Below are positions 1 to 42,045 of a DNA stretch of 42,045 nucleotides, one piece after another. The position numbers were made by a program, and so were the translations under genes. Under the pieces are notes generated by a model. The model had not been told where the DNA came from and did no database searches. It saw only the letters and a list, made by a program, of their open reading frames with translations. Where the stretch lies: NCBI GenBank assembly GCA_903908595.1, contig CAIVSN010000039.1, forward strand, positions 1 through 42,045. The letters are read 5' to 3'. Positions within the stretch are counted from its first letter, which is position 1. The number at the start of each line of letters is the position of its first letter. Origin of the DNA: an uncultured bacterium. Its GTDB lineage: Bacteria; Patescibacteriota; Gracilibacteria; BD1-5; UBA2023.

Positions 1-508
1 AGGCCACGGAAGGGTTCCCGGCCTCGGCGTAGGCGGTGCCCGCGAGGAAGCCGGCATCCGCGGCGTTCTGCGCGAGGTCGCCCTCGTACTCCGCCTTCAA
101 TTGGTAGGCTTTCCCTTCCGCAAGGGAAGAATACCCGTACTCGGTATTCTTCAGCGGGTCCAGCGGCTTCTCGTTGATCCCGCCTCCGGCGATCGACCCC
201 TTGAAGTACTGCATGACGAGCGCTCCGACCGTCCCCTGGTGCCAGACCGCGCCTCCCGAATAGGTCACGGCGAACGAGCCGTCCGGCAGCGGGTACGAGC
301 TTGAGACGACCATGGAAAGGTCCAGCGACTTGGAGACCTGCGCGAGGTCCCCGATGCGGGCGGAATCCCGGGCGCGGGACGAATAGCCCCCTATCGCGAG
401 GAAGCCTATCGTACCGAGGATGGCGAGGATAGTTATTACGACTATGAGCTCGACGAGGGTGAAACCTTTGAGCTTCGGAATGATGGAAGGTTTTTTGGAG
501 TTGGCCAT
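1..508 (-). CDS. Type IV pilin-like (pseudopilin) protein, C-terminus cut by window edge
   Basis: The minus strand from ATG at 508 stays open to the window edge (169 codons, no stop of any kind). Residues 14-35 carry the prepilin signature: a short basic leader ending in K-G, then F-T-L-V-E-L-I-V-V, with the Glu at +5 and a hydrophobic helix of about 20 residues. In this family a PilD-type peptidase cuts after Gly and N-methylates the Phe; the subunit then assembles into type IV pili or a secretion pseudopilus. The rest is an Ala/Gly/Ser-rich globular domain that I cannot assign further. It is divergent from rimO and has its own promoter at 531-558. No other pilus genes are in view. The class call is strong; the exact role (pilus, competence or secretion) is open. 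Confidence 0.88.
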   Translation of the reverse strand, partial: MANSKKPSIIPKLKGFTLVELIVVITILAILGTIGFLAIGGYSSRARDSARIGDLAQVSKSLDLSMVVSSSYPLPDGSFAVTYSGGAVWHQGTVGALVMQYFKGSIAGGGINEKPLDPLKNTEYGYSSLAEGKAYQLKAEYEGDLAQNAADAGFLAGTAYAEAGNPSVA

Positions 509-530
509 GAATAGTTGGTTAATTGTCGAT

Positions 531-558
531 AGTCTAATATACTTTCGGTTCGAGTCAA
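531..558 (-). promoter_or_regulatory. Promoter of the pilin-like gene
   Basis: On the minus strand, TTGACT (553-558) is followed after 16 bases by TAGACT (531-536), 22 bases before the ATG at 508. The spacing and both boxes match other promoters in this window (15783-15810, 19501-19528). Confidence 0.6.
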
Positions 559-739
559 CAGGAACTTCTGGCGGAATTTTTCCAAAGGGAATCCTGTGGG
601 CAAAATATTTTTTCCGTACCCGTTGCCTAGGATATTTCCACTCATGTACAAAAAGTACTCTGTCAGTTGCGGGGTATTTCATTCTTTTATTTCCCATTCC
701 GCCCCGTTTCCCTATAATTCCCGCGTTTCCATTTTCCCC

Positions 740-2131
740 ATGAACTTCCACTTCTCTTCCGTCAATCTCGGCTGTTCCAAGAACCTCGTCGACCTCGAAT
801 TCGCGATCGGCCAGATCCTCAAGTTTTCCGACCGGGCCGACATCCGGTACTTCGATACCCCAGAGCATCCGGATGCCGAATTCGTCCTCGTGAACACGTG
901 CGGGTTCCTCTCGACCGCCCGCGAGGAATCCGAAGAGACGCTCCGGTATTTCGACGGTCTCGGCAAGAAGGTCGTGCTCATGGGGTGCTACGTCTCCGTC
1001 AAGGACGACGCGTTCCTGTCGAGCCTCAAAAACCTGTACGCCGTCCTCCCGTTCACGGACTATGCGTCCATAGAAAAAATGCTCCTCGGCGAAACTCTCA
1101 AAGTAAATACGACCGCCATTTCCAAACTCCGTTCCGGACTCGGGGACCTCAAGGAGGGCAAACTCCGGGAATATCTTTCGTCTATCGGCGGTTCTCAAAT
1201 CGGCAAGAAGGCCTTCGTGTGGAAGGGAGACGAAATCCGGGCCTATATCCACGCGCCGTTCGGCTACGAATACCTCAAAATCGCCGAGGGGTGCGACAAC
1301 AACTGCTCGTTCTGCATCATCCCGAAGATCCGCGGCCGCCAGAAGTCCCGAGAAATCGAAGATATCCTCAAGGAAGCGGCGGTCATGATCGACAGCGGCA
1401 TCCGCGAAATCGAAATCATCTGCCAGGACACGACCCGTTACGGTACCGACCTCTACGATGAGCCGAGGCTGTTCGAACTCCTGGAGCAGCTCGACGAGCT
1501 TCCCGGCGATTTCCGGTACCGGCTCTTCTATATGTACCCGGACACGCTGACGTTCGCGCATTTGGAACGGCTCGCGAAGCTGAAAAAGCTCATCCCGTAC
1601 TTCGATATCCCGTTCCAACATTACAGCGCGAACGTCCTCAAGCGGATGGGCCGGTTCTACGACCAGGCGCACATCGGCCGGCTGCTCGGGTACATCCGAG
1701 CCAATTTTCCGGGATCGTTCGTCCGGACGGCGTTCATTATCGGTTTCCCCGGCGAGACCGCGGCCGATTTCGACGAGCTTTGCGCGTTCGTGGAGCGCGA
1801 AAAGTTCGAGAGCGTCGGGATTTTCCAGTACCACGACGAGCCGCTCGCGGCGAGCTCCAGACTCGACGGCAAGGTCAACGACGTCCAGGCCCGGACCCGC
1901 ATCAAGAAGCTCGGGAAAATCCTCGACGGGGTGTATCAGTCGCATGCCAAGTCCGCCAAGGGAAAGACTTTTTCCGGATACGTCATGCAGGCCGAGAGCA
2001 AGACCGTCATCGTCCGGCGAGAAATCCAGGCCCCGGAAATCGACGAATACGACGAGGTTCCGTACAAGGTAATACGGAAACCGAAATCCGAAATCGGGCT
2101 GGGGGATTTCGTGGAATATACGCTCGGATAA
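740..2131 (+). CDS. rimO: Ribosomal protein S12 methylthiotransferase RimO
   Basis: 463 aa, stop TAA. RimO is a radical-SAM enzyme with two Fe-S clusters that puts a methylthio group on an Asp of ribosomal protein S12. The N-terminal MTTase domain opens with V-N-L-G-C-S-K-N-L-V-D, the RimO form of this motif, with further Cys at V-N-T-C-G and M-G-C-Y. The radical-SAM motif E-G-C-D-N-N-C-S-F-C (CX3CX2C) is near residue 190 and is followed by I-P-x-I-R-G. A TRAM-like domain occupies roughly the last 65 residues. I chose ATG 740 because homology starts there; the open frame upstream (from 596) is unlike the family. A TATAAT lies at 713-718 without a convincing -35 box, and there is no Shine-Dalgarno. 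There are no in-frame UGA codons. Confidence 0.95.
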   Translation: MNFHFSSVNLGCSKNLVDLEFAIGQILKFSDRADIRYFDTPEHPDAEFVLVNTCGFLSTAREESEETLRYFDGLGKKVVLMGCYVSVKDDAFLSSLKNLYAVLPFTDYASIEKMLLGETLKVNTTAISKLRSGLGDLKEGKLREYLSSIGGSQIGKKAFVWKGDEIRAYIHAPFGYEYLKIAEGCDNNCSFCIIPKIRGRQKSREIEDILKEAAVMIDSGIREIEIICQDTTRYGTDLYDEPRLFELLEQLDELPGDFRYRLFYMYPDTLTFAHLERLAKLKKLIPYFDIPFQHYSANVLKRMGRFYDQAHIGRLLGYIRANFPGSFVRTAFIIGFPGETAADFDELCAFVEREKFESVGIFQYHDEPLAASSRLDGKVNDVQARTRIKKLGKILDGVYQSHAKSAKGKTFSGYVMQAESKTVIVRREIQAPEIDEYDEVPYKVIRKPKSEIGLGDFVEYTLG

Positions 2132-2141
2132 TCAGGGTTCC

Positions 2142-2265
2142 GGAATATTTTGAAAAATGATGAAATTCGATGCCTATTTTGAGCACCGTAGCGAACCGTG
2201 GCAGCGCCACGGAGAGCGAGGAGCAGAAAAATTGGCGAGAAGTTCGCATTTTGCAAAATATTCCC
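2142..2265 (+). repeat. Intergenic hairpin element, family C (forward copy)
   Basis: The outer arms (2142-2159 and 2248-2265) pair over 17 of 18 bases. An inner hairpin has arms CCGTGGC/GCCACGG. The stretch GAGCACCGTAGCGA and the flanking GATGAAAT and GTTCGCATTTTG are shared with the reverse-oriented copies at 15408-15540 and 15551-15666. The stem sequences differ between copies but still pair. It lies between rimO and the promoter of the next gene. Confidence 0.7.
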
Positions 2266-2274
2266 GTTATACTT

Positions 2275-2303
2275 TTGCCTTTTTTTTCAAGAAAGGCTAT
2301 ACT
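2275..2303 (+). promoter_or_regulatory. Promoter of the SLH/PKD surface protein, probably leaderless
   Basis: TTGCCT (2275-2280), a 17-base spacer, then TATACT (2298-2303). The -10 box ends 6 bases before the ATG at 2310, so the expected transcription start is at or beside the A of ATG, leaving no room for a ribosome binding site. Confidence 0.6.
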
Positions 2304-2309
2304 TGGATT

Positions 2310-5300
2310 ATGAAACGATCGCTTCTGAAATTTTTCGCCTGCCTCGCCGCCGCCTTCTCGTTTGCTGGGGCTGCTTTTGCCTACGATTTGCCGTTTACGG
2401 ACGTGCTCCCGACCGACGGCTATTACCAGGATCTGGTCAATCTGTACGAGCGGGGCATCATCTCTGACTCGGCTGACGGACGTTTTTATCCGGATTCCCT
2501 CATGAACCGCGACGATTTCGTCTCCATCGTCGTCGGGGTAGGGTGTAAGAATTGCCTTATGCCGACGTTCGATGACATCCTCAAATACACCAAGCCGCCG
2601 TTTATTGATTTTCAGCAAGAGAACCGGAATTTTTATTGCGTTTCCTATGCGAAGGAGCAGGGAATCGTCGAGGGATACGTGACGGAATCCAATGGCAAAA
2701 GCACGTGCCAGAATGGCGAGTCCTACGCGCAGGCCCCGTTTTGTGCCGAAAACAAGATTACCCGCATCGAAGCCGCCGCCGTGCTGCTTCGTCAGGCGGG
2801 ACTTTGGAACGATACCATCAACGGCCAGAATTTCGAGAGGCGGCTGACGCTGCCCGATACTCCGACCGGCTGGTACGGCTACGCCCAAAAGGCCGTAGAC
2901 ATCGGCATCGTCATACCCGACGCCGCCGGGAAAATTCGCCCGAACGAACATATCACGAGAAAGGAATTCGTCCGCATGGCCGCGAACATTTTCCGGGTCA
3001 ACCTGTGCGCGCTTCGGACGACCGACGGCGGAACGGAGGTCCAGCCGGTCATCCCCGTGGTTCCCGCCAAAGTTTCTCCGGGGATTTCCTCCGAAATCCG
3101 GGTTCTCGATTCAAATGGCTCGTGTTCCGTTTCCGCTCCGGTTACCACGTTCTCCGATCCCAAAGACACCTCCTATACTTTTTTCGGGAGGACGGAATCC
3201 GTCGGATGAACCTATTCGTATTCGTGGAATTTTCTCAATATCCAGACCGGACAGCAGTTCGCGGCTTCCTGAGCCTGCCTCAAAGATTTCAATCTCAAAT
3301 CCAGCGGTACCTGGACAGTGGGGCTGACGGTGACCGATACCGTCACCGGAGTAACTTCCGATGCCGTTTCCACCGTTCAGATAGCCGATCCTTCCGCGCA
3401 GCCGACGCTTGCTCCGGGCGGGCTTTCCGTAACGATCCGATCGAGCAGGCTGAATGACGTCGCGCCGGCGGACATGAATTTTTCGAGCAGCGTCGCGGGA
3501 GGTACCTGACCCTATGAGTATCTTTGGGATTTCGATGACGGCTCGACCTCTACCAGCCAAGGTACGGATCACCGTTTCGATAGCCCGGGACCCAAAACCG
3601 TCAAATTGACGGTGACCGACGCCAACGGAGTCACTTCCATCGCGACTTTGGTAGTGGTCATTGCCAGTCCCGATGCCGGAACAAAGGTTACGGTCACGAC
3701 TTCCACGGGCACGACCGTCACATTGACGACTTCCACGGGAACGTTCGTGACCACGACCCCGTTGACGACCGCTACGGGGTCGGTGACGATTACCACGGCG
3801 ACTTCTACGGGTACCACGGTGACGAACGTGACTTCCACAGGAACTACGACGACCACCACTACCACTGGTACGGGCACCACTACCACGGATCCGACCGGCA
3901 CTTCGACGGGCACCACTACGACTACCATCACGGATCCGACCGGCACTTCGACGGGCACCACTACGACTACGACCACCACGGATCCGACCGGCACTTCCAC
4001 GGGCACCACGACCGTCCCCGCGAACACCGGCAGTACCCTGCCCGGAGACTTTTCAACCGGGATGAGAATCTTGGACTCCGAGATTGCCTGTTCCGTTACG
4101 GCGCCCGTTACGACTTTTCCCGATCGCGAAGACACGACGTATACTTTCTTCTGAGTGACGGAATCCACCGGTTCGACGTACGCGTACGCCTGGGATTTCG
4201 CCCGGGTGGAAGACGGTTCCCATAAGGCCGCCACCGGGGCCTGCCAGAGGAATTTCGATCTGTGAAAGGAAGGAAAATGGCTCGTCAAGCTGACCGTTAC
4301 GGATACGGTCACGCGCAAGGTATCGATTTCCACGTCCACGATTTCCATATTCGCGTCCACGGCGACGGCCCAGACCGGTACCGGCCTTTCCCTTTCCATA
4401 CGCGCAAGCCGGCTCAATGCCGTCGTTCCCGCCAATATCCAGTTCGCGAGCACCTTGACCGGTGGTGTCGGACCGTTCTTCTACCGTTGGAGTTTTTGAG
4501 ACGGCGCGTACGCCGCTTCCGTAAATCTTTTCAATCCTTCCCATCGGTTCCTGTCTCCAGGATCCCGTCCGGTAACGCTCATGGTTACGGATTCCAAGTG
4601 AATTTCCGCTACGGCTTCCGTTACGCTGTTTTTGGAGGAGAATCCGGACTTTGACGATGACGACGTTCCGAATGCCACCGACAAATGCCCGTCCGTATTT
4701 GGGCCTGCATCGAATTTTGGCTGTCCGGTAGTGGCTACTTACGATGGGGACACGCCGAATCCGGTCGCGACCTCCGCGTACGTTCCGGGGTATTCCCTCA
4801 CGCTTGCCGGAGTGAACGGCAAATGCTACTTTGCCTGCGCTTCGAGCCCCGGTGTAATTTTTGGGACTCCCGCCTGCACTTCGTGCCCGTGCCAGGTTAC
4901 GGCGGATTTCCATTCCCAGCTCCGTTCCTGCGACGTGATTTTCCCCTCCGTCATGTCGCCTTCCAAAGACACGATCTATTCCCGGGGCAAGGTATTCGAA
5001 GTGAGATTCGATACCGGCGGGGCCAATTCGTGCAAGCCGCCCGTCGTTCCCGAGACCGTGGCCTGCCGATTGCCGGAGCCTTCCTGCAAGGCAACCGGAC
5101 GATGCGCTTTGACTTTCGGAACTCCGGCGTCATCGGGCCAGGCATGGGTCAAGGGGGCGGCCGACTGCGGATTCGTTTGTAAAAACGGATTTACGGGAGC
5201 CAATTGCGAAGTTCCGCCGTCTTGTGCCGATTTGCCGGTGGGTACCATAGTTGGCAGCGCGAAATGCATCCCCTTTTATTGCACCTCTCCGGGTCGCGAG

Positions 5301-6068
5301 TGATTCGGTTGCGGTTGAATCGACGTTGACGGAAGCAATCATTGTCCTACCCAGGCATCCGATATCGCGTCCCAGGCCGTCGATCTCAAAACGTCGATTA
5401 CCGGCTTGACCGCTTCGAGCGCGAGCGGGACCTGGTATGCCTTTACCGGAGCGGCGGTCAATACTCCGATTGCGGCCGAAACCTGTTCGTATTGAACTAC
5501 GACCTATTCGCCTGGCGCGACCGGATTCGATTGCAAGTGTTCCTGAACCCCTTTGGCAATTGGTGCCTGAACTCCGTCGACAATGGGTTCTTGCGCTGCG
5601 GATCCTGCCGGAGCTTCCGCATTCGTGCTCAACCGCTGAACCCCGACGACTTCCGGCAGGCCTTGGGTTTACGACGGTAGTGCTTCGCCTGGCGCCTGTA
5701 CGTTCAAATGCGATTCCGCAAAATGATACGAATGGAATGCCGCCTCGAATCAGTGCAAGATACCTCCTTCGGGCAGTACTGCCGCTTCGACCTGCGGAAC
5801 CCCGGGCAGCTATAACGTTACCATGACGGAAGCGCAATTTTTCGACCTGGGCATCGGCGCTACCATTATGGAGACTTCCCAAGGAGTCAGGATCGTCGAA
5901 GTCGCGGGCAACGATTCCGTGATAGATCTATCGAAAATTACCATCGTTTGATCCGTTCCCAAAAATATCGTATTGGAAAATGTGAACGTCGTCTACAAAT
6001 GAATCCCCAATTGACCATATATTCTTTGTGGCGGAACGCCGCAAACGGCGGCGGTATTGCCAAGATAA
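2310..6068 (+). CDS. SLH-domain, PKD-repeat surface protein with about 17 UGA-Gly codons
   Basis: 1252 aa when UGA is read as Gly; stop TAA at 6066. Under the standard code it would break at 3207, 3270, 3507, 4152, 4263, 4497, 4599, 5301, 5316 and later sites, all in one frame and all TGA. Order: signal peptide (about 1-25); three S-layer-homology repeats (25-235) that normally bind cell-wall polymer; two PKD-type beta-sandwich modules (260-450); a Thr-rich linker (457-570); a second copy of the PKD pair (580-773); a thrombospondin-3-like Asp-rich Ca site (775-807, D-F-D-D-D-D-V then C-P and G-C-P); a Cys-rich EGF-like tail (827-1163, including N-G-F-T-G-A-N-C-E); and a C-terminal region I do not recognise. 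The two PKD pairs align, and UGA in one copy faces GGN in the other. It is probably a wall-anchored adhesin or S-layer-associated protein. Confidence 0.88.
3700..4016 (+). repeat. Thr/Ser/Gly-coding degenerate tandem repeat inside the SLH/PKD gene
   Basis: Short ACSACS-type units encode a Thr-rich linker. The clearest part has three copies of a 45-48 bp unit beginning GATCCGACCGGCACTTC at 3888, 3933 and 3981. It separates the two PKD pairs and is a likely site of length variation and O-glycosylation (inferred). Confidence 0.75.
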
Positions 6069-6308
6069 CCGGCGGCATCCCTTCGCGAAGCCCCGATTCC
6101 CATTTCAATGGCGAAACGCTTCTATCGAGACCGCCCTTTCGACTTCCGATTCCTCGTCCGAGGGATAGGGCATATGCCCAACGTACCGCATATCTCCCGC
6201 CCGGGATTCCGGACACGCTGAAAATCGCCATTGAATTTTTCCCGGATTTCCATATGCTCTCCCCGGAAACCCGACAGGAAAACGTCAAGCGAATTTGCAC
6301 GATAAACC

Positions 6309-6337
6309 TTGAGAAAACCCCCAAAGTCGTGTAGGAT
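6309..6337 (+). promoter_or_regulatory. Promoter of the zinc ribbon - coiled coil - mltG operon
   Basis: TTGAGA (6309-6314), a 17-base spacer, TAGGAT (6332-6337), 22 bases before the ATG at 6360. The preceding 240 bases (6069-6308) show no gene I can support. Confidence 0.5.
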
Positions 6338-6359
6338 ATGGACATAACTTCCGCAAACT

Positions 6360-6725
6360 ATGAATTACTTGATTATGAAGAGCATCATCGAAGCGACCAT
6401 TTCCCACTACCATTGCAAGGAGTGCGGGGAAAAAATCAGCGAGCGCGACGTTTCTATCGTCGACTCCGGAAGCCGGGGGGTAAATATGGAGATACACTGT
6501 TCCCACTGTCATGACACTGCCAATATCAAGGCGGAAATCAACGTCATCAACAGCCCGCTTGACCTGGAGCGGATTTCCCAAGCCGGAGCGGAGATTTCCC
6601 GGATGATCGAACTGGGGAAAACGGCAGTCGGACCCCTCTCGGCGAAGCTTATTCAGGACGAGGATATCCTGCAGCTGAGAAACCGGCTCAAGCAGACGGC
6701 CTCCGTGGAAGATCTTTTTAACTAG
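6360..6725 (+). CDS. Small zinc-ribbon protein of unknown function
   Basis: 121 aa, stop TAG. Two Cys pairs (C-K-E-C-G at about 20-24 and C-S-H-C-H at about 49-53), each preceded by His, form an apparent zinc ribbon over residues 18-55. The C-terminal half is helical and acidic (L-D-L-E-R-I-S... E-I-S-R-M-I-E-L). An alternative start at the second ATG (6375) would remove five residues. It is the first gene of a tight operon: 5 bases separate it from the next gene, which in turn overlaps mltG. I do not recognise a named family. The zinc ribbon suggests protein-protein or nucleic-acid contact. Confidence 0.75.
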   Translation: MNYLIMKSIIEATISHYHCKECGEKISERDVSIVDSGSRGVNMEIHCSHCHDTANIKAEINVINSPLDLERISQAGAEISRMIELGKTAVGPLSAKLIQDEDILQLRNRLKQTASVEDLFN

Positions 6726-6730
6726 GACCT

Positions 6731-7180
6731 ATGGTAATCAAAGTCATTTCCATTCTCGTAATCCTCTTCGTCTCATATATTCTCGGAGTGTTTTTGGCTC
6801 CGAAGCAAACCGACGAAATCGGGAAACTATTGGGCATCTCCGAATTCAACCAGATGATCCGGAATTCCAAGACGAAGGTCGATGGCATTACCGGGGAAAT
6901 CAAGGATTTGAACGATCAGACCGGCGGTATCCTGATGGGCAGTACCGAACAAATCCAGCGTGCCCGAGATGCGGCTAACCAAATGAAGACCCAGATCAAC
7001 GATACGAAGAACCAGATTGACGGCAAGGTAAATCAGGCAAAAGACGTGTACGATACCGCGAATGCCCTCAAGACCAAGATCGATGTCCTCACGACCCTAT
7101 CGGGCTCTGCCGGATCCGCTTCTTCCGGCAGCGTTGATTTTTCCGGTTCGAACGCCGTTCAGCCGCTTCCTACAAACTAA
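6731..7180 (+). CDS. Membrane-anchored coiled-coil protein, unknown function
   Basis: 149 aa, stop TAA. The N-terminus is one hydrophobic helix (V-I-K-V-I-S-I-L-V-I-L-F-V-S-Y-I-L-G-V-F, residues 2-21) that is either an uncleaved anchor or a signal. Residues 45-120 are rich in Lys, Asp, Gln and Asn with heptad-like hydrophobics (I-D-G-K-V-N-Q-A-K-D-V-Y), a probable coiled coil, and the last 25 residues are a Gly/Ser-rich tail. AGGA stands shortly before the ATG, one of the few Shine-Dalgarno-like sequences in the window. Its stop overlaps the mltG start (TAATG), so the two are translationally coupled. That links it to the cell envelope, perhaps as an accessory of peptidoglycan synthesis (inferred). 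Confidence 0.8.
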   Translation: MVIKVISILVILFVSYILGVFLAPKQTDEIGKLLGISEFNQMIRNSKTKVDGITGEIKDLNDQTGGILMGSTEQIQRARDAANQMKTQINDTKNQIDGKVNQAKDVYDTANALKTKIDVLTTLSGSAGSASSGSVDFSGSNAVQPLPTN

Positions 7181-8157
7181 TGAAAAAACTGATTTTTATC
7201 CTCCTGTTGGCATCGCTCGGATTTGTTTGGTACCAGGTGACGAGCGTGGGTTCGGCCGTCGTGCCCAAAGGTCAGTACTCCGTTCCGAACGGCACACTAT
7301 TTCCCCAGTTGAACGACCTGCTCGGAATCCGGGTCAGCGATTGGAGGTTCCGGGCCTACAAAAAATTCTACGCCCAGGATTTCGAGCTGAAGTCGGGCAC
7401 GTTCCAGGTTTCCGAAGACATGCCCCTGTCGAAGGCGTTGGAGAAGGATCTGAAAACGCCCGCGTATACGGACCTGAATTTCATGATCCTGCCGGGATGG
7501 AGCTTGTACGACATCGACGCGTTCCTCGTCCAGAAGAATTTCATGAAATCCGGGGAACTGATTTCCGCCGTTCCCGCGAAGTATCCGCGGCTCGTCAAGA
7601 AGTACCCGTTCCTCGAAGGCAAGAAATCCTTCGAGGGGTTCGTGTATCCCGATACCCACCGCATACGGCAGGGCGCGGATCTCGAGGAATTCCTATTTAC
7701 CATCATCGGGGTATTCCAGGACCGGATATATTCCAAGCTCACGCCAATCCAGCAGAAGAATTTTTATTCCACGCTGATCCTCGCTTCCATCGTGGAGCGG
7801 GAGGAACGCGATCCCGAACAGAAGGCCGAGGTTGCCGGCGTCCTGTCCGGACGTTTGGCCATCCGGATGAACCTCGGAGCGGATGCGACCATCTGCTACG
7901 CATTGCAGCTCGGCTCCAAAGCGTGCACTCCGGCGAAAATAGTCGATGGGCTCGCGACGGACAGCCCGTACAATACCCGCAAGATTGCCGGTTTGCCGCC
8001 GACCCCGATTTCCAATCCGTCTCGCGAGACCTGGCTCGCGACGCTCTTTTTGAAGAAAACGGATTTCCTCTATTATCTGCATGATTCCGAAGGCGCGATC
8101 CATTACGCGAAGACGAACGAGGAGCATAATTCGAACAAGCGGAAGTATCTGAAGTAG
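7180..8157 (+). CDS. mltG: Endolytic murein transglycosylase MltG (YceG family)
   Basis: 325 aa, stop TAG, close to family length. MltG is an inner-membrane lytic transglycosylase that cuts nascent glycan strands and sets their length. Visible features: an N-terminal TM helix (3-20); a LysM-like region; F-E-G-F-V-Y-P-D-T-H (usually L-E-G-x-L-F-P-D-T-Y); the catalytic segment A-S-I-V-E-R-E with the essential Glu near residue 204; L-G-A-D-A-T-I-C-Y-A; S-P-Y-N-T-R-K-I-A-G-L-P-P-T-P-I; and the C-terminal E-E-H-N-S-N-K-R-K-Y. It overlaps the upstream gene by one base. There are no UGA codons. Confidence 0.95.
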   Translation: MKKLIFILLLASLGFVWYQVTSVGSAVVPKGQYSVPNGTLFPQLNDLLGIRVSDWRFRAYKKFYAQDFELKSGTFQVSEDMPLSKALEKDLKTPAYTDLNFMILPGWSLYDIDAFLVQKNFMKSGELISAVPAKYPRLVKKYPFLEGKKSFEGFVYPDTHRIRQGADLEEFLFTIIGVFQDRIYSKLTPIQQKNFYSTLILASIVEREERDPEQKAEVAGVLSGRLAIRMNLGADATICYALQLGSKACTPAKIVDGLATDSPYNTRKIAGLPPTPISNPSRETWLATLFLKKTDFLYYLHDSEGAIHYAKTNEEHNSNKRKYLK

Positions 8158-8334
8158 ATTCCGATCCATGTTTGGACATCTGGTCGTATCAGGATTGATC
8201 CTTGGATTCCAAACCGAAACGCGATTTTTCGAGTCCTTCGGGAAGAATTCCCCCAAGAGCCCGTTCCGGTTCCAGTCCGTTCAGGGTTCCCATCTGAGTC
8301 GGATTCGTCTGCCAAAATTTTCCTATGAGCCCTA

Positions 8335-8402
8335 TATTGTACATACTAATCCATGTATTGTACATATACTCTGTATGTAAAATACATAAAAAGATTTTAC
8401 AT
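8335..8402 (+). promoter_or_regulatory. lexA promoter region with direct and inverted repeats (candidate SOS operators)
   Basis: An AT-rich block upstream of lexA. The 11-mer TATTGTACATA occurs at 8335-8345 and again at 8356-8366, exactly 21 bases (two helix turns) apart; the second overlaps a TATACT -10 box (8365-8370). A further inverted repeat, ATGTAAAAT/ATTTTACAT, is at 8375-8383 and 8394-8402. The TGTACAT core recurs beside the umuD -10 box (41986-41992). Autorepression by LexA is inferred. Confidence 0.6.
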
Positions 8403-8443
8403 ATACATATTTTCGTATATATTGGTCAGGTAACTTCTCACTT

Positions 8444-9079
8444 ATGCTTACTCCAAAACAACAACGGGTCTTCGAAATCGTCAAAGACTACATCGAAAAG
8501 AACGGCGAATCTCCGACGCTTGAGGAAATCCAGGAAATCCTCGGCTCCAAGAGCAAACACTCGGTAGTCCAGTTTCTGGACTACCTCGAACGCAAAGGAT
8601 TTATCCGAAGGGGGAGGGGATACCGTTCCATCCGGCTCGGTGACCGCATCGTCGCTTCCCAGATAGCGATTCCCATTCCCATCCTCGGATATGCCAATGC
8701 CGGTCGTCCCCTTATGTACGCGGACGAGTCCGACATGGGCAAGCTCCTGATTTCCCCGAACGCGCTTTCCGGCGACGTCAAGAAATATTTTTGCGTCAAG
8801 CTCCAGGGGACTTCGATGAACAATTTCAGCCTACGCGGAAAATTTTTGGAAGACGGTGCGTTCGTATTGGTGGATTCCAACATCAAGGCCGTGGACAATC
8901 CGTTTGCCGCCTACCTCTGCGTCGTCAACGGTGCCGCTACGGTCAAGAGGATCAAGCAGGAAGCCGGAAATATCTACCTGCTTCCGGATTCCAAGGATTC
9001 CGCGCACATGCCTATAGTCCTGTCGCAGGAGGATTCTATCGAAATCAGCGGGAAGGTCGTGGACGTGTTCAATTTCTAA
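8444..9079 (+). CDS. lexA: LexA-type SOS repressor with S24 autoprotease domain
   Basis: 211 aa, stop TAA, typical LexA length. The N-terminal winged helix (1-65) opens L-T-P-K-Q-Q-R-V-F-E, as in LexA. The autocleavage bond is Ala86-Gly87 in N-A-G-R-P. The Ser-Lys dyad is present: Ser124 in Q-G-T-S-M and Lys168 in A-T-V-K-R-I. LexA represses DNA-repair genes until activated RecA triggers self-cleavage. The repeats at its own promoter and at umuDC fit that role. There is no Shine-Dalgarno and no UGA codon. An upstream in-frame alternative is not supported, because homology starts at this Met. Confidence 0.93.
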   Translation: MLTPKQQRVFEIVKDYIEKNGESPTLEEIQEILGSKSKHSVVQFLDYLERKGFIRRGRGYRSIRLGDRIVASQIAIPIPILGYANAGRPLMYADESDMGKLLISPNALSGDVKKYFCVKLQGTSMNNFSLRGKFLEDGAFVLVDSNIKAVDNPFAAYLCVVNGAATVKRIKQEAGNIYLLPDSKDSAHMPIVLSQEDSIEISGKVVDVFNF

Positions 9080-9115
9080 AGAGATCTCGGCAAAACGATG
9101 AAATCCGAAGTATAT
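9076..9115 (+). repeat. Remnant of hairpin element family C
   Basis: Starting at the lexA stop, TCTAAAGA-AT-C-CG-CAAAA then ACGATGAAATCCGAAGT matches one arm and the adjoining conserved block of the elements at 15408-15666. The opposite arm is missing or decayed. Confidence 0.5.
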
Positions 9116-9182
9116 CGCATTTAAACTTGCCTTTTCCGAAAGATTTTTTACCATGTGCGCAATTAGTTTTATAAAAACGCAT

Positions 9183-9620
9183 ATGCAAAGAACTCTCGTA
9201 CTTCTCAAACCGGACACTGTCCAAAGATTCCTTATCGGTACGCTCATCGGCCGCTTCGAACAAAAGGGACTCAAGATCGTCGGCCTCAAAATGATGGCCA
9301 TGTCCAAAGAAACCTGTGATGAACACTACGCTCACATGACTTCCAAGCCGTTTTACCCAGCCATTCTTTCCTTTATGACTTGCGGACCGATCGTGGCCGT
9401 AGCCATCGAAGGTCATGATGCCGTTGCCGTAGTCCGAAAGATGTGCGGTCTCACGGCGGAATCCGAGTGGGTTTCCGGTACGATCCGGGGAGACTACGCG
9501 AGGTCCATCGATACCAATCTCATCCACTCTTCCGATTCGGAAGAGACGGCCAAGGTGGAAGTCGCACGTTTCTTCAAAGCCAATGAACTCTTCGATTACA
9601 CCCGCCCCCTTATCAGTTAG
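9183..9620 (+). CDS. ndk: Nucleoside diphosphate kinase
   Basis: 145 aa, stop TAG. It balances NTP/dNTP pools by ping-pong phosphate transfer. N-terminal R-T-L-V-L-L-K-P-D-T-V-Q-R, then R-F-E-Q-K-G-L-K-I-V-G-L-K, and the active-site histidine His115 in N-L-I-H-S-S-D-S. The start is set at 9183 because homology begins there, although the frame is open 10 codons further up. TATAAA at 9170-9175 ends 7 bases before this ATG, so the message may be leaderless. The 3' end overlaps the start of the pseudouridine synthase gene by 38 bases. Confidence 0.95.
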   Translation: MQRTLVLLKPDTVQRFLIGTLIGRFEQKGLKIVGLKMMAMSKETCDEHYAHMTSKPFYPAILSFMTCGPIVAVAIEGHDAVAVVRKMCGLTAESEWVSGTIRGDYARSIDTNLIHSSDSEETAKVEVARFFKANELFDYTRPLIS

Positions 9621-10560
9621 CAAAATTTCCGAGCTTTCCGTCTACTTGTCGGATGCTCGGGAGACCAGAAGAGTCGACACCTACCTGTCGGCTCTTTTTT
9701 CCGACAAGAGCCGTTCGTACATCCAGAGGCTGATCGATGCGGGCGACGTCTATGTAAACGGAGTGTCCATCCGGAAGAACACGAAAATCTATCACAAGAA
9801 CCACATCAGGATAGAGTGGCGCGTCGGCCGCGGAAAATTCGAAGCCGAGGATATCCCGCTCGAAATCGTCTATGACGGTCCGGGATTCGCCGTCGTCAAC
9901 AAGCCGGCAGGAATGAACGTGCATCCGGTCCCAGGCGAGCAGGGGCATACCGGCACGCTCGTGAACGCGCTCCTGTACCATTTCGGAAGCCTTTCGGTCA
10001 TCAACGGGGTCGAACGCCCGGGCATCGTCCACCGCCTGGACAAGAATACGAGCGGGCTCCTCCTCATTGCCAAGGAAGACCGCGCCATGTGGGCGCTCCA
10101 GAAAAAAATCGAAAAGCGCACGATCGCGAAGCGCTACCTTGCCGTCGTCATTGGGGAAATCCGGGATCCCGAAATTTACATCGAGTCTTTCATCGGCCGC
10201 GATCCGACCGATCGCAAGATTATGACGGTCACGGATCCCCTCAATCCCAAACTGGCGCAAACCCGCGCCTACGTCCGGGAAGTCAGGAACGGGCTTACCC
10301 TCGTCGAGGTCGATTTGCTGACGGGACGGACCCATCAGATTCGTGTGCACCTCGCGAGCATCGGATATCCCATTCTCGGGGATACCGTCTATGGCCGTGC
10401 CGCGACGAACAAGATATTCTTGGAAAAACACGGGCTCACGCGCCAGTGGCTCCATGCCTGGCATTTGGATTTCACGCTCTGGTGACAGGATTTCTCGTTC
10501 GAAGGCCCGATCGCGAAAGATTTGCCGAGATTGGATTTCGATTTTTTGGCTTCCCGATAG
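9583..10560 (+). CDS. rluD: RluD-type 23S rRNA pseudouridine synthase
   Basis: 325 aa with one UGA-Gly, stop TAG. S4 RNA-binding domain at about 25-85 (D-K-S-R-S-Y-I-Q-R-L-I-D-A-G, V-Y-V-N-G). Catalytic domain with V-N-K-P-A-G-M-N-V-H-P, the catalytic Asp153 in H-R-L-D-K-N-T-S-G-L, and G-R-T-H-Q-I-R-V-H-L then G-D-T-V-Y-G. The standard code would end it at F-T-L-W (UGA at 10483). Reading on gives G-Q-D-F-S-F-E-G-P-I-A-K-D-L, which matches the family's C-terminal S-G...A-P-x-x-x-D, so UGA stands where RluD has Gly. I take ATG 9583, inside ndk, because no later ATG precedes the S4 domain. The exact target within the RluA/C/D family is not certain. Confidence 0.9.
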
Positions 10561-10562
10561 CT

Positions 10563-10721
10563 AGCCTCTCAGCAAAAATACCTTACGCTTTCCCATCGTA
10601 TGCATAAGTATCAGCCATCGTTGCCTCATACTTGCGGAGCTCACTCCACTGCGTAAGAGTCGCCTCGCCCCATAGCTCATACCTATATGGCAAAGATGCG
10701 ACTAATTTTTGCCGAGAGGCT
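10563..10721. repeat. MITE-like element, family A, copy 1 (between convergent genes)
   Basis: 159 bp with terminal inverted repeats AGCCTCTCAGCAAAAAT (10563-10579) and its near-perfect complement (10705-10721). The interior matches 40012-40322 over about 75 bases from the left end and about 35 at the right end. It fills the whole gap between the rluD stop and the stop of the minus-strand gene, so it may also act as a shared terminator. Confidence 0.8.
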
Positions 10722-11125
10722 TAGTGCCGGTAGAAAAAAAATTTCAGGGCCAGCCAGGATGCGAGAAATATTCCCAAGAGCATGACGACGAAATCGATTA
10801 TCCGCACCCGCATCAGCATGGGGATGATCTGAACGCTCGTGTTGTTGGCATGATACCAATTGAGGAATTTTGCTTTGTTTTCCCCATACTTCGTTTTGGT
10901 TTCGCCCCAATACCGATCGAAAACCTTCCGGGGAGAGGTGGATTGGTGAGCTTCGGCCGTTTCGATTTCTGCCCTCGAACCGGTCTCTCAAGCCGAAGCG
11001 CTCGAAATGGAAACCGTGGCATCGCTGCCGGAATCGGCAGAGGCTTGGCACCAGAAAATCCCCATGCCCAGCGCGGTTAAAACGGCGCATTTCAAGATTG
11101 ATCCGAAGATTCGTTTGGGGTTCAT
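10721..11125 (-). CDS. Small secreted/membrane protein with C-terminal TM helix
   Basis: 134 aa, stop TAA (10721-10723, overlapping the end of the family A repeat). An N-terminal signal-like helix ends W-C-Q-A-S-A (about 10-30). Next come a Ser/Ala-rich stretch with one UGA-Gly (S-A-S-A-G-E-T) and a charged middle (V-F-D-R-Y-W-G-E-T-K-T-K-Y-G-E-N). The C-terminal TM segment (I-I-D-F-V-V-M-L-L-G-I-F-L-A-S-W-L-A-L) is followed by F-Y-R-H. A start at 11185, in the same frame, would add 20 residues; 11125 gives the better signal peptide. It is divergent from nrdA. No family is recognised. Confidence 0.7.
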
Positions 11126-11222
11126 GGGGAATGAAGTTATCCTTGCCAGTATAGGCAACATTATTATTTCGCAATCCCAAGCCAAAATCGCCGGTCACGA
11201 CCCCATTTCCCGATATTTCCTT

Positions 11223-11271
11223 TTGACAATAGGTAGTGTATGAGTAATTATATGCACTACTAAATGTAGTG
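11223..11271 (+). promoter_or_regulatory. nrd promoter with overlapping GTAGTG/CACTAC operator repeats
   Basis: TTGACA at 11223-11228 with an AT-rich -10 (TAATTA, 11245-11250). Three half-sites overlap or adjoin it: GTAGTG (11233-11238), CACTAC (11255-11260) and GTAGTG (11266-11271); the last two form a 6-5-6 palindrome. Repeat pairs near nrd promoters are typical of NrdR control, but the spacing does not match the usual 16-bp NrdR box, so the regulator is not named. Confidence 0.5.
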
Positions 11272-11344
11272 TTTTCCAACAAACGATTTTTTTATGAATT
11301 TTCGTTCGTATTTCCTGCATCGGTACGTATTTTAATCCATTTTT

Positions 11345-13963
11345 ATGCCATTAACGCAAGTGCGAAGACGAGACGGAGAGCTCGTGGACTTCGACCGGAC
11401 GAGAATCGAGGCCGCCATTTCCTGAGCTGTGGACGAAGTCGGGGAAACGGACAAATCGTTTATCCCGGTCATTACGGATTTCATCGTGAAGGATTTGGAA
11501 CACGTCTACGGGGAAGTCTTCGTGAACCGGCTGCCATCGGTCGAAGACATCCAGGATATCGTCGAGCGCAACCTGATGAAGTTCAACAAGTACGAAGTCG
11601 CGAAGGCCTATATCCTCTATCGGGCGGCCCAACAGGAAATCCGCGTGGAAAAGCAGGAAAAGCTCGTCGAGAAATTCGAGAAGAACAAGCTCAAGGTCAC
11701 CAAAACGAACGGCGAGAAAGAATTTTTCGATCCGGAGAAAATCCGGGTGGTATTCGCAATCGCGGTCAAGGGGCACGAGGACCGATGCACCTTCGAAGCG
11801 CTCATGGAAGCGTTCAAGAAGAACCTGGTCGAGGATATCAGGACTTCCGATATCATGAAGCTCCTCACCAAGACCTGCATCGACCTCGTTACCGTCGAAA
11901 ATATCGGTTGGGAACACGTCGCCGGCCAATTTGCCCTGATGAGCCTCTACAAGCAGGCCTGCATCAACCGCAAAATGGAAATGAAGGACCTCTATACTTC
12001 CGAAAGTTACTACGCTTTTTTCAAGGACTACGTCGAGAAGGGGTTCTACTACAAGAAATTTTTCGATTACTATTCCGAGTCGGATATCCGGGAGGCGGGG
12101 AAGTGGCTCGATATCGGGACCGATATGGGCTACGGGTATACGACCGTGCTTTCGCTCGCGAAACGTTACCTGCTCAACCCGAACAAGATCGTTCACGAAC
12201 TCCCGCAGGAACTCTACCTTTCCGTAGCGCTTTTTTACGCCATTCCGGAACCGGAAGGGAAGCGGCTCGAATTCGCGAAGAAAGTCTACGAATACTGTTC
12301 CCAACAGAAGATATCGCTCGCGACTCCGGCGCTCAACAATCCTCGTACGAATCATCACCAGCTTTCCAGCTGTTTCAAGATCAACGTGGATGACGACCTC
12401 CGGGGCATCTACCACGCCATTGAGGAAATCGCGCAGATTTCCAAATTCGGCGGGGGGCTCGGGGTCTACCTCGGGAACATCCGGGCCCAGGGCGCTGCCA
12501 TCCGCGGGATCCGTGGGGCAGCGGGAGGCGTGAATCCCTGGATCAAGGTCATCAACGACACGGCGGTAGCGGTCAATCAGCTCGGGCAGCGGCTCGGGGC
12601 GGTATCCGTGACCCTCGACATCTGGCACCGGGATATCTACGACTTCCTCGACATCCAGACCGAAACCGGCGACATCCGCGCCAAAGCGTTCGACATATTC
12701 CCGGCGATCACCATACCGGATATCTTCATGCGGCGGGTCCAGGCCGACGGCGATTGGACGCTCTTCGATCCGTACGAAATCAAGACGGTATACGGCAAGT
12801 CCCTCCAAGACACGTTCTGCGAGGAATTCGAAGCCTTCTACGAAACGCTCGAAAAGGATACCCGGCTGATTATGAAGAAGACCGTCAAGGCCAAAGATAT
12901 CTATAAGACGTTTCTTAAAACCACGGTCGAAACCGGGATGCCATACGTGTTTTTCCGGGACACGGTGAACCGCTTCAATCCGAACCGGCATGCCGGCAAC
13001 GTGTATTCCACCCAGCTCTGTACCGAAATCTGCCAGAACACTTCCGCGACCAAATTCATCGAGGAGACCATCGAGGACGGCAAGATCGTCATCCGGTACG
13101 AGCCGGGGGACGTCGTGACCTGCAACCTTTCTTCCATCAACATCGCGAAGGTGAACACCGAGGAGGAAATCAAGAAGATTTTTCCCGTCGTCATGCGGAT
13201 CCTCGACAATATCATCATCCTCAACAAGTTCCCGGTCAAGGCCGCGGAGCGCACGGCGCTCCGATACCGGTCGGTCGCGCTCGGCTACCTCGGGCTCGCG
13301 GAATACCTCGCGACCCACGGCTATGCCTACGACAGCCCGGAAGCCCGCAAGCACGTGAACGAGCTCTTCGAACTGTATACGTACTACACGTACGAGTCTT
13401 CCATTGAGCTCGCGAAGGAACGCGGAACTTACGAATTGTATCCGGGTTCGGACTATGACCGGGGAATCCTGCTCGGTCGGACTGCCGATCAGTTCGAGAC
13501 GGAGAAACAATTCGATCATCTCGACTGGAAGGGGCTCTTCGCCCGGATGAAGCAGGATGGCGTCCGGTTCGGATATACCACCGGTCCGGCACCGAACACT
13601 TCCACGGCCGGCATCGTCGGCACGACGGCGGCGCTCCTCCCGATCTACAAGAAGTACTTCGTCGAGACCAATCTCGCCTCTCCGACCATCCGCATCGCGC
13701 CGAAACTCGATTCCAAGAATTTCTGGCTCTACAAGGAGTACGTGAACATGGATATGAACGACGTTATCGACATGATCGCGACCATCTACAAGTGGGTGGA
13801 CCAGTCCATCAGCTTCGAATGGATGATCGATCCGTCCCGCGTCACCCCGAAAGACCTTGCCGACTACTACGTCAAGGCATGGGGCAGCGGCATCAAGACG
13901 GTATACTACGTAAGATCGCTTTCCCTCGAGGCCAAGGAAGCCTGCGTCAGCTGCAGCGGATAA
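11345..13963 (+). CDS. nrdA: Class I ribonucleotide reductase, large (alpha) subunit
   Basis: 872 aa with one UGA-Gly at 11426 (R-I-E-A-A-I-S-G-A-V-D-E-V), stop TAA. It reduces ribonucleotides to deoxyribonucleotides using the radical from NrdB. Two ATP-cone domains appear to stand in tandem (about 5-92 and 113-200). Catalytic motifs: L-S-S-C-F-K, S-T-Q-L-C-T-E-I (active-site Cys and Glu; the position before L-C is Gln where E. coli NrdA has Asn), V-T-C-N-L-S-S-I-N, and the C-terminal redox pair C-V-S-C. Under the standard code the gene would lose its first 27 residues, including the start of the first ATP cone. A channel gene sits between it and nrdB. Confidence 0.94.
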
Positions 13964-14006
13964 ATAATTGCCACCCCGAAATACCTCATCTACCGGAAAC
14001 CGCAAC

Positions 14007-14330
14007 ATGCCCAGAGAAATCATCAAGAAATCGCTTTACGAAATTTACCACCGGTTGCCCATCGTTCAGAAATTGGAAGTAGAGTGAGGGTTCGTGATTT
14101 TCCTGATACTCTTCTGAGCCTTCGGTTTCCACAAGATAGAAGGCTGGAGGTATCTGGACGCGCTCTACTTTACGAGCAGTACCATCACCACCGTCGGATA
14201 CGGGGATTTCACCCCCAAGGAAGACTTGGGGAAAATCCTCGCCATCTTCTACCAGCTTACCGCCATCCCGATTTTCCTCTACACCGCCACGCTTCTCCTG
14301 GAGCGCCGGATCGTCCATGAGGATGACTAA
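14007..14330 (+). CDS. Two-TM potassium channel-like protein between nrdA and nrdB
   Basis: 107 aa with two UGA-Gly codons, stop TAA. An N-terminal amphipathic stretch is followed by TM1 (G-F-V-I-F-L-I-L-F-G-A-F-G-F), in which both UGAs lie. The pore helix and selectivity filter T-S-S-T-I-T-T-V-G-Y-G-D-F-T-P are complete, with the K+ signature T-V-G-Y-G-D, and TM2 is L-G-K-I-L-A-I-F-Y-Q-L-T-A-I-P-I-F-L-Y. This is the minimal KcsA-like layout (Ion_trans_2), expected to form tetramers in the cytoplasmic membrane. There is no regulatory RCK domain. It lies 43 bases after nrdA and 26 before nrdB, inside the apparent nrd operon. The standard code would leave only a fragment without TM1. Confidence 0.85.
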
Positions 14331-14356
14331 GTACCCATTTCCCCTAATATCTCCAC

Positions 14357-15412
14357 ATGCCATTGCAACAAAATCTGCTCATCCAGGCGAATCCGCTCTT
14401 CAATCCCATGGGGAACGACGATCTGGATTTCCGGACGATCATCAAGGGCTCCACGACCGGGCTTTTCAACCTCAACGCCGTGAAGTACTCGTGGGCGAAG
14501 TCCCTCTATCAGGTCATGGTCGGGAATTTTTGGCTTCCGGAAAAGGTCTCCGGACTCAAGGATGACCAGCGCGACTTCCACTCCGCGCTCACGCCGGAGG
14601 AGCAGCGGGCCTACAAGGGAATCCTCTCGTTCCTGATATTCCTCGATTCCATCCAGACGGTCAACCTTCCGCACCTGTCCGACTTCGTGACCGCGCCGGA
14701 AGTCAACCTGCTCATCTCCATCCAGGCGTATCAGGAAGCGATCCATTCCCAGGCGTACGCGACGATTCTCGAATCGGTGGTTTCCGCCGAGGAACGGGAC
14801 GAAATCTACTACTTCTGGAGATCCGACAGTATCCTCCTCGAACGGAACAAGTACATCGGTTCCATCTACCAGGATTTCATCGACAGCCCGAGCGATTCCA
14901 ATCTGTTCCGGTCGCTGGTGGCGAACTTCCTGCTCGAAGGGATCTATTTCTACAACGGGTTCGCGTTTTTCGACACGCTGGTGGACATGATGAAAATGCC
15001 CGCGACGGGGCGGATGATCGCGTACATCCGGCGGGACGAGCTCACGCACGTGACGCTGTTTGCCAATATCCTTCGCGAAATCAAGCGGGAATTCCCGGAA
15101 GTCTACAACGAAGCGGTTCTCATAGAAATGACCAAGACGGCCGTGGAGCAGGAAATCCTCTGGTCCAACCACATCCTCGGGTCCAAAATCATGGGGATCA
15201 ACGGCGAGACGACCGACGGGTACACGAGGTGGCTCTGCAACCAGCGGATGGCGATGATCGGGGTGAATCCCATCTACCCGGAAGCCATTACGAACCCGTA
15301 CAAGCACCTCGACCGGCTCCAGGACACCAACGGGGACAAGGGGAATTTTTTCGAGACGACGGTCATCAATTACACGCAGTCCTCCAGCATGAAGGGGAGC
15401 TGGGATTTCTAA
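14357..15412 (+). CDS. nrdB: Class I ribonucleotide reductase, small (beta) subunit
   Basis: 351 aa, stop TAA, no UGA. It holds the diiron (or Mn/Fe) centre and the radical for NrdA. Metal ligands in order: Asp in F-L-D-S-I-Q, Glu/His in Y-Q-E-A-I-H, Glu in L-L-E-G-I-Y-F-Y, and Glu/His in R-D-E-L-T-H. The radical tyrosine is present (E-A-I-H-S-Q-A-Y, seven residues after the Glu, as E. coli Tyr122), so this is a tyrosyl-radical enzyme rather than a class Ic variant. It probably shares the nrdA promoter. The stop codon lies inside the left arm of a hairpin element. Confidence 0.95.
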   Translation: MPLQQNLLIQANPLFNPMGNDDLDFRTIIKGSTTGLFNLNAVKYSWAKSLYQVMVGNFWLPEKVSGLKDDQRDFHSALTPEEQRAYKGILSFLIFLDSIQTVNLPHLSDFVTAPEVNLLISIQAYQEAIHSQAYATILESVVSAEERDEIYYFWRSDSILLERNKYIGSIYQDFIDSPSDSNLFRSLVANFLLEGIYFYNGFAFFDTLVDMMKMPATGRMIAYIRRDELTHVTLFANILREIKREFPEVYNEAVLIEMTKTAVEQEILWSNHILGSKIMGINGETTDGYTRWLCNQRMAMIGVNPIYPEAITNPYKHLDRLQDTNGDKGNFFETTVINYTQSSSMKGSWDF

Positions 15413-15540
15413 AGAAATCCCGTCAAAATGCGAACTCCTTGTTCATTTCTCCGCTCCTTGCGGGCGTACTTGTCAGTACGCCTCGCTACGGTGCTCGAAA
15501 CGGACTTCGGATTTCATCGTTTTGACGGGATTTCTTTAGA
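15408..15540 (-). repeat. Hairpin element, family C (reverse copy 1), possible nrdB terminator
   Basis: Perfect 21-bp inverted repeats at 15408-15428 and 15520-15540, read as AAAGAAATCCCGTCAAAA at the left and its complement at the right, with TTTTTT just after the right arm. The inner hairpin GTACT-TGTC-AGTAC and GGTGCTC are shared with the copy at 15551-15666 and, with changed stem bases, with the copy at 2142-2265. The nrdB stop codon lies in the left arm. Confidence 0.8.
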
Positions 15541-15550
15541 TTTTTTCCGT

Positions 15551-15666
15551 ATGCAACTCGTCATCTCCTCGTCCGTTTTTCCGCTCCTTGCGGGCGTACT
15601 TGTCAGTACGCTTCGCTACGGTGCTCGAAACGGACTTCGGATTTCATCGTTTTGACGGGATTTCTG
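15551..15666 (-). repeat. Hairpin element, family C (reverse copy 2, left arm decayed)
   Basis: From TCCGCTCCTTGCGGGC to TTTTGACGGGATTTCT it repeats the preceding copy almost base for base (about 85 bp). The left outer arm is not recognisable. The remainder of the 424-base gap between nrdB and the next gene (15667-15782) holds nothing I can name. Confidence 0.75.
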
Positions 15667-15782
15667 GGGTAATAGAAAACATCGCGCGTTGTTTTGCCTT
15701 AAAATCATTTCATTTTTTCGAATGTAACCCACCGCAATCTCCGCTCCTCGACCGCTCGGCCTATAGCCCGTCCTTGATATTT

Positions 15783-15810
15783 TTGACTTTTGGATGCATC
15801 AGCGTATAAA
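15783..15810 (+). promoter_or_regulatory. Promoter of the 15837 gene
   Basis: TTGACT (15783-15788), a 16-base spacer, TATAAA (15805-15810), 26 bases before the ATG at 15837. Confidence 0.6.
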
Positions 15811-15836
15811 ATGGGCCGTCCCATCGATAGAACCAA

Positions 15837-16721
15837 ATGAACCAGCTTCCGTTAATCCGAGAACCGACCGTGGTCACCAAAGGGGTGGGGGAGGTCCTCG
15901 GGCGCCTGTACACGCCCATTTCCGAAGACGCGGAATGGTATTTTAAGCGGCTTCGGGAGACGGGTTTCCCGTTGGATTCCGCCGCTATCCGCAAGTTTAC
16001 CGAACGTTTGGAATACGCGAACCACCGGGCCAGCGAAATACTCGGCCACCTGAAATCGAACCGGGGGAGCCTCTATCCGATATCGGAATCCGACGTCGCG
16101 GCCATTTCCGACGAGGCGTGGGTTTTTCAGGTTTCCGCCGATCGGACGGTGGAAAAATTGTTGCGCTATACCTCGCTCGGCATGCGGTATTTTCCCAGGA
16201 CGTTCCAGCGCATCGAGGGCATCGATCCGTACCGCTTCGATAAGCTCGGCCGTTCAGAAAAGCTCGAATTGCTCGAAATCGCGGGAGAAGAGCGCGACCG
16301 GGGCGCCTGCCTCGAACGTCCGAAACTCATCCGGGCCTCGTACCGGTACCGGGCGGAAATCCGGGAAATAGTTTCGGAGATCGTGAATTTTTCCGAATAT
16401 TGGAAGGGGCGGTGATTTCCCTTTCCGGGACCGGCAAGGGATGACGAGGCCGGTTCCGAGCATCCGTCCCTCGGCGACCGCCTGCCCGCAAACCACGTGA
16501 ATCCCCACGTGTCGAGGCTCGGGTATCTCGCGTACCGGAAGGCGCTTTTGAATCAGAAATACTCGAACGAAGTCTACGGTATCATCGAGCCGTTCGATTT
16601 CGAAGAGAACGAGCTCATATCGGTGTTCAACCGCTGGCTGGGCATGTCGGGAATGTACCGGCATGCGGATTTTTCGGCCTATTTCCAAAGGTCCGAATCC
16701 TGAGTTTCCGGGGATACGTAA
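15837..16721 (+). CDS. Unknown protein rebuilt from two fragments by UGA-Gly reading
   Basis: 294 aa, stop TAA. Under the standard code this splits into 192 and 68 residues in the same frame, separated by TGA at 16413; a second TGA is at 16701, just before the end. The N-terminal half is helical and charged (Y-F-K-R-L-R-E-T-G-F-P, E-R-L-E-Y-A-N-H-R-A-S-E). The C-terminal part is richer in aromatic residues (R-L-G-Y-L-A-Y-R-K-A-L-L-N-Q-K-Y). There is no signal peptide, TM segment or Cys motif, so it is probably a cytoplasmic protein. It has its own promoter and is followed by the valS promoter. I do not recognise a family. Confidence 0.72.
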
Positions 16722-16738
16722 AAACCGGGGTTTTTCCC

Positions 16739-16766
16739 TTGCATTTCCCCTACTAAGGGCTATAGT
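16739..16766 (+). promoter_or_regulatory. valS promoter
   Basis: TTGCAT (16739-16744), a 16-base spacer, TATAGT (16761-16766), leaving a leader of about 55-60 bases before the ATG at 16830. I see no clear T-box or attenuator in this short leader. Confidence 0.55.
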
Positions 16767-16829
16767 TTCGGACGTACGACCGGTATTATCCTGCGATTTT
16801 CCCGCTCTGAAATCTTTCCCGCTTTTTTT

Positions 16830-19475
16830 ATGGAATTCGCAAAACAGTACCTTCCCAAGGCTTTTGAAGACCGGATATACGCCAAAACCATGCAGCTCGG
16901 GCTTTTTCAGCCCGCGCCTTCCCGGACCGGCAATACTTTTTATATCCCGATTCCGCCTCCGAACGTTACCGGCAACCTGCACATCGGGCACGCGCTCACG
17001 CTCACGCTCGAGGATATCATGACCCGGTACCACCGGATGAAAGGGGATAGCACCGTTTGGATTCCGGGGACGGATCACGCCGGGATCGCGACCCAGGCCC
17101 GGGTCGAGAAGCAGCTCGCCTCACAGGGGAAGACCCGCGTGGGGCTTGGCCGGGAAAAATTCTTGGAAGAAGTCTGGAAGTGGAAAGACGAATACGCGTC
17201 CAATATCAACAAACAGGTCATGAAGATGGGATCCAGCTGCGACTGGACCAAGGAACGCTTCACGTTCGACGAGAAGTCAAATAGGCTCGTCGAGCATATT
17301 TTTATCGACCTCTACCGGAAGGGATTGATCTACCGGGGGGAATACATGGTCAACTACTCGCCCGGAATCCAATCCGTCATTTCCGATATCGAGGTCGATT
17401 ACGTCGAGGAAGACGCGTTCATGTACTATATCACGTACTTCGTTTCCGGTTCCGACAACGAGTTCACCATCGCGACCACCCGGCCAGAAACGCTCCTGGC
17501 CGACCAAGCCGTAGCCGTCCATCCCAAGGACAAGCGATATAAGAAAATGATAGGGCGCAAAGCCATGCTCCCGATCGTCAACGTCGAAATTCCCATCATC
17601 GGCGACGACACGATCGACCGCGAATTCGGAACCGGAGCCGTCAAGATCACGCCGGCCCACGACGCCACGGACTTCGAACTCGGCAAGCGGCACGGGCTCA
17701 AGCTCGACTATTCCATCATCGACAAGAACGGAAAAATGACCGAAGCCGCCGGGATTTTCGCGGGACAGGATGCCGCGACCACCGCGCGCCAGAACATCGT
17801 CGAGCTCCTCAAGTCCAAAGGCAACCTCCTCAAGATCGAGCCGTACAAGCACAAGGTCGGATATTGTTCCCGGTCCGGGACGAAGATCGAGACCATCGTT
17901 TCCACCCAGTGGTTCGTCCGCGCCCAGGAAATGGCGAAGAAAGTCATCAAGGGGTACGAGAAAAAGGAATTCAACATCGTTCCTTCGCGGTTCAACAAAT
18001 CCTTCGAGGACTGGATATACCACCTCCACGACTGGTGCATTTCCCGCCAGCTCTGGTGGGGGCACCAGATTCCCGCGTACTACCATGCCGACACCAAGGA
18101 ACTCCTCGGCGTGACTGGGGATCCTTCCGCGCTCTACGCCCAGTTCGGTCAGGACAAGGTCGTCCGCGACGAGGACGTGCTCGATACCTGGTTCAGTTCC
18201 GGTATCTGGCCGTTTTCCATCCTCGATTGGCAAGAGGGGAATCCCGGCGAGCTCTTCAAGCAGTTCTATCCGGCGCAGGTACTTGAAACTGGGTACGATA
18301 TTCTCTTCTTCTGGGTCATCCGGATGCTCATGTTCGGGTACGAGTATACCGATGAGACGCCGTTCAAGACGGTCTACCTCCACGGGCTCGTCCTCGACGA
18401 GAAAGGACGGAAGATGTCGAAGTCCGTCGGGAACGTCCTCGATCCGCTCGACATCATCCGGGACTATTCCGCCGACGCGCTCCGGCTTTCCCTTTCCATT
18501 GGGAACACTCCGGGCATCAACCTGAGCTTTTCCATGAAATTGGTCGAGAACAACACGCTGTTTCTCAACAAGCTCTGGAACGTCGCGCGTTTCGTCTCCA
18601 TGAACGTCGGGGAAATCGCGGAATCCTACCAAGACCTCCATGATACGCTCATCCGGGTCGGTGCCGAATTGCCGCCGCACGAACGGTGGATCCTCTCACG
18701 GCTCCGCATGATCGTGGACAGCGTGACGCAGGGGATGGACCAGTTCGATTTTTCCGCCCGCGGGCAGGAGCTCATCACCTTCGTCCGCGACGAGTTCGCC
18801 GACTTCGCCGTCGAGGAATACAAGCTGACCAAAGAAACTTCTCTTCATGGCCGGACGGTCATGGCGTACGGGATTCTGACGATCCTCAAACTCCTCCATC
18901 CGTATATCCCGCTCGTGACCGAAGAACTCTACCAGACCCTTGCCGGCGGAACCATCCTCATGACGAGCGAATGGCCGGTCTGCGGAGTCCCCCGGGATGA
19001 GCCGTTGGAAAAAGACATGGTCCTGCTTTTCGAAGTCATCCGTGAGATCCGCAACGTCCGCGCGACGAAGGGCGTCAAGCCGGGCGACACCGTCGCGGCC
19101 GTCATTTCCGCCGGCAAGAAGTCCCTCGACGTGCTTGCTGCCAACGAATCCATCCTCCTCGGGCTGGCCAAGCTTTCGAGCGTTACCGTATCCAAGGATA
19201 CCCGCGAGCTCCAGGACCACTCGTTTGCCATGGTCCGAGATATCGAAATATTTCTGGACATCAGTGCTATCGTCGATACCGAGGCGGAGAAGGAGCGGCT
19301 CAAGAACGAGATCAAGAACAAGCGGGAATACGTCCGCGTCCTCGACCTCAAACTGACGAACCAGGATTTCGTGCGGAACGCTCCGGAAAAGGTCGTTCGG
19401 ATCGAGCAGGACAAACGGAGGCAGGCTCAGGAACAGGTGGAGAAACTGACGATGAAGTTGGAGGGGTTGGAGTAG
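16830..19475 (+). CDS. valS: Valyl-tRNA synthetase
   Basis: 881 aa, stop TAG, no UGA codon at all. It attaches valine to tRNA-Val. Class I signature H-I-G-H at about residue 50 (N-L-H-I-G-H-A-L) after P-P-P-N-V-T-G, and K-M-S-K-S at about residue 526 (G-R-K-M-S-K-S-V-G-N). The CP1 editing domain lies between (T-T-R-P-E-T-L-L-A-D, G-A-V-K-I-T-P-A-H-D), with W-C-I-S-R-Q-L-W-W-G-H before the second motif. The C-terminal 65 residues form the usual ValRS coiled coil. Length is normal for bacteria. Start at 16830: the family's N-terminal sequence follows immediately; no Shine-Dalgarno. Confidence 0.97.
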   Translation: MEFAKQYLPKAFEDRIYAKTMQLGLFQPAPSRTGNTFYIPIPPPNVTGNLHIGHALTLTLEDIMTRYHRMKGDSTVWIPGTDHAGIATQARVEKQLASQGKTRVGLGREKFLEEVWKWKDEYASNINKQVMKMGSSCDWTKERFTFDEKSNRLVEHIFIDLYRKGLIYRGEYMVNYSPGIQSVISDIEVDYVEEDAFMYYITYFVSGSDNEFTIATTRPETLLADQAVAVHPKDKRYKKMIGRKAMLPIVNVEIPIIGDDTIDREFGTGAVKITPAHDATDFELGKRHGLKLDYSIIDKNGKMTEAAGIFAGQDAATTARQNIVELLKSKGNLLKIEPYKHKVGYCSRSGTKIETIVSTQWFVRAQEMAKKVIKGYEKKEFNIVPSRFNKSFEDWIYHLHDWCISRQLWWGHQIPAYYHADTKELLGVTGDPSALYAQFGQDKVVRDEDVLDTWFSSGIWPFSILDWQEGNPGELFKQFYPAQVLETGYDILFFWVIRMLMFGYEYTDETPFKTVYLHGLVLDEKGRKMSKSVGNVLDPLDIIRDYSADALRLSLSIGNTPGINLSFSMKLVENNTLFLNKLWNVARFVSMNVGEIAESYQDLHDTLIRVGAELPPHERWILSRLRMIVDSVTQGMDQFDFSARGQELITFVRDEFADFAVEEYKLTKETSLHGRTVMAYGILTILKLLHPYIPLVTEELYQTLAGGTILMTSEWPVCGVPRDEPLEKDMVLLFEVIREIRNVRATKGVKPGDTVAAVISAGKKSLDVLAANESILLGLAKLSSVTVSKDTRELQDHSFAMVRDIEIFLDISAIVDTEAEKERLKNEIKNKREYVRVLDLKLTNQDFVRNAPEKVVRIEQDKRRQAQEQVEKLTMKLEGLE

Positions 19476-19483
19476 AAAAATAA

Positions 19484-19528
19484 GGAAAATTAATTTTCCA
19501 TTGAAATTGCAAAAAGGTTTGCTAGACT
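19484..19528 (+). promoter_or_regulatory. Palindrome and promoter of the toxin/surface operon
   Basis: A perfect 16-bp palindrome GGAAAATTAATTTTCC (19484-19499) is followed at once by TTGAAA (19501-19506), a 16-base spacer and TAGACT (19523-19528). A symmetric site abutting the -35 box suggests control by a dimeric regulator (inferred). This is the only good promoter I see before the lipoprotein, beta-helix and Rhs genes. Confidence 0.5.
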
Positions 19529-19575
19529 TACGGGGTTTCGAAAGAATTTCGATTTCCCGAATCCGGTAACCGTTT

Positions 19576-20343
19576 TTGCTTATTGCCCACAAAAAACAAG
19601 TGCTGATCATTTTCGCTTGCTGCTGCATGATGCTCTGATCTTGCGGCCGGATTGCCGACAACGTAAGCCCGTCCGCGGAACCGGTAGCGGCCGTCAAGGA
19701 AAAAACCCTGCCGGCCATTGCGCCGACCTCAGCCATCCTGCCTACCCCGGCCGAGACCGTCGAATCCGAGGGGAAAAAATATACCGAGAATGCCAAGCAC
19801 GTGGATTACGCCGTGACTTTCACGGGTTTCGCGCTGGTTCCGTTCTCGGCCAAGCCGGAAGTCGCTTCCCTTTCGGGAAGCGTTCTCCAACAGGGGAAGA
19901 AAATGCTTACCGGTAGCGTCGTGCGGGAAATGTCCGCGGAAATCTATTCCAAAAACGGGAACTGGTACTATGGAAAGAAAACCACGAAATCGGATTCCGG
20001 CAGCGGAACCGTATCGAAAGCCTCGGCACCGTCCGAATATTTGCTGCATTTCGTCGGCGGGTTTTCAAAAATGCGCCTCCTCGGAAAGGAATACGCGTAC
20101 GATCCGAAAAACCTGACCGCCAGGGGACAGGCTTTCGATTTGGATTTGTTCGTCAGGGGTTCCGACGCCTACGTAATCCGGTTCGAAAACGTCCGAGAAA
20201 AGGAGTCTCGACAGCGATTGAAGGACGAATACGACCGGAAACTTATGGAAATCAAACGGAAGTACCCGACCGACCCGTACATGATCAACACGCTTGCCAA
20301 AGAGTTGACCAAAGCATACGACATCCGTGCCGACCAATTCTAA
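19576..20343 (+). CDS. Lipoprotein, first gene of the Rhs operon
   Basis: 255 aa, stop TAA. With UGA (19636) as Gly, the N-terminus becomes a lipoprotein signal: H-K-K, a hydrophobic stretch V-L-I-I-F-A-C-C-C-M-M and the lipobox L-G-S-C, where the Gly is the UGA codon. No ATG fits, so TTG at 19576 is the best start. A Pro/Ala-rich linker follows, then a domain (about 75-255) with the C-terminal motif Y-P-T-D-P-Y-M-I-N-T-L. That domain is repeated in the zinc-ribbon protein at 31995-32963, on the other side of the Rhs locus. It lies 24 bases before the beta-helix gene. Function unknown; the position suggests a role in exporting or displaying the Rhs protein (inferred). Confidence 0.75.
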
Positions 20344-20367
20344 CCCATTTTCTTACCCTTTCGTTTT

Positions 20368-21519
20368 ATGAAAAAAATGATGCTCGTCCTCTTTTGGACT
20401 TCGGTGCTCGCGGCCTGATGCGAGAGCGTTTTCGCCGCGCCGAACATGATGGACTACACCTATATCGACTGCCATAACGGCAACGATGCGACGGCCGAGC
20501 CTTTCAATCACGAAAAGCCGTACAATTCGCTTGCCGGCATCGCGAGCAGCGTGAGTTACGTGAACGAGCATTGGAACGTGCCGGAAAACATGGCCAACGT
20601 GACCTGAAACCGCTACGTGATCAAGGTGAAGCACGGCTGCGTTTTCGACGGGAAAAACAGCCATGTCTATACGCTTTTCACATCGGGGAAAACATATATG
20701 AACGATATGATCCTGACTTCCGATTCCGAGGGAAAGATGTTCGGAGTCAAAAATTATTACTTTACCGATTGAGGCCAGGGAATAAGCAATTTTACTTTTA
20801 AAAACGTGGATTTCATGGAAGGGGCATCGGCAATCGAGTGATCGTATTTTCAATACAATTCCTTGGGGATAACGGTTCAGGACAGCATAATCAGGCTGAA
20901 TAACGGCGTAAGCATGTTTAAGAATTGGTGCTTGTGATACAATTACCAGTGAAACTGCGTTCGGAATGTCGCCGATGGCATCATTGACAATTCCATTGTC
21001 AAAATACACGGAACAACGTTGGCCAGCAATTATTTATACCTGCCCGGATATGTACGCAATTCGAAAATCGAATTCAGAATGCCGACGTGACCCTATGCCG
21101 GAATCATGCTGTACGGTTCCAATGCTTCCTTGAATCTGTTGGAATCCGACGTCATCGATTTGGGCGAAAATAGCGTATCGCTATGAATGGATGCGATCAA
21201 TAACAGAATCATAGGGGCCGACGGGCTGTGATTTTTATCCAGCGTTGTTTTTCTGAACAATACCGTTGAAAACACCGTACCCGCCAGCATAGGCCCTAAC
21301 TCGTACAATAATATCTATTTCGGGTGATTCGCCGGAGATCCGAACAATTCGCATAGGAATTTTACCACGCCCCAAACGACCTGAGGCATCGGATGGCTCT
21401 ACCAGAAAGGCATGGGAACCTATCTGGAAGCGAACCTGTCCGACAAATCCCTGTATAACCAAATCACGGGAAACGTCCTCTGAGACACGTATTCCCCGAT
21501 ATACCTGATGTTCAGATAA
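20368..21519 (+). CDS. Beta-helix-like surface lipoprotein with 12 UGA-Gly codons
   Basis: 383 aa, stop TAA; 12 in-frame TGAs and no other stop. Signal L-V-L-F-W-T-S-V-L-A-A-G-C, with a lipobox Gly encoded by UGA at 20416. The body has short hydrophobic strands alternating with Asn/Gly turns (I-S-N-F-T-F-K-N-V-D-F, I-I-D-N-S-I-V-K-I, R-N-S-K-I-E-F, N-N-R-I-I-G), the look of a right-handed parallel beta-helix, as in carbohydrate-active or adhesive surface proteins. I see no catalytic motif. Under the standard code no ORF here would exceed about 80 residues. It lies 41 bases before the Rhs gene and is probably co-transcribed with it. Confidence 0.75.
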
Positions 21520-21560
21520 GCCGAAGCGAATCCTGCAAAATCCGGTAACCACGGGATCAT

Positions 21561-24500
21561 ATGACGCATTTCAGCCGAGTACTCCAGTTCTGGCGCATGC
21601 TTGCCATCGCGGTGGCCTTTTCTGGTACCGCGGCTTTCGCGAACTCCCCGGTTGGCGGAACGATATCGTATACCGACTGGAACGACGGGGGAACCGTCAA
21701 ATCGTCGAATCTGGATGCCGGCTCGACGGTCAGCCTCGGTGCCACGTGAGGAAACGTCGTCGGGACGTACCGGGATTCCGGGGTGATCTACCAGAAATAC
21801 GATCCCGCAACCATGACGAGCATTACGTATTTCCGCGAAATCCCCTCCCAGGCGGAGCGGGTATTGCTGACGGAATGATGGATTTCCAATTTCGATCCCG
21901 AGACGGGGGATTTCATATACGGGGTATTCGATCCGGGCGTCATGAACCGGTTTTATCGCAAGAACGTCCTCGACAGCGGTATCGGAACCTTGGTACTCGA
22001 ATTGCCCATGGGCGGGCTGGCCTCCGTTTCGCCGGATTTTTCCCGTATCGTCTATACCAGTTTCGTTCCGGAAACCTGAGTCGGTACCGCTTATCTCAAG
22101 GATACCGTATCAGGTACCGTGACGGAATTGTGAAACGCCATGTCGGAAGATTCCGAATACATGCGAAACGCCAATTTCCGATTCTTCGGCACGGGAAGCC
22201 GGATATTGAGGCAGTATACCGAGTTCAGAAAGAGCGATTGGTCCGTCACGTCGAAGACCGATACGGTCATCGACGTGACGGATCCGGGAAATCCCGTATC
22301 CGAGCCGCTCGGCATCGATCTCGGCACGTATTGACAGATAATCGGATTCCGATGATCCGACCTGTACTATGCGGTCAATTCCGGCGGAACGCCATCGGCC
22401 TATCTCCGGCGAAACGGGAGCGACATCCTCGTGTTTTCCGGGAGCGAGAACCTCGTTGCCGACTACCAGCGCGGCACCCTCGCGGGGTTCGGCGACTACG
22501 TCGCCTATTCGTACTGGGATCCGGCAACCGGAAAAAACGTCGTAGCCTACAAGAACGTATCCACCGGCGAAACCTGACCCCTGTTGTCCGGAAGCTGGGC
22601 GAACGCCGCTTCGACCTACCTACGAGCCTGGCACGATCCGTTCGATTCCCCGCTTTTCAGCACGCCGATAGGTTCTTTCGGCACTTCGTTCGCGCTCTCG
22701 GATTCTGGCAGCCTGCTCGACGCGTCGAATTTTACCGGCCCCATAGGAAGTTACGGAACCAAGTACGCTTTCGCGGATCCCGAAGACGCGCTCGTGTCCG
22801 AAGGCCGGTTTACCGGAAGCGTCGGCGCCTACGGGCAAAAATTTTCCCTCGTCGAACCTTCCTCGGATATCCTCGATCCCGTCCTGTTTACGTGAAGGGT
22901 CGGTTCGTACGGGGCGACGTACGCTTTCTCGGAACCGACGAATTACCTCTTGGAGCCGGGACTGTTCACCGGCCCGGTCGGCAGCTATGGCAACGGATTC
23001 ACCTTCCGCGAACCGGAAGTGAGCCTTTCCGACATGCACAACTACGTCGTCGGCGACCCGAACGACCTGGCGTACCTCTATGCTTCGGATTCCCCGGAAG
23101 AGTCGAAATCCGCGAAATCCGAGAATTTTGCCATTACGTCCACCGAACAGGAAAGCACCAAGGACGTGGGCGATCCGGTCAGCTTGTCCACCGGGGATTT
23201 CACGTATGACAATACCCTGATGCGGTTGCCCGGGGGAAACATGCCGTACCGCTTGGATATCCGCTACCGTTCCCAGGCACGTTTCGACGGCCCGATCGGA
23301 CAAGGTTGGGATCACGGCTACGACCACAAGCTCGTCGAGAATCCCGACGGTTCCGTCACGTATTCCGACGGAAGCCTTTCCAACCACACGTTCGTCCTCT
23401 CCGGAAGCTCGTTCGCCTATATGAAGGGCCTCGATGCCCGGCTCGTGAAAACGGAACCGTGAAAGTACGAGATACGCTTCCTGAACGGAAAGGCATATTC
23501 GTTCTGAGCCAACCGGCGCATCGCTTCCATCGTCGATGCGGACGGGAATTCCCTGGCGTTCGGATACGGTTCCGACAACCTGCTTTCCGCCGTGACCGAC
23601 ACGTACGGACGCACGGTCACGTATTCGTATTACGGGCACGGCCGGCTGTGGAAGGTCACCGATCCGACCTGACGCTATACCGAATTCTCCTATTACGGCC
23701 CGTCCGATCCCGACGGTTCGGAATTCGACCTCCGGCAAGTCAGGCTCCATAACGGTCCCGACGCGGAAAAATATATTTCCTTCACGTATGCCAAGGTCCC
23801 GGGAGACGAAAAGCTCTCGCACAATATCCTTACCATGCGGGACTCGAAGTCGCAGGTCTACGTCACGAACGCGTACGATCCGAACGACCGCGTGGTTTCC
23901 CAAGCCTATGGCGACGGCACCGTACGTTACGAATACGCGCTGGCCGATATCCATGACGACGATACGCCGGATCAGGTCGGATATTGACGGGTCGTCGGTA
24001 CCCGGGTTACCGGCAACCGCGTCACGGACAAGCGGGGCAACGTTACCCAGTACGAATACGACCGGCTCGGCAACGTGCTCCGCCGTCAGGCGTCCGGAAG
24101 CGGCACGCTCGTCACGTATGGCTACGACCGGCTCGGACGCGTCATATCCGAACGGTTGCCGAAGTGAAACGGCACGGTTTGCCAGTACGACGAACGGGGC
24201 AACCGGGCCGAAGAACGAAAAAAAGCGGACGTGTCGGCGCCCGACAGTGACGCCAACGATATCGTCACGTTCTACGCGTACGATCCCGCTACGCGGCTTC
24301 CGACCCTGTCCATGTTGCCCGACGGCAAAACCGTCCGGTACCACTACGATTCCGTAAGGCATCTCGTCAAGACGGAAATCCTCTCGGCCGTGCTCGCGGC
24401 CGGTATTCCGCCACGGGATATCGTGTCGACGAGCGAATACGGCAGCGGAGGATTCGTAACCCGGTCGACCGATGCGCTCGGCAACGTGACGGAGTATTCG

Positions 24501-27500
24501 TATTCGGGAGGTTACCTCGTCCGGACGGCGTTCGGCTCGGGAAGCACCGACTACCGTTATGATGTCCACGGCAACGTCGTATCCGTGACCGACGCTCTGG
24601 GGAATTCCAAGACGGCGACGTACGACGGATTCGACCGGCTCATGTCCAGCGTGTCCGCAGAAGGCGTGGAGAAACGGTTCCGCTACGATGCCAACAACAA
24701 CCGGATATCGGAAGAAACCGTCCTTCTGGGCGGGAATACCGCGAAGACCGCGTACGGCTACGACGTGCTCGACCACCTGGTATCGACCGTGTCCGACGTT
24801 TCGCAAGGCGTGGAAGCGGAGATTCGGCATTCGTACGACGCCGGGGAAAATCCCGTGGAGACCCGGTTCCCGAACGGAACCCGGAAAACCCTCGCGTACG
24901 ACGCGGACAACCGCGTGGTTTCCGAGACGGTAACGGCATCCGGGGGAACCGGGGGATTCGCGACCGCGTATTCCCATGACGCGAACGGCAACCGGATATC
25001 CGCGACGGACGCCTTGGGGAATACGACCCTTTTCGAATACGACGGCTTCGACCGGCTGATCGGCTCGACGGCGCCGGACGGCACTCGGACGTCCTTTTCG
25101 CTCGACCAGCTCGGAAGGGCAGTCCGCACCGATATTTCAAGTAGCGGGGGGATTCTCGTTTCCCGCGCCGATGCCTCGTATTCCGCCTACGGGAAGCCGG
25201 TCGAGACGAGGACGTGGGATCTCGATAGCGACGGAAATCCGAAGCCCGAAGGCATCCGGAGGGACCGCGTGACCCATTACGCCTACGACGCGGGCGGGAA
25301 CCTCACGGGAACCGCCGACGCGCTCGGGCACGGGACGTCCGTGGCCTACGACGCGAGCGGCCGGGCGGTATCCGTCACGGACGCCCTCGGCAACTCCGCA
25401 ACCGCCGAGTACGACGCCGCCGGGAACGCAGTGCGGAAACGGAGCGTCGGCAACGACGGCAGGGAAATTTCCGCGTATTCGGAATTCGACCGCGACGGGC
25501 GGACCGTCCGGACCTGGCAGGCCCTGTCGTGATCCGAGCTCGGCACCGCCTACGCCTACGACGCGTTCGGCACCGCCTACTCCTACGACGCGTTCGGCAA
25601 CGTCGCGTCCGAGACCGATGCCAAGGGTAACGTGACCGCGTATTCGTACGACTACCGGGGCAGGCTCCTTTCCGAGTCCTCCGTGGCGTCCGGGGCCACG
25701 GCGACGCTCTCGTACGCGTACGACCCCATGGGCAACCGGGTTTCCATGGCGGATGCCAAGGGCAACGCGACCTCCTATGCCTACGACGCGTTCGGACGAA
25801 TGGTCCGGGAAACCCTGCCGGACGGGACGGGAAACGACTATGCCTACGACGCGCTCGGCCGTGCCGTATCCAAGGCGGACGGCAACGGCAACGTCGTCGC
25901 GAACGCCTACGACGCGCTCGGGCGGGTAACCGGACGGACCGTGTCCGCCGGACCATGAGTCGCGGGAACAGGGAACGAAACGTACGCCTACGACCCACTC
26001 GGGCGTACCGTCGCGATCTCCGCTTCGGGAAGCGCGCTCGCGTTCTCATACGATTCGCTCGGGAACCTCCTCTCGGAGACTCAGGACGGCAATGTCGTCG
26101 GCTACTCGCACGACGTCCTCGGACGGAACGTCGGCACGGCGTATCCGGGAGGTAGGACGGTAGCGCAATCCCACGATGCCCTCGGCAGACTAACCAGCGT
26201 AAGCTCGGACGGCGCGAACCTCGCGTCGTACTCGTATTCCGGGACTTCGCTCGCCCGGATTTCCCATGCGAACGGCTCGTCCGAGGCTTATTCCTACGAC
26301 GCCGTCGACCGCCTAGCCGGGCTGGATATACGCACCGGGGGCTCGTTCGCGTACGCCCGGGAATACTCCTACGGTTCCGTCGGCAACCTCGAGTCCGACG
26401 GCCGGGACTCCTACGCGTACGACGCGCTCTCCCAGCTCGTGGGGGCCTCGTACGGGGAAGGCGGGGGAAGCTCCGGGACGGGAACGGAAACGTTCGCCTA
26501 CGACCCCATGGGCAACCGGACGCTGACGGAAGGCAAGGCGGGAAGCTCAGCATACGGAACCAACGGGCTCAACCAGTACGCGGGGATAAGCCTCGCGGGA
26601 AGCGGTGCCGGGACGGGTACTATCGCGTACGCGTACGACCGGAACGGGAACCTCGTTTCGGACGGGAAATTCCGCTATTCCTACGACGCGCTGAACCGGC
26701 TCGTCGCGGTCTCGGAATACGCGGTTACGGGCGGGGAGGCTGGGACGGGAAGCGGGGCGATCGAAACCGGGTCGTGAAGCGGGGTCGGATCGGGCACGTG
26801 AAGCGCCGTGACCGGCACCGGTTCCGAAACGGGAACGTGATCTTCGGGAACCGGCGTAATCGAAACGGGAACGTGAAGCGGAACGGCCGGAACCTGAACC
26901 GGCACGGGTTCGGAAACCGGCACCGGAAGCGCCGAAACTGGAACGTGAACCGCAACCTGAACGGGCGCCGAAACGGGAACCGGCAGCTCGGCGTGAACCG
27001 GAACCCTTTCCGGAACGGGAAGCGAAACCGGAACGGGAAGCGTTACGACGGGTTCGGGTTCCGAGTCCGGCACGGGAAGCGGGACCGTAGAAACCGGAAC
27101 GTGAAGCGGGATATCCGGCACCGGCTCCGAAACCGGAACCGGGAGCGAAGCGGGAACCTGATTTTCGGGAACCGGCACGACCGGAACCTGAAGCGAAACC
27201 TCCACAGGAACCCTCTCCGGCTCCGCGGGCTCCGGCGCTGAGATACAGACCGGCGCCTACTGAGATCCCGCCGTCCCCGCACGCCCCGTCGCCGAATACG
27301 CCTACGGTCCCCTCGGCCGCCGCGTCTCGAAAACCGTCTTCGGTTCCGGGGGAACGGAAGAGACCCGCTACCTCTACGCCGGGAACCGCCTGATATCCGA
27401 AACGGCCTCCCTCCGCGACGGTTCCGGCTCGCTCCTATCCTCCGTGACCACGGAATTCGCCTACGGTGAAGGGGACGACGCCGTCATCGCCATGTTCCGA

Positions 27501-28613
27501 AACGGCGCGGCGTACCATTTCCTCAGGGACCGGCTCGGAAGCACGGTGGCCGTGACCGATTCCGCATGAGGCGTCGCCGAGGAATATTCCTACGATGCCT
27601 TCGGCAGGACGTACTTCCGGAACGCAATCCATACCGGATGGATTGAAGCTTCCCAGGCGAACCGCCCCCTGACGGACCGCCTCTTCACCGGGCGCGAGCT
27701 CGACGCGGAGACGGGCCTCTACTTCTACCGGGCCCGGCATTACGATCCTTCCCTCTGAAGGTTCCTCCAGCGCGACCCCATCGGGACGACGGACGACGCG
27801 AACCCGTACCGGTACGTTCGGAACGGGCCGACGATGGGGACGGATCCGACGGGGCTGTACAGCATGGGGGAACTGGGGGACGACATTCTCGCGAACCAGA
27901 CTAGGCTCGGCGGGGCTGTAAAGATAGGACTAGGCGCAGCCCAGGCTTCGGCCGGCGGGGCATTGGTGGCAACGGGCGTAGGATCCTGCTGAGTGACCTT
28001 CGGGGCCGGATGCCTGCTGGCAGGCTACGGCGCCGAGCAGATGGCGGAAGGGTGAGCCATGATCGCAGACGGCGCATACGAGATGGTGACCAACGAGGAA
28101 CATACGGCATTCAACGATTTCTCGATGCGGTACAATCCGGTGCACAGGGGCATAGATGCCTTGATGCCCGGAAACTGCAAGGACAAGGCGGCAGTGAAAG
28201 TCGCGGCGGACATACTGCTGGGATTCGGGGCGAACAAGGTGAAATCCTGGGCGGAGCTGAGGGGTTTGCAAAATATCCCGATGAAATGAATCATGTCGAA
28301 ATGAATTGCTATGGATCTGGAAAATATTGGTGAAGAATTTTCTATTTGATGAGATAGTGATGCATTATTTGATTTTATAGTGCAGAACTGAAAAATTAAA
28401 ACCGGCTATTGACATCCATTTTTGGCTAATTGATGAACGGTTAATTATGCCGGAACAATTAAGCTTACTGAATGAAAGATTACGAGTTGGTCTAATTTCT
28501 CCTGACACTATATGCCTGAATGGGACGATCTGGCAGGGATCAACTACACCACAAAACTTTTTCAGAGGGAATTTTGAACTGACCTTCGGAATTTTTTACC
28601 AATTAAATTTTAA
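21561..28613 (+). CDS. Secreted Rhs/YD-repeat polymorphic toxin with about 42 UGA-Gly codons
   Basis: 2350 aa in one frame, stop TAA; every internal stop is TGA. Order: Sec signal peptide (1-28); propeller-like region (30-360); five repeats of about 30-34 residues (366-490) built on F-T-G-P-I-G-S-Y-G; the Rhs N-terminal module G-D-P-V-S-L-S-T-G-D-F (about 535-630); YD repeats (640-1735; Y-D-A-L-G-R, Y-D-P-M-G-N-R) that should form the hollow toxin cocoon; a low-complexity segment (1735-1895); the conserved core end Y-D-P-S-L-G-R-F-L-Q-R-D-P-I-G (about 2065), whose Gly is UGA; then a unique 250-residue tip. The tip has a hydrophobic Gly/Ala stretch and ends in an AT-rich domain with A-N-G-G-T-V-N-Y-A-G and S-N-F-S-G-H-Y-M-P, resembling a C-terminal signature I recall from other polymorphic toxins. 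The toxic activity is not assigned. The immunity gene follows after 5 bases. Confidence 0.9.
26763..27245 (+). repeat. Gly-Ser-Glu-Thr low-complexity segment inside the Rhs gene
   Basis: About 480 bp of degenerate repeats on GGNACNGGNTCNGARACN encode E-T-G-T-G-S-type units; 11 of the Gly codons are UGA. The flanking Rhs core resumes normally on both sides (S-E-Y-A-V-T-G-G before, Y-A-Y-G-P-L-G-R-R-V-S after), so this is an expanded loop within the cocoon. Confidence 0.8.
27285..27860 (+). repeat. Rhs core segment, copy 1 (in the full-length gene)
   Basis: 576 bp that match 29169-29744 base for base without gaps, with about 43 mismatches by hand count (about 92% identity). It ends at the D-P-T-G-L-Y junction, after which the two copies are unrelated. 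Both copies keep TGA at the same two Gly positions. Confidence 0.9.
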
Positions 28614-28618
28614 TAAAT

Positions 28619-29071
28619 ATGAATTTAGCCGACATTCGATTCTTAGTATATTCCCTTTGTTATACGATTGAGGACCCGTTGAGCTTAATGAGTGAATTAA
28701 ATGAAGAAGTACTGAAACTATGAGTAGCTCAAAATGAAAAGGATGCTGGCGATTATATTAATAATAAGATAGATTCATATTTTTCAATGTTCATGAACTA
28801 TTCTCAATTTGAATTTAATACATTTATTAAGGATATGCTGAAATATATAAGAGCGAATTTCGATACCGAAAACTATTATTTTATCTCGTTCAGAATAATA
28901 AATTATTTCTTTTTTGAAAAGTCTGTTTTTCTTAAATTTAAGAATCAAGAATTGTTTACGATATTGTATGATTTGGGTAACGAAATGGTGGTCAATTCAA
29001 AATTTGAATTGAATATTCAGGCTGGCGATACCCTTATGAGGACGATAGATGCTAAAAGAAACGGTAAATAA
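28619..29071 (+). CDS. Candidate immunity protein of the Rhs toxin
   Basis: 150 aa with one UGA-Gly (K-L-G-V-A-Q-N), stop TAA. It starts 5 bases after the Rhs stop, in the place immunity genes take in Rhs and contact-dependent systems. It is very rich in AT, Phe, Tyr, Ile and Asn (Y-F-S-M-F-M-N-Y, I-I-N-Y-F-F-F-E-K), unlike the housekeeping genes. There is no signal peptide; it is a small, probably helical cytosolic protein. I recognise no family, so the assignment rests on position, size and composition. Confidence 0.7.
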
Positions 29072-29153
29072 TCCCCCTTCCACATTAAGATGATACGCTC
29101 GCCTGCTTATACTTCTTGCCATTTTGATTCCTGATAGATTCCTCATGTCGTAA

Positions 29154-30323
29154 GCTCTCCCCGTCCGTCCCGTCGCCGCCTACGCCTACGGTCCCCTCGG
29201 CCGCCGCGTCTCGAAAACCGTCTTCGGTTCCGGGGGAACGGAAGAGACCCGCTACCTCTACGCCGGGAACCGGATAATATCCGAAACGGCCTCCCTCCGC
29301 GACGGTTCCGGCTCGCTCCTGTCCTCCGCGACCACGCAGTACGCCTACGGGGAAGGGGACGACGCCGTCGTCGCGATGTTCCGGGACGGCGCGGCGTACC
29401 ATTTCCTCCGCGACCGGCTCGGAAGCACGGTGGCCGTCACGGACTCCGCGTGAGGCATTGTCGAGGAGTACTCCTACGATGCCTTCGGCAGGACGTACCT
29501 CCGGAACGCAATCCATACCGGATGGGTCGAAGCGTCCCAGGCGAGCCGCCCCCTGACGGACCGCCTCTTCACCGGGCGCGAGCTCGACGCCGAGACGGGG
29601 CTGTACTTCTACCGGGCCCGGCATTACGGTCCTTCCCTCTGAAGGTTCCTCCAGCGTGACCCGATAGGGACGGCTGATGACCCGAACCCGTACCGGTACG
29701 TTCGGAACGGGCCGACGATGGGGACGGACCCGACGGGGCTGTACGCGAAGCTCGTAGTCTCGGAGGCTTCGGACTTCCTCGGGATACGCGACGCGGCGGA
29801 CGGCCTATGAAACGTCGCGGCCTACTGGACCGGGTACGCCATGGGGGATATTTACCTCCAGCGGACCGCGGAGGCAGGCATGCGGGATTCCCTCGGGAGG
29901 CTCACGGATCCCGTGGCTTTCCTCATGAACCGGGTGGGGAAGGCGAAGAGGTACGGGGGATTGGCGGTGGGGCTCGCGGAAAGGAACGGCGCTTCGGGAA
30001 TCGCGAGGAATGTGAGGAGAATTTCTGGCATTGCTGAGGATTGACTCGGAAATAGTGGAATTTCTGCTTCTGTCTATGACTTCATAAATACACATAAAAT
30101 TGATAAAAAGCGAGTTGAGAAAATTAAAGGACTAATTCAAAACGAGTGGGACTGAGAGATACAAGAAACAATTAAATATGTTGAATTCAAAGGTGAAAAA
30201 TATATCGTAGATTGACACCATAGGATACGTGCAGCTATGGAACTTGGGATTGATGAAGTGAAAGCTGAATCAGTTCAATTGCCGTATCTATGATACAAAA
30301 CAGTGTCGGACTTATTCTTTTAA
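29154..30323 (+). pseudogene. Orphan Rhs tip: start-less core fragment fused to a ParB-like nuclease tip
   Basis: One frame, open from just after TAA at 29151 to TAA at 30321 (389 codons, seven UGA-Gly), with no start codon before the Rhs core. The first 197 codons are the core (second copy of the 576-bp repeat). After D-P-T-G-L-Y comes a different tip: a helical linker, then an AT-rich domain with K-Y-I-V-D-G-H-H-R-I-R-A-A-M-E-L-G, the ParB/sulfiredoxin-like nuclease motif known from polymorphic toxins; its central Gly is UGA at 30213. Displaced tips of this kind are a known feature of Rhs/CDI loci, where they can replace the active tip by recombination through the shared core. It is probably silent as it stands. 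Confidence 0.85.
29169..29744 (+). repeat. Rhs core segment, copy 2 (orphan tip)
   Basis: Partner of 27285-27860: same length, no gaps, about 92% identical by hand count. It provides homology for tip exchange. Confidence 0.9.
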
Positions 30324-30345
30324 ACTTATTCTTTTAAATTATATC

Positions 30346-30801
30346 ATGGCAATTTGGCAAACCTCAATCGATTTGTGATATCCTGATAATATTGACCTGA
30401 AGGAACTCATTGCTAGATTAGAATTCATATTCTGATCAAATAATAGCAAAATATCTTCCATGCTGCATTTTGGAAACTTCGAGGGTGATGATTTTGCTAT
30501 TTATCTTAAAGACGGAATTTTAGATGGGTTAAATTTACGTTTTGTCCCAGATGAGAATTTTTCGAAAAGACTACCATTATATTTGAAATTTATATGAGAT
30601 TTCAAATTAACCTGATTCGATGACAGTGGAAATTTGTTACTTGGAGAAAAAGAATGGAATGTGTATTTTCTGAAATCAAACGCTAAGAAATTTTTAGATT
30701 CTCCATTGGATTTTTTTGATAAATTATATTTAGAAAGAGACAGTGACAATAATCAACCTAAACGTTTCACCACCCCACACCGCCCCCGTCAAATAACTTA
30801 A
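30346..30801 (+). CDS. Candidate immunity protein of the orphan ParB-like tip
   Basis: 151 aa with four UGA-Gly codons, stop TAA. It begins 22 bases after the tip's stop, behind a short direct duplication (CTTATTCTTTTAAA twice, about 30311-30337). AT-rich and acidic, with beta-rich sequence (D-D-F-A-I-Y-L-K-D-G-I-L-D-G-L-N-L-R-F). The last 15 residues (P-K-R-F-T-T-P-H-R-P-R-Q) are GC-rich and unlike the rest, so the 3' end may have been replaced by sequence from the neighbouring insertion element. No family is recognised; the assignment is by position and composition. Confidence 0.65.
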
Positions 30802-30908
30802 AATCTACGACTACCGGTTCCACGGTCGTGAAATCCCCCCGATCCGCCACGGTCCCCCTACCCCGGGCCCATTCCCGGACCTGGGGTTTCCACTGGACGA
30901 TATCCCGG

Positions 30909-31508
30909 CTAGAGCACGAGGACTTCGAGACGCTGCACGGCATCCAGTATCCTCTGGAACAGGTCTTGGAACGCGAAGCCCGAAGCGCACTTGCAACAGA
31001 TCCGCCTCCCGGTCCGGACGATTCTGGCGGGAATGGAGAAGATCCGTTTCCTGAGCGTGGATATGTCGGGAAGCCGCACCCGTTTCCTTCCGACCTTCCC
31101 CTTCTTGAATTTCTTCGTGATCTTGGCGGAGTCTTGCCGTTTCGGCTGTACCGCCGTTCTTTCCGGGTACGCGCCCTCTCATGAAAACGTGAACTTGCGG
31201 AACAGCTGCGCCAGCTGTATGGCGAGGAGGTGGATCTGGAGCTTAGCCGAATTTGCCGGGAATCCCTCGTGGCTCAGGTGGTCCGCGTCGAAGCCGTTCT
31301 TCGCCTCCTCTATGGATTTCTCGATGCTCGCCCGCCCGTTGTACATGGAAAATACCTCCTCGCCCGAAAGCGCCGTATCGTTCGTGACCACGAAAGAATA
31401 AACGGGGAAAAGCTCGAGCTGCCCCTTCTTGCCGCCCTGCGCCCAGTCGATACAGGCGACCACCCTCCGCGCTTTTTCCCACGTCCGCGCTCGGTATTCC
31501 AGTTCCAC
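30909..31508 (-). pseudogene. IS1380-family transposase, C-terminal fragment
   Basis: 199 codons with one UGA-Gly (31179), stop TAG. It matches the C-terminal part of IS1380 transposases: Y-N-G-R-A-S-I-E-K-S-I-E-E-A-K-N-G-F with the catalytic-domain Glu, F-P-A-N-S-A-K-L-Q-I-H-L-L-A-I-Q-L-A, and I-P-A-R-I-V-R-T-G-R-R. Family members are usually over 400 aa, so the N-terminal half is missing; the frame meets TAG just upstream, at the junction with the AT-rich gene at 31517. This is a dead remnant inside the toxin-tip region, a common fate there. Confidence 0.8.
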
Positions 31509-31516
31509 TTCCAGCT

Positions 31517-31783
31517 ATGGGCGAGGCGTATTTTTTTAAAAAGGACAAGGAGGTTTTGGAATTGCAGTATGCGGATCCTGAATGTAATTCGTACACTCGC
31601 TGAGAAATATTTGTATTTTCCGACATCGATAATTTCGAGCGCGAGCTCTCGGCATACATGGGCTGGATAGATCTGCTCATTGAGAGAATAAGAAATTCCG
31701 ATCTGGACCAAGATGTCAAAAACGATCATTTTAGGATCGTTTTCGTAAGTATGAAGCATGAATTGAACAAAAACCTTTTATAA
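31517..31783 (+). CDS. Small AT-rich ORF, possible truncated immunity gene
   Basis: 88 aa with one UGA-Gly (S-Y-T-R-G-E-I-F-V-F), stop TAA. It begins at the junction with the truncated transposase, so the true 5' end may be lost. The content is acidic and hydrophobic (F-S-D-I-D-N-F-E-R-E-L-S-A-Y, I-R-N-S-D-L-D-Q-D-V), similar in style to the two candidate immunity proteins upstream. No family is recognised. Confidence 0.5.
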
Positions 31784-31866
31784 TGTGGATTGAGCTCCAG
31801 CCATTGAATGGGAAACCAATTCCCGTTGGGTATAACTCTATAGTTTTATATGTTCCAGTGTTTTAA
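31783..31866 (+). CDS. Very short ORF overlapping the previous stop, doubtful
   Basis: 27 codons starting at TAATG, with W-I-E-L-Q-P-L-N-G-K-P-I-P-V-G-Y; stop TAA. Part of it is the end of a repeat element (31810-31834), so it may be only the remains of a gene cut by that element. Confidence 0.25.
   Translation: MWIELQPLNGKPIPVGYNSIVLYVPVF
31810..31834. repeat. Solitary end of repeat family B
   Basis: GGGAAACCAATTCCCGTT followed by GGGTATA, nearly identical to the inverted ends of the 166-bp element at 40112-40277. No matching second end is visible nearby. Confidence 0.6.
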
Positions 31867-31933
31867 ACGGATGACTTATCTCCCATCGGAAAGAGTAAGC
31901 GAATAAATTCGTATGACCTTTCCCAAAATCCGA

Positions 31934-31961
31934 GTGACACCGAAAAAAATTCCCCTATACT
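31934..31961 (+). promoter_or_regulatory. Promoter of the zinc-ribbon paralogue
   Basis: GTGACA (31934-31939), a 16-base spacer, TATACT (31956-31961), 33 bases before the ATG at 31995. Confidence 0.45.
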
Positions 31962-31994
31962 CTCCGCAACCCGAAACCGCTTTTTATTTCACCC

Positions 31995-32963
31995 ATGAAA
32001 ATCTGTCCGCATTGTGGCCAATATATCTCAGACGAAGCAAAGCGTTGCCAATTTTGCAAAAACAAGCAACCGGAAAGCCCGCCCGCCGGATTCGACTTCA
32101 ATCCAAATGCCACGAAGGACATTCCGAAGCGGCCGCCGTTCGGAATCAAGTTTCTGGAAAATCGCAACTGGCGCTGGATAACTTACGCCGGTTTCGCGGT
32201 TTCCATTTGGAAAATTGCCGCCGTGTTTATCTACGGGACGCTCGGGGCTATGTCCAGTGCGCCCAGCTCGCTCCCGGTAGCTTCCCCTCCCAGCCCCGAA
32301 TCCATAGCCCGGCTTTCCGCGGTAAACGAAAGAAGGCTTGCGGAATACGAACGGGAGCAGAAACTTGAGGATGCCGCGCGTAGGCTTCTTCCGAAAAAAG
32401 TAGTCATCGATCCGACCATATCGGGACCCAAGGCGTTTACCCTCATACCATTTACCCCGAATCCGCAAAATCGAATGCAGACGGTATTTTGAACCTGAAA
32501 TCTCAATACTACCGGGGTCCCGGTAATGCTCTATCTCGACGGCGGCATGACCGTTTTTGGAAGGCAATATCTGGAATCGTCGGTGGAACTCACGAAACGC
32601 GACTCCAATTGGTTCTTTGAAAAATCCATGGATCATATGGGCGCGCCGGGCGTCAAGCACGAATTCTTGCTCCAGTTCGTCTACGGATTTTCCCAAATGA
32701 ACCACATGGGTATGTCTTACGCATACGCATTGGATAACCTCAGGGCCGGCAACCGCTATCGGCTCAACGTCATCATCTTTTGAGACATGGCCTACGTGGT
32801 ACAGTTCGAGAACCTGAAGGAGGAAAGCCCCAAAGACAAGATCGACGCGGAATACATACAAACCATCAACGATATCAAAACCGAATTTCCGACCGATCCG
32901 TATATCATGAACAAGCTGATCGGTCGGCTGAACGAGTTGTACGGGATTGGCAAGGCCAAGTAG
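31995..32963 (+). CDS. Zinc-ribbon membrane protein, paralogue of the Rhs-operon lipoprotein
   Basis: 322 aa with three UGA-Gly codons (32490, 32496, 32781), stop TAG. N-terminal zinc ribbon C-P-H-C-G...C-Q-F-C-K (residues 4-23); a Pro-rich linker; one TM helix (about 57-80, W-I-T-Y-A-G-F-A-V-S-I-W); a Pro/Ser/Ala-rich stalk; then a domain matching the C-terminus of the lipoprotein at 19576-20343: E-F-L-L-Q-F-V-Y-G-F-S facing E-Y-L-L-H-F-V-G-G-F-S, and F-P-T-D-P-Y-I-M-N-K-L facing Y-P-T-D-P-Y-M-I-N-T-L. In I-F-G-D-M-A-Y-V-V-Q-F-E-N the UGA aligns with a GGT Gly in the paralogue. The shared domain would face outward in both. Function unknown. Confidence 0.82.
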
Positions 32964-32999
32964 GAGTTTTTAGGAGCGTAAGCGAACATTTTTGAACAA

Positions 33000-33031
33000 G
33001 AAAAACATCCAACGTATGCTGGATGTTTTTC
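33000..33031. terminator. Rho-independent terminator, both directions
   Basis: An 11-bp perfect stem (AAAAACATCCA/TGGATGTTTTT) with an 8-base loop; T-runs on both strands. It lies between the plus-strand zinc-ribbon gene and the convergent minus-strand AIM24 gene. Confidence 0.85.
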
Positions 33032-33068
33032 TCGTATAATCCCAAGGGGAATCCCCCCACGCCTCAAC

Positions 33069-33857
33069 CTACCTCCCCCCGATAAGATCCCCAACCGAAC
33101 CGAGCACGGTTCCTTCGCCGGTACGCTGCCCTCCCATCGATGGCGCATGGGCGATGATCCGGTCGGCAAGGCGGGAAAACGGCAACGTCTGGAGGTAGAT
33201 GCTCCCCGTTCATTCGAGCACGGCGAGAAACAGTCATTCGCCCCCAAAAAGCATGGACCCGACATTGCCGGCCCGTTCGATATTCATCGTGACGCCATCG
33301 GTATAGCCGACGATGCAACCGGTATCGACGTAGATTTTTCCGCCTTGCAGTTCCTTTCGGACGATCGTGCCACCCGAATGGAGGAACGCCTTTCCGTCGC
33401 CTTCGAGGCGCTGCATGATGAATCATTCCCCGGAGAAAAATCCCGCGCCGAGCCGGCGTTGGAAGGCAATCGACACCTTCGTGCCCATCGCGGCACAGAG
33501 GAACGCCCCCTTTTCACAGGTGATCGCGCCTCCGTGTTCCAGCAGATCGATAGGGACGATCTTCCCCGGATACGGGGCGGCGAAAGCGATCCTTCGTATA
33601 GCCTCAGTTCGGTTCGTGAAATGCGTCATGAAGAGGGATTCCCCCGTCAGCGCCCGTTTTCCGACTTCGAACAATTTTCCCATGAATCCCTGATCCGGTT
33701 GGGAACCGTCTCCCATTTTCGTTTCGAATTGCACCCCGTCGTCCATCCAGTTCATCATGCCGGCTTCGGCAATGACGGATTCGCCGGGATCGAGCTCCAC
33801 TTCTACGGCCTGGATGTCGTCGCCGAGCAGTTGGTAATTGATTTCGTGTGATTGCAT
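33069..33857 (-). CDS. AIM24/TIGR00266-family protein
   Basis: 262 aa with three UGA-Gly codons, stop TAG. Family motifs in order: [47 protein letters not shown], and L-F-G-G-E-G-L-F-L-A-V-L-E-G followed by T-G-S-I-Y-L-Q. The family has Gly in both G-E-G motifs and after the last Glu, and those three positions are UGA here. These proteins form a beta-rich fold related to TRAP-like/tryptophan-RNA-binding-like proteins; the mitochondrial member AIM24 affects membrane organisation, while the bacterial role is poorly known. It is divergent from the gene at 34057. Confidence 0.9.
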
Positions 33858-34006
33858 AGGAAAAAAGAAAAATAATACGCCTCCTGTCGCTCTGGCAGAT
33901 GCTTCGAATCGAAAAGGCCAACGTTCGGAACCCGGACATTATACCCAAATGCCGCCGCATTCAAATCGAATCGAAAACAATTCCATGGGAAAAGGGCGCC
34001 TCCGTA

Positions 34007-34034
34007 TTGACTTTATCCCCATTTTTTCTATAAG
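34007..34034 (+). promoter_or_regulatory. Promoter of the 34057 gene
   Basis: TTGACT (34007-34012), a 16-base spacer, TATAAG (34029-34034), 22 bases before the ATG at 34057. It supports that start over the longer open frame from 33838. Confidence 0.6.
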
Positions 34035-34056
34035 TAATGAAGTTTACGTTTTGTCC

Positions 34057-34572
34057 ATGAATTATCCCGCTTCGTCTCTTTCGAATCCCGGTACCGTCAC
34101 CTCCTACGGCAGAAGCAAATTGCACCCCATAAATGCGGAGTACCTGTGTTCGTCCCAGCCCCACCGCATCTATGCCGATGCGGCCGGTTCGATTTTGGAG
34201 CTCACCGTGATGCCCATCGCCCAGACCGTGGTCGAGGCCCACGTTTCCCATGGCGGCATTGTCGGGGTCCACTACCGGACGCCGTTTGCGGAAATTATCC
34301 GGACGATCATCCTTTCCCGGCAGGGGAACCTTTCCGAGATCAACGAGTACGGCTATCTGGATCCGCATCACCTGGATGACGATACCCTGTACATGCTCCT
34401 CAATCCCGTGGATATCAACGGCTGGTTCCATATGCCATCCGCCGAGCACCAACAGGTCATGGAGGATATCGGCATGTCGATTCCTTCCTTCGATTACCGG
34501 CAAATGAGCCATTCGTTGGAACAGGCCATCCGGAGGACCCGGGAGCAGTACCGGTTCCACATCAAGGCCTAG
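34057..34572 (+). CDS. Unknown cytosolic protein
   Basis: 171 aa, no UGA, stop TAG. The frame is open further upstream, but that part overlaps the promoter and the start of the divergent AIM24 gene. Sequence is His-rich in places (V-E-A-H-V-S-H-G-G-I-V-G-V-H-Y, Y-L-D-P-H-H-L-D-D-D, F-H-M-P-S-A-E-H). There is no signal peptide or TM helix. The C-terminus is a charged helix (L-E-Q-A-I-R-R-T-R-E-Q-Y-R-F). No family recognised. A terminator follows at once, so it is a single-gene unit. Confidence 0.72.
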   Translation: MNYPASSLSNPGTVTSYGRSKLHPINAEYLCSSQPHRIYADAAGSILELTVMPIAQTVVEAHVSHGGIVGVHYRTPFAEIIRTIILSRQGNLSEINEYGYLDPHHLDDDTLYMLLNPVDINGWFHMPSAEHQQVMEDIGMSIPSFDYRQMSHSLEQAIRRTREQYRFHIKA

Positions 34573-34594
34573 ATTCCGATAACGGCGAAACGAA

Positions 34595-34618
34595 GGGCGA
34601 TTTTTCGCTCTTTTTTTT
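34595..34618 (+). terminator. Rho-independent terminator after the 34057 gene
   Basis: A 6-bp stem (GGGCGA/TCGCTC, one G-U pair), a 4-base loop, then eight T. The T-run runs into the -35 box of the next promoter. Confidence 0.65.
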
Positions 34619-34645
34619 GCATAGAGTCGCGGGATATGAGATACT
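34617..34645 (+). promoter_or_regulatory. Promoter of the 34652 gene, probably leaderless
   Basis: TTGCAT (34617-34622), a 17-base spacer, GATACT (34640-34645); only six bases (GCCCCC) separate the -10 box from the ATG at 34652. Confidence 0.6.
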
Positions 34646-34651
34646 GCCCCC

Positions 34652-36415
34652 ATGCCTTCCAACGTTCCGACCTCGCAGGATATATCCAACGAAATCCAAT
34701 CCGTCATCCTCACCAAGAACCCGGTTGCGCTTTTTTTCGGCCTTTCCAAGCTTCGCGTCCTGTTCGAGGATCTGGCGGACAATCTCCTTTCCAGTATCGA
34801 GAAGACCTACTACCAGGAATCCACGAGCTCCTTCATCGACCTCATCAAGGAATACGAGCGGCAGGGATTCTACAAGATCATGAGCGCGTACTATTACGAT
34901 ATCGGGTATTTCCGGCTCCAGAAACAGCAGCTCGACAAATATTTCGAGGAGAGCTACTGGCAGGACGTGGATTTCTATTTTTTCGTACTGATCAAGCATA
35001 CGGAATTCCGGTCCAAGGTCGCCCTGCTCCACGCGGTATATCTGGAAGGACTGGAAAGCACCTATATGGGCAAGGGCCCCGAAGATCGGATGCTCATGCT
35101 CGAAGCCATGGCAAAAAAAATGGAACTCCGGACGTCCGATATCTCGAAAACGCCCGCGTTTGCCGCGTTTTTCAATACGCTCATCCCCGAAATTTCCCGG
35201 CTCCGAGAGTCCGGTTTGTACGATTATTCCAAGAAGTGGGGGAACTCGAACCAGAAATTCGTCAAGGAACTCTACATGCTGTCGCTTTCCGAAAGCGATC
35301 CGGCCATGATCGACTTCTGGAAGACGTATTTCGTCCAGGATGCCTCGATTATCAGAAACATGATCGATTTGCTCGACGATAGGGAAGTGCTCGACTGTTT
35401 TTCCTACCTCCGAAACAAGCTGTTGGCCAATTCCAAGTACAACCTATCCCTTTCGGATTACAGCACGTACCGCACGATTATCGACGATTGCATCGCGCTT
35501 CAGCATGCCGACGTCACCCGGAAGATGAATTTCCTCGGGAGCATCCACGCGAGCATGGGGAACCGGACGACGTACCGGGAGCAGTTCCAGAACGTCCTCA
35601 GGAAGGGGCTTCTGTATCAGAATTCCATCGATTTGGTCGACGCCATCCTGGGCATAACCTTCCTGAAACGCGCCGTCTTCTACGAAGTCCGCCGACGGGT
35701 GGAAGGCATTGATTCGACCAAATACCGTTTCGAGAGCCTCGACGAAGTCAGCACTTTGGTAAAAATGCTCGAGAGTTCCATCATCCTCCGGTTTTTCCGG
35801 CCGTTTTTCGTCTATCGCCTGGCCGAAGTCTTCAACAAGCGATCCGAACTCTACTATTTCATTAAGTTCGTTCTCACGATCCACTCATCGAAGACGTACA
35901 ACGACTATCAGGAGCTCTCCAGGTTTTTCGTTTCGCTGGAAGCATTCGAGAAAAAGTGATGGTACGGAAACCTGCTGAAAACCGCGCAATTCGGCTGGGT
36001 GATTATCGCCATCGTCATCATGAGCATGATTGCGCCGTTCTGAATGTTTTTGGCCGGAGCCGCGTACGGGTTTACCCGTCTGGTCCGCCGTCTCGTGCAA
36101 TTGAAATTCCCGGAGCTCGCGCTCTCGAGCAATTTTCAATTCGGGAGTTTTCTTACGCTCTTTGCCCTGGTTACGCTGACTTTCGGCGTAACCTTCGGAC
36201 TCAAGGACAATATGCATATCGTCTATGAAAATTACCGAACCGTTATCAATGCGAGTACCATCGTGACTTCCGAAACGCTCAAAGTGCTCAATTTGAACCT
36301 GTTTAAGGCGAGTGGTCTTGAGTCGGAGCCGGGAACCCCGTTGGACATCAACAGCGAAGTATTTTCTCGGGTAAATTACATCGACGGCATCGACTATCAG
36401 AAGGCATCGAAATAA
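34652..36415 (+). CDS. Large helical protein with two C-terminal TM helices, unknown function
   Basis: 587 aa with two UGA-Gly codons (35957, 36041), stop TAA. Residues 1-435 are soluble and helix-rich, with many Tyr/Phe (E-S-T-S-S-F-I-D-L-I-K-E-Y-E-R-Q-G-F-Y), resembling an alpha-solenoid without clear repeats. Next come TM1 (F-G-W-V-I-I-A-I-V-I-M-S-M-I-A-P-F), a UGA-Gly turn, a basic loop, TM2 (F-G-S-F-L-T-L-F-A-L-V-T-L-T-F-G-V) and a 60-residue tail. The standard code would give a soluble 435-residue protein and lose the membrane part. Family unknown; a membrane-tethered scaffold is one reading. Confidence 0.8.
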
Positions 36416-36436
36416 TCATGGTAGGGGAGGGGATAT

Positions 36437-36537
36437 ATGGCATTTTTGCTACTTGGATAAAAATATTTGTTTTTTATAGTAGAAAATCTATAATTCATAT
36501 AGTGAATTTATCTCTTATATAAAGCAAAAAATGCCAT
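36437..36537. repeat. Long inverted repeat in an AT-rich gap
   Basis: ATGGCATTTTTGCT (36437-36450) faces AGCAAAAAATGCCAT (36523-36537), with one extra A. The 72-base interior is almost pure AT. The right arm overlaps the ATG at 36536. It could be a hairpin in the leader of the AbiEi-like gene (autoregulation) or a small mobile element; I found no second copy. Confidence 0.55.
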
Positions 36538-37324
36538 GATAAGTTTTGACAAGATTGTTCACAAATTGTGACAGAGACAATCGCCCATCGTCCTGCTGGA
36601 CGATTTGACGGAAATGATCGACCCCGAAAACGACCGTAAGGAAGCGGGCATGCGCGAGGTGTACAAGGCCGTCTACCGGCTCAAATCCGAGTGAAGGATG
36701 CGGGCGCTTCGCAACGGGCTTTTTCTGGTCGGGCCCGTGTGCGATGCCAAGTCCGAAATCGAGCTCGTGGAATCGCACTATTGGGAAATCGCCCGGGCGT
36801 ACATCGCCCGGGAAGTGCGTTCCGAATATTTCGTCGGGGGCGCGAAGGCGTTGGAACTCCACATCTCGGATTTTTCCACCCCGTCGGTTCTGATCGTGTA
36901 CACGAAATCCGTGTCCAAGCAGGTCATTATCACGCGAAACCACCGGATCGTTTTCAAAATCCGCGAAGCGGGGAAGCGTTCCGGGGGAAATCTTTTTGCC
37001 AAATTGTCGGGTTTCGTCACCAAGAAGCGGATTGACGATCTCGATTTCAAGATCCTCTCCCATGAGGCCGCGCTCCTGGACATGCTTCTGCTCCAGAACA
37101 ACGCAGGCGTCCTGGACGGTTACCTGGTCGGCAAATTCCTCAAGAAATTCCACGGCGCCATGCGTCGCGATATCTTGGGAAAACTGGTCGAGCTCCGGTA
37201 TATCTCGTCCATCAACCGCTTGCGGGAAATCGCGAAAGCGAGCGGGTACGAGGAGCTGTACCGGGATTGCGTTTCGGTGATACGGGATGAGGGGGCGGGG
37301 TGCTTCTTGACTTCGAAGAGATAA
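36536..37324 (+). CDS. AbiEi-like winged-helix protein (putative antitoxin/regulator)
   Basis: 262 aa with two UGA-Gly codons (36569, 36692), stop TAA. The N-terminal 60 residues read as a winged helix with V-Y-K-A-V-Y-R-L-K-S-E-G-R-M-R-A-L-R-N-G-L-F; the Gly after S-E, conserved in such wings, is UGA. The middle has Y-F-V-G-G-A-K-A-L-E-L-H followed by V-L-I-V-Y-T-K, which recalls the AbiEi antitoxin C-terminal domain. AbiEi proteins repress their own operon and neutralise AbiEii nucleotidyltransferases; no AbiEii partner is next to it. The inverted repeat at its start codon fits autoregulation. The family link is by motif resemblance only. Confidence 0.6.
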
Positions 37325-37363
37325 ATGATATCTTTAAAGGGAATTTCCTTCTTATCATATTTT

Positions 37364-37936
37364 ATGAAAAACTTCACGATGGCCTGCCTTCTTTTCGTTT
37401 CGTTTTCCCTTGTTTCTTGCGGAAAGGAAGCGCCTCCATTGGAAGGAAACTCAGAGAAAGCGATCGATTATTTGCACGCCAGCCAGCCAAATACTCTAAA
37501 GAAAGGTACCGGAACTACTGCTAATAAGTCTTGAGCCCAGGTTTCAGGTAGCTGAACTCCGGTGACCAAACAGGATGTCCAAGATATGGTAAACAGAGCG
37601 AATGCTCAGCAATTAAAGTATTCCGATGAGAACATACTCCGCTATATGGTTAAAATGAACGATTCCATGGATGTCTGAACCGGTGCAACCATTCGCGGAA
37701 CATCGTTGTCGGGACCAGAGGCTTTGCGAAAATCTGCGAAAGAGGTATTTGGAATTGACTTTTATAACGAGCAAGAGACTATAGACTTTATTTCACGATC
37801 ACAAACTTTCCCTGGTGTTTTATGCAAGCACAAATCCGATATGGCTTGGTGGAAAGAAATGGAAGCAAAAGAATGAAAATCACTGGCGTTCCTCTATGAG
37901 GATGCCGCGTACCAACAATGTATACCATCTTATTAG
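37364..37936 (+). CDS. Lipoprotein of unknown function
   Basis: 190 aa with four UGA-Gly codons, stop TAG. Lipoprotein signal: K-N-F then hydrophobic M-A-C-L-L-F-V-S-F-S, lipobox L-V-S-C, then G-K-E-A-P-P. A Thr/Gly/Ser linker (K-K-G-T-G-T-T-A-N-K-S-G) follows, then a helical domain with Q-D-V-Q-D-M-V-N-R-A-N-A-Q-Q and a C-terminal part with D-M-A-W-W-K-E-M-E-A-K-E. The standard code would stop it after about 56 residues. It is convergent with the Xer gene, 31 bases away. No family is recognised. Confidence 0.75.
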
Positions 37937-37967
37937 ATTGCAATTTTGCATATTTCGGATCTAGAAT

Positions 37968-38996
37968 CTACTTATGGAACTTCCTGTGGATTTCCTTGAG
38001 GCGCGGGTTCGTGACATGCGTGTATACCTGTGTGGTCGTAATGGAAGAGTGCCCGAGAAGCTCTTGGATGGAGCGGATATCCGCCCCGTTTTCGAGCAGG
38101 GTGGTCGCGAAACTGTGACGTAGGGTATGGGCGGACACGTCCTTCGTAATTCCGGCCTTGAGCGCCCGTTTCCGCACCATTTCCGTGATGAAAAACCTCG
38201 TCAGGCGGACGTTCTCGTCGGTCAGATTGGCCGCGCGGATATCGTCCGGATTGTAGTTGTGCCGGATGAAGAGCGGCGCGAACGTATCGCTGCGGGCTTC
38301 CAGATAGGCATGTATCGCGTCGCGGGCTTCCTCGGTCAGATATACCAGCCGGACTTTGGATCCCTTCCCGCGGACGCTGAATTCGAGGGTTTCGAGATTG
38401 ATGCTGTCGCGGTTGAGGTTCGTGAGCTCGGATATCCGGAGCCCGGTGGAGTAGATGCATTCCAGGATGGCCCGGTCGCGCAGGTTCCGGATCGGCTTGC
38501 CCTCGTCCGGACCTCCTTCGAGCAACCGGTTCACTTCTTCCTGCGAGAGGAACGTGACCTGCCGGTCGTGCTCTTTGATGAGGTCGATGACGGTGGGATC
38601 GATACACTCCACGCCCTTTTTCTTGAGGTATTTGAAAAACGAACGGAACGTGATCATATAGGCGTTCGCGGATTTGACGGCCAGTCATTTGTCCGACAGG
38701 TAGAGCCGGAATTCGTTCAGATCGTCCGCCGTGATGTTTTCTATCTCCATGGCGACGTTGGACCGCAGGAACATTTTTCCCTGCATTTTCCGGGCCCGTA
38801 TCTCGGGATCCTCGGACGAACCCAAGAAAATCGCGACGTGCGAGAGGCGTTCCTGGGATTTCTTGCAGGTGGCGGGATCGACGAATTCGAGGAATTTCCA
38901 GATATGGAGCTCGTATTGCTCCGCGGTCTTCGGGCTCGCGTTCCGGCTGATCCGCAGGTACGTGAGGAAATCTTCGAGGGCTTGGACGTATTTCAT
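37968..38996 (-). CDS. xerD: XerC/D-type tyrosine recombinase
   Basis: 342 aa with one UGA-Gly at codon 104, stop TAG. N-terminal core-binding (SAM-like) domain (1-133); the UGA lies at S-D-K-G-L-A-V-K-S-A-N-A-Y, where Xer proteins usually have a Gly-Leu-Ser turn. Catalytic residues are complete: Arg187 (T-G-L-R-I-S-E-L), Lys211 (R-G-K-G-S-K-V-R), His290 and Arg293 (H-T-L-R-H), His316 (L-L-G-H-S) and the nucleophile Tyr325 (Q-V-Y-T-H-V). It resolves chromosome dimers at dif; a dif-like palindrome lies 82 bases before its start. As it seems to be the only Xer here, it may act as a single-recombinase (XerH/XerS-like) system. The symbol is by similarity; xerC versus xerD is not decided. Confidence 0.9.
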
Positions 38997-39003
38997 GGGA
39001 TTC

Positions 39004-39009
39004 AGTATA
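39004..39009 (-). promoter_or_regulatory. -10 box of the Xer gene, probably leaderless
   Basis: TATACT on the minus strand ends 7 bases before the ATG at 38996. The -35 region is weak. The expected start lies at or beside the initiation codon. Confidence 0.45.
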
Positions 39010-39078
39010 GGAGATGATTTCTATTTTCCAGTATTTTTATCTTATACGCGTGGGAATAGGGGAGTTTCCGCATATTTC

Positions 39079-39114
39079 AATTGCATAACATAATGTAACT
39101 TATGTTATGCAATT
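39079..39114. other. dif: dif-like chromosome dimer resolution site
   Basis: A perfect palindrome with 15-bp arms around a 6-base centre TGTAAC; the right arm is TTATGTTATGCAATT. It shares the 11-6-11 architecture of dif and, in particular, the E. coli core A-T-A-A-T-G-T-A and the XerD half-site TTATGTTA. It lies just upstream of the Xer gene. Confidence 0.75.
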
Positions 39115-39492
39115 AGTCGGTTTTATCAAGTTGATATATGGAAATGCCGCTTTTGAAATTCGCGTCCGAATTCGTTTTAGGACGTTTCGTATGCCGAAAT
39201 TATTTTGAAGCGTTTTTCCGAATGGTGTTTTGCCAAGTATTTTTCATCGATTCAGACCAATCCGCACTGGATGTATTTTTTTCTTACCCCATGTGAATTC
39301 GTTCGGATTTCCGGTTGTGAATTTACATTATGTTAACTAATTTTCAAAACCCGTGCGCTGACTGTTTTTTCGAAATCCATATCATAACTGAGCAATGTTC
39401 AGCGGTTTTTTTCGCCGTACCGCACTATCTCTGAGTTCAAACCCCGGATTTCCCACCCCTCCCCTTCCCGCAGCAGATATCCCACATTCTTT
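39115..39492. other. Non-coding stretch next to dif
   Basis: No gene, tRNA or clear repeat found. One imperfect dif half-site (ACATTATGTTAAC, about 39325-39337) is the only item of note. Confidence 0.5.
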
Positions 39493-39520
39493 TTGACAAA
39501 ACAACTTTTATAACTGTAAT
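39493..39520 (+). promoter_or_regulatory. Promoter of the 39564 ORF
   Basis: TTGACA (39493-39498), a 16-base spacer, TGTAAT (39515-39520), 43 bases before the ATG at 39564. Confidence 0.5.
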
Positions 39521-39563
39521 GACAAACGTCACCTCGCGTGAGCCATATTCATAACATTTGCCT

Positions 39564-39926
39564 ATGATAACCCAATATACGGAGCATTCCAGCCGTTTCC
39601 CATCAGTTCACCCGGGATACGCCGGTTCGGAAATGGGAATGTCGGAAGCCGAAACAGATAGCCGCCATGCCGTTGCCGGGGCATTCCGAATTTCCGAGAC
39701 TGTTTCTGGTACCGCAAAAACCCATTGTTGCGAGGATCACGAGTATCGCGGTTCGGAAATGGGTATGTCAGAAGCCCACGTCGACGCGCTCCATGCAGAG
39801 GCTGGCGTCATACGAGCCCAGAATATCGCGAAAGTTCGGGTTAATGGAATCTGTTCGGATTGTCCAAGGGCTGCCGAGCGCTCGGCGTCCCTGAGAATAT
39901 TTGCCAAAGAAGGTTCGAACCACTAA
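39564..39926 (+). CDS. Small protein with a duplicated G-S-E-M-G-M-S-E-A motif
   Basis: 120 aa, stop TAA, no UGA. G-S-E-M-G-M-S-E-A occurs twice about 46 residues apart, and the DNA of each copy (GGTTCGGAAATGGG...ATGTC.GAAGCC) is nearly the same. Both are followed by a His-Ala stretch (R-H-A-V-A-G, L-H-A-E-A-G). Cys residues appear in T-H-C-C-E-D-H and C-S-D-C-P. A fair promoter stands upstream. No family is recognised, and with few other signals a spurious ORF is possible; the duplicated motif and promoter argue for a real gene. Confidence 0.45.
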   Translation: MITQYTEHSSRFPSVHPGYAGSEMGMSEAETDSRHAVAGAFRISETVSGTAKTHCCEDHEYRGSEMGMSEAHVDALHAEAGVIRAQNIAKVRVNGICSDCPRAAERSASLRIFAKEGSNH

Positions 39927-40011
39927 TGTTTGGTTGCGGACAAAACTCCCTTCCCGTCCGCAGCGATATCTTCAGGAACGGGGTTGATCCGCATTTCGAT
40001 CCCGTTCCTTT

Positions 40012-40322
40012 AGCCTCTCAGCAAAAATAACTTACGCTTTCCCATCGTACCCATGAGCATCAGCCATCGTTGCCTCATGCTTGCGGAGCCCCCCAAGGTC
40101 GCCTTGACTGATATACCCAACGGGAATCGGTTTCCCGGTTTTTCCAGTCACATATCCGGACATCTTTCATTTTTTTCTTCGGTCACTTATTCCCGATAAG
40201 CTCCCGAAAGAAGAAAAATACAACCTGTTCCGAATCTGTAACCGTAAAATACCGAAAACCAATTCCCGTTGGGTATAACTCATACGTACGTGGCAAAGAT
40301 GCAACGTATTTTTGCTTGGAGA
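40012..40322. repeat. MITE-like element, family A, copy 2, with a nested insertion
   Basis: The left end AGCCTCTCAGCAAAAATA and the next 60 or so bases match 10563-10640; the right end TGGCAAAGATGC...TATTTTTGC matches 10688-10721. About 166 bp of unrelated sequence (40112-40277) interrupts it. It ends one base before the umuC stop, again between convergent genes. Nothing coding is seen in 39927-40323. Confidence 0.75.
40112..40277. repeat. Repeat family B, 166-bp element with terminal inverted repeats
   Basis: Ends TATACCCAACGGGAAT.GGTTT in inverted orientation (22 bp, one mismatch), starting and ending with TA. It is inserted within a family A element; a lone end is at 31810-31834. Too short for a transposase, so a non-autonomous element. 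Confidence 0.75.
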
Positions 40323-40323
40323 C

Positions 40324-41517
40324 CTACTTCCCGTATATCTGTTCCGGATGGTTGCCATAGGTAACCGTCCTTTTTCCGTACCGCTGATTGAGGTGTTCCA
40401 GGACATGTTCCAGCTGCTCGCAGCGGTCGGTTTTCCGTGGCCCGATCTCAAAAATCGACAGCTGTTTCGGTGCCGCGAGGGAAACGCCGGAAAACAGTAC
40501 CCCGGTCGTCCGGTACGTCGTCCCGGGGCAGAACCCCGCATCGAAACAGTCCTTGAGCTTTTCGAGAATGAGATGGCGGTCGTTGGTGCTTTCTCAGAAC
40601 TCGTAAGAACTCCCGGTCCGCAGGAAGTCCCGGTCCCGGAAAATCATGCTGACCCCGGCCAATTCGCACTGGTCCAGAATCAGCGCCCGGTATGCCTTTT
40701 CAAAATTTTCCAGCAACCGCTGCCAGAGCACGTGGCGGTTGTCCGTCAGGGCGTGGTTGAACGAACGGGAGCGCAGGATGCTTTTCGGATGGCTCCGGGG
40801 ATCGTTTTTCCAGACGTCCACCCCGTGGAGTTCCAGCCAGAGCGTCGTGGCGTTTTTCCCGATGAGGCGGTCGAGTTCGAAAAAATTCATGCACCGGAAA
40901 TCTTCCACGGTGCGGACGGATCTCCCGAGCCGGCTTTCCGTGGCTTTGCCGATGAACGGGACTTCGCGTACCGGCAGTTCGGAAAACAGCTCGGTTTCCT
41001 TCTCGTCATCGAGTCCGATCCAGCATCCGAACGGCTTGTTGATATCGGAAAAAATTTTGGATTTGATGCGGGTGTTCGCGATGCCGATGGAAACCGGGAT
41101 CCCAATCCGTTTCAGGATTTCCGCTTTCAGATCGGTTCCGAAGGCCTCGCAGTCTCCCCCGTGGGTCCGTTCGGGAATTCCCGTGATGCGCACGAACGCT
41201 TCGTCGATGGAAAACGGTTCGATCGATAGGGTTTTCGTGGCGAGGAAGGCCATGAATTTTTGGGAAATTTCCGTATAATACCGTAAATCCGGACGTATCT
41301 TGATGAGGCGTTTCCCGAGGATTTGTTCCGCTTCCCATATCGGGGTACCAACCTTGATCTGGAATTTTCGGCATTCGTAGGAAGCCGCGATGACGATATC
41401 CCCGGCCACGACGACGAATTTGCCGGACAGGCCGGGATTTCGTACCCGCTCGCAGGATACGAAAAAGCAGTTGGCGTCGATATGCGCGTACAATTCTTTC
41501 GAAGTCTTGAATATCAT
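40324..41517 (-). CDS. umuC: Y-family translesion DNA polymerase, UmuC type
   Basis: 397 aa with one UGA-Gly (Y-E-F-G-E-S-T-N-D), stop TAG. Catalytic acids: Asp14 in A-H-I-D-A-N-C-F-F and Asp105/Glu106 in F-S-I-D-E-A-F. V-S-C-E-R-V near residue 20 is the UmuC form rather than the DinB form. It has the helix-hairpin-helix region with P-F-I-G-K-A-T and the little-finger domain (from about 225). The C-terminus Q-L-S-I-F-E-I may be a beta-clamp-binding motif. UmuC copies past lesions with UmuD'2 as partner. It is downstream of umuD in the same operon (81-base gap). Standard code would remove the last 90 residues. Confidence 0.92.
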
Positions 41518-41598
41518 ATATTCAAAGTATGTTCAAAATACATCCTATGTGTATATATAGAAAATATGGGGCGCTCAAAGGATACTGATTCCGTCCCG

Positions 41599-41967
41599 CT
41601 AGTGGTATTTCCGGACGATTCCAACGACCACGCCCGGAATCTGCAATTCCCGGGAGGGCAGGATGGATCCGTACTCGTCGTTTCACGAACGGAGGCAGGG
41701 TCTCCCCTGATGGAATCCGTATTGCCGGACGACGAAATCGTCGTCTATGATGGCCAGTACGATATCTTCCGCTACGGGAGTCCGTCACCGCTCGATGATC
41801 AGCTGGTCTCCGTCGATAATCCCGAAGTCCCGCATGCTCGGTCATTTCATCGTGTGCAGTACGGAAACCGCCGGATGCTCCATGATATAGTCGGTAAGCC
41901 GCAACTCCCCTACCCTGGGTTCGTCCGATCGGGGCACTTCGGACATGAACCGTATATTGTTATACAT
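41599..41967 (-). CDS. umuD: UmuD'-like S24 protein with Arg in place of the catalytic Lys
   Basis: 122 aa with three UGA-Gly codons, stop TAG. It aligns along UmuD: E-L-R-L-T-D-Y-I-M-E-H-P, then K-G-P-S-M (Ser44, equivalent to E. coli Ser60; the Gly is UGA at 41842), I-I-D-G-D-Q-L-I-I-E-R-G, and D-D-F-V-V-R-Q-Y, where E. coli has E-F-T-V-K-K-L, so the catalytic Lys97 is Arg81 here. The N-terminus starts near E. coli residue 17 and I see no Cys-Gly or Ala-Gly cleavage site. It may act as a ready-made UmuD' without self-cleavage (inferred). The frame holds only short pieces under the standard code. Alternative start: ATG at 41946. Confidence 0.88.
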
Positions 41968-41985
41968 ACCGTGAAATTAGCTATA

Positions 41986-42020
41986 TGTACATAGTATATA
42001 TGAAAACATACGGGAAGCAA
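41986..42020 (-). promoter_or_regulatory. umuDC promoter with TGTACAT operator-like motif
   Basis: On the minus strand, TTGCTT (42015-42020), a 16-base spacer, TATACT (41993-41998), followed directly by ATGTACATATAG (41986-41992 holds the core). The TGTACAT core is the one repeated at the lexA promoter, so this is a likely LexA site. Confidence 0.6.
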
Positions 42021-42045
42021 ATGAAAGTGGCGTGGTTAAAAAAAA

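What the first reader, a model, noticed from the sequence alone, without database searches (positions are those of the whole stretch)
29154..30801. Orphan ParB-like toxin tip with its own candidate immunity gene, poised for tip exchange
A second, start-less Rhs core (576 bp, about 92% identical, gap-free) precedes an unrelated tip carrying V-D-G-H-H-R, followed by an AT-rich gene. Homology ends exactly at D-P-T-G-L-Y. One recombination through the 576-bp repeat would delete the present tip and immunity gene and install this one. Both core copies keep UGA at the same two Gly positions, so the exchange would remain readable.
Basis: partly seen in the sequence, partly recalled or inferred. Interest (0 to 1): 0.75.

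Follow-up and report, generated by a model that had tools for sequence, protein, structure and literature searches.

The report
Silent spare toxin tip for Rhs
Behind its large Rhs weapon gene, this bacterium, which reads the stop codon UGA as glycine, keeps a start-less spare toxin tip with its own antidote gene; such spare tips are known from enterobacteria and turn out to be common in this group, though no swap was seen here.

Summary
A start-less Rhs core (29158-29744) matches the full Rhs gene (27274-27860) over 587 bp without gaps at 92.2%, and the match stops at DPTGLY. The tip behind it is unrelated to the present tip. Its last ~90 residues model well as a ParB/sulfiredoxin fold with the DGHHR motif that marks Tox-ParB, and the Gly of that motif is itself a UGA codon. 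The AT-rich gene behind it is very probably its immunity gene, because another Gracilibacterium genome carries the same tip+gene pair, also as an orphan, behind a non-Rhs adhesin-type toxin.

This is an orphan rhs-CT/rhsI module of the kind known from enterobacteria; in Salmonella a 522-bp, 95% repeat was shown to swap tips. What is added is the setting: a UGA=Gly patescibacterial order in which 25 of 77 genomes hold Rhs cores, 15 of them as tandem arrays of start-less tip cassettes, with tips seen on full genes in some genomes and silent in others. Exchange at this locus is inferred, not shown. 'Nuclease' is uncertain for this fold. New member of a known kind.

The parts
21561..28613 (+). full-length Rhs toxin gene (2350 aa, code 25): N-terminal signal-like segment, DUF6531, YD repeats, Gly/Thr/Ser-rich linker, Rhs core, present tip
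27274..27860 (+). core segment of the full gene shared with the orphan (587 bp, 92%)
27861..28613 (+). present tip: GC-rich linker, then AT-rich toxin domain with NxSGHY motif; relatives in 6 other genomes of the order; function unknown
28619..29071 (+). candidate immunity gene of the present tip (150 aa, 29% GC)
   Evidence: position only
29151..29153 (+). in-frame stop that cuts the orphan core off from upstream
29158..29744 (+). orphan Rhs core, start-less, gap-free copy of the main core
29745..30323 (+). orphan tip: GC-rich linker 29745 to about 30030, then AT-rich toxin domain
30051..30320 (+). ParB/sulfiredoxin-fold (Tox-ParB) toxin domain
30207..30224 (+). VDGHHR motif; its Gly (30213-30215) is a UGA codon
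30346..30801 (+). cognate immunity gene candidate (151 aa; last ~15 aa extend beyond the conserved part)
   Evidence: homologous to P0005 behind the ParB tip in G045
30820..31520 (-). remnant of a DDE transposase (Pfam DDE_Tnp_1_4, C-terminal part only) that bounds the cassette downstream

Best explanation
This is an orphan Rhs tip/immunity module (rhs-CT/rhsI). Shown: a start-less, in-frame copy of the last 195 codons of the Rhs core leads into a Tox-ParB-type toxin domain and its probable immunity gene, directly behind an intact Rhs gene that carries another tip and antidote candidate. Inferred: the toxin is silent where it lies, while its immunity gene may be expressed and protect against kin that use this tip. 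Homologous recombination anywhere in the 587-bp repeat would give an in-frame full Rhs gene with the ParB tip. The orphan is either a tip displaced from the full gene earlier or an imported module held in reserve. Arrays of this kind form a standing library from which tip and antidote are exchanged as a unit.
For: Gap-free in-frame repeat ending at DPTGLY. dN/dS about 0.2: only 18 non-synonymous changes in total against about 42 expected on the orphan branch alone had it drifted since the split, so the orphan core has spent much of its history in a functional gene. ParB fold: pLDDT 85, Foldseek and VIA hits to ParB, Noc, sulfiredoxin and serine kinase (Z up to 11.2); DGHHR is the Tox-ParB signature (PMC3482391). 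The tip+immunity pair recurs in G045 behind a different delivery protein. Tandem arrays in 15 of 25 Rhs-bearing genomes of the order, 1-3 kb apart on the same strand, including one on a 1.34-Mb contig. The same tip is on a full gene in G040 and on a start-less cassette in G056: 77.6% DNA identity from -188 to +866 around the core end, while the core further upstream is unalike. In further cases tip and next gene match together. Precedent by experiment in Salmonella, with a 522-bp 95% repeat (PMC3967940).
Against: No recombined junction or read data. The two cores are 8% apart, so no recent exchange between them. No full Rhs gene with this very tip was found in the order or in the scanned collections. 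An internal ATG at 29880 with GGAGG upstream could let the toxin domain be made in place, so full silence is not certain. The confident ParB model used an alignment that included known ParB-like proteins; with only its one close relative the model of the whole tip was poor.
Confidence: 0.85

Rival explanations
1. Dead remnant: a displaced tip decaying next to an IS remnant, with no present role.
For: Start-less, beside a truncated transposase; 3' end of the immunity gene looks altered; no relative with this tip on a full gene.
Against: Frame fully open with no frameshift, DGHHR intact, immunity gene open, core constrained; cassettes stay open in most arrays of the order.
Confidence: 0.2
2. Toxin-antitoxin use in place: the orphan toxin domain is translated from an internal start and acts inside the cell, as proposed for the Salmonella orphan RHS (PMC7043789, title and start of abstract only).
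For: ATG 29880 with GGAGG 5 nt upstream would give 147 aa including the ParB domain.
Against: The main gene and both immunity genes show no such ribosome site, so the motif may be chance in GC-rich DNA; no promoter clearly above chance.
Confidence: 0.1
3. Assembly artefact: two strain variants of one Rhs locus joined.
For: The assembly is a bin of 186 contigs with 5% contamination and 2.4 Mb against about 1.1 Mb for its genus mate.
Against: Same layout in 15 genomes of the order, including a 1.34-Mb contig, and in 8 genomes elsewhere in the phylum; tips and immunity genes differ fully.
Confidence: 0.04

Closest known systems
Orphan rhs-CT/rhsI module of Salmonella LT2 (Koskiniemi 2014, PMC3967940)
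   Same: full rhs gene, then start-less core+tip+immunity; repeat of similar length (522 bp, 95% there; 587 bp, 92% here) ending at DPxGL
   Different: recombination shown there, only inferred here; different N-terminus (signal peptide-like here, T6SS export there), UGA=Gly code, other tip families
Arrays of dissociated Rhs tips in enterobacteria (Jackson 2009, PMC2935791) and orphan cdiA-CT/cdiI modules (Poole 2011, PMC3150448)
   Same: homology confined to core, unrelated tips of different GC, transposase remnants nearby, orphan tips found on full genes in other strains
   Different: Patescibacteria; arrays described here for an order with code 25
Tox-ParB toxin family (Zhang 2012, PMC3482391)
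   Same: C-terminal ParB-fold domain with DGHHR motif, RHS linkage
   Different: listed immunities are Imm20, Imm27, Imm-SuFu; the partner here matches no Pfam or NCBIfam family; Patescibacteria not in the listed distribution
WapA of Bacillus subtilis
   Same: B. subtilis rings in the same Rhs core search; secreted YD-repeat protein with exchangeable tip (own knowledge and PMC3967940)
   Different: no orphan array compared here

Membership tests
orphan rhs-CT/rhsI module | start-less fragment of Rhs core downstream of a full rhs gene, same strand | tested here: met
orphan rhs-CT/rhsI module | core homology ends at DPxGL; tips unrelated | tested here: met
orphan rhs-CT/rhsI module | immunity gene directly behind the tip | tested here: met
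   gene at 30346 conserved with the same tip family in G045; protection itself not tested
orphan rhs-CT/rhsI module | toxicity neutralised by the partner; delivery after fusion | not testable with these tools
   needs expression and competition assays
Tox-ParB | ParB/sulfiredoxin fold | tested here: met
   (alignment included ParB-like rows); weak Pfam ParBc_2 E 0.0036, below cut-off
Tox-ParB | DGHHR motif | tested here: met
   VDGHHR in the window; LDGYHR in G045 (motif)
Tox-ParB | known Tox-ParB immunity family next door | tested here: inconclusive
   no Pfam or NCBIfam match for the partner
Rhs proteins | YD repeats and Rhs_assc_core | tested here: met
   PF05593 E 9e-96; TIGR03696 75.8 and 77.8 bits, cut-off 32.5

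The most novel reading that the evidence does not exclude
In this UGA=Gly order, Rhs tip libraries serve as a switchable arsenal, and UGA codons inside the toxin domains (here in the conserved motif itself) keep the weapons unreadable to bacteria with the standard code, so that cassettes circulate only among code-25 kin.
Probability: 0.1. Interest if true: 0.7.

Novelty: new member of a known kind. Interest (0 to 1): 0.45.

Why it matters
It extends the orphan-tip system from enterobacteria and other well-studied phyla to Gracilibacteria-type Patescibacteria, a reduced-genome group thought to live on other bacteria. Rhs cores are several times commoner in this order (25 of 77) than in the rest of the phylum sampled (29 of 379), and most Rhs-bearing genomes hold arrays. 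That makes tip switching testable in populations from metagenomic reads, and gives a new toxin-immunity pair to test.

Tried and rejected
Scans of genome contigs and viral contigs for the orphan tip found only G045 plus one 17-residue viral-contig match that a six-frame search did not bear out. The first structure model of the whole tip was unusable (pLDDT 39), so it was not searched. Profiles of the present tip and of the immunity pair hit nothing in the PDB. PADLOC gave only chance-level hits. A first motif search for cores was too strict and was replaced by a profile. A tRNA-Gly pattern scan was no better than its control; the Rfam tRNA search with ARAGORN answered the question. Papers: none found in the held library on Rhs arrays in Gracilibacteria; one Gracilibacterium genome paper mentions only a large protein annotated as toxin-complex-like. 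That library is incomplete, so prior reports are not excluded.

Full report
What is there. The window is contig C39 of a 2.41-Mb, 186-contig genome that reads UGA as glycine. Under code 25 the Rhs gene is open for 2350 codons with 42 UGA, and the genome has a tRNA with anticodon UCA next to tRNA-Gly(GCC) on contig C142, which ARAGORN labels selenocysteine. The Rhs gene (21561-28613) has YD repeats, DUF6531 and an Rhs_assc_core. Its tip and a small gene (28619-29071) follow. Behind them comes a second core, 29158-29744, cut off upstream by a stop, then another tip and another small gene.

The repeat. The two cores match over 587 bp without a gap at 92.2%. The match stops just after DPTGLY and falls to chance. 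Since the copies are in the same frame and have no gaps, a crossover anywhere inside would keep the frame (direct reading). dS is 0.21 and dN 0.043. Had the orphan core drifted freely since the split, about 42 non-synonymous changes would be expected on its branch alone; both branches together have 18 (a rough Poisson estimate). The orphan core has therefore been part of a working gene for a good part of that time, or is still under selection. Exchange between these two copies is not recent.

Composition. Each tip has two layers: a GC-rich linker (61-63%), then an AT-rich toxin domain and immunity gene (29-34%), with the step near 28270 and 30030. The foreign-looking part is thus toxin domain plus immunity gene, while core homology ends earlier, at DPTGLY.

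The orphan toxin. Pfam ParBc_2 is matched weakly (E 0.0036, below cut-off). A profile of this tip and its one close relative picks up SbnI and sulfiredoxin in the PDB (E 0.003-0.03) and true ParB proteins in genomes. A model of the last 90 residues from an 8-row alignment has pLDDT 85 and pTM 0.74. Its best solved matches are serine kinase, sulfiredoxin, ParB and Noc (Foldseek E down to 3e-5; VIA Z up to 11.2). Caveat: six of the eight rows were ParB-like proteins found by the profile, so the model is not wholly independent. Zhang et al. 2012 (PMC3482391) report a strongly conserved DGHHR motif in Tox-ParB and explain why the nuclease label is doubtful. Here the motif is VDGHHR and its Gly is a UGA codon.

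The immunity gene. In G045, an uncultured Candidatus Gracilibacteria MAG (contig named), the same ParB domain (36% identity) lies as a start-less, core-less 79-aa frame behind a 2291-aa protein with F5/8 type C domains and a weak Ntox33 match. It too is followed by a MA[IV]WQ... gene related to the window's 30346-30801 gene (30% over 69 aa, single-comparison E 3e-7). Conservation of the pair across two delivery platforms is the main evidence that the second gene is the cognate antidote.

The wider pattern. Rhs cores occur in 25 of 77 genomes of the order and in 29 of 379 others sampled from the phylum. In 15 of the 25, two to four cores stand in tandem on one strand 0.9-3.3 kb apart (19 arrays). 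Where the array is complete, one full gene (1600-3200 aa) comes first, and start-less core-tip frames follow, nearly all with a small gene behind them. Eight further arrays lie elsewhere in the phylum, with frames open under the standard code. In-array cores are mostly 75-96% identical and the match ends at or just before D[PR]xG. In one genus a tip with its following DNA sits on a full gene in G040 and on a silent cassette in G056 (77.6% over 1061 bp, -188 to +866), while the cores further upstream are unalike. Further full/orphan tip pairs share the next gene too (G046 against G056, G023, G014). This is comparative evidence that tip and antidote move between active and silent slots.

Known kind. 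The layout matches orphan rhs-CT/rhsI modules. In Salmonella LT2 evidence was given that recombination through a 522-bp, 95% repeat activates the orphan. The authors proposed that duplication comes first, so that immunity to unswitched siblings is kept. The same concern applies here: a plain deletion between the repeats would remove 28619-29071 and leave the switched cell open to its kin.

What is not shown. No recombinant, no expression, no toxicity. I did not build the fused gene sequence; the argument rests on register alone.

Noticed in passing
G000:C3:194-1483 (L035): A third Rhs core, start-less and near a contig end, with a tip related to one in G013.
   Followed up: partly
window 26774-27260: Gly/Thr/Ser/Glu-rich low-complexity linker in the main Rhs gene with about a dozen UGA codons, just before the shared core and absent from the orphan.
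   Followed up: no
L061 (G045:C12): Large F5/8 type C domain protein with a weak Ntox33 tip, a DUF4279 gene and the orphan ParB tip with immunity gene: a non-Rhs polymorphic toxin with its own spare cassette.
   Followed up: partly
L091, L092, L095, L096 (G035:C3, G054:C9): Relatives of the present tip (NxSGHYKP motif) stand in tandem about 1 kb apart, so other toxin loci also seem to keep spare tips.
   Followed up: partly
window 30820-31520 (-): Truncated DDE transposase; a 75% copy lies on contig C37.
   Followed up: partly
L119 (G000:C142): UCA-anticodon tRNA beside tRNA-Gly(GCC), labelled tRNA-SeC by ARAGORN; presumably the UGA-reading glycine tRNA.
   Followed up: partly
G000: Genome of 2.4 Mb against about 1.1 Mb for its genus mate; the bin may be mixed or the genome truly large.
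   Followed up: no
window 2157-6068: Protein with S-layer homology and PKD domains.
   Followed up: no
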